From positions 1 through 52,305 of the IMG/VR virus record IMGVR_UViG_3300047481_000444: a stretch of 52,305 nt of DNA. One strand, given 5' to 3'. Source of the DNA: a virus. The notes under the pieces are model-generated. The model was given only the letters and a program-made list of their open reading frames with translations. It was not told where the DNA came from and did no database searches. Shown one piece after another: positions 1 through 52,305 of the stretch (its first letter is position 1; each line of letters starts with the position of its first letter). Position numbers and translations under genes: made by a program.

Positions 1-306
1 GTGCCGCCTGTGCAGCCTGTGGAGAAGACCCAGCGAAAGGCAAAGAAGCTGGAAGAGGTGTTGTTGGATGACACCAAATACCTCACCATATCTGAATTTG
101 AGATGTTCAGAGCAGATGTGCTGAGGCAACTAAAGGAAATAAGAAAAGAGCTATGGCGTTTATCAAAACCCATGTCGCCTGTGGAGCCTGTGGAAGCAGT
201 GACGCCAGATCCATCAACGCTGACGGCTCTAGCTTCTGCTTCAGTTGCAATGGGTTCTTCCCAGCAGACAACCCTATCACTACCACGACCAAAAGGAAAA
301 ACGTGA
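1..306 (+). CDS. 3' part of a gene running over the window edge
   Basis: The reading frame is open from the first base and ends at 306. Its N-terminal half is charged and helical (K/E/R-rich, around residues 8-55) and its tail is P/S/T-rich. The last 154 bases overlap the primase-helicase in another frame. The first codons (PPVQPVEK) look like the natural continuation of the protein truncated at 52,305 (ending in EPLYT), so this is probably the C-terminal part of that gene across a circular junction rather than a gene starting at base 1. No recognised domain; function unknown. Confidence 0.55.
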   Translation: MPPVQPVEKTQRKAKKLEEVLLDDTKYLTISEFEMFRADVLRQLKEIRKELWRLSKPMSPVEPVEAVTPDPSTLTALASASVAMGSSQQTTLSLPRPKGKT

Positions 307-1754
307 GCAACGTCTCCAAATACTTTGATGACAACGAATCAGCACCTTGGCCTGAGCGTCGTTTGACCAGGGCAACATTGGAGCGCTATGGTGTCGTCAA
401 GAGCCAGAAGGATTGGTACTTTCCTTATCACGACAAAGACGGCACTCTTGTCGCTGCAAAGGTGAGGAACATTGCAGAGAAGAAGTTCCATGTTGAAGGT
501 GAGTTTGGTAAAGCTACGTTGTTTGGACAGCATCTTTACACCGCTGGTGGTAAGTATGTAACGGTTCTAGAGGGCGAAGCAGATTGCTTAGCGGCTTTCC
601 AAGCCACTGGCAGCAAGTGGCCTTGCGTCAGCATCCGCAGCGGTGCTTCCAACGCTCTGAAGGATTGCAGAGCAGCCTACGAATGGCTAGACAGCTTTGA
701 AAACATTGTCATCTGCTTTGACAATGATGAGCCTGGGAAGAAGGCAGCGAAGGAAGTGGCAGAACTCTTTGGCAACAAAGCCAAGGTGTTCAAGCACGAC
801 CCTGATATAAAGGACGCCTGTGACTACACCGCAGCCAACAAAGAGGCTGTGTTTGTACATAGGTGGTGGAGTGCTGAGCCCTACATTCCCGATGGCATCA
901 TTGCAGGCACAACGCTGTGGGATTTGGTGTCAACGCCACCAGAGCCTGCACAGTGTCTCTACCCTTGGTCTGGACTGAACTCTCTCACCAACGGTATCCG
1001 CACAGGTGAGCTTGTCACCATCACTGCTGGTAGTGGATTAGGTAAGTCACAGGTGATGCGTGAAATTGCTTGGCATGTGCTGTGCAACACAGATGACAAC
1101 CTTGGATTCTTGTTCATGGAAGAAGGCATCAGGAAGACAGGATTGTCTTTGATGTCGTTGGCAGTGAACAAGCCTTTGCATCTGCCAGACACTGTTGCTT
1201 CTGAAGAAGAACGCAAGGATGCTTTTGAACGAACCCTGGGCACGGGACGGATGTATCTGTTTGAGAATTTTGGAAGCACTTCTCTTGAGAACATTGTCAA
1301 CCGTGTGCGTTACATGTCAAAAGCATTGACATGCAAATATATCTTCCTTGATCACTTGTCCATCATTGTCAGTAGTCAAGAGAATGGCGATGAGAGAAAA
1401 GCTCTCGATGAAATCATGACGAAGCTGCGGATGTTGGTACAAGAAACAAACATTTCTTTGTTTGTGGTGTCACATCTGAAGAGGCCCGATGGCAAAGGCC
1501 ATGAGGACGGGGCTATGACGTCTCTGTCTCAGCTTCGTGGAAGCGCTGCCATTGCACAACTCAGCGACATGGTGATAGGTCTTGAGCGTAACGGACAAGC
1601 CGATGACCCAATGGAGCGCAACAAGACACGGCTGCGTGTGCTGAAGAATCGTTGGAATGGTGAGACAGGACCAGCGTGCTATCTGTTGTTCAACAAGCAG
1701 ACAGGCAGGATGCTGGAGGTTGATGACGTTGAGGAAGAAGAGGTGGTGCTGTGA
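153..1754 (+). CDS. T7 gp4-like DNA primase-helicase
   Basis: Bifunctional replisome protein that would make primers and unwind DNA at the phage fork. At the N-terminus is a zinc-binding module (C10, C13, C29, C32), then a Toprim primase core with an EGE motif (near residue 138) and a DND motif (near residue 190). The C-terminal half is a RecA/DnaB-type helicase with Walker A GSGLGKS near residues 292-299, Walker B FLDHLS and the conserved LSQLRGS segment. It ends in an acidic tail (DDVEEEEVV), as in T7 gp4, where the tail contacts polymerase. Length 533 aa is close to T7 gp4 (566 aa). The polymerase gene follows with a 4-base overlap. Confidence 0.95.
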   Translation: MAFIKTHVACGACGSSDARSINADGSSFCFSCNGFFPADNPITTTTKRKNVSNVSKYFDDNESAPWPERRLTRATLERYGVVKSQKDWYFPYHDKDGTLVAAKVRNIAEKKFHVEGEFGKATLFGQHLYTAGGKYVTVLEGEADCLAAFQATGSKWPCVSIRSGASNALKDCRAAYEWLDSFENIVICFDNDEPGKKAAKEVAELFGNKAKVFKHDPDIKDACDYTAANKEAVFVHRWWSAEPYIPDGIIAGTTLWDLVSTPPEPAQCLYPWSGLNSLTNGIRTGELVTITAGSGLGKSQVMREIAWHVLCNTDDNLGFLFMEEGIRKTGLSLMSLAVNKPLHLPDTVASEEERKDAFERTLGTGRMYLFENFGSTSLENIVNRVRYMSKALTCKYIFLDHLSIIVSSQENGDERKALDEIMTKLRMLVQETNISLFVVSHLKRPDGKGHEDGAMTSLSQLRGSAAIAQLSDMVIGLERNGQADDPMERNKTRLRVLKNRWNGETGPACYLLFNKQTGRMLEVDDVEEEEVVL

Positions 1755-3565
1755 TTTTCCTTGACGGTGAAACCAACCTAACCCATGACACCATCTGGCT
1801 TGTCATCACCAAGAAAGATGATGAGGTGAAGGCATGGAAGGACAGGACAGGTCTTCAACAATATCTTGATGGACATCAGGTTGTTGCTCACAATGGCATT
1901 GAGTTTGACTTTGATGTCCTAGCCAAGGTGTGGAAGGTGCATGTACCTGAGCATATGCAGGTAGATACGTTGGTGATGTCACGGCTGTACAACCCTGAGC
2001 TAGCTCCTCCTGAAGAAGATCCCAAGGCAGGGAAGCACAGCCTGCGTAGCTGGGGTATTCGCTTTGGCGACTACAAAGGAGACTTCGACGCTTTTGAGAC
2101 AGGCTGGTCTCAGGAGATGGAAGACTATTGCATTCAGGATGTGCTGCTGCTGGAGAAGCTCCATCAACACCTGACGCAAGAGATGAATGCTATGGGCTTC
2201 AGTGCCTACAGCATTGAACTAGAGCACAAGGTTGCTCACATCTGCAAAAGGATGATGGACAATGGTTATCCCATCGATGTCCCTAAAGCTCAGACTCTTC
2301 TGGCTACACTGTCAGGTAAGATGGCTGACATTGAGAATCGCCTTCAAGAAGTATTTCCACCAACCATAGAAGAGACAAAGACTCCTCAATTTTGGGAGGT
2401 TGTCACTGATGATTGGAAGGAGTACAAGGCAGACACCAAAGGGGCTCTACTGGAGTTGCTGAAGTCCTCTGGTGTACCTAAGCCATCGAAGGTGATACAG
2501 GAAGCGCTACCAGGGCCGATGAAGGTGAAGGTTATTCCATTCAATCCTGGCAGCAGGCAACAGATTGCAGAACGTCTTCAGAGCCTCGGTGTTGAGTTCA
2601 CTGAGACAACGGAGAAGGGCTCGATCAGCATCAACGAAGACATCCTCGGTGACATTGACAAGCCTGAGGCTAAGCTGCTCAATGAATACCTGATGCTGCA
2701 AAAGCGTGTGGCACAGGTGAGTAGCTGGCTTGAGAAGGAGAAGGATGGTGTTGTCTATGGACGCATCATTGCCTGTGGTGCTGTCACAGGCAGAGCTACA
2801 CACAACAGCCCTAATCTAGGGCAGGTGCCGAATGTGTCAGCGCCCTATGGCAATGAATGCAGAGAAGTGTGGCACCCAGGTCAGGGCAGGATGCAGGTTG
2901 GTGTTGACCTCAGCGGCATCGAGCTACGTTGTCTTGCTCACTATCTGAATGATGAAGAATGGACCAACACGCTGTTGACAGGTGATGTCCATTGGATGAA
3001 TGCACAGGCTTTTGGGCTGGTTCCAAAGGGCACAGTGAAGGACGACAGCGCTGAGCATAAGAAGGTGAGGAACATGACGAAGACGCTGACCTATGGCGTC
3101 TTGTATGGCGCTGGCGCTGAGAAGGCTGGCTCCATCGTTGGTGGTTCTTCTACCAAAGGTAAGAAGCTCATTGACAACTTCATCAACAACACACCCGGTC
3201 TGGCTGAGTTAAAGAAGAAGCTGTCAAAGTTCGTCAAGAAGGGACACCTACCTGGGCTTGATGGCAGGCGTGTGTGGGTACGCAGCGAGCACGCTGCTCT
3301 TAACACCCTGCTCCAATCCGCAGGTGCCATCATCGCCAAGCAGTGGCTTGTTGAGTCTGTGCAGCTATTGAAGGACAACAACATTGATGCTAAACTCATC
3401 GCCTTCGTTCACGACGAGACACAATGGAGTGTGTTGCCAGTGCAAGCTGAGCAGGCTGCTCGATTGGTGGAGCAGGCAGCAGCAAAGGCTGGTGAGGCTC
3501 TGAAGTTCCGTTGTAGGGTGGATGCTGAAGGCAAGGTTGGAAACAACTGGAAGGAATGTCACTAA
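1751..3565 (+). CDS. Family A DNA polymerase, T7 gp5-like
   Basis: Replicative DNA polymerase with 3'-5' proofreading. The exonuclease domain carries Exo I (LDGE, residues 4-7), Exo II (AHNGIEFD) and an Exo III tyrosine motif (YCIQD). The polymerase domain carries motif A (VDLSGIELR, near 385), motif B (KTLTYGVLYGAG, near 445) and motif C (VHDE, near 553), matching T7 polymerase in order and spelling. At 604 aa it is shorter than T7 gp5 (704 aa). It starts with GTG overlapping the helicase stop (GTGA), which indicates translational coupling. A structured leader follows it before the ssDNA-binding protein gene. Confidence 0.96.
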   Translation: MIFLDGETNLTHDTIWLVITKKDDEVKAWKDRTGLQQYLDGHQVVAHNGIEFDFDVLAKVWKVHVPEHMQVDTLVMSRLYNPELAPPEEDPKAGKHSLRSWGIRFGDYKGDFDAFETGWSQEMEDYCIQDVLLLEKLHQHLTQEMNAMGFSAYSIELEHKVAHICKRMMDNGYPIDVPKAQTLLATLSGKMADIENRLQEVFPPTIEETKTPQFWEVVTDDWKEYKADTKGALLELLKSSGVPKPSKVIQEALPGPMKVKVIPFNPGSRQQIAERLQSLGVEFTETTEKGSISINEDILGDIDKPEAKLLNEYLMLQKRVAQVSSWLEKEKDGVVYGRIIACGAVTGRATHNSPNLGQVPNVSAPYGNECREVWHPGQGRMQVGVDLSGIELRCLAHYLNDEEWTNTLLTGDVHWMNAQAFGLVPKGTVKDDSAEHKKVRNMTKTLTYGVLYGAGAEKAGSIVGGSSTKGKKLIDNFINNTPGLAELKKKLSKFVKKGHLPGLDGRRVWVRSEHAALNTLLQSAGAIIAKQWLVESVQLLKDNNIDAKLIAFVHDETQWSVLPVQAEQAARLVEQAAAKAGEALKFRCRVDAEGKVGNNWKECH

Positions 3566-3566
3566 C

Positions 3567-3598
3567 ACACGAAGCTACAGCGTGTTCAATTCTGTAGC
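3567..3598 (+). promoter_or_regulatory. Candidate H-type RNA pseudoknot upstream of the ssDNA-binding protein gene
   Basis: Stem 1 pairs ACACG (3567-3571) with CGTGT (3581-3585). Stem 2 pairs GCTACAG (3574-3580) with CTGTAGC (3592-3598). The stems interleave with loops of 2, 0 and 6 nt, the classic H-type geometry. It fills the gap between the polymerase stop (3565) and the ribosome binding site (about 3604). In T4 a pseudoknot at the same position lets gp32 bind its own mRNA and repress translation; the same role here is inference. Confidence 0.65.
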
Positions 3599-3611
3599 AC
3601 ATTGAAGGAAG

Positions 3612-4019
3612 ATGAAAATGGAAGCTGTGAAACTGAAGGCTACTCTGTTCTGGTGCCAACACAACAAGGTCAACGACATGTCTGGCAAGTACCAGATTGA
3701 CCTGTGTGAACTTTCTGATGCCGCTGTCGAGGCGCTGGAAGGTATTGGCATCGATGTCAAGCAGAAGGACGGGCTTGGTCGCTACATCACTTGCAAGTCC
3801 AACAAACCCATCAAGGTTGTTGACACTGACGGTGATGAGATTGATGAAGACATCGGCAATGGCAGCAAAGCCAAAGCCGTTGTGTCTTCCTACGAATGGA
3901 AGTACAAGAACAGGAAGGGTGTATCTCCTTCGTTGAAGAAGATTGTCGTCACTGAGCATGTCGAATTTGGTGGCGGCAGTGGAGGCAAGACGACGCTAAA
4001 CGACGACGAAGTGCTCTGA
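3612..4019 (+). CDS. gp2.5-like single-stranded DNA-binding protein
   Basis: Protects and organises ssDNA at the replication fork. Similarity to T7 gp2.5 is visible in the order YQIDL, then VVDTDGDEI, GNGSKAKAV, YEWKYKN.KGVS and HVEFGGG, and in a short acidic C-terminus (NDDEVL), the tail by which gp2.5 contacts polymerase and helicase. At 135 aa it is much shorter than T7 gp2.5 (232 aa), mainly in the N-terminal half and the tail. The GAAGGAAG ribosome binding site abuts the ATG at 3612; the in-frame ATG at 3618 has better spacing and may be the true start. Possibly autoregulated through the pseudoknot in its leader. Confidence 0.85.
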   Translation: MKMEAVKLKATLFWCQHNKVNDMSGKYQIDLCELSDAAVEALEGIGIDVKQKDGLGRYITCKSNKPIKVVDTDGDEIDEDIGNGSKAKAVVSSYEWKYKNRKGVSPSLKKIVVTEHVEFGGGSGGKTTLNDDEVL

Positions 4020-4180
4020 TGATTTCTATCAAGCTGCCGTCAGAAGGCGATGTCTCTGTTGTTGTCCAGGCTCTGCGTGTCATTGGTCAGCATCATCTTG
4101 CTGGCTACATCGTGCAGCAGGTGGAACAGCAGCAGAGGCTTGTCATCGATGATGCAACGCTTGTGAGGGAAGCTCAGTGA
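4019..4180 (+). CDS. Small hypothetical protein (53 aa)
   Basis: ATG at 4019 overlaps the upstream TGA by one base (TGATG), and its stop overlaps the GTG start of the exonuclease by four bases (GTGA). It therefore fills the gap exactly in a coupled operon. The protein starts MISIKLPSEG, ends in IDDATLVREAQ and has a glutamine-rich middle (QQVEQQQR). No recognised domain. Position suggests a replication accessory role, but that is only context. Confidence 0.7.
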   Translation: MISIKLPSEGDVSVVVQALRVIGQHHLAGYIVQQVEQQQRLVIDDATLVREAQ

Positions 4181-4866
4181 AGGCGCTCATCGACGGAGAT
4201 GTTTTGTGCTATAGGGCTGCATTCGCCTGCAAAGACGACTCAGCCTCTATGGCACGATACACCATCGACAGCAGCGTAACAACAGCATTGTTAACGTGCG
4301 ACACCGATGATAGAGAGTATTACTCTTGGCAAATATATTTGACAGGAGCTACCAACTTCAGAAACAAGATAGCCAAGACAGCCGTCTACAAAGGCAACAG
4401 AACGCAACCAAAGCCACAGCATCTGCCTGTGGTGCGGAAACATCTGTTGAAGGAATGGAAGGCTGTGCTGTCTAAAGGTGAAGAAGCCGACGACTCCATT
4501 GCCATTGAAGCCACGAAGCTCAATCACCAGTGCTGCATCATCTCCATCGACAAGGACTTCATGCAAGTGCCTTGTCACATCTACAACCCTGTTAAACGAG
4601 AACATCACTTCATTGAACCCTTTGATGGACTACGCAACTTCTACAAGCAAATTCTCACTGGTGATGCTGTGGACAACATCATTGGTCTTCATGGCATAGG
4701 GCCTGTAAAGGCTGCTAGGCTGCTTGAAAACTGCACCACAGAGCAACAGATGTATGAAGCCTGCGTAGAAGCCTATGAGGGCAATGTAGAGCGTGTCATC
4801 GAGAACGGACAACTGTTATGGCTGAGACGAAAGGAAAAGGAAATATGGCAACCACCGAAGGCGTGA
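4177..4866 (+). CDS. 5'-3' exonuclease, FEN/PIN family (T7 gp6-like role)
   Basis: Structure-specific 5' nuclease expected to remove RNA primers and degrade host DNA. The N-terminus has the first metal-binding acidic residues (IDGD, residues 6-9). Further acidic sites are at EEADD (near 107) and SIDKDF (near 127), followed by the helix-three-turn-helix DNA-binding motif (GDAVDN then GLHGIGPVKAARLL, near residues 163-187). At 229 aa it is a compact single-domain FEN nuclease. GTG start coupled to the small upstream gene. Confidence 0.88.
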   Translation: MKALIDGDVLCYRAAFACKDDSASMARYTIDSSVTTALLTCDTDDREYYSWQIYLTGATNFRNKIAKTAVYKGNRTQPKPQHLPVVRKHLLKEWKAVLSKGEEADDSIAIEATKLNHQCCIISIDKDFMQVPCHIYNPVKREHHFIEPFDGLRNFYKQILTGDAVDNIIGLHGIGPVKAARLLENCTTEQQMYEACVEAYEGNVERVIENGQLLWLRRKEKEIWQPPKA

Positions 4867-5216
4867 AACACGATGAAGGAAAACCTCAATTCTCTCTAAT
4901 GAAGCCTGATGCTTTGATGGAGATGGTGGCTGTGTTGACATATGGGGCTAAGAAATATAGCCCTGACAATTGGAAGCTGCTGGAGAATGCGCGTCAGCGC
5001 TACTTCGATGCTGCCAACAGGCATCTGTGGCAGTGGTATGGTGGTGAAGAGAAAGACCCTGAATCAGGGCTGCACCATCTGGCACATGCTATGTCGTCGT
5101 TGATGTTCTTGATTCAGATGGATGTAGACAAGAAACCAACAAAAGTATCTGTTCACAACGTCACCAAGGGAACACATGAAGACTGGATGCTAGAGTCAGT
5201 ACCGCATGGCTACTGA
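4845..5216 (+). CDS. dATP/dGTP pyrophosphohydrolase-like protein (former DUF5664)
   Basis: Resembles the phage family now named for dATP/dGTP diphosphohydrolase activity (MazZ-related). Landmarks are the KHDEGKPQFSL start, the YGAKKY.PDNW segment and the helical HHLAHAMSSLMFL core with its conserved histidines. It would hydrolyse purine dNTPs and reshape the dNTP pool. The ATG at 4845 is preferred over 4818 because AAGGAAAAGGAAAT lies just before it. It overlaps the exonuclease end and is followed by an 11-base overlap with the HNH gene. Some relatives serve phages with 2-aminoadenine DNA, but no PurZ or DatZ is visible here. Confidence 0.72.
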   Translation: MATTEGVKHDEGKPQFSLMKPDALMEMVAVLTYGAKKYSPDNWKLLENARQRYFDAANRHLWQWYGGEEKDPESGLHHLAHAMSSLMFLIQMDVDKKPTKVSVHNVTKGTHEDWMLESVPHGY

Positions 5217-5679
5217 TGTAGTCTGGACAGAGGCCCGCTTCAGGGCCTTCATCGTCAGTGCGTTGAGAAAGGCTTCATCTCGTTGGCCTGCGAAATATCA
5301 GACAATGAAAGAAGCCTGTGTAGGTAGATCCATCAATACCAGCACAGGTAAGATGGCTCTGCACTACAAATGTGCAGGCTGCTGTGGTACATTCCCTGCG
5401 ACGGCTGTGGCAGTGGATCACATACAGCCTGTGGTGGAGCCTAAAACAGGCTTCGTTAATTGGGACACATTCATTGCAAGATTGTTCTGTAACAAGGAAG
5501 GCTTGCAGGTTTTGTGCAAGGTCTGTCATGATGCAAAGACAGCAACGGAAAGAAAGGAACGCAAAGATGTACTCGCTAAATCTAGAGTGGGAAACAGTGC
5601 AGAGCATGGTGTTGCAGATGCTGAAGGAAGACTACAAAAGCCTTCACGCAGACCTAAAAAGGGACTTCCAGCACCCTGA
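5206..5679 (+). CDS. HNH-type endonuclease-like zinc protein
   Basis: A probable nuclease with two zinc-knuckle pairs (CAGCC near residue 57 and CKVCH near residue 103) bracketing an HNH core (AVDHIQPVV near residue 69, then N.EGLQVLCKVCHDAKT). This treble-clef arrangement matches small phage HNH proteins. The lysine/arginine-rich tail (residues 110-157) overlaps the next gene. It sits inside the replication operon rather than inside an intron, so it may be an operon nuclease rather than a homing enzyme; that is inference. Confidence 0.7.
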   Translation: MATDVVWTEARFRAFIVSALRKASSRWPAKYQTMKEACVGRSINTSTGKMALHYKCAGCCGTFPATAVAVDHIQPVVEPKTGFVNWDTFIARLFCNKEGLQVLCKVCHDAKTATERKERKDVLAKSRVGNSAEHGVADAEGRLQKPSRRPKKGLPAP

Positions 5680-5935
5680 AGATAGAGCCTTCAACATCAA
5701 GATGAAGGAAGCCTTCGGTGTTCTTTTCCGCTATTACATGGCTTCAGCAGAGGCTGATGAATTTGTAAAGAGCGTTGAAGAAGGGAAGGAAGACGAAAGC
5801 ATCCAAATCCACATGGATGAAGAAACAACGCAGAAGGTCTTTGAAGCCGCTCTCTACTCTGCCATCAACAACTACCTACAGGAACAGAAAGATGCCGTCC
5901 AGCGCCAAATTGATTTGGGCAACACCCAATCTTGA
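5567..5935 (+). CDS. Hypothetical acidic helical protein (122 aa)
   Basis: Starts MYSLNLEWETV, with GGAA a few bases upstream. It begins inside the HNH gene (113-base overlap) and ends inside the thymidylate synthase gene. The protein is helical and acidic, with a conserved-looking AFNIKMKEAFGVLFRYYMAS segment and EEGKEDESI. No recognised domain. The longer upstream extension of this frame is only the HNH gene read out of frame. Confidence 0.7.
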   Translation: MYSLNLEWETVQSMVLQMLKEDYKSLHADLKRDFQHPEDRAFNIKMKEAFGVLFRYYMASAEADEFVKSVEEGKEDESIQIHMDEETTQKVFEAALYSAINNYLQEQKDAVQRQIDLGNTQS

Positions 5936-6551
5936 AAGCGTCCTTGCCTATTGTGCTCGTGTTAGCAACCCTGCTAACCAGCACAATGATGAGACAGCAC
6001 CAAAGCTGCTTCGCTACTGCATGAAACATAAACACTGGTCTGTGTTTGAGATGGGCAACATCTGCATCGAGATTGAAACAATGAGAGACATTGCCCGTCA
6101 AATTCTCAGGCATCGTAGCTTCAGCTTTCAAGAATTCAGCCAACGCTATGCTGTTGTAGGTGATCACGATATCAGCGCAGCCAGGATGAAGGACTACAAG
6201 AATAGGCAGAACAGCATCCCAACAGAGGATAGGGAGATTCAGCGCTGGTGGGAAGAACAGCAGCAGCAGACATGGAAGAAGGCTAAGGCTGTGTATGAAC
6301 ATGCCTTGAACATTGGCATTGCAAAGGAGGTGGCGAGGAAGGTGTTGCCTGAAGGCATGACGATGTCTCGGATGTACGTCAATGGCACTGTGCGTAGCTG
6401 GCTGCACTACATTGATGTACGTTGTGATGAAGCAACGCAGAAGGAGCATAGGGAATTGGCGACACAGTGTGGAGTCATTGTGGCAAACTTGCTACCATCT
6501 CTGTTCCCTATGCCTGATGGAGGCTACTATGGAACGAATCAAAGTCATTGA
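5892..6551 (+). CDS. thyX: Flavin-dependent thymidylate synthase
   Basis: Makes dTMP from dUMP using FAD and methylenetetrahydrofolate, feeding phage DNA synthesis. The ThyX signature RHRxxSxxxxSxRY is present as RHRSFSFQEFSQRY (near residues 73-86). Downstream are VARKVLPEGM and the NGTVRSWLHYIDVR active-site region. Length 219 aa is normal for the family. The ATG at 5892 is chosen because upstream sequence in this frame belongs to the previous gene. It sits among other dNTP-pool enzymes. Confidence 0.94.
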   Translation: MPSSAKLIWATPNLESVLAYCARVSNPANQHNDETAPKLLRYCMKHKHWSVFEMGNICIEIETMRDIARQILRHRSFSFQEFSQRYAVVGDHDISAARMKDYKNRQNSIPTEDREIQRWWEEQQQQTWKKAKAVYEHALNIGIAKEVARKVLPEGMTMSRMYVNGTVRSWLHYIDVRCDEATQKEHRELATQCGVIVANLLPSLFPMPDGGYYGTNQSH

Positions 6552-6708
6552 CCCACCACAAGGATGGAAATATGGATTCCCTAAACCAATCCCCGATGCT
6601 GTCGTCAACTTCAGACAATGGCTCATCGATAACGGATATCCAGAAAGGCTCATCGATGAATACGGAAAACACTTCTACTGCCGATCATGGTATCAAGACG
6701 CTGAATGA
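6529..6708 (+). CDS. Small hypothetical protein (59 aa)
   Basis: Starts MERIKVIDPPQGW with a TGGAGG ribosome binding site at 6518-6523, so 6529 is preferred over 6517. It contains KYGFPKPIPD and ends HFYCRSWYQDAE. It overlaps the end of thyX and the start of the MazG-like gene, as expected in this packed operon. No known domain. Confidence 0.65.
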   Translation: MERIKVIDPPQGWKYGFPKPIPDAVVNFRQWLIDNGYPERLIDEYGKHFYCRSWYQDAE

Positions 6709-7030
6709 CTATCAAGCTAAGGCATGGAGCTATGCGCTTCCCTCTGCTCAGACTTTTTCCTATCTCTTTCCAGGCATTGCTGCTGAGGTAGGTGAACTCT
6801 GTGGTGTGCAGGCTAAGTATGTCAGAGACAGAACTTTCTCCACAGACCATTGGATGTGGGAAAAAAGACAAGAAGATTTGCAAAAAGAACTAGGCGATGT
6901 CCTGTGGTTTGTTGCGGGCATCGCCTACAGCGCTGGCTGGGCGCTGGAAGACATTGCTCAAATGAACATTGACAAGCTGGAGGATAGACGACAGAGGAAT
7001 GTGATTCAAGGAAGTGGTGACAACCGCTAA
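6656..7030 (+). CDS. MazG-like nucleotide pyrophosphohydrolase
   Basis: All-alpha NTP pyrophosphohydrolase fold that would hydrolyse (d)NTPs to monophosphates. The metal-binding pattern ExxE then ExxD is present as EVGEL (near residue 45) and ELGDVLWFVAGI (near residue 80). Phage MazG-like proteins are thought to tune nucleotide or alarmone pools. The start at 6656 (MNTENTS) has AGAAAGG upstream; the longer open frame before it overlaps other genes. A terminator hairpin follows. Confidence 0.82.
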   Translation: MNTENTSTADHGIKTLNDYQAKAWSYALPSAQTFSYLFPGIAAEVGELCGVQAKYVRDRTFSTDHWMWEKRQEDLQKELGDVLWFVAGIAYSAGWALEDIAQMNIDKLEDRRQRNVIQGSGDNR

Positions 7031-7056
7031 GCTGTGATATAACCGCCGACCCCGTC

Positions 7057-7085
7057 AAGGCAGCTTCATTGCTGCCTTTGTTTTC
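7057..7085 (+). terminator. Rho-independent terminator after the MazG-like gene
   Basis: Stem AAGGCAGC (7057-7064) pairs with GCTGCCTT (7071-7078) around a six-base loop and is followed by a T-rich run. It separates the replication/dNTP operon from the ribonucleotide reductase gene. Confidence 0.8.
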
Positions 7086-7101
7086 TGTGAAGGAAGAAAG
7101 A

Positions 7102-9003
7102 ATGCAAACCCCGTGGTCAACCATTGGCTATCTGACGTACAAGCGAACCTATGCCCGTCGTCTTGACGAAGCAGCCGCAAATAGCCCCACTGAAGAGTTC
7201 AATCAAACCGTAGATCGTGTCATCAAAGCCTGTGATGATCAACTCAATGTAGGCTTCACCGCTGACGAAGAGCAACGCCTTCGTTCATATTTCATGCAAC
7301 TCAAGGGCTCTGTTGCAGGCCGTTTCTGGTGGCAGCTTGGTACCAAAACTGTTGATCAGCTTGGGCTGGCTTCGTTGCAAAACTGTGCCTTCACTGTTGT
7401 TGACCATCCCCTCCGTCCTTTCACCTGGGCAATGGATTTGCTGATGCTTGGATCTGGTGTTGGATATAACATCCAGAGGAAAAATGTAGACAAGATTGCT
7501 CCTGTCAACGCTTCCTTCTCCACCCCTACCCGTGTTGACAGAAATGACGCTGACTTCATTGTCCCCGACAGCCGTGAAGGCTGGGTGAAGCTGTTGGGTA
7601 AGACGTTGAAGGCTGCTTTTCTCAGCGACAACGCTGCCACCTTCACCTACAGCACCAAGCTCATTCGCAGCAAGGGAGCCCCCATCAAGGGCTTTGGAGG
7701 CACTGCCAGCGGTCCTGAAGACCTGTGTCAAGGCATTGAACGCATCGGTGCTGTGCTGGAGAAGCGTCGAGGTAAGAAGCTGCGTCCTGTTGATGCTCTT
7801 GACATCATGAACATCATCGGTGCTGTTGTTGTGGCTGGTAATGTTCGACGCAGTGCTCAGATTGCTATTGGGGATGCTGATGATGTTGAGTATTTGCTTG
7901 CTAAGCGTTGGGATCTGGGTAACATTCCTTCGTGGCGTGCTATGTCGAACAATTCTGTGGTTTGTGATGACATCAACGACCTGCATGAATTCTTCTGGGA
8001 TGGCTATGAAGGCAAGGGCGAGCCTTATGGACTCATCAATCTTCGCCTCAGCAAGAAGATGGGACGACTAGGTGAAACGCAATATCCTGATCCCGATGTT
8101 CAGGGCTATAACCCATGCGCGGAGCAGTCGCTGGCAAACTTTGAAACCTGCTGCCTTGCAGAAGTGTTTCTTCCTAATGTGGCAAGCAAAGAAGAGTTCA
8201 TTGACCTGTGCAAGATGCTATATCGCATCAACAAACACAGCCTGATGCTTCCTTGCCATCTGAAGGAAACAGAATCCATTGTCCACAAGAACATGCGTAT
8301 GGGCATTGGTCTAACTGGCATCCTTCAGAGCAGCGAAGAGCAGATTGGCTGGCTTGATGAGTGCTACAGGGCTCTGCGTGCGTATGACGAGGAATACAGC
8401 GCTAAGCTGGGTGTGTCTACATCGGTGAAGCTGACGACAACAAAGCCCTCTGGCACGCTGTCTCTGCTTCCTGGCGTCACCCCTGGCATCCATCCCGGCT
8501 ATGCACAGTACATGATTAGGCGTATCCGTATCTCCAGCAATCACCAATTGGTGGAAACATGTCGCAAGCATGGCTACCCTATCGAGTATCAACGAAACTT
8601 CGATGGCAGCGATGATCGGTCCACTGTTGTTGTGTCCTTCCCGTTCTCCTACCCTGAGGGCACGAAGCTGGCTAAGGATATGACAGCCATCGATCAGCTT
8701 GAAGAGGTGAAGAAGATGCAGACCTTGTGGAGTGACAACAGCGTTAGCTGCACTGTCTACTATCGCAAGGAAGAGCTTCCTGAGATCAAGAAGTATCTGA
8801 AAAAGCATTACAGGAACAACCACAAGAGCTTGTCATTCCTTCTTCATTCGGAGCACGGTTTCGCCCAAGCGCCTTATGAAGAAATCACCAAGGAGCAGTG
8901 GGAAGAACTGACAGCCAGCACCATGCTCATCACCTCTGTTGATGACGCAAACATTGGTCTAGACGATGCTGAATGCGCGTCTGGTGCTTGTCCAATTCGC
9001 TAA
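7102..9003 (+). CDS. Class II (adenosylcobalamin-dependent) ribonucleotide reductase
   Basis: Reduces ribonucleotides to deoxyribonucleotides using a B12-derived radical, independent of oxygen. Visible landmarks are the first active-site cysteine (LQNCAF, C95), the NPCAEQ radical/active-site motif (near 337-342), the NVRRSAQIAIG segment and the C-terminal redox pair (ECASGACPIR, C625 and C630). The length of 633 aa and lack of a second subunit gene fit a monomeric class II enzyme. The ATG at 7102 follows AAGGAAG. The gene is flanked by terminators on both sides, so it is probably its own transcription unit. No intein or intron is seen. Confidence 0.92.
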   Translation: MQTPWSTIGYLTYKRTYARRLDEAAANSPTEEFNQTVDRVIKACDDQLNVGFTADEEQRLRSYFMQLKGSVAGRFWWQLGTKTVDQLGLASLQNCAFTVVDHPLRPFTWAMDLLMLGSGVGYNIQRKNVDKIAPVNASFSTPTRVDRNDADFIVPDSREGWVKLLGKTLKAAFLSDNAATFTYSTKLIRSKGAPIKGFGGTASGPEDLCQGIERIGAVLEKRRGKKLRPVDALDIMNIIGAVVVAGNVRRSAQIAIGDADDVEYLLAKRWDLGNIPSWRAMSNNSVVCDDINDLHEFFWDGYEGKGEPYGLINLRLSKKMGRLGETQYPDPDVQGYNPCAEQSLANFETCCLAEVFLPNVASKEEFIDLCKMLYRINKHSLMLPCHLKETESIVHKNMRMGIGLTGILQSSEEQIGWLDECYRALRAYDEEYSAKLGVSTSVKLTTTKPSGTLSLLPGVTPGIHPGYAQYMIRRIRISSNHQLVETCRKHGYPIEYQRNFDGSDDRSTVVVSFPFSYPEGTKLAKDMTAIDQLEEVKKMQTLWSDNSVSCTVYYRKEELPEIKKYLKKHYRNNHKSLSFLLHSEHGFAQAPYEEITKEQWEELTASTMLITSVDDANIGLDDAECASGACPIR

Positions 9004-9011
9004 GCAGTAAC

Positions 9012-9042
9012 AAAGAAGGGGCTACAATGCCCCTTTCTTTTT
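9012..9042 (+). terminator. Rho-independent terminator after ribonucleotide reductase
   Basis: Arms AAAGAAGGGGC (9012-9022) and GCCCCTTTCTTT (9029-9040) pair with one bulge, followed by T residues running up to the next gene. Confidence 0.8.
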
Positions 9043-9054
9043 ATGAGGAGAGAC

Positions 9055-9816
9055 ATGACAACGAAGCGAACCAAAGCAGCCTTGTTTGAAGGTGCAGCAG
9101 AGACCCCTAGCCAGCCTACGACACCGACAAAGTCTCTGAAGCTGAGGCTGGATGACATGAACACCATTCAGCCTAAGACAGCCATGCAGAAGGCATTCTT
9201 TGATGCCTACAAGGCTGGAGACTACTTCATGTGTCTGCATGGTGTTGCTGGCACAGGCAAGAGCTACATTGCCCTCTACAGGGCCTTGGAAGAGGTGCTG
9301 GATAGGTCTACATCATTCAGCAAGGTTGTCATCATTCGCTCTGCTGTCCAAGGCAGAGACATGGGGCATCTTCCTGGCAACGTTGATGACAAGATGGAGG
9401 TGTACATCCAGCCCTATCGTCAAATCACAACAGACTTCTTCAACAGGAAGGATGCTTGGGATAGGCTTTGTGAGCAAGGACACATAGAATTCCTGTCAAC
9501 GTCCTTCATCAGAGGTACCACCTTCTGGAATGCCGTCATCCTTGTTGATGAGTTCCAGAACATGAACTTTGAAGAGCTTGACACCATCATCACCCGTGTT
9601 GGCAACAACAGCAAAATCATCTTCTGTGGTGACATCAGACAGACGGATCTGCGTAGAAAGGATGACAGGACAGGGTTGCCTAAGTTCATGTCCATTGCTG
9701 AAGGCATGAAGCAATTCAGCAAGTTTGAGTTTGGTGTTGATGATATTGTTCGCAGCAGCCTCGTAAAAGATTACATCATCGCTAAGCTGCACTATGAAGA
9801 TGGAGAACAAAAATGA
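9055..9816 (+). CDS. phoH: PhoH-like P-loop ATPase
   Basis: Cytoplasmic ATPase common in phages, of unclear function (RNA helicase-like or stress-linked). Walker A GVAGTGKS lies near residues 62-69, VVIIRSAVQGRDMGHLPG is the typical PhoH segment, Walker B ILVDEFQNM is near 163, and IIFCGDIRQTD follows. Length 253 aa is normal. The ATG at 9055 is preferred over 9043 because GAGGAGAG lies between them. It overlaps the next gene by four bases. Confidence 0.9.
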   Translation: MTTKRTKAALFEGAAETPSQPTTPTKSLKLRLDDMNTIQPKTAMQKAFFDAYKAGDYFMCLHGVAGTGKSYIALYRALEEVLDRSTSFSKVVIIRSAVQGRDMGHLPGNVDDKMEVYIQPYRQITTDFFNRKDAWDRLCEQGHIEFLSTSFIRGTTFWNAVILVDEFQNMNFEELDTIITRVGNNSKIIFCGDIRQTDLRRKDDRTGLPKFMSIAEGMKQFSKFEFGVDDIVRSSLVKDYIIAKLHYEDGEQK

Positions 9817-10067
9817 GCATTCACATGGAATTTCGCCACGGCTTTGGCATCGATTTTGAGTTCAACGAGAACATCTGCTTCCGTACTATCGGCATTGACG
9901 AAGACGGAAAAGAAGTTGAAGGAGAAGGCATCCTGTGCTACATTGGACACATCATCAGGCTTCCACTGCTGCTCATCTACATTGGTGAGTTTGCACCGAT
10001 TGAAGAGATGAACAACTTCACCGGCTTCCGCGCCATCAAGAAGAAGGAGCAACAGAGTGACAAATAA
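9813..10067 (+). CDS. Hypothetical protein (84 aa)
   Basis: ATG overlaps the PhoH stop (ATGA). The protein is acidic at the start (EFRHGFGIDFEFNENICF), has a hydrophobic middle (IIRLPLLLIYIG) and a lysine-rich end. The hydrophobic stretch could be a membrane segment or a buried beta region. No recognised family. Confidence 0.7.
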   Translation: MSIHMEFRHGFGIDFEFNENICFRTIGIDEDGKEVEGEGILCYIGHIIRLPLLLIYIGEFAPIEEMNNFTGFRAIKKKEQQSDK

Positions 10068-10230
10068 CTCATTCGCATACAAAGAAGGCTACTACGCCTT
10101 CAGCCGTGGATGGACTGAGAACAAGTACAGCCACACCACCAGCAAGGGCAAAGAGTGGCAACGAGGTTTTGACAAAGCCTATTTTGATAACCTAGATGCA
10201 CTGAAAAGGAAGCAACATGTTTCTAACTAG
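10057..10230 (+). CDS. Small protein resembling ribosome-modulation-factor-type peptides (57 aa)
   Basis: A GTG start at 10057 is preceded by AAGAAGGAG with good spacing. The pattern YKEGYYAFSRGWTENKYS followed by EWQRGFDKAYFD recalls the 'GyxA...G...NPY...W..G+..A' layout found in many short phage proteins and in bacterial RMF. Family assignment is tentative. It overlaps both neighbouring genes by about ten bases, which supports a real gene in the operon. Confidence 0.6.
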   Translation: MTNNSFAYKEGYYAFSRGWTENKYSHTTSKGKEWQRGFDKAYFDNLDALKRKQHVSN

Positions 10231-10525
10231 AGTGAGTCAAGACATCATTGACATTGACATGACCGATTGGGCTGTCGTCAAAGCCGATGATGGGCTGCAC
10301 TTTTGCGGCATCGACAAGACTGACTGGGTCAACCTAGCCAGGGTCAGCAGTGTTGTTGTAGACTTCGATGCAGCAGCGAAGAAAGGCACCACCCGCAGCG
10401 GGCGCAAGTACACCCTTGTTGGTGAGTCTGCTGGGCTGCAAGGAGTGACGTTGGAGTTGTGGCAACAATGGGCTGCAATCAACAGTGTCCCGTATTGGGA
10501 GGATGTCACTGATCAATACAAGTGA
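10217..10525 (+). CDS. Hypothetical protein (102 aa)
   Basis: ATG at 10217 with AAGGAAG six bases upstream. The sequence is beta-rich with many aspartates (IIDIDMTDW, VVVDFDAAAKKG) and a tryptophan-containing end (LELWQQWAAINSV). Its TGA directly abuts the tRNA-like gene at 10526. No recognised domain. Confidence 0.75.
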   Translation: MFLTRVSQDIIDIDMTDWAVVKADDGLHFCGIDKTDWVNLARVSSVVVDFDAAAKKGTTRSGRKYTLVGESAGLQGVTLELWQQWAAINSVPYWEDVTDQYK

Positions 10526-10607
<82 letters not shown>

Positions 10608-10609
10608 AA

Positions 10610-10684
10610 GCCCTGTAAGCATTGCTAGTGATGTCTCAGCTTGTACCTGAGGGTAAGTGGGTGCAACTCCTACACAGGGCACCA
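10610..10684 (+). tRNA. tRNA-Thr(UGU)-like gene
   Basis: A 75-base cloverleaf begins two bases after the previous tRNA. It has a perfect 7-bp acceptor (GCCCTGT / ACAGGGC), discriminator A and an encoded CCA. The anticodon arm CTCAG-CTTGTAC-CTGAG gives anticodon TGT, and the T-stem GTGGG/CCTAC has one wobble. The D-stem is weak, the usual T8 and G18G19 are not evident, and the T-loop reads TGCAACT, so it is divergent. Confidence 0.6.
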
Positions 10685-10725
10685 ATGTTACAAAACATCG
10701 TCAACCATCAACAAAGAACGACACT

Positions 10726-11079
10726 ATGGAACAAACCATCTCTGACATTGTCCAACGTGCTAAAGACATTGACGCTGCTGAAGCATTGTCTGAACTTCAT
10801 GCAATGGCTGAGGAGTACAAGAAGGCTCAGGAGTTCGTCAAAGACCAGCAAGAGCGCTTCTGGAACTCCTTCTCAAAGCAACAGCAGCTAGACCTGTTCT
10901 GTGCTGTTGTACGTCGCATATATCAAGCTGAGATTGTTGAGAGGACAAGCTATAGAGGTGCTTTGTACGGTGTCTTTGGCTTTGATAAAGCAGCCTATGG
11001 TGCTGCTATTGAGGCGGGCTATATGACGCTACATAACAGCATATGCTTTGATGATTGGGCTGAAGACAGCACAGAATGA
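10726..11079 (+). CDS. Hypothetical helical protein (117 aa)
   Basis: Begins MEQTISDIVQRA; the upstream part of this open frame is tRNA sequence and is excluded. Strongly helical (EALSELHAMAEEYKKAQEF), then an aromatic C-terminal half ending in FDDWAEDSTE. The ribosome binding site is weak (AAAGAA). No recognised domain. It is the last rightward gene before the convergent terminator. Confidence 0.7.
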   Translation: MEQTISDIVQRAKDIDAAEALSELHAMAEEYKKAQEFVKDQQERFWNSFSKQQQLDLFCAVVRRIYQAEIVERTSYRGALYGVFGFDKAAYGAAIEAGYMTLHNSICFDDWAEDSTE

Positions 11080-11081
11080 CG

Positions 11082-11105
11082 AAGGCCCCTTACGGGGCCT
11101 TTTTG
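11082..11105 (+). terminator. Strong rho-independent terminator at the convergent junction
   Basis: AAGGCCCC (11082-11089), loop TTAC, GGGGCCTT (11094-11101) then TTTT. It ends rightward transcription exactly where the leftward late block ends (11,106). The opposite strand has no clean T-run after the same hairpin. Confidence 0.88.
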
Positions 11106-14100
11106 TTATCTGCCAAACAATCTTTGACTCTGATCTGTTAACGTTCCTGTCCTAGCGTTTAGCTCTGCTTCATACTTATCCAGAGCAAACCAGTCTTTAG
11201 CATTCTCCAGCGTCACACCATCATTGTCTTCCTTGTAGCGTCTGTTGATGGCTTCCTTGACTCGCTTAGGCAGCTTACCAAAACGCATCTTGTACACTCT
11301 AGACAAGTCTTCCATAGCCAGATTGGCATTGACAACTTGTCTAGCTAACGACACCTGTTGACGCACAGCGGTGTTGAGAGCAAGATTCTTCTCAACATCA
11401 GGCAACACCTTGTACTGCGGACTTTGAATCAACGGTGTCACAGCTTCTTTCACACGCTTGTTAGCTTCGTTGATGAGATCCCTGTCGTAGTTTCTATCAC
11501 CGCTGCTTGAACCGTAGAGTTCATAGGGATCAAGGTTGAGACGAGTAATCTCAGACTCTACAGGAGAGCGTTGAAGGATCTGACGGAAGCCAAGAAGTCT
11601 ATTGAAGTATTCGCCTTCTCTTGATAGTTCTTCATCAGTGAGTCGAATAACAGCCTCAGGAAGCTGCTCTTTTGCTATAGGTAGCCTACCCATAACACGC
11701 TTCAGCGCAGCTTCTGTAAAGACTTCTTCAAACTTTTCAGAGATGATGATGTTAGGGTCTCTGACAACTCTGCCTTCCTCTCTGACGAGGTTTACAAAGT
11801 CATAGAGTTGCTTGATGACGAATGGCTGTGTAAAACCGCCAGCGATGTCACCAATGAACTTCCCATTCTCAATGAAGAACTGACGCATTGCTTCATCGCT
11901 TTGTGTGACGTTGACAATGCGGTCAAGGAACGAATCACCACTACCTGCTCTGAACTTCATGCCAATAGCAGATTCAACAGCGTCTTTAACTTCTTTACCT
12001 CTGAGAGTACCCTGCTCTTGTCGCACCATGATGTCGGCAATGGCAAAGTATGTCCCAGGTGTACCCAATGCTCTGACGTCAACAGTGGTGCCTTTGTCTG
12101 TCTTTACCTCATACCAAGGCACATCTTTGTTCTGCTCTCTGTATTCAACAGCAGAAGCCAGAGCAGCAATGCCAACAGCAGACTGCACCCATTTCTCTCC
12201 AGCTTTTCTGAACAACAGGTCTGCCTGTTCTTGCTTTCCTGCCTTAGCCAACTGAAGAGCCTGTGCTGTTTCTTGACCAGCGCCTACCATACCTACAGGG
12301 CTATAGCGATATAGGTAAGCCATAGCATTAGCCATGTAGCGTGGGAAGGGTATAGCAAAGTTGATGAATGGCGTCTTGTCAATGGCTTTGATGACGGTGT
12401 TACCAAGCGTTGAGGCTCCTCGCTCAAACGTAGAGGCAATGGTTTTGTCACCTGCTCTAGGCATATACGCAAACGTTGTCTGCAACGCATCCTTCATCGC
12501 TTCCTTGATGATAGGTGCAGGAATGTCCATGTCCTTGTCAAGAAAGTCTGTGTAGAGGTTCTTCCCTTGTCTCCTAAGCTGGCGTTCAACAGAAGCTGTG
12601 AAGACAGCCCGTCGAGTGACGCTATCAACAGCAACGTTCAGCGAGTTAGCCCAACGAGCAACAGCAGAGACTTGCCTATCTCCTGTTTCCTGAAGAGCGT
12701 TGTTGATGTTGTCAAGCAGTACAGGATTGCTGTTCAACACCTTCTCTGTGATGTCTCTACTCAGTCCTTGTTTCCTCAGATAGAAATAGACATCAAAGGC
12801 ATCATGCACTGTGTCACCCATAGATCGCTTCAGTGTTTCAACACGCTGTCCCTTAGCAGACTTAGACAGAGCGCTGCCGATGGAATAGGCTGTACCTTCC
12901 ATCAACTGCACCCCTGTCTTCAGAGGAATGACAATAGCTGTTGACAAAATGTTTCTGGCTGTGGTGTCAACACCAGAGGTAATCCATGCCTTCCATTCGT
13001 TGGCAAGACGTTGCTGAGCTACGTTGATCTTGGACAAAGCACCAACTTGGTCGTTCTGAAAGCTGTACAAAGATTTGATCTTCTGATCAAACTCTGGATT
13101 AGCTTCAGCAAGTCTCTTGAAGGCTCTAGCAGCGGCTGAATATTGCTGCATCACTCTAGCAGCATCAGTCACTGTTGTCTTATTCATTGCAGCGAACTGC
13201 TCTTTAGAGACACCTCCATCCTTCAGCGCCTGTTCCAAGACAACATCATCGATGTCCTGCATACGAGCAAACACCTTGTTCAATGCAGAACTGATTTGCT
13301 CTTGCGGCTTCATCTGAAAATTAGGATCATTCTTGACAACATGCAGAGCAATGCGTACAGCAGCTTTGCTCATGTCTGTCCTCACCTTTGCATCTGTCAG
13401 AGCATTGGCAGGGTCAATCATGTCAAGCAAATTTCTCCCATACAGCTTCATGTACTCATCATGAACCTTGTCCATGTTCTGATTAATGGGGTCAATAAGA
13501 GCCTGTTCCACTGCTGTTGGAGGCGATGTCGGTGTTGCTGGTGCTGCTTTACCTTTCTCCTTTGAGATGGCAGCAGCAAGCTGTTGTCCGCTCTGCTGCG
13601 TCTGCTGCGGGCTCATCCCAGCAACAGCCATAGGGATACCTGCGCTGATGGCACCAGCAAACAACATAGCAGCACCTGTGCTGACAGGATCAAGCGCTTC
13701 AGGCTCTTCACCGAATGCCTTAGCTTCTTCTTGCTCTGTACGCTGTCTAGTGATGTCCTGAGCCCCTGCAATGAGCGCTTCAGAGCCAGCAATGCCAGCA
13801 GTACCTGCACGCTTCAACGCAGCCTCAGAGGCTGCTTTAGACACGCCACGGACGGCTGCTTGTGTTGCTACCTTACCTGCACCAGCGCCAATGAAGTACA
13901 GAGGGATGTCAGCAGCAATACCTTTGGCGACGTCTGCAACAGGACGAAGACCTTCTTGTCCTCCTGGCTCAAGCACCCCAGCCATCTTCTCGTACAGGTC
14001 TCTGCCTTTGGCAATAGCAACCTTCTGAGGCTCAGGAGCATTGGCAATACGCATCAATTCAGGAATCTGCCCAATGGTGGTGCCTACCTCAGCAACACGC

Positions 14101-14405
14101 CTCTCAGACATGAAGCGCTTGACAAGGTCTTCTCTGCTTTCATCCTTTTGCATCCCAGGCTGACCAGAAGCAACAAGATAGTCCTGTGCAATATTGAACA
14201 GCCCTTCATTCTTAGCTACATCACCAAAGGCAATCTTTGGCGGCTCTGGTGCTTTAGGAGCACCAGCAACTGTGGCCCGCTGGCGAGGAAGCATACGAGG
14301 AATGCTCTCGGTGCCTTCAGCTAGGAATGCAGGAACCTTCTTAGGGATATCGTCATATCCCGTAGAAGGAGCCTTCATAGGTATGTCGTCGTAACCTGTC
14401 GCCAT
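11106..14405 (-). CDS. Very large virion-associated protein (1,099 aa), probable internal/ejection protein
   Basis: Last gene of the late block. The N-terminus has a short repeat (TGYDDIP twice), followed by alanine/glycine-rich hydrophobic stretches (near 165-185 and 245-270) that could be membrane-active. The rest is mostly helical and charged, ending in RTGTLTDQSQRLFGR. The size, late position and helical low-complexity make-up resemble large internal virion or DNA-ejection proteins of podoviruses (for example T7 gp15/gp16). No catalytic motif such as a transglycosylase is recognised, so the role is inferred from context. Confidence 0.6.
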   Translation of the reverse strand: MATGYDDIPMKAPSTGYDDIPKKVPAFLAEGTESIPRMLPRQRATVAGAPKAPEPPKIAFGDVAKNEGLFNIAQDYLVASGQPGMQKDESREDLVKRFMSERRVAEVGTTIGQIPELMRIANAPEPQKVAIAKGRDLYEKMAGVLEPGGQEGLRPVADVAKGIAADIPLYFIGAGAGKVATQAAVRGVSKAASEAALKRAGTAGIAGSEALIAGAQDITRQRTEQEEAKAFGEEPEALDPVSTGAAMLFAGAISAGIPMAVAGMSPQQTQQSGQQLAAAISKEKGKAAPATPTSPPTAVEQALIDPINQNMDKVHDEYMKLYGRNLLDMIDPANALTDAKVRTDMSKAAVRIALHVVKNDPNFQMKPQEQISSALNKVFARMQDIDDVVLEQALKDGGVSKEQFAAMNKTTVTDAARVMQQYSAAARAFKRLAEANPEFDQKIKSLYSFQNDQVGALSKINVAQQRLANEWKAWITSGVDTTARNILSTAIVIPLKTGVQLMEGTAYSIGSALSKSAKGQRVETLKRSMGDTVHDAFDVYFYLRKQGLSRDITEKVLNSNPVLLDNINNALQETGDRQVSAVARWANSLNVAVDSVTRRAVFTASVERQLRRQGKNLYTDFLDKDMDIPAPIIKEAMKDALQTTFAYMPRAGDKTIASTFERGASTLGNTVIKAIDKTPFINFAIPFPRYMANAMAYLYRYSPVGMVGAGQETAQALQLAKAGKQEQADLLFRKAGEKWVQSAVGIAALASAVEYREQNKDVPWYEVKTDKGTTVDVRALGTPGTYFAIADIMVRQEQGTLRGKEVKDAVESAIGMKFRAGSGDSFLDRIVNVTQSDEAMRQFFIENGKFIGDIAGGFTQPFVIKQLYDFVNLVREEGRVVRDPNIIISEKFEEVFTEAALKRVMGRLPIAKEQLPEAVIRLTDEELSREGEYFNRLLGFRQILQRSPVESEITRLNLDPYELYGSSSGDRNYDRDLINEANKRVKEAVTPLIQSPQYKVLPDVEKNLALNTAVRQQVSLARQVVNANLAMEDLSRVYKMRFGKLPKRVKEAINRRYKEDNDGVTLENAKDWFALDKYEAELNARTGTLTDQSQRLFGR

Positions 14406-16019
14406 TTAGAGATCCTCTCCTGTTCTTTCCTTAAACCGCTCCCTAACAAGTTTTTCATTTCTTCCGTCTTGTATAGCCTTCAAAGCGTCTCTTCTTTCTT
14501 TATTGACATCAACGGATACTCTTGCGGGCTGTGTAGGCCGTGATGCCGCAGCCGCCGGTGTAGGCTGAGGTCCTGAACCAAGCCCGCCAGAAGCCCTACT
14601 AACGGTAGCAATTTCTCTGTTAAGAGCAGAGATGTTGTCTTCAATTCTCTTCTTTGCTGCTGGGTCTTGTGTCTTGCTCAGTTTGCTCTGTTCATCAGCA
14701 AGCTCCTGCTGAAGAATAGCAATCCTTCCTGCTGCGTTAGCAGGTTGTGATGCAGTTGCAGATGTCCTTGTTGGAGGAGCTTTTTGCTCCGCAGGCGGCA
14801 TTGCAACATCCCATTGGAACTTACCATCTTTACGAAGAATGCCATTCACAGCCAACGCTGTAGCAATGTCTTCACTCAACGGGTTACCATCAAGATCAAG
14901 CCAAGTGTCTACAACATTCTTCATTGCTTTGCGTGCTGTAGCTTCAATCCTTGCCTGCTCATGAGGATTACCGCCGACATACCTGTGGGTGTTGAAGGTG
15001 TTACCGCCTTCGTCAGTGGCTGTGCCGATGACAATACCACTGCCAATAAGCTGACCAAATTCGCTGGAAACAGCTTTAGAAGCAGCGTCCTTCAACAGAT
15101 TGTTCATAGACATAGCAGAGGGCAGCTTACGTCCTTCGCCTTCCTTGCCCAGACGAGCAGCATCCGCAAGCAGCTTCTTAGCCTGCTCACGCTTTGCTGG
15201 ATCTTCGTCAAACAACGCCGTTGTCTTCAGCCTATCAAGCCTGCTGGCAAACGTTTGCTGATCAGGATCAAGAACGTTCTTACGCTGACGCAGCGTGTCA
15301 AGGCGTGTGATGGCTTCCTTTGCTTGATCGCTGTCTTCGCCAAATTTATCAGCCACTGAAGAGACAACAGAAGCCTGTCGTTCAATCTGGTCATCAAGAC
15401 TCTTAGGCGCACTCGGAAACATCTCAACATTGATCTTAGCCATCTCCATCAACGGCTCAGCAGACACCGGCTCCATGCGCTCATAAGCCAACAACTCAGC
15501 AGCAGAGCCTGCGCCAAGAGCACCAGCAATCTTCTCTGCTCTACCAGCACTGACACCTGTTCTAGCACCAAGGAAGCCTCTGGTGTCACCTAGAGCCGCC
15601 TGCATCTGCTCAGGAGCAACAGGCTGTGGTGCTGCTGAAAGAGTGTCAATGTACTGCTGCACAGAAGTGAAGGTCTTAGGAATCTTCTCCTTGTTCATCA
15701 CAAGATATTGCTTCAGGTCAACAGCTTCCCCACGGCTACGTCTATCAACAAAGTCTTTGGCAATGGTGTCATTTGACAACAACGCCAGCTTCTCTTCCAC
15801 AGCTTCAGAGCCATCAAGGAAAGGCGTCAAAGCACTGTAGCGCTCTGTCAGCGTTGTCTTCCTAGCCTCAATCTCTGCTTCTCTTTTCTTCTTGTTGATA
15901 GCAGCCATCTTGAGACGAGACTGAATCAGAGCTTCGTTCTCTTCTCTTTCTTTTTCAATGCGTGTAGCAGCGCCTTTAGCAAAGCCTGTCAACAAACCCA
16001 TCAACGCAATAGAAGCCAT
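14406..16019 (-). CDS. Probable internal virion protein, coiled-coil rich (537 aa)
   Basis: Starts with a glycine-containing hydrophobic segment (ALMGLLTGFAKGAA), then a highly charged coiled coil (residues 18-60). A glutamate/alanine-rich middle follows, then a proline/threonine/alanine linker (near 400-430 and 490-510). It abuts the 1,099-aa gene directly, with its stop adjacent to that ATG. The arrangement suggests it works with the neighbouring large proteins in the capsid interior or tail. No enzyme motif seen. Confidence 0.6.
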   Translation of the reverse strand: MASIALMGLLTGFAKGAATRIEKEREENEALIQSRLKMAAINKKKREAEIEARKTTLTERYSALTPFLDGSEAVEEKLALLSNDTIAKDFVDRRSRGEAVDLKQYLVMNKEKIPKTFTSVQQYIDTLSAAPQPVAPEQMQAALGDTRGFLGARTGVSAGRAEKIAGALGAGSAAELLAYERMEPVSAEPLMEMAKINVEMFPSAPKSLDDQIERQASVVSSVADKFGEDSDQAKEAITRLDTLRQRKNVLDPDQQTFASRLDRLKTTALFDEDPAKREQAKKLLADAARLGKEGEGRKLPSAMSMNNLLKDAASKAVSSEFGQLIGSGIVIGTATDEGGNTFNTHRYVGGNPHEQARIEATARKAMKNVVDTWLDLDGNPLSEDIATALAVNGILRKDGKFQWDVAMPPAEQKAPPTRTSATASQPANAAGRIAILQQELADEQSKLSKTQDPAAKKRIEDNISALNREIATVSRASGGLGSGPQPTPAAAASRPTQPARVSVDVNKERRDALKAIQDGRNEKLVRERFKERTGEDL

Positions 16020-16021
16020 GT

Positions 16022-16474
16022 TTACTCCTTTGCCATCAAACCAGACTGACGCACAGCCGGAGCCTGCTTCACTTCAGCAACAGCGCTCTTCAACACTTCC
16101 TTTGCTGTGTCTTCGTCAATCTCTGTAGCCTGTATAAAATCTTCATCTTCAACAACGTAGCCGACGTCGTTCATGTCACCGATGGTTTTCATCAACTCAA
16201 TGAGGATAGGAACAACGATGAAGCCTACATCAATGGTGTGGATGCCCTTCATCACGCCTGTCTTGATCATGCTATTGGCAATAGCCATGAGAGGCGTGTT
16301 CATCTCCATAGCCTTCAGCAAGTTATCCACAGCCTCTTCTGTTGTCAGTTTTTCTGTGTAATAAGAGACAACAGAATCAAGCGTAGCAAACTTAGGAGGG
16401 CTTTCCCAAGGAGTGTTCCCAGGTGTTCCTGTCAACGACATACCTGGGATAGGCGCTGCTCTTAGTTCTTTCAT
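16022..16474 (-). CDS. Hypothetical virion-module protein (150 aa)
   Basis: Proline-rich N-terminus (APIPGMSLTGTPGN), then a helical core with a hydrophobic segment (VGFIVVPILIELMKTIGD) and an acidic stretch (VVEDEDFIQATEIDEDT). Overlaps the next upstream gene by four bases. Family not recognised; probably a minor structural or assembly protein because of its place among virion genes. Confidence 0.6.
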   Translation of the reverse strand: MKELRAAPIPGMSLTGTPGNTPWESPPKFATLDSVVSYYTEKLTTEEAVDNLLKAMEMNTPLMAIANSMIKTGVMKGIHTIDVGFIVVPILIELMKTIGDMNDVGYVVEDEDFIQATEIDEDTAKEVLKSAVAEVKQAPAVRQSGLMAKE

Positions 16475-16668
16475 TTGATGAGTTCCTCACGTTGCTTTCT
16501 GATGATGGCAATGTACTTCGCTATCTCTTCAACAGGTGAAGGCATTCCTTGCTGAGGTGCTGCCTTTCCTTTAGGAGCAAGCAGCCCTGAAGTAGAAACA
16601 GGAAGTTTCTTGTTCTGTTGCTGAATGATGCTATCAACTTCAGCCATGAGAGATTTGTAGTTTTTCAT
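16471..16668 (-). CDS. Small hypothetical protein (65 aa)
   Basis: Begins MKNYKSLMAEVDSI; a GTG 12 bases upstream (16,680) overlapping the 1,083-aa gene's stop is the alternative start. The sequence is charged and helical with a short proline-rich linker and ends KQREELIK. No known family. It sits between two virion genes with overlaps at both ends. Confidence 0.6.
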   Translation of the reverse strand: MKNYKSLMAEVDSIIQQQNKKLPVSTSGLLAPKGKAAPQQGMPSPVEEIAKYIAIIRKQREELIK

Positions 16669-16673
16669 AGGTG

Positions 16674-19600
16674 TTACCACTTGATGTTAGCCAGGAGACC
16701 ACCAACAGCAGTCCACATAGACGCTTTAGCTGCTGTAGAAGCTGCTGTTGTTTCCGACCTAGCGGAAATCTCCGACACAGCCAACTGCGTCACTCTGTCT
16801 GCATCCTTTTCAAAGCTGTTCCACATCATCTGAATCTGATCTCTAAACAACTGAGTCTCATTATTGTACTCAGCCAACGTCATCTGTTGCAGGTTCTGAG
16901 CATTGAGATAGTTGGCAGCGTTGGTGGCAGCAGTGTCAGCAGTGGATACATCCCTACGCCACTGAGCATTGCTCTGATCAATGACAAGCCTCTGTGTTGC
17001 ATTGAACTGCTGTCTAGCATTGGTCTGCTCAGCATTGAACTTCGACACAGCATTGGCCTGATCAGTGTTGAATTGGTCAATGGCATTCTTCTGTGAAGCA
17101 TTGAACTGGCTCACCTGTGTTGACAACGACACCATGAACTGATCCACCTGATTCTGGCTGGTGGCATTGAACTGCTTCATTGCATTCTCAGCAGCAGCAT
17201 CAGACAACAGAGCCTGTGAAATCTGCTGGCCCTTGAACAACGTAGCCTGCTGCTCTCTATCGAGATTAGCCATGTCCATCGACAGGAAGTTCTGTGCTGT
17301 CATCACAGCAGCCTGCTGACGGTTGTTCAGGTTAGCCATGTCCATTGCAGCAAACGTAGCTGCATTAGCCAACACAGATGCCTGCTCATTGTTCAAATCA
17401 GCAAGGTTGATCTGCTGAATAAACTGAGCATTGGCAAGAGCATTCTGCTGATCTGCTGTGAAGTTGACATTGGCAATTTCAGCAACACGGGCAGCATTGG
17501 TGATGTTAACCTGCTGCTTATTCGTCAACTCCTGTCCCTTCAACGCTGCTTCAATTTGAGCATTAGCCAATGCTGTCTGTTGCTTGTTAGACAGATTAGC
17601 CATCTCCACCTGAAGAGAGTTGGTGGTGTTGAACAGACGAGTCTGCTGCTCATTAGTGAGATTGATGTTGCGCTCTTGCAGCACATTGCTAACATTGAAC
17701 AACGCTGTCTGCTGCTCATTCGACAACACCTGCCCTGTCAATGCAGCCCTGGCTTGGAAGTCAGAGATGAAGGCTTGTTGCTTGTTAGAGGCTTCAATGC
17801 CAGCAGCTTCAAAGTTTTGTGTGCTCTGAAGCATTGCCATCTGCTGTTCATTGGTGAGTTCTTGACCAGTGACAGCGGCTCTGACTTGCAGATTAGCCAG
17901 CGCTGTTTGCTGGCGTGCAGACAGGTTGGTGAACTCCACTTGCAGGTTCTCAGAAGAACGCTGCAACACAGCCTGCTGAGCATTGCTCAGGTTGATGTTG
18001 TTCACTTCAGCAAAGCGAGCAGCATTGGTCAGGGCTGTCTGTGTCTTGACATCGAGGTTCTTTTCAGCAACAGCGGCTTTGATGTTGGCGTTTGCCAGAA
18101 CAACAGATTGCAGATTAGACAAGCTAGCTGATTGCAGAGCAAAGGCATTGGTGCTGTTCTGAAGCGCTGCTGTCTGCCTATTGTTCAGATTCTCCAGTTC
18201 AATCTTCTGAGAAGCAGCAGCATTTGCCAGAGACACTGCCTGTCTATTGCTGAGGTTCTGAAGACCCATAGTTGCAAAGGTTTCAGCGTCCTTTGCAGCA
18301 ATGGGCACAGCAGCTTCCATAGCAGCCTGCACAATGGCAGCACCTGCCATAGAGCTACCACCAAGCCCTCTAGCAGCCATTGCAGCATTGGCCTGTCTAA
18401 TGGCTCCAGCAGCCCATGCAGGCGTGCCATCATTGAACTGAGACATCAGCTTCTCAAGCTGACCTGCAACAGTGGAAGCAGCTTCAACAGTGCCTGTCTG
18501 AGCCTCTGCCAGAGCTTGGCTGAAGCTGCCTTGCTGAGCCACCATCTTCGCTTCTTGATTGAGCTTGTCCATTGTGGCTGCAACAGCCTGCACAGGCTCA
18601 GTGATTTGAAGGCTCTGCTTAGAGACATCAACAAGCTCTTCCTGAGCAATAGCGCGTTGTTGACCAACAGCAGTGGAAGAGGCTGTGGTTTGATCTGTGG
18701 TGGCTGAAGGAATCTCAGAAGCCTTAGCCGCATCCATCACCTTAGGAGCACTCATTGCTGCCGACTTAGCCTCAGGCAAGGTGTAGTTGGTGGCAGCAGT
18801 GGCTTCGGGTGTACCAGAAAGTTGAGCAGCATCTGTCTTGAAATCTCTGCCTGTTGTCTCTGCTGTAGCCTTTGTAACACCACCAACATCAGCAACAGTG
18901 GCGGCTTTGGCTTCCTGCTCTGGTGTCATCTGCAAAGGCGTCGGTGCTGTCACTTGAGCAGCATCAGGGGCTTCAGCAGTGCGGGCAATGGCATCAGGAG
19001 AAACATAGCCCTGTTGAGCCTTTACCTGAGCTTGCTCGGACACAGTGCCAGCAGCAGGGGTAACACCTTCCATAGCTGTTTGAATGCCTGGAGCAGCCGT
19101 TGTAGCCTCTGCTGTCTTCGCTGTAATCTGCGTAGGCTGCACAGCCTGGGCTGCTGTTCCTGTCTTTGTTGTACGCGCTGTAGCAGCAGTGCCTGCACCA
19201 CCAACACCAGCAATGCTTTGCTCAGGTGTGATGGGTGTTGCAACAGGCGTAATAGACGCAGCAGTACCGGGCTTGGGAACACCTACCCTGCCTAGTTCTT
19301 CTTCAAAGGTGACACCACCTCCTCCTGCAACTGTCCCCGGAGGAGGAGGCGCAGGAGATGTTACAGGAGCAGGCGCTGGTGCCGGAGCAGGAGCTGGCGT
19401 TGGAGCTGGTGCCGGTGTCGCCGCTGGTGCTGGTGCCGGTGTCGGCGCTGGTGCCGGTGTCGGCGCTGGTGCCGGTGTCGGCGCTGGTGCCGGTGTCGGC
19501 GCTGGTGCCGGTGTCGCCGCTGGTGCTGGTGCCGGTGTCGGCGCTGGTGCCGGTGTCGGCGCTGGTGCCGGTGTCGGCGCTGGTGCCGGTGCTGCAATAG

Positions 19601-19925
19601 GCTGTGCTCCTCGCTTCAACACAGCCTGAGGAGGATTAGGGTCTTCAGGACCAGGGCTTGTGAAGTAAATAGCATTGGCAGCATACTTCTTCCCTGTGGC
19701 TTGATCTGTATATGTCCCATCAGGGTTTTTAACCAAACCACCATTAGCATAGCCAACAACACCACCCTTAGCCATTCTCTTGGCATACTTATCTGTCACA
19801 GCGTTGTAGCGCATCATCAGCGCAGGGCTGCTCTGCAAATACTGATCAAAGCCCTGCATAGGGCCTTCATAGCCCAGCTTACGAGCAAGTATCTCACGCT
19901 GCTTAGATGTAAAGGATGTGTTCAT
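16674..19925 (-). CDS. Giant repeat-rich virion protein (1,083 aa) with a PAPTPAP tract
   Basis: Four regions are visible. Residues 1-105 contain an AKGG/NGG segment. Residues about 108-190 form a Pro-Ala-Thr tract built from six-residue APTPAP units. A T/A-rich middle spans about 200-430. A long C-terminal half (about 440-1,050) is made of pseudo-repeats like NLSNKQQTALANAQ and GQELTNEQQ, predicted to be helical. The proline tract would be an extended spacer and the N/Q/A repeats suggest a long fibrous or tube-lining helix. Its place next to the lysis cassette and large internal proteins suggests an ejected or internal virion component. Function not proven. Confidence 0.6.
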   Translation of the reverse strand: MNTSFTSKQREILARKLGYEGPMQGFDQYLQSSPALMMRYNAVTDKYAKRMAKGGVVGYANGGLVKNPDGTYTDQATGKKYAANAIYFTSPGPEDPNPPQAVLKRGAQPIAAPAPAPTPAPAPTPAPAPTPAPAPAATPAPAPTPAPAPTPAPAPTPAPAPTPAPAPAATPAPAPTPAPAPAPAPAPVTSPAPPPPGTVAGGGGVTFEEELGRVGVPKPGTAASITPVATPITPEQSIAGVGGAGTAATARTTKTGTAAQAVQPTQITAKTAEATTAAPGIQTAMEGVTPAAGTVSEQAQVKAQQGYVSPDAIARTAEAPDAAQVTAPTPLQMTPEQEAKAATVADVGGVTKATAETTGRDFKTDAAQLSGTPEATAATNYTLPEAKSAAMSAPKVMDAAKASEIPSATTDQTTASSTAVGQQRAIAQEELVDVSKQSLQITEPVQAVAATMDKLNQEAKMVAQQGSFSQALAEAQTGTVEAASTVAGQLEKLMSQFNDGTPAWAAGAIRQANAAMAARGLGGSSMAGAAIVQAAMEAAVPIAAKDAETFATMGLQNLSNRQAVSLANAAASQKIELENLNNRQTAALQNSTNAFALQSASLSNLQSVVLANANIKAAVAEKNLDVKTQTALTNAARFAEVNNINLSNAQQAVLQRSSENLQVEFTNLSARQQTALANLQVRAAVTGQELTNEQQMAMLQSTQNFEAAGIEASNKQQAFISDFQARAALTGQVLSNEQQTALFNVSNVLQERNINLTNEQQTRLFNTTNSLQVEMANLSNKQQTALANAQIEAALKGQELTNKQQVNITNAARVAEIANVNFTADQQNALANAQFIQQINLADLNNEQASVLANAATFAAMDMANLNNRQQAAVMTAQNFLSMDMANLDREQQATLFKGQQISQALLSDAAAENAMKQFNATSQNQVDQFMVSLSTQVSQFNASQKNAIDQFNTDQANAVSKFNAEQTNARQQFNATQRLVIDQSNAQWRRDVSTADTAATNAANYLNAQNLQQMTLAEYNNETQLFRDQIQMMWNSFEKDADRVTQLAVSEISARSETTAASTAAKASMWTAVGGLLANIKW
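19374..19590 (+). repeat. 18-bp tandem repeat (minisatellite) inside the 1,083-aa gene
   Basis: Near-perfect repeats of GGTGCCGGTGTCGGCGCT (read on the plus strand) encode APTPAP-type units on the minus strand. The tract is GC-rich against its neighbours and its copy number could change by slippage or recombination. Antisense open frames over it are by-products of the repeat. Confidence 0.85.
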
Positions 19926-19935
19926 GTTTTTCCTA

Positions 19936-20439
19936 TTAGCTTAGAAACAATGCTACTTCTGCCTGTCTGCGTCGAACCAACCCAGGAAGCACTTTGCCCC
20001 CGCCTTTGGTCCACTTCATAAAACCTTCAGCAGCTCCTTCCCAATCTCCTCTGTTGATAGCCATACGCATACTAGAGCGTTGGAAGTTGCCTACCCCGGC
20101 ATTGAACGCAAAAGAGACACAAGCATCGAATGCTCCTTGACGAGCAGCAAGACTAGGAGCAAGGCGAAGTACACCTCGCTCAAATATAACGAGATCTTTC
20201 TCAAAAAGGTCATTGACTTCTTCCTTGCTCCAAGCCCTGTTGTCCTCTTTACGCAGAGGATAGTCTTTACGGAGCATTCCTGTATAACCCTGCTTAGCAG
20301 CGACAGGAAGCCTTATCTGGTCCTGATACAGCACATGACCATAACCAATGGTCCAGATGGCAGCAGGACACAAATAAGGCTTAAGTCTGCACCCTTCAAA
20401 CAGGTGCATCAATTCTATACCTTTTTTACTTGTCTTCAT
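19936..20439 (-). CDS. Endolysin, GH24 (T4-type) lysozyme
   Basis: Muramidase that cleaves peptidoglycan at lysis. The catalytic glutamate is E15 (HLFEG), followed by C24 in place of the usual aspartate and T30 in WTIGYGH, an accepted E-x8-(D/C)-x5-T pattern. The distal part has the family's FAFNAGVGNFQRS and GLVRRRQAE segments. Length 167 aa is typical. No signal peptide, so release needs a holin; holin-like genes lie immediately upstream in the same operon. Confidence 0.9.
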   Translation of the reverse strand: MKTSKKGIELMHLFEGCRLKPYLCPAAIWTIGYGHVLYQDQIRLPVAAKQGYTGMLRKDYPLRKEDNRAWSKEEVNDLFEKDLVIFERGVLRLAPSLAARQGAFDACVSFAFNAGVGNFQRSSMRMAINRGDWEGAAEGFMKWTKGGGKVLPGLVRRRQAEVALFLS

Positions 20440-20942
20440 TTCTTAGAGAAAGCCTGAGTACCAAACCAGAAGGCAATGATGGAAGACAGGATAATCATCT
20501 CATCTTCAGTGAAGGCTTGTTCAACAACAGTGAGGAAGTCAAGACCAGCAGACCAGCCCCACCAGATGATGGCAAAGTTGATTATCACCAACTCCAACAC
20601 AAAGATGAGAGTGACAACAGGTCTGATGCTGGCTCTGAGATTTGTCACCCACTGACTAGCTCCTTTGCCAATAGCAATGTCATGTGCCAACAAAGCCTTC
20701 TGATGATCAACAGTGGCTTCTTGATGACGGATGTTGGCATCCACCTGCATCTGATCTGTCCTAATCTCTTCAACACGGGCTTGAGCAACAAAGCCTCTTT
20801 CCATCATGTGATATTCTTTGTCGTTCTGCATCCTTGCCAAAGCAAGCTCATGCTTCTTGTCTTGCTGATCTTGGAAGAAGTCCAACAGCTTAGGCAAGCC
20901 TCCCATCAGAAATGACACAACAGTGGATAGCAAGCTCATCAT
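20436..20942 (-). CDS. Holin-like membrane protein, 3-TM type (168 aa)
   Basis: N-terminal hydrophobic helix (LLSTVVSFLMGGL), a charged coiled-coil centre (residues 25-90), then two hydrophobic helices near 108-132 and 147-163 (VVTLIFVLELVIINFAIIW and IILSSIIAFWFGTQ). This layout matches the '3TM' holins of gene-transfer agents and many phages. AAAGGAAACGAACT precedes the ATG, and the gene overlaps the lysozyme start by four bases. It may instead be a structural membrane protein, but the lysis context favours holin. Confidence 0.65.
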   Translation of the reverse strand: MMSLLSTVVSFLMGGLPKLLDFFQDQQDKKHELALARMQNDKEYHMMERGFVAQARVEEIRTDQMQVDANIRHQEATVDHQKALLAHDIAIGKGASQWVTNLRASIRPVVTLIFVLELVIINFAIIWWGWSAGLDFLTVVEQAFTEDEMIILSSIIAFWFGTQAFSKK

Positions 20943-21427
20943 AGTTCGTTTCCTTTCAAATGCGTAAGAATGAAGTCTGAGATGATGTAGATGAGATAGG
21001 AACAGAAGATGATGGCAGACACCATCAACGTATTCAGAGCCGCTTGTTTACGCTTCTCTGATTGAAGATGTTCTTGACGTTTGCGTTTTGTTTCAATTTT
21101 CCTGCGCTCTTCAATCATCTCTCTATAAGCGCCTTGTCCGTACCTATAGAGAATCATTGTTCTCAACTCATTCTCTTGTTCTTCAATCTTCTTGCGCCTC
21201 ATCAGCGCTTCCAGTGCTTCCTGTTCAACAGAGCCCTTATGCAGCAGCTTCTTAAACACTGAAGGATTGCTGGCTTCTTCCTCTGCCTTCTTCACCTCAG
21301 CACAGGCACCAAACCATTGCCCAAGCTGTGAAGCCATGCCTTCAATTTCCTGGCCTAGTTCAATGCCTCTCTTGATGGCGTTGTAGGCAGCAGTGGCTGT
21401 GGCAAAGGCGGTGACAGGATCAATCAC
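20939..21427 (-). CDS. Coiled-coil protein with C-terminal membrane anchor (162 aa)
   Basis: Contains an N-terminal glycine-rich helical part, a long charged coiled coil (about residues 45-125; KKIEEQENEL, IEERRKIETKRKRQEH) and one C-terminal hydrophobic helix (MVSAIIFCSYLIYIISDFIL). The layout could suit a lysis regulator or a spanin-like component, though no spanin signal is recognised and the topology (C-terminal anchor) is unusual for an i-spanin. Overlaps both neighbours by four bases. Confidence 0.55.
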   Translation of the reverse strand: MIDPVTAFATATAAYNAIKRGIELGQEIEGMASQLGQWFGACAEVKKAEEEASNPSVFKKLLHKGSVEQEALEALMRRKKIEEQENELRTMILYRYGQGAYREMIEERRKIETKRKRQEHLQSEKRKQAALNTLMVSAIIFCSYLIYIISDFILTHLKGNEL

Positions 21428-21615
21428 TTTAAGACATCTTTATAGATTTGGTAGAGCTTATGCCCTATCATCAACACTGTGTAAACAAGAGTAGCCCAAA
21501 GCAAAATCTCTGACACTTGATAGCCAGCCAACGTAGCCAATGACACTGTTGCCGGTGGTGCTGCCTTTGTTGCAATCATTGCTCCTGATTCAGTTATTTG
21601 TTGAGACGAGGACAT
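21424..21615 (-). CDS. Small holin candidate, single TM (63 aa)
   Basis: Polar N-terminus (MSSSQQITESGAMIATKAAPP), one hydrophobic helix (VSEILLWATLVYTVLMIG, near 33-51) and a short basic end (HKLYQIYKDVLK). Length and layout match small class-type holins of T7-like and related phages. First of four overlapping genes leading to the lysozyme. Confidence 0.65.
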   Translation of the reverse strand: MSSSQQITESGAMIATKAAPPATVSLATLAGYQVSEILLWATLVYTVLMIGHKLYQIYKDVLK

Positions 21616-21627
21616 TCCTGCTCCAGT

Positions 21628-21882
21628 TCATTGTCTAGCCTCCACTTCCATTGGGGCATTGTGATATCCATATCTCAACACTTGGTATAGATATGTAACG
21701 TAGTATCGGAACGTACCCATTCGCTGCCATTGCTGCCAATGAACTTGTTCATGAGCAATGAGCTTGTCTGAGTACATATGCTCAGCAAGGATGTAGATGC
21801 CAAAAGGCGCTAACGCCACACCAGCAAAGCCAGTGCGACGTAGCACCCATGCTACAAGACCTTTAGCAGGCTTTGGTGTCAC
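21628..21882 (-). CDS. Small HExxH-type putative metallopeptidase-like protein (84 aa)
   Basis: GTG at 21,882 overlaps the upstream stop (GTGA) and is preferred over the longer GC-rich extension, which is the previous gene read out of frame. It has an N-terminal hydrophobic segment (GFAGVALAPFGIYILA) and then AHEQVHWQQW, which fits the zincin HExxH pattern, followed by Y-rich sequence and APMEVEARQ with a candidate third ligand glutamate. Such short zincin-like proteins occur near phage lysis genes; peptidase activity is inferred only. Confidence 0.6.
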   Translation of the reverse strand: MTPKPAKGLVAWVLRRTGFAGVALAPFGIYILAEHMYSDKLIAHEQVHWQQWQRMGTFRYYVTYLYQVLRYGYHNAPMEVEARQ

Positions 21883-22082
21883 GACGCCTCTGTTGCCTGC
21901 GGCTCTGCCGCCACCTGCGGCCCTGCCGCCATTTGCGGCCCTGCCTTCAGTTGCGCCTCGCCCTGCTGCTTGATGCGCATCCACAGGTCTACCACCGCCT
22001 CAAGGGGCAGCTTGCCCAGCCCGGCCATGATGAGGTTCACGTCGTTGACCGTGAGTTCGAGGGTGAGTTTCTTGTCGTTCAT
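21879..22082 (-). CDS. Small protein, GC-rich block (67 aa)
   Basis: Starts MNDKKLTLELTVNDVN; a clear amphipathic first half (VNLIMAGLGKLPLEAVVDLW) is followed by an A/G/P/Q tail built from a short repeat (AGPQMAAGPQVAAEPQ). The N-terminal motif is common in small phage proteins adjacent to tail-fibre genes. The local DNA is markedly more GC-rich than the flanks, suggesting recent acquisition with the fibre region. Confidence 0.65.
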   Translation of the reverse strand: MNDKKLTLELTVNDVNLIMAGLGKLPLEAVVDLWMRIKQQGEAQLKAGPQMAAGPQVAAEPQATEAS

Positions 22083-22399
22083 GCTTGGCTCCAAGGCAGC
22101 GGAGTGTTCTGCGGGCTGACGGGTGGATTGATCATGCTGTCGATCTGACCCTGCACACAGGCTTGTGCGCTGGCAATCTGGTTGGCGGGAATCCAGCCCA
22201 GCACGGTGGCTTGCGTCAACTGGTCGTAGGGGATAAACGGGCCTTCCTGCTGGCTGGAGTCGAACTGGGTGTTGCCGTCGATGGAGGCGGTGTTTGCGCC
22301 GTCCACCCCGGTTACCGTCCACAGCACATTGACCACATAGTTCGGGTCAGGCTGTTGCAGTGTGTACATCGCGGTGATGGTGGTGGTGAATGTGGTCAT
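22079..22399 (-). CDS. Tail-fibre-associated hypothetical protein, copy 2 (106 aa)
   Basis: Contains a domain beginning ITAMYTLQQPDPNYVVNVLW and ending with PFIPYDQLTQATVLGWI then a helical QGQIDSMINPP segment and a PW end. The gene just upstream (22,401-22,763) has the same plan, so the two are tandem paralogues. ATG at 22,399 has GGAGCAACTGAA upstream. Similar proteins in other phages lie next to tail fibres and may be fibre-tip or assembly proteins; role unproven. Confidence 0.65.
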   Translation of the reverse strand: MTTFTTTITAMYTLQQPDPNYVVNVLWTVTGVDGANTASIDGNTQFDSSQQEGPFIPYDQLTQATVLGWIPANQIASAQACVQGQIDSMINPPVSPQNTPLPWSQA

Positions 22400-22400
22400 T

Positions 22401-22763
22401 TCAGTTGCTCCAAGGTGCGGGTTGTTTTTGGATGGGCGTGTATTTAGAAAAGCATTCAAAAACGGTGCCAGTTCTTTGCTCGTCTGCAAGTTCCAATTCA
22501 AGCATTTCTTGAGTCTTTGACTCATAAAACGCCACGCCATCCGGCCCGAGTGTGGACTGCACCCAGCCAATGACTTGCGCTTCGGTCAAATCTTGATACT
22601 GAATGAACGGGTTTGCAGGGTTGTATGTCATGTCGGTCTTGCCGTTCATATTGACAGTCACGCCTTGGCTTGTGGTCGTGCAAATCCAAGGAACCTGTAC
22701 TACCACGCTTTGGTGTCCGTCAATGTTGGCGGTTACAAGATTGCCTTTTACTTTCCATTCCAT
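22401..22763 (-). CDS. Tail-fibre-associated hypothetical protein, copy 1 (120 aa)
   Basis: Shares with the next gene the PFIQYQDLTEAQVIGWV block and the C-terminal PAPW end, on a beta-rich N-terminal half (MEWKVKGNLVTANIDGH). The divergence between the two is large, so the duplication is old or they were acquired separately. Lies directly downstream of the tail fibre in the late operon. Confidence 0.65.
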   Translation of the reverse strand: MEWKVKGNLVTANIDGHQSVVVQVPWICTTTSQGVTVNMNGKTDMTYNPANPFIQYQDLTEAQVIGWVQSTLGPDGVAFYESKTQEMLELELADEQRTGTVFECFSKYTPIQKQPAPWSN

Positions 22764-22773
22764 AATTTTCTCC

Positions 22774-25287
22774 TTAAGATCGGGTAATGCTTAAGAGATA
22801 GTTGTAGTCAACCACTTCAACATCCATAACAGTTCTGTTATTGCCACCACTAACTCTCATCTGAAGGAGGGCGCTCGTTGTTACTCCCGATGTAGCATCT
22901 GAAACAGAAAGTGTTAAAGACCCAGTATCACCGCCACTATCAGCAGTGGTTATCCCGTCAATAGTGCCGTTATATGCGGCAAAATAAACAAGCCACCACG
23001 CTCCAAGACCTCCGCTTAAGTCAGCATTTCTTGAAGCTGCTCTAACAAAAACATACCCCACTTGCCATTCTGTAGTGGTGGTAGTGATAAACGCTCGACA
23101 AGTAACTGTTCCAGAGTTGTCTGGAGACATTGTTTTTCCGGCATAAACACCAAGATCGTTATTATTTGCACCCCACAATATTGATCCACGAAAATGATTT
23201 TGCGGGGCGTTTGATCCATATCCCGGAATACCGGAATTAAAGTACCTCGGATTCCCATCCCCATCCGACAGCACGATGTAGTTGCTGGCAGTGCGGATGT
23301 CGAGGCCACCTTGGTTGCCGGAGTAGCCGCCAATGATGGTGTTCTTTGCGCCCGTAGTAACGTAATGGCCCGCGCCCTCCGCGCTAGCATTTACACCAAA
23401 GAAATTATTTGCAGTACCAGTAGTTACAGAGACACCGGCATTACGCCCAACGAACGTTCCGTACTGCGCCGTCGTAACGCCGTATGCCGCCTGATAGCCT
23501 ACTGCGGTAATCGCTCTTGCGGTAGTGCTTGAATATCCCGCCTGATACCCCAAGAAAGCGTGTTCGTATCCCGTCGTATTGCTATACCCAGCCTGATAAC
23601 CTACAGCAGTGTTGTTGGAGGCGGTGGTGTTTAAGGCAAGTGCCTGTATACCAATTGCAGTGTTTGAAGAGCCAGTGGTATTTGAATACAGGGAGTTTGA
23701 TCCAACCGCCGCATTGTAATTGCCCGTCGTGTTAACCCATAGAGACACATCCCCAATTGCAAGGTTCAAGTACCCGGTCGTGGTTCCGCGAAGTGCGTAT
23801 GAACCAAAAGCGGTGTTCTGATAACCCGTGGTAATTGCTGTTCCCGCCTCGAAGCCAACAGCCGTGTTGTTATTCCCGGTGGTGTGGCTATAAAGAGCCT
23901 TGTACCCAATGGCAACAACCTGAGTCCCAGTCGTATTGCTATACCCCGCCTGATACCCCACAGCAGTGTTGTTGGAGGCGGTGGTGTTGGAGTTTAACGC
24001 AAGACTACCAAGCGTGGTGTTGTATGACCCTGTAGTATTTGCAAATAACGATCGGTCGCCAACACCCGTGTTGTGAGTGCCTGTGGTGTTAAACGCAAGT
24101 GCATTCAGTCCTAAACCAGTATTGAAAGTTCCTGTCGTATTAGTGAAAAGGGCTTGCGTTCCGACAGCCGTGTTATTCGAAGCGGTAGCAACTTTCAACG
24201 CCTCAAAACCAACTGCCGTGTTTTGACTGCCACTCGTATTCGCCGCCAAAGCACTCGCACCCACCGCAGTGTTGGTAGCCACAGCACCTGCGCCACGGCC
24301 TACGGTGATGCCGTACACCGTCAGGTCAGTGCCGCTGTAGAGCAGGTTGGCTGAGTCGGTCAGGTTGCCACCAGTGGTTGTGTAAACCACGCGACCAGTA
24401 GTCAGAGAAGAATCAGTCAGGTTGGAGGCAACAAGCGTTGTCCCATCAAACGTCAGCGCACTCCCACTCGTCGCCACCTTGCTGCCATTCAGGTACAGCA
24501 CGCCGTTGGCGGTGCCTGCATCCAGCACAGGGTTGCTCAGGAACGTCTGCGTGCCGGTGAAGCTCTGAGCAGCGTCTGAGCGTGCGACCGTGGCGCTCGT
24601 AGACGGGAACGTCATCGTCGTCGCGTCAGTGCCAGCAAGGGTTAGGCTGTTGTTGGCTGTCAGCGTTTTACCGTCGGCAATGGTGAGCGTTGCTGATGTT
24701 GCAGGCGCTGTAATCGCCACCTTGTTGATGGACGTTGCCGTGGCTGCCCCAAGAATTGGTGTGGTGAGCGTTGGCGAGGTTGCCAACACGTTGTTACCTG
24801 TTCCTGTGTTCGTCACCGACACTACTTCTTTACTAGCATTCAAGGCCAGTGCAGTGGACGCTGTCAAGCCAGAGAGGGTTGTTGTGCCACTAGCAGACAA
24901 CGACGTAAACGCCCCTGTGCTGGCCGAAGCTGCTCCAATGGCTGTGCCGTCAATAGAGCCGCCATTGATGTCAGCAGTGTCAGCGACAAGGCTGTCAATG
25001 TTGGCTGTGCCATCAATGTAGAGGTCTTTGAATTCAAAGGAAGAGCTGCCCAGGTCAACGGTGTTATCCGTCTTAGGTGTCAACGCTGATGCACTAGCTA
25101 CAACATCCTGCGTAGGACCAATCTTGGTGATGGGAGCACCTTCAGCAGCAGTGCCATCATGTGTGTGACCAGTGGAGGCATGGAACGCTGCTTCAATGGA
25201 GTTGTATTCATTGTCAAAGTCTGAAGCATTGATGACGTTGCCGTCAGCAATGTTGTTTGTAACGTCTTGTCTGATATAGCCAGCCAT
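22774..25287 (-). CDS. Tail fibre / adhesin with YadA-head-like repeats (837 aa)
   Basis: Probable receptor-binding fibre. The N-terminal 90 residues (IRQDVTNNIADGNVINASDFDNEY, which contains the virion-attachment-like start, then HASTGHTHDG) resemble phage fibre anchors. Residues about 95-330 are S/T/A/G-rich beta sequence. Residues about 335-620 are repeated NTAVGxxAL..NTTG units, the left-handed beta-roll repeat of trimeric autotransporter (YadA/Hep_Hag) heads. The C-terminal 200 residues (from about IRTASNYIVLSDGDGN) are a non-repeat tip domain. The repeat and tip DNA differ in base composition from the 5' part, suggesting domain exchange. Confidence 0.85.
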   Translation of the reverse strand: MAGYIRQDVTNNIADGNVINASDFDNEYNSIEAAFHASTGHTHDGTAAEGAPITKIGPTQDVVASASALTPKTDNTVDLGSSSFEFKDLYIDGTANIDSLVADTADINGGSIDGTAIGAASASTGAFTSLSASGTTTLSGLTASTALALNASKEVVSVTNTGTGNNVLATSPTLTTPILGAATATSINKVAITAPATSATLTIADGKTLTANNSLTLAGTDATTMTFPSTSATVARSDAAQSFTGTQTFLSNPVLDAGTANGVLYLNGSKVATSGSALTFDGTTLVASNLTDSSLTTGRVVYTTTGGNLTDSANLLYSGTDLTVYGITVGRGAGAVATNTAVGASALAANTSGSQNTAVGFEALKVATASNNTAVGTQALFTNTTGTFNTGLGLNALAFNTTGTHNTGVGDRSLFANTTGSYNTTLGSLALNSNTTASNNTAVGYQAGYSNTTGTQVVAIGYKALYSHTTGNNNTAVGFEAGTAITTGYQNTAFGSYALRGTTTGYLNLAIGDVSLWVNTTGNYNAAVGSNSLYSNTTGSSNTAIGIQALALNTTASNNTAVGYQAGYSNTTGYEHAFLGYQAGYSSTTARAITAVGYQAAYGVTTAQYGTFVGRNAGVSVTTGTANNFFGVNASAEGAGHYVTTGAKNTIIGGYSGNQGGLDIRTASNYIVLSDGDGNPRYFNSGIPGYGSNAPQNHFRGSILWGANNNDLGVYAGKTMSPDNSGTVTCRAFITTTTTEWQVGYVFVRAASRNADLSGGLGAWWLVYFAAYNGTIDGITTADSGGDTGSLTLSVSDATSGVTTSALLQMRVSGGNNRTVMDVEVVDYNYLLSITRS

Positions 25288-25301
25288 GTGCTTTTCCTTT
25301 G

Positions 25302-27257
25302 TTAACGTCTATCGTGAGAAGCATACTCTACGGTGACAGCGTCAAAGCTATACGGAGGATCGCTGCTGTTGCTTTCAAATTGCAACGAAACAGAGAAGCC
25401 ACTACCAATAGTCTGCGACTCAAACACCTTCAATAGCTTTTCACCAAATGTTGCAGTGCCGTATGTAGCCAGCGCAGTACCGAAGATACCAATATTGCTG
25501 GCTGCGTTAGTCAGCGTAATGGCCTCAGGTTGTACACTACCTTTACCATCGAAGTCAAGCTTCATGTTAAGGGTAATGTTTACACTGCCTTGTGGGTCTA
25601 AATAGGTGTGTAGCTTGTAGAAGGTTTTTCTGATGCGGGGGTCACTGACAGGCCAATACGGCGTGTAGAAAGAAGCTCTGACAGAAGAGCCAGCAAAGGT
25701 GTTGCCTTCTTCTAGTCTGTAAACATAGCCGTCATTGTTAGCGAAGATGACAAGCTCTGTTCTGTCGTGATAGTCGCTGTCAGCAGAATAGGCTTTGATG
25801 CCTCTAAGCTCAGACCATTCAATTCTGTCGCCAAATTGAGTACCTAAGATGCCTCTAGCACCGTCGCTAGTGACGTTTGCAGAATAGCCAAACAAGCGAT
25901 ATTGGCTCTTGGCTTTGATGGTGAGAGAAGAAAAGAAGGTGCTGCTGCTGATGAGTTCTGTCAACTCAACCTGCACCTGCTTAGACACGGATGCCAAGCC
26001 GAAGTCGCCAATGCGATCAGTGGCAGACAACAGCCTCAAACCATCAGGGCCTAAGAACATGACATCACCACCAACTTCTCTGATGGTGTCAGCAGACACA
26101 CAACCAATTTTTTCTGTGATGGGTTGTAGCTGAACGTCAGCAGCGGAGTTGCCAACAATTCTCTTAATGGCTTGCTCACAAAAAACAATGAGCTGTTCTC
26201 TGAATACAGCCAAGCCTGTTATGTTTCCTCCGACATTGATAACACCACCACCATTCGCAGAGGAGAAGTCATTGTCTGAAAACGGTGCTGCAAAATAGAC
26301 AGCATCACCCTTGGCAAAGAACAAGCTGTTCTTGAACCAAGCTACATATTCAGCACCCTCCAGATCCGCTATTGTCGTTAGCTTGGTGAATGTAGTGCCA
26401 TCATAGAGGAAAGGAAAGCTAACACCATTGACACCAGCAATCTTCTCAACAGAGCCAATACGATAGCGCTCAAATCTAGTTCTGTTGCCTGCGGTGAACT
26501 TAGTGCTTCTGAAGGTGATAGCAGCGTTGTCAGCAGGGCTGCTGTCCAATGCTGGCGATATTGCCAACGTAGCACCACCAGACGTCACTGTAGGTGTTGC
26601 TGTGATGATGTATGTCAGAGCCACACCAGCAATGGTGAAGGTGTCTCCAATCTGAGGAACCGCTGTCAATCCATCAACAATCAGCGACGTTCCTGTCTGG
26701 GCAGCGCCGTCTACCAACACAGTGCCATAGGAAGGGATGTTGATTTGTGTGTAGCCACTGCCTGTGCTCTCATAAACATCATTACCTCTAGCCGCAACAA
26801 CAGTGCCGTCCCAAGCAGCAACGCCTGTGATGAGGCTGGTCTTGCTGCCAAAGACGACAGCAGTGCCGTCAGCAGGACTAGACACCAATGCTGTTGTCAA
26901 CGTCAGTGTCAATGATTGAAGAGTGCTGTTGTAGCTGACACCTCCAGTGTCAATTGTGTAGGTGTTTGCACCAATGGTGACGGTACTGCCTGCAACAGGC
27001 GCTTCAGTGACACCCGCCAACAACAAAGACGTCCCTGTTTGTCCTCCACCTTGAACAACAGCAGCACCATAGTAAGGCACTGCTGCTGTGTCAAACTTCT
27101 GGAAGCCCAAGATGCGTCTATATCCACCATCAACAGAAGGCTCATAGTTTCTAAGCACACGCGCACTGCCGGGCTCTTGTGTGCCTTGTTGAAGCGGAGA
27201 CAGGCTGCTAATCAGCCCTCCTTTGAACTCAACAGGATATGTTTGCCATTGATCCAT
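25302..27257 (-). CDS. Tail hub/stabilisation protein, beta-propeller-like (651 aa)
   Basis: Starts MDQWQTYPVEFKGGLISSLSP and contains RNYEPSVDGGYRRILGF, a hallmark of the podovirus tail proteins that close the portal channel (P22 gp10 / T7 gp12-like roles). The remainder is beta-rich with blade-like repeats (GTSLLLAGVTEAPVAGSTVTI and GTSLIVDGLTAVPQIGDTFTI, which are internal duplicates). It follows the tail adaptor gene and precedes the fibre, the expected order. Fold assignment is by recognition, not computation. Confidence 0.72.
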   Translation of the reverse strand: MDQWQTYPVEFKGGLISSLSPLQQGTQEPGSARVLRNYEPSVDGGYRRILGFQKFDTAAVPYYGAAVVQGGGQTGTSLLLAGVTEAPVAGSTVTIGANTYTIDTGGVSYNSTLQSLTLTLTTALVSSPADGTAVVFGSKTSLITGVAAWDGTVVAARGNDVYESTGSGYTQINIPSYGTVLVDGAAQTGTSLIVDGLTAVPQIGDTFTIAGVALTYIITATPTVTSGGATLAISPALDSSPADNAAITFRSTKFTAGNRTRFERYRIGSVEKIAGVNGVSFPFLYDGTTFTKLTTIADLEGAEYVAWFKNSLFFAKGDAVYFAAPFSDNDFSSANGGGVINVGGNITGLAVFREQLIVFCEQAIKRIVGNSAADVQLQPITEKIGCVSADTIREVGGDVMFLGPDGLRLLSATDRIGDFGLASVSKQVQVELTELISSSTFFSSLTIKAKSQYRLFGYSANVTSDGARGILGTQFGDRIEWSELRGIKAYSADSDYHDRTELVIFANNDGYVYRLEEGNTFAGSSVRASFYTPYWPVSDPRIRKTFYKLHTYLDPQGSVNITLNMKLDFDGKGSVQPEAITLTNAASNIGIFGTALATYGTATFGEKLLKVFESQTIGSGFSVSLQFESNSSDPPYSFDAVTVEYASHDRR

Positions 27258-27980
27258 TTAGGCGAGTCTCGGTCCAGTAATAATCACAGCACCATGAGGA
27301 CGATATGTTGATGTGATGTATTCGTACTTGTTGATGAGAATGCTACGCATCCTTTTCAAGCCTTCATCAAATTTGTTCTTAGCAAGAGCAGCCGCTTGTT
27401 CATTGCTTCTAAACATATAAGCATGGTATTTAGCACCATCAAGAATGACATGCTTATAACGCTCAGGTACAAAAGGAACATCTGTAGGATTAACCAGATC
27501 AACAGGAATCCTATAGTATTCGTAAACTATCTCATAGTCCTCCTTAGGAGGAGGAACAACAACGAACTCATCACTAGGCGCTTGACAAACCTTTGAAGGA
27601 ACATCCAGCCTGCTGGTGTCCGTAGAATACTCTAGGTCTATATATTTCTTCAAATAGTCATCATAGGTGATGACATCAAGACGAATTGTTTTGTTGCCAA
27701 ACGTTGTGTCTTCTTTGATACGGAAGCTGTCGAAATCAATTTTGGAAGCATCTGTAGGAAAAGAATAACGGCTGACACCGTCAGACAACGTTTCTGTATG
27801 CTCTACATGATTGAAAGGCCAGTCTTGTCCAGCTTGATTGATGTCACGCAAAGCATTGTTGACAGCGTCTCTAGCATGGGCATAAAAGCCTTTAGAGGTA
27901 AGGAAGTTGGCTGAGGTCAGCTCCACTTCGTTCAAAGAACGGAGAAGAGCATTGGTGATTTCTAGATAGTTATACGCCAT
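27258..27980 (-). CDS. Head-tail adaptor / tail tube A-like protein (240 aa)
   Basis: Starts MAYNYLEITNALLRSLNEVEL and contains AVNNALRDINQAGQDWPFN and the YEYYRIPVDL...PFVPERYKHVILDGA segments typical of podovirus adaptors that bind below the portal (T7 gp11 / P22 gp4-like role). ATG at 27,980 is used because AAGGAG lies five bases upstream; the GTG three bases earlier is too close. One-base overlap (TGATG) with the upstream gene. Confidence 0.75.
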   Translation of the reverse strand: MAYNYLEITNALLRSLNEVELTSANFLTSKGFYAHARDAVNNALRDINQAGQDWPFNHVEHTETLSDGVSRYSFPTDASKIDFDSFRIKEDTTFGNKTIRLDVITYDDYLKKYIDLEYSTDTSRLDVPSKVCQAPSDEFVVVPPPKEDYEIVYEYYRIPVDLVNPTDVPFVPERYKHVILDGAKYHAYMFRSNEQAAALAKNKFDEGLKRMRSILINKYEYITSTYRPHGAVIITGPRLA

Positions 27981-28300
27981 CACTGCTCCTTGATACGCAG
28001 CTTGATAACACGCTCAGCAACACTTCCACTAGAGTCTGTGATACGACAATAGAGCTTGTACTCAACGTTGTTAGTACCAAGAGCTAGATTAATCGTAGCC
28101 ACTGTATTCGTATGTGTAGCAGAAACGTTTTGCAGACCGTTGACAGTGTTTCCATTGGCAAAGGCTGTCTTGACGTCGCTGGCATTGTCTACAAACCAAG
28201 AAACACTTCCGATGGTGACGCCATTGTTCAACCACCGCGACCAATCTACGCTGTAGTCCAAGATTTCATCAGGGTCTTTATTGGGCCAACGAAAAGACAT
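27980..28300 (-). CDS. Fibre-tail adaptor-like protein (106 aa)
   Basis: Starts MSFRWPNKDPDEILDYSVDW, a signature of short phage proteins annotated as fibre-tail adaptors. The rest is beta-rich and Ig-like (SVSWFVDN, TIGS, YKLYCRITDSSG). It lies between a surface repeat protein and the tail adaptor, consistent with a role at the head-tail or tail-fibre junction. Confidence 0.68.
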   Translation of the reverse strand: MSFRWPNKDPDEILDYSVDWSRWLNNGVTIGSVSWFVDNASDVKTAFANGNTVNGLQNVSATHTNTVATINLALGTNNVEYKLYCRITDSSGSVAERVIKLRIKEQ

Positions 28301-28301
28301 A

Positions 28302-29063
28302 TTATTCCTCTACCAGAGCAAAGCGCTCATCAGCGGTTGTTCGTCTAGCTGTATACACTGATCTGTTATCTTTTTCAACATACACACGACGAAGTTGAGC
28401 ATCTATTTTTTCTGCATACACTGTTCTAGGCTGTTCCTCGACATACACAAGACGCTGCTGTCGTCCTTCAATATACACCAGCCTAGTCCTAGAATACAGC
28501 TCTTTGACAGCTTCGTAATCGAACGAAGTTGTTGTCACAGACAATAGACCAGAAGCAGCGCTTAAACCAAAACCTGCAACATCTACAACTTCGTTCTCTA
28601 GAACAACAACAGAGCCTAGAGAAACACTGCTGCTTACGCCCGTCACCACTGTAAGAGCATTAGCAGCTACTATAGCGCTTCCAACAAACGCAGAAGCACC
28701 CATGCCTGTTACAGCAAAAAGAGCAGTGCCTGTGACAACAAAAGAACCAACAGAAGCTGTTGCAACAACACCTGAGACGCTTGTAACAGCAGCAGCGGTT
28801 ACAACAACTGTGCCGATGTCTGAGGCGCTAGCAACGCCTGTAACAACAACAGACGCATCAGCAACTACGGTAACACTGCCAACATTAGCAACAACGCTAA
28901 CACCAACAATGTCTACATTAGCTTCGGCAGATACAACAACGCTTCCTACCGAAGCTGATGTAGACACTCCATCAGGAATGTAAACTACATTTGAAACACC
29001 ATAGTTATCAGCACCATATACGCCAATACCAAAAATGGCACCACTACGAATAGTTGTAGCCAT
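28302..29063 (-). CDS. Repeat-containing virion protein (253 aa)
   Basis: Residues about 35-175 are degenerate repeats of around 20-23 residues on the theme ASVGSVVVxAxAxVxVTGV, predicted to be beta strands. Residues about 185-250 hold a second set of RLVYVEEQPRTVYAE-like repeats rich in R, V, Y and E. Probably a virion surface or connector protein given its place among structural genes. No named family is assigned with confidence. Confidence 0.6.
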   Translation of the reverse strand: MATTIRSGAIFGIGVYGADNYGVSNVVYIPDGVSTSASVGSVVVSAEANVDIVGVSVVANVGSVTVVADASVVVTGVASASDIGTVVVTAAAVTSVSGVVATASVGSFVVTGTALFAVTGMGASAFVGSAIVAANALTVVTGVSSSVSLGSVVVLENEVVDVAGFGLSAASGLLSVTTTSFDYEAVKELYSRTRLVYIEGRQQRLVYVEEQPRTVYAEKIDAQLRRVYVEKDNRSVYTARRTTADERFALVEE

Positions 29064-29075
29064 TGCTCAATGGTG

Positions 29076-29495
29076 TTAAGAAATACGAAGAATTGCAGTT
29101 GCAGCAGCCGCAACAGGAAACTGCACAGTGAAATCGCCGTTTGTAGAAATTTTGTCTGCTCCAAAATCAATCACTGCAATAGCTTTATTGCTCTTGCTGC
29201 TGTTGTAAATGAGAGCACCGCGTGCTGTAATTGTTGCTGCCGACCACGTTGTATCACTAAAGTCTACAATGGCTGTGCTGCTATCCAAAGAAATAACAGC
29301 ACCACTCAATGTATTACCACCGGCTGTGTATCCAGAAGCAACAATTTCATTGCTTGTGGTGTATGCTGTCGTTGTGGCATCAAGAGAAGCACTGCTGGTA
29401 TACAAAGCAATCTTAATGGTGTCAGTGTCTAGGTCATGAATAGCACCCAACACTTCTTGCTTGAAGCTGTTACAAACCGCTGATGTAATTGCCAT
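29076..29495 (-). CDS. Virion structural protein (139 aa)
   Basis: Starts MAITSAVCNSFKQEVLGAIHD with AGGAA six bases upstream of the ATG at 29,495. Contains IKIALYTSSASLDATTTAY, GNTLSG and a beta-rich remainder, a pattern common in small phage structural proteins. A terminator-like hairpin lies upstream, between it and the 164-aa gene. Exact role unknown. Confidence 0.7.
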   Translation of the reverse strand: MAITSAVCNSFKQEVLGAIHDLDTDTIKIALYTSSASLDATTTAYTTSNEIVASGYTAGGNTLSGAVISLDSSTAIVDFSDTTWSAATITARGALIYNSSKSNKAIAVIDFGADKISTNGDFTVQFPVAAAATAILRIS

Positions 29496-29510
29496 ATCTA
29501 TTCCTAACAA

Positions 29511-29542
29511 CAAAAGGGAGAGAAGACATTGCTGTCTTCCCT
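29511..29542 (-). terminator. Terminator-like hairpin after the 164-aa gene
   Basis: On the minus strand AGGGA and AGACA pair with TGTCT and TCCCT across a GCAA loop, with a four-base bulge, followed by TTTTGTTG. It would reduce read-through from the abundant capsid-region transcript into the tail genes. Confidence 0.6.
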
Positions 29543-29555
29543 CCTCTACACTAGC

Positions 29556-30050
29556 TTAGATGACGTCGCGGTCAACAGTGCCCGGGGCAGGCTTGGCATC
29601 AATGTCGCACAGCACAGCCCACACACGCACAGTGCCGCCTGTCGGGGCAGTGGTGGCAGTGGCGATGAGCAGGTCGATGGTGTCAGCAGTGCCAACAATC
29701 AACGGCTGGAATGCAGCAGCGTTCTGGGCATAAGCACCAGCAGCAGCAGCGTCAAGGTCGAAGCCGTCAACAAAGGCGTCAGCGTCAACACCAGTGATGC
29801 CAAGATCAAGGGTGTTGTCGTTGGACTCGCCAGCGGCAACAGCAGTCACTTCAAAACCAGCATTCAGCACCATCGTGCCAGCAGGGACGTCAATGACTTC
29901 GATGACATCAGCAGCAGCCAGAGCAGAGCCCTTAGCCGTTGCAGCAGCAGCAAAGTCAATCGTCTTCTCGACGAAATACGGCATATTGGTGAGCGACCGC
30001 ACAGGACGCGGAGCACCACCAAGGCCGTTGGAGAGATCAATAGTAGCCAT
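29556..30050 (-). CDS. Probable minor capsid / head decoration protein (164 aa)
   Basis: Starts MATIDLSNGLGGAPRPVRSL, then VIEVIDVPAGTMVLNAGFEV and a D/A-rich beta stretch ending in VRVWAVLCDID. The sequence type (small, beta-rich, acidic, next to the capsid gene and between two terminators) fits head-decoration or capsid-accessory proteins seen beside phage capsid genes. Function inferred from position. Confidence 0.65.
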   Translation of the reverse strand: MATIDLSNGLGGAPRPVRSLTNMPYFVEKTIDFAAAATAKGSALAAADVIEVIDVPAGTMVLNAGFEVTAVAAGESNDNTLDLGITGVDADAFVDGFDLDAAAAGAYAQNAAAFQPLIVGTADTIDLLIATATTAPTGGTVRVWAVLCDIDAKPAPGTVDRDVI

Positions 30051-30072
30051 TTAGGTTCCTTTCAATGTTGTT

Positions 30073-30096
30073 GAAAAGAGGCACCGAAGTGCCTCC
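30073..30096 (-). terminator. Strong terminator after the major capsid gene
   Basis: Minus strand reads GAGGCAC-TTCG-GTGCCTC-TTTTC: a perfect 7-bp stem with a UUCG tetraloop and a U-run, eight bases after the capsid stop. Confidence 0.87.
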
Positions 30097-30103
30097 TTCA
30101 GCT

Positions 30104-31437
30104 TTAGGCGACGTTGTACTTACAAGTCGTGATAGCTTCGCTCTTAAGAATTTTTCTTCCATAGAGATGCATACCACGAACGATGTCAGCAAAGCTGTCC
30201 GGATCACGATAGGTTTCCACCTTGTTGATCTGCTCAGCCGAGGCAACAGCGCTGTCATGACCAGCAACGATGACACCGTAGTTGGTGTTCTGGTTAGCCG
30301 TACCAACAGTGCCGGGACCAGTACCAACCTTGGGCAGGTTGTTGCTGACATAGACACGGAAGCCGTGCAGGTTCTTCACCACAAGACCGTTCTGAAGACC
30401 AGAGCCACCGAAGTCTGCATTCAGAAGACGCGAATCTTCGTCCTTCAGCATTTCAATGAACACCGGATCAACAACAAGCCAACGACCCGTCGTATCCGCG
30501 TTCTGAGTATCCAGCAGACGCGACATACGAGCAACAATCATCAGCGGCGACACAGTGGCCGTCGGAAGTGCCGTAGCACCCGGCAGACGCGGCGCAACAG
30601 GAATCGAATGGTCACCAGCACTAGCAGTGGTGATGTTGCCAAACGAACTCTTGATGAGCTTCATCGAGGTCAGCAGTTCGTCCGAACCAGCAGCCGAGTT
30701 AGCCTTCGTACCCGGGAAGGTAGTGCGGGCAGTGTCAGCATTGGTGTGCAGAGCAGACTGCTCAAAGCCAGACAGGTAGCCGAGGAGTCTTGGTCGAAGT
30801 TGTCGCGCAGACGGTAAGCAGCACGATCAGAGGCCAACGAGAGCCAATTGATGTGCGACTGAGCGGCTTCGATGTCGTCCAATTTGCATTATGTTCAGCA
30901 AGGGTCGTTAATCCTTGCCCGTCTTTTCAGACCGCTGCATCTTTCGATGCAGAGCAGACTATATCATCACCCTATATTCTAGGGGCTGGGCGCTTCCACT
31001 CACTTGAGTGTACGGATTGCTCCTAGTCGTTGAACCTTCCTGATTTCTCAGGCTTGGCTGCTGATTGCCTTAGCTTGTTAGCGTTAGGTTTTCCAGCAAT
31101 TCACCCAGTTCTTTAGATGGGATTGCTCCCAAATGCGTCCAAATCAGTTAAACGCGAAGTAATTGGCCTTATCGACAACCAGCGTAAAGTCGCTGTCCTC
31201 AAGGTCTTGTGCCGTGATCTGCGTGCCACGCGCATATTGACGGACACTGACCTCGGGCTCCAACACGATTTTCACACTGTCCCCCATCGAAGCAATCTCA
31301 CCGAAGTAGTCACTGTTGGTGATAGCCTGAGCGACAGACGCCTTTCTGAAGGCCAGTTGGACCTTCTTGGAATAGATAATGGGACTCCAGTTCCCATTGG
31401 GCAAATTCCCGTACCCTGAAGCACTTGCAAACGCCAT
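30104..31437 (-). CDS. Major capsid protein, split by a group I intron and carrying a frameshift
   Basis: Exon 1 is 31,151-31,437 (287 nt) and exon 2 is 30,104-30,886 (783 nt). Spliced, the junction reads TT|C AAA TTG, giving FAFKLDDIE, which restores the capsid sequence. Exon 2 shifts frame near 30,790 (about residue 128, after RLRDNFDQ): one extra base, or a -1 shift, restores LLGYLSGFEQSAL and the remainder. With that correction the product is 356 aa, a normal capsid size. Landmarks include RKASVAQAITNSDYFGEI, SHINWLSLASDRAAYRL and GFRVYVSNNLP. AAAGGAG precedes the ATG at 31,437. The scaffold gene lies upstream and a strong terminator follows. Confidence 0.88.
30887..31150 (-). ncRNA. Group I self-splicing intron in the major capsid gene (264 nt, no ORF)
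   Basis: Exon 1 ends GCGTT, which pairs with the internal guide GACGC to form P1 with the required U-G pair at the splice site. Exon 2 starts CAAAT, which pairs with the adjacent ATTTG to form P10; the intron ends in G. Core elements are recognisable in order: P-like AATTGCTGGAAAACC, Q-like AATCAGCAGCCAAGC, R-like GTTCAACGACTAG and S-like ATGATATAGTCTG, with GACTA/TAGTC as P7. Peripheral hairpins include CTGCATC-GAAA-GATGCAG with a GNRA loop. The compact size and empty loops leave no room for an endonuclease gene. Confidence 0.9.
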
Positions 31438-31502
31438 GATATTTCTCCTTTAATGGCTTAGCACAGCGCTAATAACTCAACAAGGGCCTTTCTCACTAGG
31501 TG

Positions 31503-31539
31503 GATACTGGATAGCGCTCATGACCCGCTATACAGTATC
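31503..31539 (-). promoter_or_regulatory. Strong hairpin between the HNH gene and the capsid gene
   Basis: Arms at 31,503-31,516 and 31,526-31,539 are 14 bases each with one mismatch and a nine-base loop. It starts right after the HNH stop codon (31,542) on the leftward transcript, in the capsid leader. A second smaller hairpin (TTAGC...GCTAA, about 31,455-31,470) precedes the capsid ribosome binding site. There is no U-run, so an mRNA-processing or stability role is more likely than termination. Confidence 0.6.
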
Positions 31540-31541
31540 GG

Positions 31542-32081
31542 CTAAGTCGATAGGGTGTACTTATCCTGATTATTTAGCGCAACTACGTGACAAAGATGTA
31601 TAAACAAAGATTCTTCTCTGTGCATCTTCATCTCGTTTACTGCTCTACAAACTAACTGAGTATTCTCTTTAGTGTAGCCTATAGAGCTATCGATACGGTC
31701 TATGCTGATAGTGTTGAACTGGTTGGCTTCTAATGTTAGCGGCAGTTTTGTGTACACGCACAAACCGTTTTGGTTTTCCCACAGAGATTTAACGTGTTGA
31801 CAATCTATGGAAAAATCAAAAGGTCTTCTCTTTTTTGCTGAAGACACTATCTCTCTAATTCTAGAGTCAATGTTTAGATGAATGCTTTTACCCCATGTCT
31901 GTCTGTACGCTCTCATGTACTGACGATGCTGTTCTCTATTAGCATCTAAATAAATTTTCTTCTGTGCATTCAAACAAGGTTTGCAAATGACTCTGTAACC
32001 TGTCCTATTTTGTTTGCTCTTTACAAAAGCAGTGATGTCTTTTTCTTCGCCACACTTGCGGCATACCTTTGTTTCTTCCAT
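31542..32081 (-). CDS. HNH endonuclease, probable free-standing homing enzyme (179 aa)
   Basis: Starts MEETKVCRKCGEEKDITAF (GGAGAAGAT before the ATG at 32,081), giving a zinc-knuckle pair (CRKC and CKPC). The C-terminal HNH domain reads LCVYTKLPL...ISIDRIDSS.GYTKENTQLVC..VNEMK, the common phage HNH layout. It sits in the leader between scaffold and capsid genes and is unrelated in function to virion assembly. Because the capsid intron lacks an ORF, this enzyme is a candidate for mobilising that intron or itself; inference. Confidence 0.85.
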   Translation of the reverse strand: MEETKVCRKCGEEKDITAFVKSKQNRTGYRVICKPCLNAQKKIYLDANREQHRQYMRAYRQTWGKSIHLNIDSRIREIVSSAKKRRPFDFSIDCQHVKSLWENQNGLCVYTKLPLTLEANQFNTISIDRIDSSIGYTKENTQLVCRAVNEMKMHREESLFIHLCHVVALNNQDKYTLST

Positions 32082-32166
32082 ATCTTCTCCGCTTAGAAAA
32101 CGGGCTAGTCTATGAAGCGGCACAGACAGGGGAGCTACCCTTTTCGCCCTAGAAAACTCAGGCGCT

Positions 32167-32195
32167 GTTAAATCACATCAGCGCTCTTTTGTCAA
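32167..32195 (-). promoter_or_regulatory. Sigma70-like promoter upstream of the HNH/capsid genes
   Basis: On the minus strand TTGACA (32,195-32,190) is followed by a 17-base spacer and TTTAAC (32,172-32,167), with TGA directly before it as an extended -10. It lies just after the scaffold stop, so it could boost capsid transcription independently of upstream late genes. Confidence 0.6.
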
Positions 32196-32224
32196 GGATA
32201 TTTGTTAGCGAGCAGCGCCAGAAA

Positions 32225-33094
32225 TCATCGTGCTGCGCCCGACAGGTCAAAGACAATCTTCCCAGCCCGTCGAGCCTTTTCAATGTCTTCCATCTTCGCT
32301 TCGAATTCACGGTCTGTCATCTTGTTGATCTGGCTCTCATAGAAGACACCATCAGTGTCTTCAGTGGTTGGGGTTGTCCTCCCCTGCCTTGTATTCACCG
32401 CCATTGCTGCTGCCTTCGGATCAGCCTTCTTAGCCTTTGCAATGCCCTTATCAGCCTTGTACAGGTCAATGGCCCTGGCTGCTGCCCTTGCGTCGTTGTC
32501 ATTCTCATACAGGGCTTGCTGGACCCATCGAGGCTGTTGCTCTACCCAATCGTGGAAGCCATCATCATCCCTAATCTGATCGAAGTCAGGATGCAGCGCC
32601 ATCAACTCAGCTTCAGCTTTGCTTCGTTGAGCGTGTTGCTCCATCTCATCCACCTTCTTCATCCGCTCTTCAAGCGATGCAGACTGTTCCTTGGCTTTCT
32701 TGATGGCAATGGTTTCAACAATCTTGTACACATCAGGATAGGACGCTGCCCAAGCATTGAGTTCTGATTCGCTCTTAGGCAGTTTGATTTCCTTCTTTGT
32801 TGCTGCATCAAGCTGTTGCTTCAGAGCATCAATCTGCGTCTTCAGTTCTGTCTCAATCTTCTGTGTATGCCTGCGAAGGTCTCCATAGCGCTTCTTGAAT
32901 GTCTTCTCTTCAGCGTTGGTGGGCTCTTCGTCGTCTTCTTGTTTTGCTTCAGGCTTCTTGTCAACGCCTTCTTCAAATTGCTTCTCAAGCTCCTTCAGTT
33001 CTTCTTCATCTTGCTTGATGCGGTCTTCATTGCTGTTGCGACGCATCGAGAACGGAACCACCTTCACAGGGGTGGCAATTACTGCTTCAGTCAT
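32225..33094 (-). CDS. Scaffolding protein (289 aa)
   Basis: Highly charged, helical and acidic protein directly upstream of the capsid gene, as expected for a procapsid scaffold. An E/D/K-rich N-terminal region (about 25-70) leads into a coiled coil (RRHTQKIETELKTQIDALKQQLDAA, from about 73), then LHPDFDQIRDDDGFHDWV and a C-terminal segment (DREFEAKMEDIEKARRAGKIVFDLS) typical of podovirus scaffolds. AAAGGAAACGAA precedes the ATG. Confidence 0.82.
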   Translation of the reverse strand: MTEAVIATPVKVVPFSMRRNSNEDRIKQDEEELKELEKQFEEGVDKKPEAKQEDDEEPTNAEEKTFKKRYGDLRRHTQKIETELKTQIDALKQQLDAATKKEIKLPKSESELNAWAASYPDVYKIVETIAIKKAKEQSASLEERMKKVDEMEQHAQRSKAEAELMALHPDFDQIRDDDGFHDWVEQQPRWVQQALYENDNDARAAARAIDLYKADKGIAKAKKADPKAAAMAVNTRQGRTTPTTEDTDGVFYESQINKMTDREFEAKMEDIEKARRAGKIVFDLSGAAR

Positions 33095-33175
33095 TTCGTT
33101 TCCTTTTGGTTGGGGCTATCAGTGGCCTATGCAGGATGCACAGGGGAAATAGGTAGCCAAGCTATTATATGGTAT

Positions 33176-34531
33176 TTAGGTCTTAGCAGTGGCAATGCCT
33201 TTGCCTCTTTTCTTCTTTGTGGGGTATTGACGCTTGTTGACTAGGCCACCTTTGTTCCAATCAGGGCCTACAGCAGAACCCCCGCCCCAAGATGCTTCTC
33301 CTCCAGTCCCGCCCCAGCTACCACTGTCTGTTTCTTCTGTAGTGAGACTCCGTGAGGTAATGCTAGTACCACCAACAGGAACACCTGTTGTTGTTGCCGG
33401 TGTAGACGGAGACACAGCGAAGGAAGAACCAGCGCCTGCCATGCTTCTGGAGGAGGAAGAGGCTGTTGATGGTGTTGCACCTCTGAGTGCCTCATACTCT
33501 TCAGCAATGCCTCTAGTAAGTCCTGCTGCTTGTTGAGCATTGGCAACAGCATTAGCTACGGCCGTTGTAGGATCAACACCAGAGTTGACAGAATCTGCGG
33601 CGTTAATAGCAGCCCTAGAGGCATCAACATGGGAAATCTTTGCATTCAATGCTTCCTGATAAGCCGTTGCTGCTGCGTCTTGTGCTCTGATGTCTTGTGC
33701 AGAAACAGGTGTACGTTCTTCAACAAGAGCCATTTCTCTCGGCTTAAAGTAATCAGCAACTTTTTGAATTGCGCTAACAGGGCTCATAGCTGTCATGTAG
33801 GCATTGACTTTATCCAATGTTTCTTGTCTGTCTTTTTCCTGTTTTGCAGTGAGTTCAGGAGCACCCGGAACAGTAGAGCCAACATAAGCACTATCGACCT
33901 GATTGTCAGGCAGTTTCTTTTCTTCAGCCTTAGCCGCCTCATCAGCCTTCTGTCCCACCTTCTGAGCCTCTTCCTGTGTCACAGGCTTGTAGCCCTCAGG
34001 AATAGGCGTCATAGGCTTTCCGTTGATGTGCGTGATGTACATCACAGAGCCTTCAGCGTTCTTGTAATAGCGCACATCAAACACAGGATTCTTAGGAGCC
34101 TTTGTCAAATCTGTGCCACTCTTCATGAAGCCGCCTTGAGCCATCATCACTTCTGTTTGCTCATTGACATCTCTGCCTTGTTCTTCAGCTTCAATTTCGC
34201 TAAGGATGTCGTCAATTTCGCTTTCAAAGCCTTCGTCTTCATAGGTGCCATTAGAGGCTTCACCAACCTCTTCAGCATTGCCCATCTGACCAATCTCAGA
34301 CATACGCTGAAGGCCCTTCTTAGCCTCATCACGCATCTTCATCAGACGCTCAAGACCAATGAAGCGAACGACGTCGGCTGGCAGCACAAACTCCCCTGGC
34401 GACAGCTTTGCATCAATGTCATCTCTGACTTCTTCAGGCATTGAGCCAACAGGGACGTCATTGCCGCTGACGGGGTCAATGTTGGCTCCACCTTCTTGGA
34501 AGCCTGGGATGTTACTTCTGCGCTTGAGCAT
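33176..34531 (-). CDS. Virion-module protein with an assembly-type N-terminal domain (451 aa)
   Basis: The N-terminal 70 residues (NIDPVSGNDVPVGSMPEEVRDD then LSPGEFVLPADVVRF.GLERLMKMRDEAKKGL) match a motif seen in structural genes of many aquatic phages. An acidic linker, a helical A/E/K-rich middle and an S/T/G-rich C-terminus ending in basic GKGIATAKT follow. Lies between portal and scaffold genes. Likely a minor capsid or assembly factor; not enzymatic by eye. Confidence 0.6.
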   Translation of the reverse strand: MLKRRSNIPGFQEGGANIDPVSGNDVPVGSMPEEVRDDIDAKLSPGEFVLPADVVRFIGLERLMKMRDEAKKGLQRMSEIGQMGNAEEVGEASNGTYEDEGFESEIDDILSEIEAEEQGRDVNEQTEVMMAQGGFMKSGTDLTKAPKNPVFDVRYYKNAEGSVMYITHINGKPMTPIPEGYKPVTQEEAQKVGQKADEAAKAEEKKLPDNQVDSAYVGSTVPGAPELTAKQEKDRQETLDKVNAYMTAMSPVSAIQKVADYFKPREMALVEERTPVSAQDIRAQDAAATAYQEALNAKISHVDASRAAINAADSVNSGVDPTTAVANAVANAQQAAGLTRGIAEEYEALRGATPSTASSSSRSMAGAGSSFAVSPSTPATTTGVPVGGTSITSRSLTTEETDSGSWGGTGGEASWGGGSAVGPDWNKGGLVNKRQYPTKKKRGKGIATAKT

Positions 34532-34736
34532 TTTGTATCTCTTCCTTCAATTGCTTCAGCCGCTTCAACGACTGTATAGAGCCTTGTGCTCTGTAAATCT
34601 CTACAGTGTTCTCTGTCTGTTCCATCTGCTTCCTATGAAGTTCAATGGAGTAGTTCAGCATGTCATCGAAGGCTTCCCACATCATTGGATTGGTCATAGG
34701 CACCATCCGCTTCAGCCAAGGCTTCTCCTTCATCAT
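34512..34736 (-). CDS. Small helical protein (74 aa)
   Basis: Its ATG overlaps the portal stop (ATGATGA) and its end overlaps the next gene by 20 bases. The protein is helical and charged (MLNYSIELHRKQMEQTENTVEIYRAQG, KRLKQLKEEIQ) with a methionine-rich start. Possibly a portal- or scaffold-associated assembly factor by position. A start three bases downstream (34,733) is equally possible. Confidence 0.6.
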   Translation of the reverse strand: MMKEKPWLKRMVPMTNPMMWEAFDDMLNYSIELHRKQMEQTENTVEIYRAQGSIQSLKRLKQLKEEIQNAQAQK

Positions 34737-36847
34737 TGCGGCATAGCTCCTGCTGGTGCCTGTGGCGCAGCGCTGAAGCCCGGTTGACCCGGCCCAGGAG
34801 CAGCACCAACACCAATGTTGCCACCACCACCACCAGTCTGATCAGCCACTGGAGGGGCTCCACCGGGCTGTGGTGCGCCTTGAGTGGGCGCTGCCGGTGC
34901 TGGCGGTGGTGCCATCTTTTGTAGGATGAGAGCCTGCTTAGCTGCTTCATCCATGTTGTTAGACACCAAATCAGGATCAAGATCCATGCTCTTGGCAATT
35001 TCACGGACAATGTAGGGCAGCTTAGCGAACGGAGCCAATGTCGGGTTCTGAATGATTTGCAGGAATTGAAGCAGACGTTGGCTTCTCACCTCTGTAGACA
35101 ACAGAGACTCAACACCTCTAGCCTTCACTTCCAAGTCACCAACAATGTCAGGGCTTGGATCAAACTGCATATTGAAGGCGAAGAATGCTTCACCGATGGG
35201 ACGCAGCAGATAGTCATCAACGTTCTTGACAACAGTCTTGATGTTGCCGCTGGCTGCATTCATCAGCATCGAAATGCCAGAGGCTGTTCTACCAACACCA
35301 CTAACGCCTGTTTGTCCATGAGCAAACGACGGCATCCCTGTTGCCTCATCAGCCAACACACGGGCTTTGTCAAAAAGCTGCATGTTCTCAGAAGACACGT
35401 TGGGAAACTTAGTGCCGAAGATGGCTTGGCCAGGAGCACCACCTTGTCTGCGGAAAATCTTGCCTGGATAGATGGTCATGTCCTGACCCGGCACTAGGTT
35501 GGTTTCATCCACTTCAAGGATGAGGTTGCCAGACAGCACAGCATTGTCCACAGCCATCCGCATAAAGCCATTCATCAGCGTCTGTGTATCATCCATGTTC
35601 TCTCCGATGCCAACACCGAAGAAGCTATACGGATTCAACTCATAGGGCACTGCATAGTATGGAATGCGAGCAGGCTTAAATGGGTTCAGGACAAGACGCA
35701 GCACTTTGCCTTTGCTATACCAAATGTTTGCTTGCAACTCTACGTTGTCCTGAAGTTCTTTGGGAATCTTGATGTCGTTCTCTTCCAGCATTTCAATGCT
35801 GACAGCACCCCAGAACTCCAACACCTCCCAACGCTCTACTTCAGCATTGGGGGAATAGTCATTCAGGTCATCTTCCCAATATTCTTTGATGTAGTTAGGA
35901 CCATCATCAACAAGTTCATCAATGACGCTGTTGCGGAACATAGGACGCTTCTTCAGCGCCAACAACTGCGTTTTGCTCAGCTTATGTCGTTCAATGAAAT
36001 AACTAGCCTCTTCCATGTGCGTTGCATCAGGATCAGGATAGGCATTGAAGACGCTGACATGCGACGTATTCGGCATTGTCTTGACAAGAGGCTCATATTG
36101 GCCTTCAGCGTTCCACTTAGGATATTCCTTGTCAACAGCGAATGGGCCTTTCATGATGCCAGAGCCAAACAACACCATCTCAAATGCAGCAGCACGAAGA
36201 TGCTTTGTTGCTCCGCTCTCATCAAGCTGATCCTTAATCTTCTTCTCCATCTTCTTAGCCGCCATCATGGCAGGACTAAAGGTGATGGAGGTGGGAGTGA
36301 CACCAGGGCCTTCCTTGACATCAAGCCCCTCAAAGGCATCCTTCAATGGCCCCAAACGCTCCATAAGCGTCTGTGGTGTTGCCCCAGGTGGCAGATCCTT
36401 GCCGTCGCCTTTGTAGCCAAACATTGCTCCCAAATTGGGAGCGGCTGTGCCTTGTTCCGGCATGTTAGCTGCCTGTGGGTTTGTCTCCACATGCACATGC
36501 TCTGCAACACCCTCAGGCAACGTTGTAGGCTCCACAGACAAAGGGAAGCTGTTGTTGGCAAAGAGAACATCGGTGATTTGGCCGTATGCAGCCAACGTCT
36601 TCACCTTTGTAATCTTCAGGAATACACGGCTCTTCTCTGCATCAGTGAACTTCATGTCAGGACCATAGATGCCTCTATAGTTCCTGTACGCACGAAGCCA
36701 ACGCTCTTCATCAAAGCGACGAGATGTCTTGGAACGGCTAAAGCGCTCCTCAACAAAGCGGGAAAGCGTTGTAGGCTTAAATGCGTCTGTATCGGGCAGA
36801 GCAATAGCCTTGTCATCAGTGAAGGGTGTATCCATTTCTTTTGCCAT
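34733..36847 (-). CDS. Portal protein, P22-like (704 aa)
   Basis: Forms the dodecameric DNA gateway at one vertex. Typical portal stretches are RAYRNYRGIYG near the N-terminus, the GSGIMKGPF segment, HVSVFNAYPDPDATHMEEASYF, RIPYYAVPYELNPYSFFGVG, MRMAVDNAVLSGNLILEV and GRTASGISMLMNAASGNIKT. The C-terminal 80 residues are proline/alanine/glycine-rich. Length is close to P22 portal (725 aa). ATG at 36,847 has AAAGAGA upstream. Confidence 0.9.
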   Translation of the reverse strand: MAKEMDTPFTDDKAIALPDTDAFKPTTLSRFVEERFSRSKTSRRFDEERWLRAYRNYRGIYGPDMKFTDAEKSRVFLKITKVKTLAAYGQITDVLFANNSFPLSVEPTTLPEGVAEHVHVETNPQAANMPEQGTAAPNLGAMFGYKGDGKDLPPGATPQTLMERLGPLKDAFEGLDVKEGPGVTPTSITFSPAMMAAKKMEKKIKDQLDESGATKHLRAAAFEMVLFGSGIMKGPFAVDKEYPKWNAEGQYEPLVKTMPNTSHVSVFNAYPDPDATHMEEASYFIERHKLSKTQLLALKKRPMFRNSVIDELVDDGPNYIKEYWEDDLNDYSPNAEVERWEVLEFWGAVSIEMLEENDIKIPKELQDNVELQANIWYSKGKVLRLVLNPFKPARIPYYAVPYELNPYSFFGVGIGENMDDTQTLMNGFMRMAVDNAVLSGNLILEVDETNLVPGQDMTIYPGKIFRRQGGAPGQAIFGTKFPNVSSENMQLFDKARVLADEATGMPSFAHGQTGVSGVGRTASGISMLMNAASGNIKTVVKNVDDYLLRPIGEAFFAFNMQFDPSPDIVGDLEVKARGVESLLSTEVRSQRLLQFLQIIQNPTLAPFAKLPYIVREIAKSMDLDPDLVSNNMDEAAKQALILQKMAPPPAPAAPTQGAPQPGGAPPVADQTGGGGGNIGVGAAPGPGQPGFSAAPQAPAGAMPQ

Positions 36848-36856
36848 AATGTCTCT

Positions 36857-37582
36857 TTATTGAATGACGTACTTGTTGTTCTTGCTGAGATTGATAGCAG
36901 CAGGAATCACAGCAAGGTTGTTCCACACATGAAGACCACTGACGTTTTTGCCGCACAGAGGAATGACATGATCAACATGCCATTTCACTCTTGTAAGCTG
37001 CTCGCGTCTTTCGCACAAGTCATAGGCTTCTTGAACAACAAATTCTGTTAGCTCTTTATCCCACTCAACAAAACGTTGAATACGCTTAGCTCTGTTAGCA
37101 CCTTTCAACATATTACGATAGTGTCTGTTCTGCTGTGAGAACATCCTGTCGTAAGCGGCTTTTCTGTCTTTGGTGCGTTGACGGTATTCAATGCTCTTGG
37201 AAGCGATTACTTCTTTGTTTTCTTCGTAGTATTTACGCGACTTTTCGCAGATGTATTCTCTGTTCAGCTCGTGGTATTGCTTCTTGTACGCTTTGATTCT
37301 GTCTCTGTTGGCTTGAGCGTATAGTTTTTTAGTAGCAGAAATAGCTTTTCTGTTTCTTTCTCTGTACTCTTTTGCTTTAATGCTCAGCTCTTTTTTATTT
37401 TTCTCGTAATATTCTTTATCCTTTCCCATTGCTCCATAACGTTTCTTATGGAGTTTTTGGCAAGAAGCACATTGAGATGTTGAAACATAGCGATAGTCTT
37501 TGTGTCCTCTTTTACAATCTTCACCTGTAAAGAAAAACTTTTTACCTTGTGCCTTTGCTTCTTCTCTTGAAATAATTTCCAT
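36857..37582 (-). CDS. HNH endonuclease with charged repeats, between terminase and portal (241 aa)
   Basis: Starts MEIISREEAKAQGKKFFF immediately after the terminase stop. An N-terminal zinc-knuckle region (C near 22, CASCQ near 38) is followed by a lysine/tyrosine/glutamate-rich helix with repeated Y+..N+.. units (about 45-150). The C-terminal HNH core reads VKWHVDHVIPLCGKNVSGLHVWNNLAVI. Interrupts the usual terL-portal order, as free-standing homing endonucleases often do. Confidence 0.85.
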   Translation of the reverse strand: MEIISREEAKAQGKKFFFTGEDCKRGHKDYRYVSTSQCASCQKLHKKRYGAMGKDKEYYEKNKKELSIKAKEYRERNRKAISATKKLYAQANRDRIKAYKKQYHELNREYICEKSRKYYEENKEVIASKSIEYRQRTKDRKAAYDRMFSQQNRHYRNMLKGANRAKRIQRFVEWDKELTEFVVQEAYDLCERREQLTRVKWHVDHVIPLCGKNVSGLHVWNNLAVIPAAINLSKNNKYVIQ

Positions 37583-37583
37583 G

Positions 37584-39155
37584 CTAGTACCCAAATTTTG
37601 AACAAGCTGGAGTATATCGTTGAACGTTATCTCCGTCAAAGTCAAACACTGATTTGCTTCTAGGACGCGACATTACGGAGTAGCGAAGACAGTCCAGCAG
37701 GTGGTCCAACGAGTATTTAGGATCAACATCATCAGGGTTGTTTTTGTCGAGTGGAATCAACGGAAGCTGTGCAATTAGATTGGTGCAGTTGTTAAATATC
37801 ACCATCCGTGGTTTACCAGTAAACTCATCAATTTGCAAGCGTCTGTGTATTTCATTCTTACCAGACACTCTACTGCCTGCACTTCTATCTGAAGGACGCC
37901 ATTTGCATCCCTTCAAAATCATCCGCTCTGCAATTGATGGTCCAGTATCTCCGCGCTTGTGCCAGCACGAACTATCCAACACACCATATCTTATCTTCTC
38001 GCCTTCTTCAGCATTCAGCACCATTGTTGCCAAATCTTCAGCGAGCACCTTTGTCACATATAGTTCTCTATAGCACACTAGCGACTCATCAGGAGCTACA
38101 GCAAACCAAAGAACTGCCGACCAGCTTCCATAACCATAGTCGCAGCCTCTGAATCTAGGCCAATCAGCAGGGATGCGATAAGGCTCAACAACGTGAATGC
38201 GCCGATTAAATTCAGGAAAAGCCGCACCTTCAGCAATGTCCCAGTCACCATAGAGAAGCTGCCTTCGTTGTGTCTCAGGTAGTGACAGCAGCATTGCTTC
38301 GTAGTCCCCGTTGCTGTACAGATAGGGGTTGTCCTTCAGCGTTGCTGGGATGAACCGACGCTTAAACAGCGGCTGTCCTTCCTTGTCGTGTCCTTTCGGA
38401 TACGTCAACGTCTCGCCTGTCTCAATGTCAGTGGCCCAAAAAGGCTGTCCAAGCGGCGCTGGGTCAATGAACATCTTCTTCACCCACCAATGGCCTGAGT
38501 TACCAGGGTTGGTGGTGGCACGCATGAACACAGGCAAGTCTGCTGCTGCTGTTCTTAGACGGCTTCGCATGTAATTCCATGCAAAAGGCGTCGGCCATTG
38601 GTTCAATTCGTCAAAAGCTACATAAACAAAGCTCAAGCCTTGATAGCGCAGGACGTCATCATCCCTGTCAAGGTAAGACATCCACAGCCTTCCACCGTTA
38701 GGATGCTGCCATTGCATCTTACGTTCGCTCCAAACGATGCCTGGAACGACCTTTGGATAGAGTTCTTGGCTCTTCCAGATAAGTTCTCTGAGTTCTTCCG
38801 TTGTGTGACGAAGAATCAGACCAGAAAACTGTGGATGAGTGATGTAGCGCAGAGGATCTACCAACAAAGCGTAGCTTTTTCCTCCACCAGCAGCGCCTCC
38901 GTAGAGCACTTCACGCTCAGGCGCGGCCAAAAAAGCGGTCTGTGGGCCTGGATTTGGCTTGAAGATGACGTTTTCCTGCTCCTCCAGCCCCTCTGGAATC
39001 TCTAGCCTCTTGTTCCCAATCTCTGCTGAGTTGGACGTAAGTGTCTGAATCGAAGAAGTCTGTTTTTTCTGTTGTGCCGAGTCTTTCTTCGTACTCTTTG
39101 GCCTTCTGGAGCGCTTCTTTGTACCTTCTAGCAAGGGATCGATAGTATCCAGCAC
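37584..39155 (-). CDS. terL: Terminase large subunit
   Basis: ATPase-nuclease motor that packages DNA into procapsids. Walker A GGAAGGGKS (residues 86-94), Walker B VYVAFDEL (177-184) and the coupling segment ATTNPGN (near 215) are clear. The C-terminal RNase H-like nuclease shows RGCDYGYGS (near 330) and GVLDSSCW. It uses a GTG start at 39,155 with AAGGAA upstream, and its lysine-rich first 80 residues overlap the upstream gene in another frame by 239 bases. Confidence 0.93.
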   Translation of the reverse strand: MLDTIDPLLEGTKKRSRRPKSTKKDSAQQKKQTSSIQTLTSNSAEIGNKRLEIPEGLEEQENVIFKPNPGPQTAFLAAPEREVLYGGAAGGGKSYALLVDPLRYITHPQFSGLILRHTTEELRELIWKSQELYPKVVPGIVWSERKMQWQHPNGGRLWMSYLDRDDDVLRYQGLSFVYVAFDELNQWPTPFAWNYMRSRLRTAAADLPVFMRATTNPGNSGHWWVKKMFIDPAPLGQPFWATDIETGETLTYPKGHDKEGQPLFKRRFIPATLKDNPYLYSNGDYEAMLLSLPETQRRQLLYGDWDIAEGAAFPEFNRRIHVVEPYRIPADWPRFRGCDYGYGSWSAVLWFAVAPDESLVCYRELYVTKVLAEDLATMVLNAEEGEKIRYGVLDSSCWHKRGDTGPSIAERMILKGCKWRPSDRSAGSRVSGKNEIHRRLQIDEFTGKPRMVIFNNCTNLIAQLPLIPLDKNNPDDVDPKYSLDHLLDCLRYSVMSRPRSKSVFDFDGDNVQRYTPACSKFGY

Positions 39156-39453
39156 GCTTTTTCCTTGTTATTTCGTCATCAAATCTCTTTTTCAGGCCAG
39201 TGGCTGTTATAGACCGACCTGTTTGTGTTGTCAACCAAGCCGCTACTTCTCTGTATGTGTACTTCTTTACATACTTTCTTGCTTCTTCCAGTGCAGCCAG
39301 CTCTTTAGGTACGGGCTGTAGCACACTAGCATCATTTTCGTCCACTCGGTAGCCAAAAGGTGTGTTAATACTGCCTTTATTTCTGGGAATAGCAACATAG
39401 CGTTCCTTCTCTATTGGTTGAGGAAGAATCCAACTACCTAATGCTTCAGCCAT
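38917..39453 (-). CDS. HTH-type DNA-binding-like protein upstream of terL (178 aa)
   Basis: A helix-turn-helix-like segment KYTYREVAAWLTTQTGRSIT lies near residues 64-83, followed by a charged helical tail. It has a plausible AAAGGA site before the ATG at 39,453 and an 8-base overlap with the small-terminase gene upstream. The 239-base overlap with terL is unusual but both frames look protein-like. It may assist DNA recognition for packaging or be a regulator. Confidence 0.62.
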   Translation of the reverse strand: MAEALGSWILPQPIEKERYVAIPRNKGSINTPFGYRVDENDASVLQPVPKELAALEEARKYVKKYTYREVAAWLTTQTGRSITATGLKKRFDDEITRKKRAGYYRSLARRYKEALQKAKEYEERLGTTEKTDFFDSDTYVQLSRDWEQEARDSRGAGGAGKRHLQAKSRPTDRFFGRA

Positions 39454-39808
39454 TGTCCTTTGCAGGCAGCAACATCACGCCGCCAGAGCTATTCACTTCA
39501 ATCTTCTCAGTCTTGATGAGGCCAGCTCTGTCAAGCAAGTCCTTCGCTGCACTGAGCTTCTCCTTGATACCTAGCTGTGTAGGGTCATCAATGCCTCCAA
39601 TAACGGCCATAGCGGCTTTAGGAGCGTTCATTGCAATGTAGAGCTTGGTAGACTCCAACACCTCATCTTTAAGGCCCTGCATCAGCGTTTTAGTGCTGTA
39701 GCCTTCACTGTATCCCGCCAACACCTTAGCCCTAGAGGGGTTGCCACCAGCTTCGCTGAACAACACCTCCAGAAACTTCTTCTGCTGATCTGTCAATTCT
39801 TTCTTCAT
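39446..39808 (-). CDS. terS: Terminase small subunit
   Basis: Starts MKKELTDQQKKFLEVLFSEAGGN, the typical N-terminus of phage small terminases, then AKVLAGYSEGYSTKTLMQ, an HTH-like region that would bind packaging DNA. An oligomerisation helix (about 60-95) and a short flexible C-terminus (SSGGVMLLPAKDNG) follow. Length 120 aa. Together with terL it forms the packaging machine. Confidence 0.78.
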   Translation of the reverse strand: MKKELTDQQKKFLEVLFSEAGGNPSRAKVLAGYSEGYSTKTLMQGLKDEVLESTKLYIAMNAPKAAMAVIGGIDDPTQLGIKEKLSAAKDLLDRAGLIKTEKIEVNSSGGVMLLPAKDNG

Positions 39809-40011
39809 TAAACGCTGTCCTTGTTTTCCTCACACTTAAAGCCAACAGCGGCAATAACACCCTTAGCTAGTAAATAGTCTGAAATCTTTTTGATGCCCTC
39901 TGTTGTTGCTACTGTGCATTCTTCATGTGTCTTGTACGTCATTTTGTCAGAGCGTTCCAACAACGTGCAATCACCACCAATGATGCATATAGCAACAATA
40001 GGAGCAAACAT
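39808..40011 (-). CDS. Small cysteine-containing protein with signal-like N-terminus (67 aa)
   Basis: N-terminus MFAPIVAICIIGGDCTLLE is hydrophobic; three cysteines remain after residue 14 (C15, C32, C59), a pattern seen in short exported phage proteins of the form GDC...K..EEC. One-base overlap with terS. Secretion and disulphide formation are inferred. The start is weakly supported (AAAGG nine bases upstream). Confidence 0.6.
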   Translation of the reverse strand: MFAPIVAICIIGGDCTLLERSDKMTYKTHEECTVATTEGIKKISDYLLAKGVIAAVGFKCEENKDSV

Positions 40012-40013
40012 AG

Positions 40014-40349
40014 CTACAGCCTTTCTGCGAAGTACTCTCGTGTCCTCACCGTCACTGTAATGACATCAGCAACAACAGCGCTGCCTGTAATCTTGTCATT
40101 CTTGTCCAAATACAAAGCATTAGTGAGTTGCACTACACTGTTGGCTTTGATGATGGTGTCATTGGCAAGAGCATAGGACGTTGTCGTTGTTGCTTCATAC
40201 CAATCTAGGTCTAGTCTGACATCACTGCCGCTGATGTTGGTGACGACAATGCTATCCACCTCAGCCTTGAATGCAGCAGGAACAGTGTAGATGTCTGCCG
40301 TTGACGTAGTCAACACCTTAGCAATTGATCTGTTCTTATTACCTGTCAT
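40014..40349 (-). CDS. Beta-rich virion-module protein (111 aa)
   Basis: Starts MTGNKNRSIAKVLTTSTADIYTVPAA and continues with strand-forming sequence (DSIVVTNISG, DLDWYEATTTTSYALA) and a C-terminal YFAERL. This is the profile of small head or tail decoration-type proteins in aquatic phages. It overlaps the upstream gene by four bases. Confidence 0.65.
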   Translation of the reverse strand: MTGNKNRSIAKVLTTSTADIYTVPAAFKAEVDSIVVTNISGSDVRLDLDWYEATTTTSYALANDTIIKANSVVQLTNALYLDKNDKITGSAVVADVITVTVRTREYFAERL

Positions 40350-41572
40350 GTCAAATCCCAGAACGAAAACGTAGCCAATGCTGTCTGTGAGCCGCTGATG
40401 GTGCGAGCAGCAACGGTGTAGATGTCGCTAGCTCCTGCCAGAGTTCGTCCAAACTGAAGAGCAAAGTTGTACTCTCTGTTGTTTGCCACGGATGAAGACA
40501 GCAAATTACTCTCTCTAACGTAGACAGCATCAATAATGGTACCACCTGTCATAGCTGTGGCAGCTACATCAGATTCTACATTGTCTGACGTTGTTTGTGT
40601 CCATGACGGGCCTGTCAGCGTTGCATTCTTAACAAGCTGTATTTCAAATGTTGTTCCAGAAGAAGCTAATGGCAACACGTTGTAGCCATCAGGAATAACA
40701 ACGCTGTCAAGCCTGCTGCTGTCAAGCCTCAACGACACCAAAGGCACCAACGTTGTTCCCACTGTTGTTGCTGTTGCTGTCCTAGCTGTTTGCAATATTG
40801 CCTTCTTTTCATATCCACCTTCACTGATGACGGTGGAACAGATCTGTCTCATTGTCCTGCTGCCGTCAGTGGCACCAGTGTTCTCTATCTCATAACGAAT
40901 AGGCAATATAGCCGTTGTCATGTAGACAGTGGTGAGAACATTTGCGTGATTGAATGTGTGGCAGACAATGAATTCGCCGTTGATAATAAAGCCTGTTCTG
41001 ACACTGCCAACACCAAGCCACTCAAAGTCCTGCCAGAAGATCTGCGCCTTTGTTGTGTCAAGCGTCAGCCCTGACGAGCCTGTGCCATCGAGCTTGTCAC
41101 CATTCCAATCTGCTTGAGCAACAACGTTGTCAACAACGCTGCCAGAGGTGTAGGTGCGTCGCACCATGCGAAGGGCTGTGCCACTTCGTTCAAAGAACAC
41201 ACCATTGTTAACACCAAAATAGCCAACACGACAACGTAGATTAGCATGTGCTGTCGGCATGACAAAGGTGTTCATCACCAGCAAGGACTTCCCTGGCTGA
41301 TATGCAAACACCCTCTTTGTTTCACGAACTACTTTGTCACCGCTGGCACTTGTGACATTAAGAAGGACAGAAGATTCGTCAGAAGAATAAGTAACAGTAG
41401 CACTACCAGATATAGCTTCATCAAAATCAGCACTTTTTGCGTATCTGTTTTGGCTGTCAAATAGTGTGACCGGAGGACTAATCCTAGCCCTACCAAAAGC
41501 ATCAGCGCTAGTACCACCAATAGAGACAGGCTCATTTAGTGTTACCAGCGCTGGGTAGCTTGTTAGACTCAT
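40346..41572 (-). CDS. Virion-associated structural protein (408 aa)
   Basis: Contains DAFGRARISPPVTLFDSQNRYAK near the N-terminus, a motif recurring in structural proteins of marine and freshwater phages, then beta-rich jelly-roll-like sequence (CRVGYFGVNNGVFFE, FIINGEFIVCHTFNH). Probably a surface or tail-associated protein; its partner is likely the 111-aa gene immediately downstream. No enzymatic motif seen. Confidence 0.65.
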   Translation of the reverse strand: MSLTSYPALVTLNEPVSIGGTSADAFGRARISPPVTLFDSQNRYAKSADFDEAISGSATVTYSSDESSVLLNVTSASGDKVVRETKRVFAYQPGKSLLVMNTFVMPTAHANLRCRVGYFGVNNGVFFERSGTALRMVRRTYTSGSVVDNVVAQADWNGDKLDGTGSSGLTLDTTKAQIFWQDFEWLGVGSVRTGFIINGEFIVCHTFNHANVLTTVYMTTAILPIRYEIENTGATDGSRTMRQICSTVISEGGYEKKAILQTARTATATTVGTTLVPLVSLRLDSSRLDSVVIPDGYNVLPLASSGTTFEIQLVKNATLTGPSWTQTTSDNVESDVAATAMTGGTIIDAVYVRESNLLSSSVANNREYNFALQFGRTLAGASDIYTVAARTISGSQTALATFSFWDLT

Positions 41573-42250
41573 TTACTTCTTCATCCGACGAGCTTCAGAC
41601 AGCCCAATTGCAACAGCCTGCTTAGGGCTCTTCACAACCTTGCCGCCTTTGCCGCTGTGCAAGGTGCCTTCTTTGAATTCCTTCATCACCTTGCCGACCT
41701 TCTTCTGAGCCATGCCGCCCATAGCGAATTCATCGGGACGACGTTTAAGCCGTGTGTTGATGTCTTCAATACGAGATTCGAGATAATTCATACGCGAATC
41801 CCAAGCAGCAGCAGCGTCTTTGTTACCTTGTCCTGGTTTAACGTATTTGTCATCCATGACCCGTGTTTTGTCTTCCATGCTACCAGCACGCAAAGGACGA
41901 ACAACACCTCTACTTGCAGCGATTTCAAAAATATTTCGGTCAGGACGCTTGAGTTTCTCGCGTTGAGCCATTAGACGTTCTCGCTCTTCAAGCAAACTTC
42001 TGCGGTTTGTCAAATCGCTTTGCTTGTTTTTGTCTTCTTTCTTAACAGCACCACCTTTAGCGAATTCAGGATTGGGCATGATTTCGTCATACCTCTGTCC
42101 CATCTTACGCAGCATTTCCTCTTCCTGCATCTTGTTACGGAAGTAGGCTTTGTCCTTCTCACTCATGGTGTCTTCAGGACGCATTTTCTTTGCAGGCGCA
42201 ACAGGGGCCTTCTTAGCCTCTGGCTTCTTCTTGGATGGAGATGTAGCCAT
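41573..42250 (-). CDS. Basic protein with C-terminal DUF6496-like motif (225 aa)
   Basis: Very basic. An N-terminal K/P/A-rich stretch precedes helical, charged sequence with a KGG signature (FAKGGAVKKEDK). The C-terminal 45 residues (KKVGKVMKEFKEGTLHSGKGG then SPKQAVAIGLSEARR) match the DUF6496 motif often carried by tiny phage proteins, here fused to a longer N-terminus. Possibly DNA-binding or internal virion; unproven. Confidence 0.65.
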   Translation of the reverse strand: MATSPSKKKPEAKKAPVAPAKKMRPEDTMSEKDKAYFRNKMQEEEMLRKMGQRYDEIMPNPEFAKGGAVKKEDKNKQSDLTNRRSLLEERERLMAQREKLKRPDRNIFEIAASRGVVRPLRAGSMEDKTRVMDDKYVKPGQGNKDAAAAWDSRMNYLESRIEDINTRLKRRPDEFAMGGMAQKKVGKVMKEFKEGTLHSGKGGKVVKSPKQAVAIGLSEARRMKK

Positions 42251-42252
42251 GT

Positions 42253-42783
42253 TTATTTCCTCTTCTTTGTCATACCGCCTTTGGCAAGACCGATAACATC
42301 TTCTCTGTCCATGATGTCTCGTTGCTTGTCAAGGTCTTTCTCATATTCTTCTTGAAGACGTCTGCGCTTTCTTCCTTCTTTGGCATTGTCGTAAAGAGCT
42401 TTGCCTGTAGCGCCAACAGCATAACCAGCACCAGCAGCGCCACCAAGATAGCCTAGTCTGCTGCCAGTGCGAAGAGCACCTCTAACAGCCGCTGCTTTTG
42501 TCTGCTTTTTACTGAAGGCTTCCTGTGCTGGTGTAAGACCTTCCTTTACTTTACCGCTGATGCCTTTACGAAGACGCTCAGTGTCCGTCTTTTGAGATTT
42601 AACAACGTCTTCTTTAACATCAGCCGCCCAACGATTGGCATTACTTTCGCCAGGAGAGCGGTTGGGCTTAGAGCCTGTGCTTTTGACATTACGCTGAACA
42701 GGCTTCTCTTCACCAAAGCGTTTACCAGAGCCTGCTGTTTCTTCTTTCAGCTTAGCTTTGGCTTTCTTCACAGGGTTAGCCAT
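42253..42783 (-). CDS. Basic protein with glycine-rich helix and KGG end (176 aa)
   Basis: Lysine/arginine-rich throughout (KKAKAKLKEETAGSGKRFGEE), with one glycine/alanine-rich hydrophobic segment (LGYLGGAAGAGYAVGATG, near 109-126) and a C-terminal IGLAKGGMTKKRK. The hydrophobic patch could be membrane-interacting. Family unknown; one of the cluster of small basic proteins at the start of the late block. Confidence 0.6.
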   Translation of the reverse strand: MANPVKKAKAKLKEETAGSGKRFGEEKPVQRNVKSTGSKPNRSPGESNANRWAADVKEDVVKSQKTDTERLRKGISGKVKEGLTPAQEAFSKKQTKAAAVRGALRTGSRLGYLGGAAGAGYAVGATGKALYDNAKEGRKRRRLQEEYEKDLDKQRDIMDREDVIGLAKGGMTKKRK

Positions 42784-42785
42784 GT

Positions 42786-42950
42786 TTATTCCCTCTTCTT
42801 AGGAACACCAACAGCAATCATAATGGCAACACTTCCTTTGCCACCACGCTGAGGCTTTTTAGCCTTGTCCTTCATCATGCACTTACCTGCCTTCTTGCAA
42901 GCAGCGGGATTGGGACAGCCCTCGCAGGGCATGAACTTCTTTGCAGGCAT
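42786..42950 (-). CDS. Small cysteine-rich basic protein (54 aa)
   Basis: Starts MPAKKFMPCEGCPNPAACKK; four cysteines (C9, C12, C18, C24) could form a metal site, followed by basic residues and a short hydrophobic stretch (VAIMIAVGVP). ATG at 42,950 has GAGGAAA six bases upstream; the longer frame before it is the upstream gene read out of frame. Confidence 0.7.
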   Translation of the reverse strand: MPAKKFMPCEGCPNPAACKKAGKCMMKDKAKKPQRGGKGSVAIMIAVGVPKKRE

Positions 42951-42951
42951 A

Positions 42952-43749
42952 TCATTTCCTCTTCTTCTTAGCCATGCCACCATAGCTAAATTCAATGTCT
43001 TCTTCGTCACGGGTACGAGCACGCGGAGAAGGCTTCTTCTTCTCATCACGCAGCATACGCTGTGTCTTAGCCTCTTCCATTGCTCTGCTTCTGCCAGCAC
43101 GCTTAGCAGCCATTTCCTTGCGGGCAGCAGCACCTCTAATGGAGGCTTCAGCAGCTTCACGTTCTTGAGCAGCGGTGAATCTACGTCCTGTTTCCTTCGA
43201 CACCTGTGCCGCTTGCGGACGCGAAAAAGCCGCCTCAGCCTCTCCAAGACGAGAGGTGACTGGTCTACCTAAACTAGGCTCTGTTCGTGCCATAGAAGCC
43301 GTTTTAGAGGCTCTAGCACCTCTACCAGCAGCACCACCAGCAATGCCCAATGCAGCCATTGCAGAGCTGCTCAAGCCACCAGCTTCTTCAGCACCCTTAG
43401 CTGTGAGACCAGCACGACGAAGACGCTGCATGATGCCGCTGTCTTCTTCTTTCTTTGCAGGCGCTGCCTTTGCAGGCTCTTCAGCACGCATACCTCTATA
43501 GGCACCTCTACTCTTAGCTTGTCGAGCAAGAGCAAACTCATCCTTGTCCATGTTCAACAGGTCACGAAGAGTCATGTCCTTGCCAAATTGTCGCTTGAAG
43601 TCAGCAAGCTCTTCTTTGGAGACAACAGCCTTGCCATCAATGATTTGTCTGTTGGAAACAGGACCGGTGTAGCTGCTTCTGTAACGAGGCTTTTCTTTGT
43701 CTTTTTTCAAAGTAGCTTCAACTTCACGAAATGTAGGCAACGTAGCCAT
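42952..43749 (-). CDS. Basic coiled-coil protein (265 aa)
   Basis: Starts MATLPTFREVEATLKKDKEKPRY. Contains SYTGPVSNRQIIDGKAVVSKEEL, a central glycine/alanine-rich segment (SSSAMAALGIAGGAAGRGA) and a long A/E/R/K-rich coiled coil with a YGGMAKKKRK end. The composition resembles nucleic-acid-binding internal virion proteins. No named domain. Confidence 0.6.
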   Translation of the reverse strand: MATLPTFREVEATLKKDKEKPRYRSSYTGPVSNRQIIDGKAVVSKEELADFKRQFGKDMTLRDLLNMDKDEFALARQAKSRGAYRGMRAEEPAKAAPAKKEEDSGIMQRLRRAGLTAKGAEEAGGLSSSAMAALGIAGGAAGRGARASKTASMARTEPSLGRPVTSRLGEAEAAFSRPQAAQVSKETGRRFTAAQEREAAEASIRGAAARKEMAAKRAGRSRAMEEAKTQRMLRDEKKKPSPRARTRDEEDIEFSYGGMAKKKRK

Positions 43750-43751
43750 GA

Positions 43752-43916
43752 TTACTTCTTTCTCTTCTGAGCAGGAGGCATTGAAGCCCCACACATGACA
43801 GCGCCGCCTTTGGCATAGCCTGTCTTCTTTGTCATGCCGCCCTTAGCCATCGCTCCCCGCGGTGTTGCTCCCATAGGAGGTTGTTGCATCGGCTTCTTCA
43901 TGTTTCCATACATCAT
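43752..43916 (-). CDS. Small KGG-motif protein (54 aa)
   Basis: Starts MMYGNMKKPMQQPPMGATP, contains two KGG motifs (AMAKGGMTKKTGYAKGGAV) and ends QKRKK. AGGTGA precedes the start at 43,916. Such proteins are frequent in aquatic phages but uncharacterised. Confidence 0.7.
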   Translation of the reverse strand: MMYGNMKKPMQQPPMGATPRGAMAKGGMTKKTGYAKGGAVMCGASMPPAQKRKK

Positions 43917-43921
43917 AGCTG

Positions 43922-44155
43922 TCACCTATATTTAGCTACCTTCTCAGCCACCTTCTTAGGCTGAGCAACAAACTGCTTGCCTTGACGGGTGCCCGCACGT
44001 TTGGCCCGCGTTGTAGCAGCATATTCAGCAGGCGTCAATGCCTCAATGGCCTTCTTGGGCAAATAACGCTCTCCTGTTTCTGATGAAGGCTTGCCAGACT
44101 TTGTTGTCCACTTCTGCTCCGTCCAATCCTTCAATGACTTCTGAGATGTTTTCAT
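43922..44155 (-). CDS. DUF5872-like small basic protein (77 aa)
   Basis: Matches the pattern of DUF5872: DWTEQKWTTKSGKPSSETGE then RYLPKKAIEALTPAEYAATTR and a basic C-terminus (KKVAEKVAKYR). Role unknown; the high K/R content suggests nucleic-acid or capsid-interior binding. Confidence 0.75.
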   Translation of the reverse strand: MKTSQKSLKDWTEQKWTTKSGKPSSETGERYLPKKAIEALTPAEYAATTRAKRAGTRQGKQFVAQPKKVAEKVAKYR

Positions 44156-44158
44156 GGC

Positions 44159-44341
44159 TTAGTCTCTGTAGCCTCCACCCTTGGCCTTGTACTCCTTAGC
44201 CAACAACTGCGCCTTACGAGCACTCCATTGCCCAGCAGCAGTGCCTTGAACAGCCTGTCCCTTAATCTTCTCAAACAGAGCCTTCCTCATCTTAGGCTTG
44301 GTGTAGTTGCCTGCTTTGTTAACGCTAGACTTTGTTTTCAT
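44159..44341 (-). CDS. Small basic protein (60 aa)
   Basis: Starts MKTKSSVNKAGNYTKPKMRKAL and ends QWSARKAQLLAKEYKAKGGG. This spelling recurs in phages next to DUF5872 and DUF6321 genes, as here. Very basic; unknown function. Confidence 0.7.
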   Translation of the reverse strand: MKTKSSVNKAGNYTKPKMRKALFEKIKGQAVQGTAAGQWSARKAQLLAKEYKAKGGGYRD

Positions 44342-44342
44342 A

Positions 44343-44594
44343 TCAACACTTCCAAGCCTTCAACGACAACGCCTTCCTTGTCGGCTTACCCTTCTCATCC
44401 TTCATAGGCCCTGGCATTCCACTCATACGCGCACAGAAGCTACGACGCCTAGCCGCGTCCTTCTCTGTCTTTGGATTAGGCGCTGGAGGCTTTAGATTGC
44501 CACCAGTGGCTTTGTTGTAGGAAGCTCTGCCTTTGGCATTAAGGCCACCTTTAGGGTCTTTGCCTTCCTTTCTAGTCCACGCTGGTGTCTTCAT
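44343..44594 (-). CDS. DUF6321-like small protein (83 aa)
   Basis: Contains AWTRKEGKDPKGGLNAKGRA, RRRSFCARMSGMPGPMKDEKG and LSLKAWKC, the signature blocks of DUF6321. Basic, with two conserved cysteines. Uncharacterised but conserved in many phages; overlaps the HNH-like gene by four bases. Confidence 0.75.
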   Translation of the reverse strand: MKTPAWTRKEGKDPKGGLNAKGRASYNKATGGNLKPPAPNPKTEKDAARRRSFCARMSGMPGPMKDEKGKPTRKALSLKAWKC

Positions 44595-44863
44595 TTCATA
44601 GCTCCATTGCTTCTACGAGGAAAGCTCTTGTTCTTTGACGGAGCCATCACCGTCAAATTGCTTCTGTCGTTGGTGCCGCCTTTGCTAATGGGCTTCTTAT
44701 GAGCAACGTCTTTGCCTCTGACATCAACGCCTTCCTTCTTCAGCTTAGCCCTGGCAGCATTGCGCTGGGCTCTGTCGGCAATGACGGAAGGCTTGCCGTC
44801 GTATTTCTGCTGTTTTTGATAATCTCTTACAGAAACACCATTAACCATCTTGCTATACGGCAT
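44591..44863 (-). CDS. Small HNH-like protein (90 aa)
   Basis: Starts MPYSKMVNGVSVRDYQKQQ with AAGGAGTAACA before the ATG at 44,863. The C-terminal DVAHKKPISKGGTNDRSNLT segment resembles the histidine/asparagine core of minimal HNH domains, followed by a basic tail. Known relatives lie next to the same DUF neighbours. Nuclease activity is inferred. Confidence 0.68.
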   Translation of the reverse strand: MPYSKMVNGVSVRDYQKQQKYDGKPSVIADRAQRNAARAKLKKEGVDVRGKDVAHKKPISKGGTNDRSNLTVMAPSKNKSFPRRSNGAMK

Positions 44864-44865
44864 TG

Positions 44866-45090
44866 TTACTCCTTCCATCCTTCTTGCTTCATTACTTTTT
44901 CAACAAGAAACAAAGGAAACAACAAACCACTCTTCTTTTCCATTGCGGCTCTTACATAATAAACATCAGAATGAAACCCAACAGAAGAACACTTCTCCTG
45001 CTTAAGAAACACTTCCTTCATTGCCTCACCATAAACGCTATGTGGTGTTGCGTATATCTTGCTTCCTAGTTGTTGTCTTGTTTGAAACAT
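44866..45090 (-). CDS. First late-block gene, hypothetical (74 aa)
   Basis: Starts MFQTRQQLGSKIYATPHSVYG and is helical with SSVGFHSDVYYV in the middle and FLVEKVMKQEGWKE at the end. It is the gene closest to the divergent intergenic region, so it opens the leftward late transcription unit. The ribosome binding site is weak (AAAGAAAG), making the start tentative. No recognised family. Confidence 0.6.
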   Translation of the reverse strand: MFQTRQQLGSKIYATPHSVYGEAMKEVFLKQEKCSSVGFHSDVYYVRAAMEKKSGLLFPLFLVEKVMKQEGWKE

Positions 45091-45209
45091 AGGCTTTCTT
45101 TGGGGCAACAAAGCCTGACGGCTAATGTTGTTTACTATATAGACCTGTGTAGGTCGGGCTGACGCCCGCCCTGTCAACACCAATTGATATCACTACCGTG
45201 CTTAGATTC

Positions 45210-45260
45210 TATATCAGACTACATAGCTGAGACGAAGTCTCTGGTGATGTAGTTGATATA
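45210..45260. repeat. Long imperfect hairpin with nested stem
   Basis: Outer arms TATATCAGACTACAT (45,210-45,224) and ATGTAGTTGATATA (45,247-45,260) pair with one base missing. Inside is GAGAC-GAA-GTCTC (45,229-45,241). It sits 120 bases before the first late gene. Confidence 0.7.
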
Positions 45261-45275
45261 ACTCTGTTAGTGCTT

Positions 45276-45500
45276 ATTAGCATTCATTGTTGTTCTATTA
45301 GAGTTCCATTAGAGCTTTGATGAAACATTAATAGAACAACATTGTTGTTTATTAGAACTCTAATTAGCACTGATGTTGTTTATTAGAATTTTATTAGAGC
45401 TTATCAGAGGTAACAATGAATATTAATTAGCATTCATTGTTATTCTATTAGAACCTGTTAGCAACATCAGCAAGGATGGACTTGCTATTAGCACTATTAT
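45276..45500. repeat. AT-rich repeat array, candidate replication origin
   Basis: A 27-bp element occurs at 45,276-45,302 and again at 45,426-45,452 with one mismatch (it begins ATTAGCATTCATTGTT). Between and around them ATTAGA/ATTAGC motifs recur about ten times. TTGTTCTATTA (45,290-45,300) and TAATAGAACAA (45,329-45,339) form an inverted pair. This resembles an iteron or DNA-unwinding-element layout; function is inferred. Confidence 0.6.
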
Positions 45501-46197
45501 AATTTGGTCTTACTATATAATGGCTGTTTTGATGCTATTGGTAAAGTTTAATATAACACTGACTATTTCAATAACACTATCAAAACTCTGATGTAATAGC
45601 TTCGCCTACTCAGCTTGTTTCATTAGTGAAACATAAGCTAAGACTAGCTCTGCTGTTTCTATCAAAACAGCCATCGATGTTTTTAGTCCAGACTATCATG
45701 GCTCATCGCAGCCACCCACAACACGCTCTAGACCTTCGCCCCACGTTGATGCCTTTGTTGCTCACCCCTGGTAGGCATCTTCATCACTGCTTCACCCAGG
45801 CGTAGACGTCCATGAAGCAGACTCTAATGTAACACATCCTTCGCTGGTGTGGAAGGACATTGGACGCTGTTATACACATCTACGCTTGTTTGTCAACACC
45901 CTGTGCTGATTATTTTGTTGGCTGTGTTGCTGTTTCTAACAGAAAAGGCCGCATAGCTCTAAAAGGCTCTAGAACAGCTTCTACGGCGTTTTGTTGCAGG
46001 CAGCGTAGGGTGGTATAGGCGGTGTGCTTTGATGGCGCTGTAGGAGCTGTTAGAGGCTTTGGTGAAGGTGTTGTCGCTAATGCTGTCGCTCCTTTGTTGT
46101 CTGTGAAGACAAACATCAACGGCTTTGTGTTTCTCATTGTAAACATTGTTGCTCATTGTAGACAAAACAGGCGGTGGTGGTGTTGTTGTTGTCAATA

Positions 46198-46473
46198 AAA
46201 TCAATAACTTAGGTGGTGTTGGTGTGAGAGGCTGTGTAGACGGTGTGGCTAAGTTGTTGATTTTGTTACATCAGCGGTGTAAGGAATAAGTAAGGAAAGC
46301 ATTTTTCCAGATCTGTGTAGGGAGGTGTATACAAATAACGCTACCACCCCCAGTGGCCCAGGCCCACCCCTGCCTGCGCCAGCGCCGTCGCTCGATGCTG
46401 CTGTCGACAAAGGTCTGTCATCGGTGGAGCCTGTCGCCAGAGCCTGCAAAGTCTAATGAAATCAACAACTTAG
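46198..46473. repeat. Three copies of a 15-bp operator-like motif
   Basis: AAATCAAYAACTTAG occurs at 46,198-46,212 (plus), 46,249-46,263 (exact reverse complement of the C form) and 46,459-46,473 (plus, C form). The first two form an inverted pair separated by 36 bases. Likely binding sites for one regulator or the initiator. Confidence 0.65.
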
Positions 46474-46517
46474 AGTGATCCTGCTTAAGAGCACTCATTC
46501 TCGCAAAATCGCCACAG

Positions 46518-46616
46518 ATGAGAATGATTCTCATTTGGGTTTTGGGGCCAATCATCATACCTTTGGGGCTGTGTATGACATCGACCTTCACCATCCCAAA
46601 TGAGAATCATTCTCAT
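46518..46616. promoter_or_regulatory. Inverted pair of Fur-box-like palindromes
   Basis: ATGAGAATGATTCTCAT (46,518-46,534) and ATGAGAATCATTCTCAT (46,600-46,616) are each 8-1-8 palindromes matching the TGAGAATNATTCTCA form of proteobacterial Fur boxes. Together with four or five flanking bases they make an exact 22-bp inverted repeat (46,518-46,539 and 46,595-46,616). Confidence 0.6.
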
Positions 46617-46654
46617 CTACACAGCCTGCACCATCCATCGATACCACGCAAGTG

Positions 46655-46698
46655 ATACCCATAGGGTATGTCACAGCCTAATGCGAATACGTTCGCAT
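46655..46698. repeat. Two further short palindromes
   Basis: ATACCC-ATA-GGGTAT (46,655-46,669) and ATGCGAA-TACG-TTCGCAT (46,681-46,698) follow the Fur-like pair. They could be hairpins or operators. Confidence 0.6.
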
Positions 46699-46724
46699 CT
46701 ACGTCATACGTCATGCGCCATGCA

Positions 46725-46997
46725 CGCGCATACACGCGCACGCGAGGCTTCGACGAGCAAGCAACATCCATGCCATGCTGCGCTGCAACATCAATTCATC
46801 AGGGTAAACCCGATGCCGCTAAAACGCGTCAGAACCGCCTACAAGGCGTTTTCACCCCTTGCCCTATGTCACCCCTTCAAAAAAATACTTATGCGCTCCT
46901 GCGCGTTTTCGAGGGTAAACCCTAACGGAGCTGGCACAGGCTTTGCTTATGCGCCGTCATTACGTCAACGTATGCGCCCGCGCCTACACGCGCACGC
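46725..46997. repeat. GC-rich direct repeat pair
   Basis: CGCGCMTACACGCGCACGC occurs at 46,725-46,743 and 46,979-46,997 with one difference. Between them the AGGGTAAACCC motif appears twice. The surrounding open frames have implausible amino-acid composition. Confidence 0.6.
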
Positions 46998-47113
46998 CTA
47001 CGCACGCACGCAGGCCAGGAAGACCCTATGTTTTACTCGGGTTTATTAGCTGTGTTTAAATAACTCCATCGCAACAACGACACGCCGTCAACCCGGCCCC
47101 GAAAGGAAACAAA

Positions 47114-47323
47114 ATGACAAAATCTGAAATTGAAATCATCAGCACTATCCTTAATAGTGGATCATGCATTGTCTTGTGGAAGGATTTCAAGTATGTAGAC
47201 CGCTTGATAGAGATGTTCCCCCTCGTATATGAGGAAAAGACAGTGTGTGGCGTACCGGCAAGACTCGTCGGTATATCCGATCATGCCCGTAGGTTTATCG
47301 TCGCAAATAGTAAAGGCATCTAA
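47114..47323 (+). CDS. Small early-type protein (69 aa)
   Basis: First gene right of the control region; CCGAAAGGAAACAAA precedes the ATG. The sequence starts MTKSEIEIISTILNSG, has a Y/F-rich middle and ends DHARRFIVANSKGI. No recognised domain. Its leader shares GTCAACCC and GAAAGGAAA with the leaders of the following genes. Confidence 0.68.
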   Translation: MTKSEIEIISTILNSGSCIVLWKDFKYVDRLIEMFPLVYEEKTVCGVPARLVGISDHARRFIVANSKGI

Positions 47324-47399
47324 GGGTTTATCCTATAGGGCAGATGTTGCTCTGCCCCTTAGAATGAATCCCGTCAACCCACCCCGAAAGGAAAACACC

Positions 47400-47600
47400 A
47401 TGAAGACACTCACAAAGCGCAACACTACTGAGATCGCTTCCCTTTATAACGCCATTTTTGTCAGCGAAAGCATGATGCGGAAAGCGTTTAAGAAAAACGA
47501 AACTTTGGATATGGATGCATATATGCTGTGGCGTGACTCCGCTCTTGACTGCGTCAAGACACTGAATGACAAATTCGGTATCAAAGTGATTGGATACTGA
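47400..47600 (+). CDS. Small early-type protein (66 aa)
   Basis: Starts MKTLTKRNTTEIASLYN with GAAAGGAAAACACC upstream; the longer frame before it is excluded. Helical, with FVSESMMRKAFKKNETLD and a C-terminal DKFGIKVIGY. The leader carries a GC hairpin (GGGCAG / CTGCCC) and the shared TTAGAATGAATCC-GTCAAC block. Function unknown. Confidence 0.65.
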   Translation: MKTLTKRNTTEIASLYNAIFVSESMMRKAFKKNETLDMDAYMLWRDSALDCVKTLNDKFGIKVIGY

Positions 47601-47681
47601 TTAGGGTTTATCCCTATGGCATCGACTAGCATCGGTGCCCTATCATAAGCCCTTGTCAACCCACCAACCCTTGGAGCTACC

Positions 47682-48518
47682 ATGCTGAAAACATCGAAAC
47701 TGCGCGCATTCGCTGACACTGTCGCGAGCGGTTCCATCAACAATATCATCGATGCATTCGATTCGCTTTGCAGCGATGAAGCTTTCCAATCCATCGGGTG
47801 GAAGCAAAACTTCGATAAGCTTCGTGCGGTTTTGAACACCGGCATTCCACAATATTCTGTATTCACAATTGGCAATTCGAAGCTTCCGTTTATTTCCTTT
47901 TCTGTTCTGCCCGGTGTCACATGTCCCGGTGCCGGAGAGTGCCTCAAATTCTGCTACTCGTTTCGTGCATGGCGATACCCTGCGGCATTCATGCGTCAAT
48001 GTCAAAACACCATATTGATGCGGTTCAATCGAGACGCGATCACTAATGCATTGTCTAGCATCGTTTCCACCATGCCCGATGGGTTCGACATGCGCCTATA
48101 TGTCGATGGGGATTTTGCTTCGACATCGGATGTCGAATATTGGTTCAAATTGTTAAATCAAAACCCGACAATCCGCGCTTACGGATATTCCAAAAGCTTC
48201 GATGCCATCCTTGCCTATGCTGGTGCATGGCCAACTAATTATCAACTGAACATCAGCGGTGGACACAATTCCAACGATGCTACTGTCAATCGTGTAAAGG
48301 CTTTGCCCATTACTCGCGGTGAATTCATTGCAGTGTCGATTGGGCGCAAGATCAATTCCAAGGATCATGGAACCCCATCGGTCAATCGTGCCCTGCGTGA
48401 GACGTTCAAGATCAAGGCGTTTACTTGCCCGGGTAAGTGTGGATCATGCACCGGCAAAGGACATGCTTGCGGTATGCCATCCCTGAAGGGTTTGCCTATC
48501 ATCATTGCCATGCATTGA
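47682..48518 (+). CDS. Gp88-like cysteine-rich protein (278 aa)
   Basis: Resembles the mycobacteriophage 'gene product 88' family, which has cysteine clusters and no known function. Cysteines C81, C87, C91 and C107 occur in SVLPGVTCPGAGECLKFCYS and nearby. MRLYVDGDFAS (near 146) and a C-terminal cluster (FTCPGKCGSCTGKGHACGM) complete the pattern. The clusters could bind an iron-sulphur centre or zinc. The leader holds a hairpin with TCGGTGCC and TTGGAGC as ribosome binding site. Confidence 0.75.
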   Translation: MLKTSKLRAFADTVASGSINNIIDAFDSLCSDEAFQSIGWKQNFDKLRAVLNTGIPQYSVFTIGNSKLPFISFSVLPGVTCPGAGECLKFCYSFRAWRYPAAFMRQCQNTILMRFNRDAITNALSSIVSTMPDGFDMRLYVDGDFASTSDVEYWFKLLNQNPTIRAYGYSKSFDAILAYAGAWPTNYQLNISGGHNSNDATVNRVKALPITRGEFIAVSIGRKINSKDHGTPSVNRALRETFKIKAFTCPGKCGSCTGKGHACGMPSLKGLPIIIAMH

Positions 48519-48532
48519 CAAGGAAACCATCC

Positions 48533-48602
48533 AAACCCATCAGGGTTTGTCCTAATGACCTAGCCTATGCTGGATCATTAGAATAAATTCTGTCAACGTC
48601 AA
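48533..48602 (+). repeat. Repeated leader cassette, copy 1
   Basis: AAACCCATCAGGGTTT hairpin, then a larger stem CTAATGA (48,552-48,558) with TCATTAG (48,575-48,581), then AATAAATTC and GTCAACGTCA, ending before the ribosome binding site. Nearly identical to 48,946-49,012. Confidence 0.8.
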
Positions 48603-48619
48603 CGGTAAAGGAACCTATC

Positions 48620-48934
48620 ATGATCAAGATCGTCACCATCGAAGCAACATATAACATCCCCGAGGATGACGAATATGTTGACGATAGTCCAATCGATGAG
48701 GATGTCATCAAGGATATACTAACGTTCACGGAACTTGTGAATCTCATGAAATCCTATTCTGAAGCATCCTGCTATCCTGCTAGTGGCAGTGTCAATGAAT
48801 GGTTAACGTTTAGCACGTCAAGCTACATTGATGGATCAATGACAGAATATTCTTTGCACTATGATAGGGACAATGCCGCACATAATAAAAAGTATTGGAC
48901 ACTTGCGATGAAAGCCGCAGGGTTTGTCAAATAA
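48620..48934 (+). CDS. Acidic hypothetical protein (104 aa)
   Basis: Starts MIKIVTIEATYNIPEDDEYVDD and is strongly acidic in the first third, then FTELVNLMKSYSEAS and a Y/W-rich end (SLHYDRDNAAHNKKYWTL). AAAGGAACC precedes the ATG. Lies between two copies of the leader cassette. No recognised family. Confidence 0.68.
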   Translation: MIKIVTIEATYNIPEDDEYVDDSPIDEDVIKDILTFTELVNLMKSYSEASCYPASGSVNEWLTFSTSSYIDGSMTEYSLHYDRDNAAHNKKYWTLAMKAAGFVK

Positions 48935-48945
48935 CCCCATCACTC

Positions 48946-49012
48946 AAACCCATCAGGGTTTGTCCTAATGACCTAGCCCTGCTGGATCATTAGAATAAAT
49001 TCTGTCAACGTC
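48946..49012 (+). repeat. Repeated leader cassette, copy 2
   Basis: Matches the copy at 48,533-48,602 over about 68 bases, with one indel and a few substitutions. The large stem is conserved (CTAATGA / TCATTAG), as is the GTCAACGTCA tail. Confidence 0.8.
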
Positions 49013-49029
49013 ACCGAAAGGAAATCATC

Positions 49030-49272
49030 ATGATGAAATACATCAAAATTGGCAACATCGAATTAGGTGTTGATGGTAATGACACCTATTATCAAGTTTC
49101 TTCCAATGAAGACGCAGTGGATTATGATAGTGTCTTCAATGACGCAATGATCAAATTCTATGCTAATGGCAATGGTGCCGGATCATACTATTGCCATCAT
49201 TGCAGGGTGTTGCTGGACCCTTTGCATGACAATAAAGCAATTGTCATCGTGCAGCATAGGTATGATGTCTGA
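49030..49272 (+). CDS. Small hypothetical protein (80 aa)
   Basis: Starts MMKYIKIGNIELGVDGNDTYY after AAAGGAAATCATC. Acidic, beta-rich, with a CHHC pair (YYCHHCRVLLDPLHD, near 54-57) that could bind a metal. Function unknown. Confidence 0.65.
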   Translation: MMKYIKIGNIELGVDGNDTYYQVSSNEDAVDYDSVFNDAMIKFYANGNGAGSYYCHHCRVLLDPLHDNKAIVIVQHRYDV

Positions 49273-49294
49273 TAACGTCAACAAAGGAAACACC

Positions 49295-49516
49295 ATGCGC
49301 TACCTTCCTTCCTTCGACATCTGGCAAGTGCCCACGGAATTGTTGTTTCATGCTCAACCCGGCCAATGGGTATATGCTGGTGACAAAGACAATAGGGGCA
49401 GATTCTTCGGCGTGAAGAAGTCGGGCACTGTTGTTGTTGCTTGGCGCAACAATGCTATCAACAGTAAAGCGCCGATGGAATACTATCGGTTCATGCGTAT
49501 GTACGCTAAGGGTTGA
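49295..49516 (+). CDS. Small hypothetical protein (73 aa)
   Basis: Starts MRYLPSFDIWQVPTELLFHA with AAAGGAAACACC upstream and GTCAAC just before, like the neighbouring leaders. Beta-rich (WVYAGDKDNRGRFFGVKK) with a basic end. No known domain. Confidence 0.62.
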   Translation: MRYLPSFDIWQVPTELLFHAQPGQWVYAGDKDNRGRFFGVKKSGTVVVAWRNNAINSKAPMEYYRFMRMYAKG

Positions 49517-49523
49517 AACCGCC

Positions 49524-49694
49524 ATGCAATATCTCAGCATCCTAATCGAGTCTGACGGCGACACCATCGACACCATCGAGCATGGTACAGATGATGCCAC
49601 TGCATCCCTCACCGCCTATGTCGCTGCTACGGGTTTCTCCCTAGTCCAGACATATTGGCAAGGGTCTACACTGACGGCCATCGTCACCATGTAA
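49524..49694 (+). CDS. Small hypothetical protein (56 aa)
   Basis: Starts MQYLSILIESDGDTIDTIEHG, eight bases after the previous stop. Acidic and threonine-rich. The ribosome binding site is weak, so confidence is moderate. The upstream extension is the previous gene in another frame. Confidence 0.6.
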   Translation: MQYLSILIESDGDTIDTIEHGTDDATASLTAYVAATGFSLVQTYWQGSTLTAIVTM

Positions 49695-49707
49695 TGGAGT
49701 GCTAAAA

Positions 49708-49911
49708 ATGATTGACAGAGAATACCTAAAATTGAAGGCGTCACGTTACACCATCCCCATGCTGCATGGTGCCATTGCAGATTGTCACCATACGCTGAAG
49801 ATTGGACAGTATCCCTATGAACATCCTTATGCTCAGAAATTGTGGGCAGAGATTGATGCCTGTAGGGATAGACTGAGGATGCTGACGAAGGGCAATAGCA
49901 TTCCCCAATGA
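49708..49911 (+). CDS. Small hypothetical protein (67 aa)
   Basis: Starts MIDREYLKLKASRYTIPML (TGGAG nine bases upstream; GTG at 49,699 is an alternative). Contains IADCHHTLKIGQYPYEHPYA and RLRMLTKGN. No known family. Followed by a hairpin (49,919-49,950) and a leader that shares AATAAC and TCGCAACAA with the leader of the 47,114 gene. Confidence 0.62.
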   Translation: MIDREYLKLKASRYTIPMLHGAIADCHHTLKIGQYPYEHPYAQKLWAEIDACRDRLRMLTKGNSIPQ

Positions 49912-50002
49912 CAATCCTGGGCTCGATAGCAACAATCAACTATCCAGCCCTCTGAAGTGATGTTCTAATAACTTCGTCGCAACAAACCAAGGATGAACGA
50001 CA

Positions 50003-50176
50003 ATGAAATGCAAACGCAATGGTGCCATGATCTTTTGGTCCTGTGGCGGCATTGGTGGCAGCGTCTACGCCACCAAAAACACCCGCATCTTCTGGAGCGA
50101 TGTTGTGGTGCCGACAATAGTGGGTGTCGGTGTCGGTCTGTTGACCTTCGCTGTTGTCGTCCACAGCGTCGGATGA
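50003..50176 (+). CDS. Small membrane protein (57 aa)
   Basis: Starts MKCKRNGAMIFWSCGG with AAGGA nine bases upstream, and carries one C-terminal hydrophobic helix (VVVPTIVGVGVGLLTFAVVV, near residues 34-53). The glycine-rich segment before it (GGIGGS) may be a turn or packing motif. Function unknown; possible host-membrane effector. Confidence 0.65.
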   Translation: MKCKRNGAMIFWSCGGIGGSVYATKNTRIFWSDVVVPTIVGVGVGLLTFAVVVHSVG

Positions 50177-50237
50177 CACTGTTCTACCTCAGTGTTTCCA
50201 GAAGAGAACCTCTGTTTACAATGAAGGAGCCCTGTCA

Positions 50238-50312
50238 ATGCGCCTCGACGATATCCTCATCCTCCTCGCCGCTGGTGTAGTCACACTAGCTATTGTCTTC
50301 AACTGGATATAA
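50238..50312 (+). CDS. Single-helix micro-membrane protein (24 aa)
   Basis: AAGGAG precedes an ATG that opens MRLDDILILLAAGVVTLAIV, a near-complete transmembrane helix with an acidic N-terminal cap, and the frame ends four residues later. The strong ribosome binding site and clean TM pattern argue for a real microprotein. Unknown function. Confidence 0.6.
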   Translation: MRLDDILILLAAGVVTLAIVFNWI

Positions 50313-50316
50313 CGCT

Positions 50317-50493
50317 ATGCATCGTCTTGTCTGGATCTTCAACAATGGTCATCGATGGGAACAGATGTTTTCTGATCCTGATGCAATGATGGCCTATCTC
50401 AACGGCAATGGGATGTTGTCTCATCCCGGCATCGTGTCTGTCTTCTCCACCTGCGACAATGTTCGCGTTTTCTATAAGGGTCTGTCATCGTGA
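50317..50493 (+). CDS. Small hypothetical protein (58 aa)
   Basis: Starts MHRLVWIFNNGHRWEQMFSD, five bases after the micro-membrane gene. Contains PDAMMAYLNGNGMLSHPG and ends RVFYKGLSS. Overlaps the DUF932 start by four bases (GTGA). No recognised family. Confidence 0.6.
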   Translation: MHRLVWIFNNGHRWEQMFSDPDAMMAYLNGNGMLSHPGIVSVFSTCDNVRVFYKGLSS

Positions 50494-51326
50494 AGCAAAA
50501 CCTCATCTTCTCCCGCCGTGCCGACAATGGCATCATGTCCGCTGAAGACATCATGCAGCGTGCTCCGTCGGTGTTCGCTGAAGACAAGTCGGAGAGACTC
50601 ACCAGCCGCTATCATTCCCTCAACACATCGGACCTGCTGCCGGTGCTAGCCGACTACGGATACTTCCCTGTTCAAGCAGCGCAGAAGCGAGCCCGCAAGG
50701 GCGAGCAGCGCCATGCAGCGCATATGCTGGCGTTTGCGAAGGGCAACGCTGAGCAGGGCGAAGACCTGCGAAGTGAGATCATTGCCTACAATAGCCACGA
50801 CGGAACCTCTGGTGTTAAGCTGTTCGCTGGTGCCTATCGCTTCATCTGCTCGAATGGCATCATTGCAGGCGAAGGCTTCAAAGCCAATGTGCGTCACACT
50901 CATCGAGCAATGGCAGGCTTTGAAGAAATGTTGCAGGGCATCATCACTTCGCTGCCCAAGATGATGGACACTATTGCCGCGTTGCGTCAGCGGCGCATGG
51001 ACTACGATGAAGCAAAGGAGTTGGCAACGAAGGCTGTTCAGTTGCGTTGGGATTACATCGAGGGTGTCTATGTTCCTGATGACACACCGAAGGGCACCTA
51101 CGCCACCTTGTCCACCGTCCGTGATGCCATGTCATGCCAACGTCGTGAGGATGACGCCTTCGACGCCTGGACGGTGTTGAACCGAATTCAAGAAAATATT
51201 GTCCGTGGCAACGTCATGGTGCGTAGCATCACCGACCGCAGCCAAGGGGAGCGCAAGGCGCGACCCATTGCCAGCATCCAAGAACATGTTCGTGTCAATC
51301 AACAATTGTTTGATATGGTGGTGTGA
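50490..51326 (+). CDS. DUF932-family protein (278 aa)
   Basis: Phage/plasmid-type DUF932: SRYHSLNTSDLLPVLADYGYFP, QAAQKRARKGEQRHAAHMLAF, IIAYNSHDGTSGVKLFAGAYRF and CSNGIIAGE are its hallmark blocks, in the right order. The family is often found near single-strand annealing or anti-defence genes but its role is unknown. GTG start coupled to the small gene upstream; length is slightly short for the family. Confidence 0.85.
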   Translation: MKQNLIFSRRADNGIMSAEDIMQRAPSVFAEDKSERLTSRYHSLNTSDLLPVLADYGYFPVQAAQKRARKGEQRHAAHMLAFAKGNAEQGEDLRSEIIAYNSHDGTSGVKLFAGAYRFICSNGIIAGEGFKANVRHTHRAMAGFEEMLQGIITSLPKMMDTIAALRQRRMDYDEAKELATKAVQLRWDYIEGVYVPDDTPKGTYATLSTVRDAMSCQRREDDAFDAWTVLNRIQENIVRGNVMVRSITDRSQGERKARPIASIQEHVRVNQQLFDMVV

Positions 51327-51340
51327 AGAGGAGGAATGCA

Positions 51341-51571
51341 ATGACGACTCTCATTGACATTGAAAAGCACAAAGACATCCTCTCCGTGATGCAGGACGCC
51401 GTTGCCAGCCTCAACAGAGACAATGAAGAACTGAAGCATACATTGATGAGACTGTGTGCTATGGCAGACGGTCTCATCATCACCCCTGTCACTGCCTGTG
51501 AGCGCTATCTGCTCAGCACCATCAACGACATGGCTCGAATTGCAGGGAGTGCTGTCAATGACTATCAATGA
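51341..51571 (+). CDS. Coiled-coil small protein (76 aa)
   Basis: Starts MTTLIDIEKHKDILSVMQDA with AGAGGAGG upstream of the ATG at 51,341. Coiled-coil middle (VASLNRDNEELKHTLMRL) and a hydrophobic C-terminal half. Overlaps the next gene by 14 bases. Confidence 0.65.
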   Translation: MTTLIDIEKHKDILSVMQDAVASLNRDNEELKHTLMRLCAMADGLIITPVTACERYLLSTINDMARIAGSAVNDYQ

Positions 51572-52007
51572 TGCTGTGCTGAGTTGTGGTCATCAAAGTG
51601 CTGGACACAACGCTGCTGTTGCAGGCTTTGACAGAGAAGGCAATAAGTGTGTGCGACATATGGTGCTGTGCAGCGATTGTCTGGAGCTGGAAAGACAATA
51701 TGGCAATTTGCTGTGCAGTGATGAAGAGATATTGACGTGGTTAAGGAGTAAGATGGAAAAAACTAACGCACTGCGGCTGGCTGATGATGTAGAACTCAAT
51801 CACAAATACTGTCCCATAGAGGTGCTACATGAAGCCGCCGCCGAACTGCGCCGGTTGCACGCCCAGCGCGATGCGCTGTTGGAGGCGTTGCGGAAGATCG
51901 GCAGGTACACCGGCGAAGGCCCGACAAACTTTCCGTGGCAGGACATCGTGGCTTACTTGGGGCAGACAGCCCGCGCCGCCATCGCTGCGGTGGAGGAAAC
52001 GAAATGA
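51558..52007 (+). CDS. Two-part protein: cysteine domain fused to a phage helical domain (149 aa)
   Basis: Residues 1-65 (MTINDAVLSCGHQS...LCSDCLELERQYG) hold CxxH/CxxC-like sites. Residues 66-149 start MEKTNALRLADDVE and continue LHEAAAELRRLHAQRDALLEAL, a domain common on its own in Burkholderia-type phages. AAGGAGTAAG just before residue 66 (ATG at 51,753) suggests an internal start or an in-frame fusion of two genes. The DNA turns GC-rich from about 51,830, midway through the second domain. Confidence 0.65.
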   Translation: MTINDAVLSCGHQSAGHNAAVAGFDREGNKCVRHMVLCSDCLELERQYGNLLCSDEEILTWLRSKMEKTNALRLADDVELNHKYCPIEVLHEAAAELRRLHAQRDALLEALRKIGRYTGEGPTNFPWQDIVAYLGQTARAAIAAVEETK

Positions 52008-52305
52008 CCAAGATCACGATCGACCGCAGCGCCGCCCAGCAGGCGCTGGAGGCGTTGTTTGCCCTCCGCGCACTCATCCGCGACGACGCATTGGCCTGTT
52101 CGTGCCAGACGCTTGGTCAGTACCGAACGGCCCTGCTGCAAACCATTGATTGCGCCACCCTAGCGCAGCAGGATGAGCCGGTGCAGGAGCCGGTGGCGTG
52201 GAGATTCCGAGAGACGACGAGCAAGCCGTGGTCTATTTCAGAAGACGGCTATTACATCTCTTGCAAACGCGACAGTGGCTACATCATCGAGCCGCTCTAC
52301 ACCGC
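52004..52305 (+). CDS. 5' part of the gene running over the window edge
   Basis: Starts MTKITIDRSAAQQALEAL with GGAGGAAAC upstream. An N-terminal helical domain (about 1-60) is followed by EPVAWRFRETTSKPWSISED and EPLYT, the pattern of small phage proteins ending in EPLYT..PPVQPVE. Base 1 of the window begins with PPVQPVEK after one missing base, so this gene is likely split by linearisation of a circular contig. GC-rich against the upstream genes. Confidence 0.7.
   Translation, partial: MTKITIDRSAAQQALEALFALRALIRDDALACSCQTLGQYRTALLQTIDCATLAQQDEPVQEPVAWRFRETTSKPWSISEDGYYISCKRDSGYIIEPLYT

Follow-up and report, generated by a model that had tools for sequence, protein, structure and literature searches.

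We find that the leader of the ssb gene in the window (the whole stretch of DNA that was analysed, an entire IMG/VR virus record of 52,305 bases) holds a 32-nt H-type pseudoknot. Judging from covariation, with the structure fixed beforehand, this pseudoknot is almost certainly a real control element. Our analysis suggests that it is best explained as a cis-acting operator through which the single-stranded DNA-binding protein (SSB) represses its own translation; we regard this explanation as probable, but well short of certain. The structured RNA is absent from Rfam and present in many environmental phage contigs. A literature search, mainly of the open literature, found no prior report of the ssb-leader pseudoknot.

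The ssb leader and its gene

The genes at this locus run in the order helicase-primase, family A DNA polymerase, ssb, a small open reading frame (ORF) and a 5'-3' exonuclease. The 52 nt between the polymerase stop and the ssb ATG at 3618 include the pseudoknot, a 7-nt spacer and the Shine-Dalgarno sequence AAGGA (Table 1). AAGGA stands 7 nt from this ATG and 1 nt from the ATG at 3612. Because the former spacing is far more suitable, the ssb start is probably 3618. The original prediction had placed two interleaved stems of 5 and 7 bp, with loops of 2, 0 and 6 nt, at positions 3567-3598 of the ssb leader, ahead of the ribosome binding site. We reproduced all of these coordinates and sizes, and the location upstream of AAGGA was borne out.

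Table 1. Features of the ssb locus in the window (S1, S2: stems; L1-L3: loops)
Feature	Positions	Strand	Remarks
Family A DNA polymerase gene, upstream of ssb	1751-3565	+	stop TAA 3563-3565, 1 nt before S1
S1 5' strand, ACACG	3567-3571	+	two-sided compensatory change in 4 of 5 S1 pairs
L1, AA	3572-3573	+	conserved in nearly all relatives
S2 5' strand, GCUACAG	3574-3580	+	two-sided compensatory change in 6 of 7 S2 pairs
S1 3' strand, CGUGU	3581-3585	+	L2 is 0 nt
L3, UCAAUU	3586-3591	+	AAUU part conserved in most relatives
S2 3' strand, CUGUAGC	3592-3598	+	
Short spacer from pseudoknot to Shine-Dalgarno, ACAUUGA	3599-3605	+	
Shine-Dalgarno, AAGGA	3606-3610	+	outside both pseudoknot stems
ssb gene, gp2.5/Enc34-type ssDNA-binding protein	3618-4019	+	133 aa, acidic C-terminus; alternative start ATG 3612

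We scanned the 52-kb window for strictly Watson-Crick pseudoknots (S1 of 5 bp, S2 of 7 bp, L1 of 1-3 nt, L2 of 0-1 nt and L3 of 3-9 nt). The leader pseudoknot was the sole match on the plus strand, and dinucleotide shuffles gave a mean of 0.196 matches per strand. With looser limits, we found that 0.05% of 2,000 dinucleotide shuffles equalled the leader's pseudoknot score (p = 0.0005); under these limits, 1% of 80-nt segments taken arbitrarily from the window reach a score of 30. Nested folding of the leader predicted the S2 hairpin alone (z = +1.2), and such folding is uninformative as a test of a pseudoknot. An Rfam 15 covariance-model search at the locus, at the gathering cut-off and up to E<=5, returned chance matches only. 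The single-sequence evidence is thus moderate, and it is the comparison with relatives that decides.

At the same place, the strict scan also gave a match on the minus strand, which in plus-strand terms pairs UUCAAU (3585-3590) with AUUGAA (3601-3606). This alternative would be a competitor of S1 and would extend into the Shine-Dalgarno sequence. We rejected it because it occurs in the window, L001 and L002 only, with -1.3 kcal/mol against -3.9 for S1, and is not conserved.

The original prediction had also assigned the protein to the T7 gp2.5 type, and this assignment held. Residues 58-125 match the profile of phrog_112 (PHROG 112, Gp2.5-like; E 1e-11), while the match to Pfam Enc34_ssDNA-bd reaches an E-value of only 0.02, below the family cut-off. 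A search of PDB sequences with the SSB profile gave no match, and the fold search alone succeeded: for the AlphaFold (AF2) model (pLDDT 85), the best PDB matches in Foldseek were the Enc34 SSB (5odj, E 4.7e-7) and T7 gp2.5 (1je5, E 1.7e-6). The acidic tail of the family closes with DD(D)E(V/A/I)L; in the window's SSB it reads DDEVL. The model therefore indicates that this SSB has the OB fold of Enc34 and T7 gp2.5 with an acidic C-terminal tail. T7 gp2.5 is not known to repress translation or to bind in a strongly cooperative manner, a point against autogenous repression.

Elsewhere in the window, we observed a group I intron (RF00028, 103.8 bits) at 30935-31159 on the minus strand. It lies downstream of an HNH/endonuclease-like ORF (31542-32123) and adjoins the apparent major capsid gene region. 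There is also a GC-rich tandem repeat array at 19364-19594 with 18/36-nt units, GCTGGTGCCGGTGTCGGC, which possibly encodes an Ala/Gly-rich stretch.

Conservation and distribution among relatives

Relatives were gathered through the SSB protein rather than through the RNA, in seven scans (with the window, L015, L112, L089, L084, L373 and L348 as queries). One extra scan by DNA pattern added almost no new loci. The 515 usable loci, many of them the same contigs fetched again, yielded 146 distinct leaders, nearly all obtained via the protein. The same architecture is present near the ribosome binding site in 43 of these 146 leaders, which carry 17 distinct pseudoknot sequences. The length of the core is exactly 32 nt in almost all versions (examples in Table 2). 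L1 is AA in nearly all of them, and most have an L3 with AAUU at its end; L015 (a shorter L3 and a 4-bp S1), L084 (AC; UCAAUC) and L089 (UUCAUU) deviate.

Table 2. Versions of the ssb-leader pseudoknot
Leader	S1 5'	L1	S2 5'	S1 3'	L3	S2 3'
Window	ACACG	AA	GCUACAG	CGUGU	UCAAUU	CUGUAGC
L089	CCACG	AA	GCCGCAC	CGUGG	UUCAUU	GUGCGGC
L113	UCAGG	AA	GCCACUG	CCUGA	UCAAUU	CAGUGGC
L348	CCAGU	AA	GUCUCUC	GCUGG	UAAAUU	GAGAGAC
L363	GUAGG	AA	GCUGACC	CCUAC	UGAAUU	GGUCAGC

The original prediction had named covarying stems in related phages as a check, and the pseudoknot stood up to it. The structure was set from the window alone, before any relative was inspected. In an alignment of 13 sequences from the first scans (A1), 98.1% of cells are paired, two-sided changes occur in 8 of 12 pairs, and none of 500 shuffles matches the observed values on four of five measures. 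An alignment of 14 gap-free sequences made after the later scans (A3) has 98.8% of cells paired (72.5% when shuffled), two-sided changes in 10 of 12 pairs, 40 two-sided cells (10.7 when shuffled) and a score of 0.709 (0.196 when shuffled). Here, none of 500 shuffles reaches the observed covariation on any of the five measures. Sliding the partner strands, a control that retains relatedness, left 24-42% of cells paired. For pairs 2, 3, 4, 7, 10 and 11, in which all states differ on both sides, at least 13 changes are required on the SSB tree. Alignment A3 also holds 7 G-U and 2 A-C cells, which modestly favour the mRNA strand over a DNA structure, a caveat raised for the STAXI motif.

The pseudoknot is linked to ssb whatever the upstream gene. 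A search for the strict form on both strands of the fetched sequences (4.57 Mb, a redundant set collected around ssb) gave matches in ssb leaders only. Similarly, the DNA-pattern scan of IMG/VR found pseudoknots before ssb only, its other matches showing no pairing by eye. The gene upstream of ssb is a family A polymerase in 10 of the 43 leaders and a different polymerase in 32. The latter belongs to PHROG 1252, has no Pfam family A match and carries a DVSSMYPNIA motif, from which alone we call it family B-like. From the pseudoknot's end to the AUG, the distance is 17-23 nt in the 43 leaders (19 in the window, 17 in L001). In L112 and L113 the 5' half of the pseudoknot, including S1, lies inside the polymerase gene, and in L004, L010 and their kin the pseudoknot is kept although about 85 nt are inserted between it and the polymerase.

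Two side observations concern these loci. The apparent stems of the insert (L004 2870-2954, L010 2869-2952) differ in a compensatory manner (CUCGGA..UCCGGG and CUCGGA..UCUGAG), and an Rfam search with the insert gave no match. In L088, L096 and L113, the PHROG 1252 polymerase stands in the place that the family A polymerase has in the window, and the replication modules are otherwise alike (ssb, exonuclease and a dATP/dGTP diphosphohydrolase-like gene).

On the SSB tree, other leader types separate the carriers of the pseudoknot form into at least three groups; there are five changes, four of them forced by starred branches. L099, a close relative, has lost the pseudoknot. This distribution could reflect loss of the pseudoknot, its replacement by another structure or leader exchange. 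All carriers are uncultivated IMG/VR contigs. MW202701, the sole annotated phage with a close SSB, has another leader type, and the host search in genome contigs found no relative.

The leaders designated types B-E are near chance when taken singly; by eye, S2 of type B seems to covary and its S1 does not. A second leader type (L008, L081, L181, L182, L189 and L222) has the form AGCGG N4 S2(6 bp) C CCGUU AGC S2'. Its S2 seems to covary (GGUGGC/GCCACU, GGUAGC/GCUACC, GACAAC/GUUGUU), and this leader may be another pseudoknot. L114 and its copies have a different H-type candidate, roughly 20 nt ahead of the ssb AUG, which reads ACGUU AAUU AGGCU AACGU CAU AGCCU; for this leader alone, p is about 0.02. 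The gap from polymerase to ssb holds a sigma70-like promoter in the L266-L303 leaders, which also have a small hairpin (ACCA..UGGU or AGCA..UGCU) whose loop would contain the Shine-Dalgarno sequence.

Possible functions of the pseudoknot

Under autogenous repression, SSB in excess of its ssDNA ligand would bind the pseudoknot together with a short purine-rich single strand on its 3' side. The bound protein would then cover the Shine-Dalgarno sequence and the AUG, and translation of ssb would stop. In initiation complexes, the position of the pseudoknot's 3' end, about 20 nt before the start codon, is at the upstream edge of the region bound by the 30S subunit. Three steps of this scheme are inferences: SSB as the ligand, repression of translation upon its binding, and exclusion of the 30S subunit.

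The Shine-Dalgarno sequence stays free of the fold and so cannot be masked by it; any action of the structure must depend on a bound factor or be steric. The gene's own product is the obvious candidate ligand, since gp32 of T4 and of RB69 represses its own translation through a leader pseudoknot (PMC535899, PMC3014915). However, repression in T4 needs UUAAA/UAAA repeats and a weakly structured stretch of >40 nt 3' of the pseudoknot (PMC535899); both are missing here, which counts against autogenous repression. SSBs up to ~70% identical to that of the window have other leader structures, and this would be unexpected if the protein depended strictly on one RNA. In the same scan, the 80 nt ahead of T7 gene 2.5 contained no H-type pseudoknot and the ssb leaders of HTVC104P and CRP-7 no such pseudoknot, so proteins of this SSB fold do not generally require the element.

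The pseudoknot might also stabilise a 5' end, a role that is compatible with repression rather than exclusive of it, and to which we assign a low but appreciable probability. It would cap the ssb mRNA and so offer RppH/RNase E no unpaired 5' strand, or block nucleases coming from the polymerase message, with the consequence that more ssb than polymerase would be produced. A sigma70-like promoter (TTGAC, 17-18 nt, TATAAT or TACAAT) ends 7-9 nt before S1 in 25 of the 43 leaders; about 1% of shuffles have a promoter at such spacing. These 25 leaders represent a few lineages and are not independent, belonging mostly to the group with the second polymerase, plus L084. From the spacing, transcripts would start at S1 or within about 2 nt of it, if these promoters are used. 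The T4 gene 32 mRNA also carries a pseudoknot at its 5' end and is unusually stable (PMC3014915). On the other hand, no sigma70-like promoter was seen before S1 in the window or its nearest kin (the polA group), so ssb is probably read from upstream in the window, and S1 of L112/L113 is inside the polymerase gene. Moreover, a stabiliser has no need for AA and AAUU loops or for a fixed distance of 17-23 nt to the AUG.

We consider it rather unlikely that the pseudoknot enhances translation or acts as a spacer with no repressor involved, whether by shielding the ribosome binding site from upstream pairing or as a standby or S1 site. The exposed Shine-Dalgarno sequence and AUG and the nearly constant distance to the AUG are in keeping with such a role, but any hairpin would insulate, and the strict 32-nt geometry and conserved loop letters would be left unexplained.

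Those loop letters, in L1 and L3, could instead make a site for some other ligand. Compact H-type pseudoknots such as preQ1-I form ligand sites, and the leader could respond, as an operator or riboswitch, to another protein of phage or host or to a small molecule, e.g., a nucleotide. This is slightly less plausible still, given that the element is tied to ssb only, that no Rfam riboswitch matches at E<=5 and that the Shine-Dalgarno sequence is not sequestered.

In the window a single nucleotide separates the polymerase TAA from the pseudoknot, as might befit a stimulator of frameshifting or stop readthrough for the polymerase gene. However, relatives have anything from 34 to >100 nt separating the stop of the polymerase gene from the start of ssb, the window and its close relative L003 differ in the spacing of stop and S1, no slippery heptamer was seen before S1, and in many relatives the polymerase is of another family. 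We therefore reject this highly improbable explanation, as the pseudoknot persists without the same stop where the upstream gene is a different one. Chance pairing without function, for which 0.2 matches are expected per strand of the window, is equally improbable and is refuted by the covariation, which none of 500 shuffles equals on any of five measures.

Autogenous repression thus remains our preferred explanation. As a broader and more tentative reading, to which we give somewhat less than even confidence, phages with gp2.5/Enc34 SSBs might possess their own family of pseudoknot operators, with a geometry near that of T4, controlling ssb translation. Such operators would have arisen at least twice or would predate the split between SSB types, and related leaders would swap the operator for types B-E, as parts of an evolving system.

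Comparison with known systems

The STAXI motif (RF01728) also consists of pseudoknots near ssb-type genes. However, it has 2-3 tandem pseudoknots with frequent UUCG loops and occurs in Enterobacteriales (PMC2864571), whereas the window has a single copy, no UUCG and no RF01728 match in the Rfam search. The gene 5 protein of M13, as cited in PMC535899, is a phage SSB that acts as an mRNA-specific repressor of gene II. It differs in acting on the message of another gene, and the citing account in PMC535899 describes no such pseudoknot operator. In E. coli rpsO (S15), mentioned in PMC3014915, a pseudoknot likewise forms part of an autogenous translational operator, but the gene encodes a ribosomal protein, and repressor and structure are unrelated. 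With T7 gene 2.5, the likeness is in the protein, which has the same fold as the window's SSB.

The closest likeness is to gene 32 of T4, T2 and RB69. Both sides have an H-type pseudoknot in a phage ssb leader with a 7-bp S2, an L2 of 0 nt, an L1 of 1-2 nt, an L3 of 5-6 nt and a geometry that would permit stacked stems. As a control, the same scanner recovered the T4 leader as UGCC A GCUAUGA GGUA AAGUG UCAUAGC, ending 39 nt before the AUG. S2 opens with GCUA..UAGC in both T4 and the window. The original prediction had the pseudoknot at the same place as in T4. The geometry is nearly alike and both pseudoknots lie in an ssb leader, but the match of place is loose, since the T4 pseudoknot ends at 39 nt where those of the window's family end 17-23 nt before the AUG, and that family has no UUAAA/UAAA repeats. 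In the same scan, S1 is mostly 5-6 bp in the ssb-leader family as against 4 in T4. The protein is of the gp2.5/Enc34 type (phrog_112, Foldseek) and not of the gp32 family.

Other features recur on both sides. The 5' part of the pseudoknot may overlap the upstream gene, which is segG in T4 (PMC535899) and the polymerase in L112/L113. A position at or near the mRNA 5' end, which the T4 pseudoknot has, is predicted from promoter spacing for 25 of the 43 ssb leaders; the window shows no such promoter. Some relatives have no pseudoknot, as does RB49 among T4-like phages, and in RB69 the sequence diverges while the structure is kept.

How gp32 of T4 distinguishes its own message from other nucleic acids has been stated to be unclear, and whether other SSB proteins act like gp32 not to be known (PMC535899). 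A pseudoknot family before a different type of SSB, supported by covariation, offers a further natural system besides gene 32 in which to test this, with many sequence variants and with loop letters that are conserved. From it one could learn whether an ssDNA binder that is blind to sequence readily takes on a pseudoknot as its specific target in RNA.
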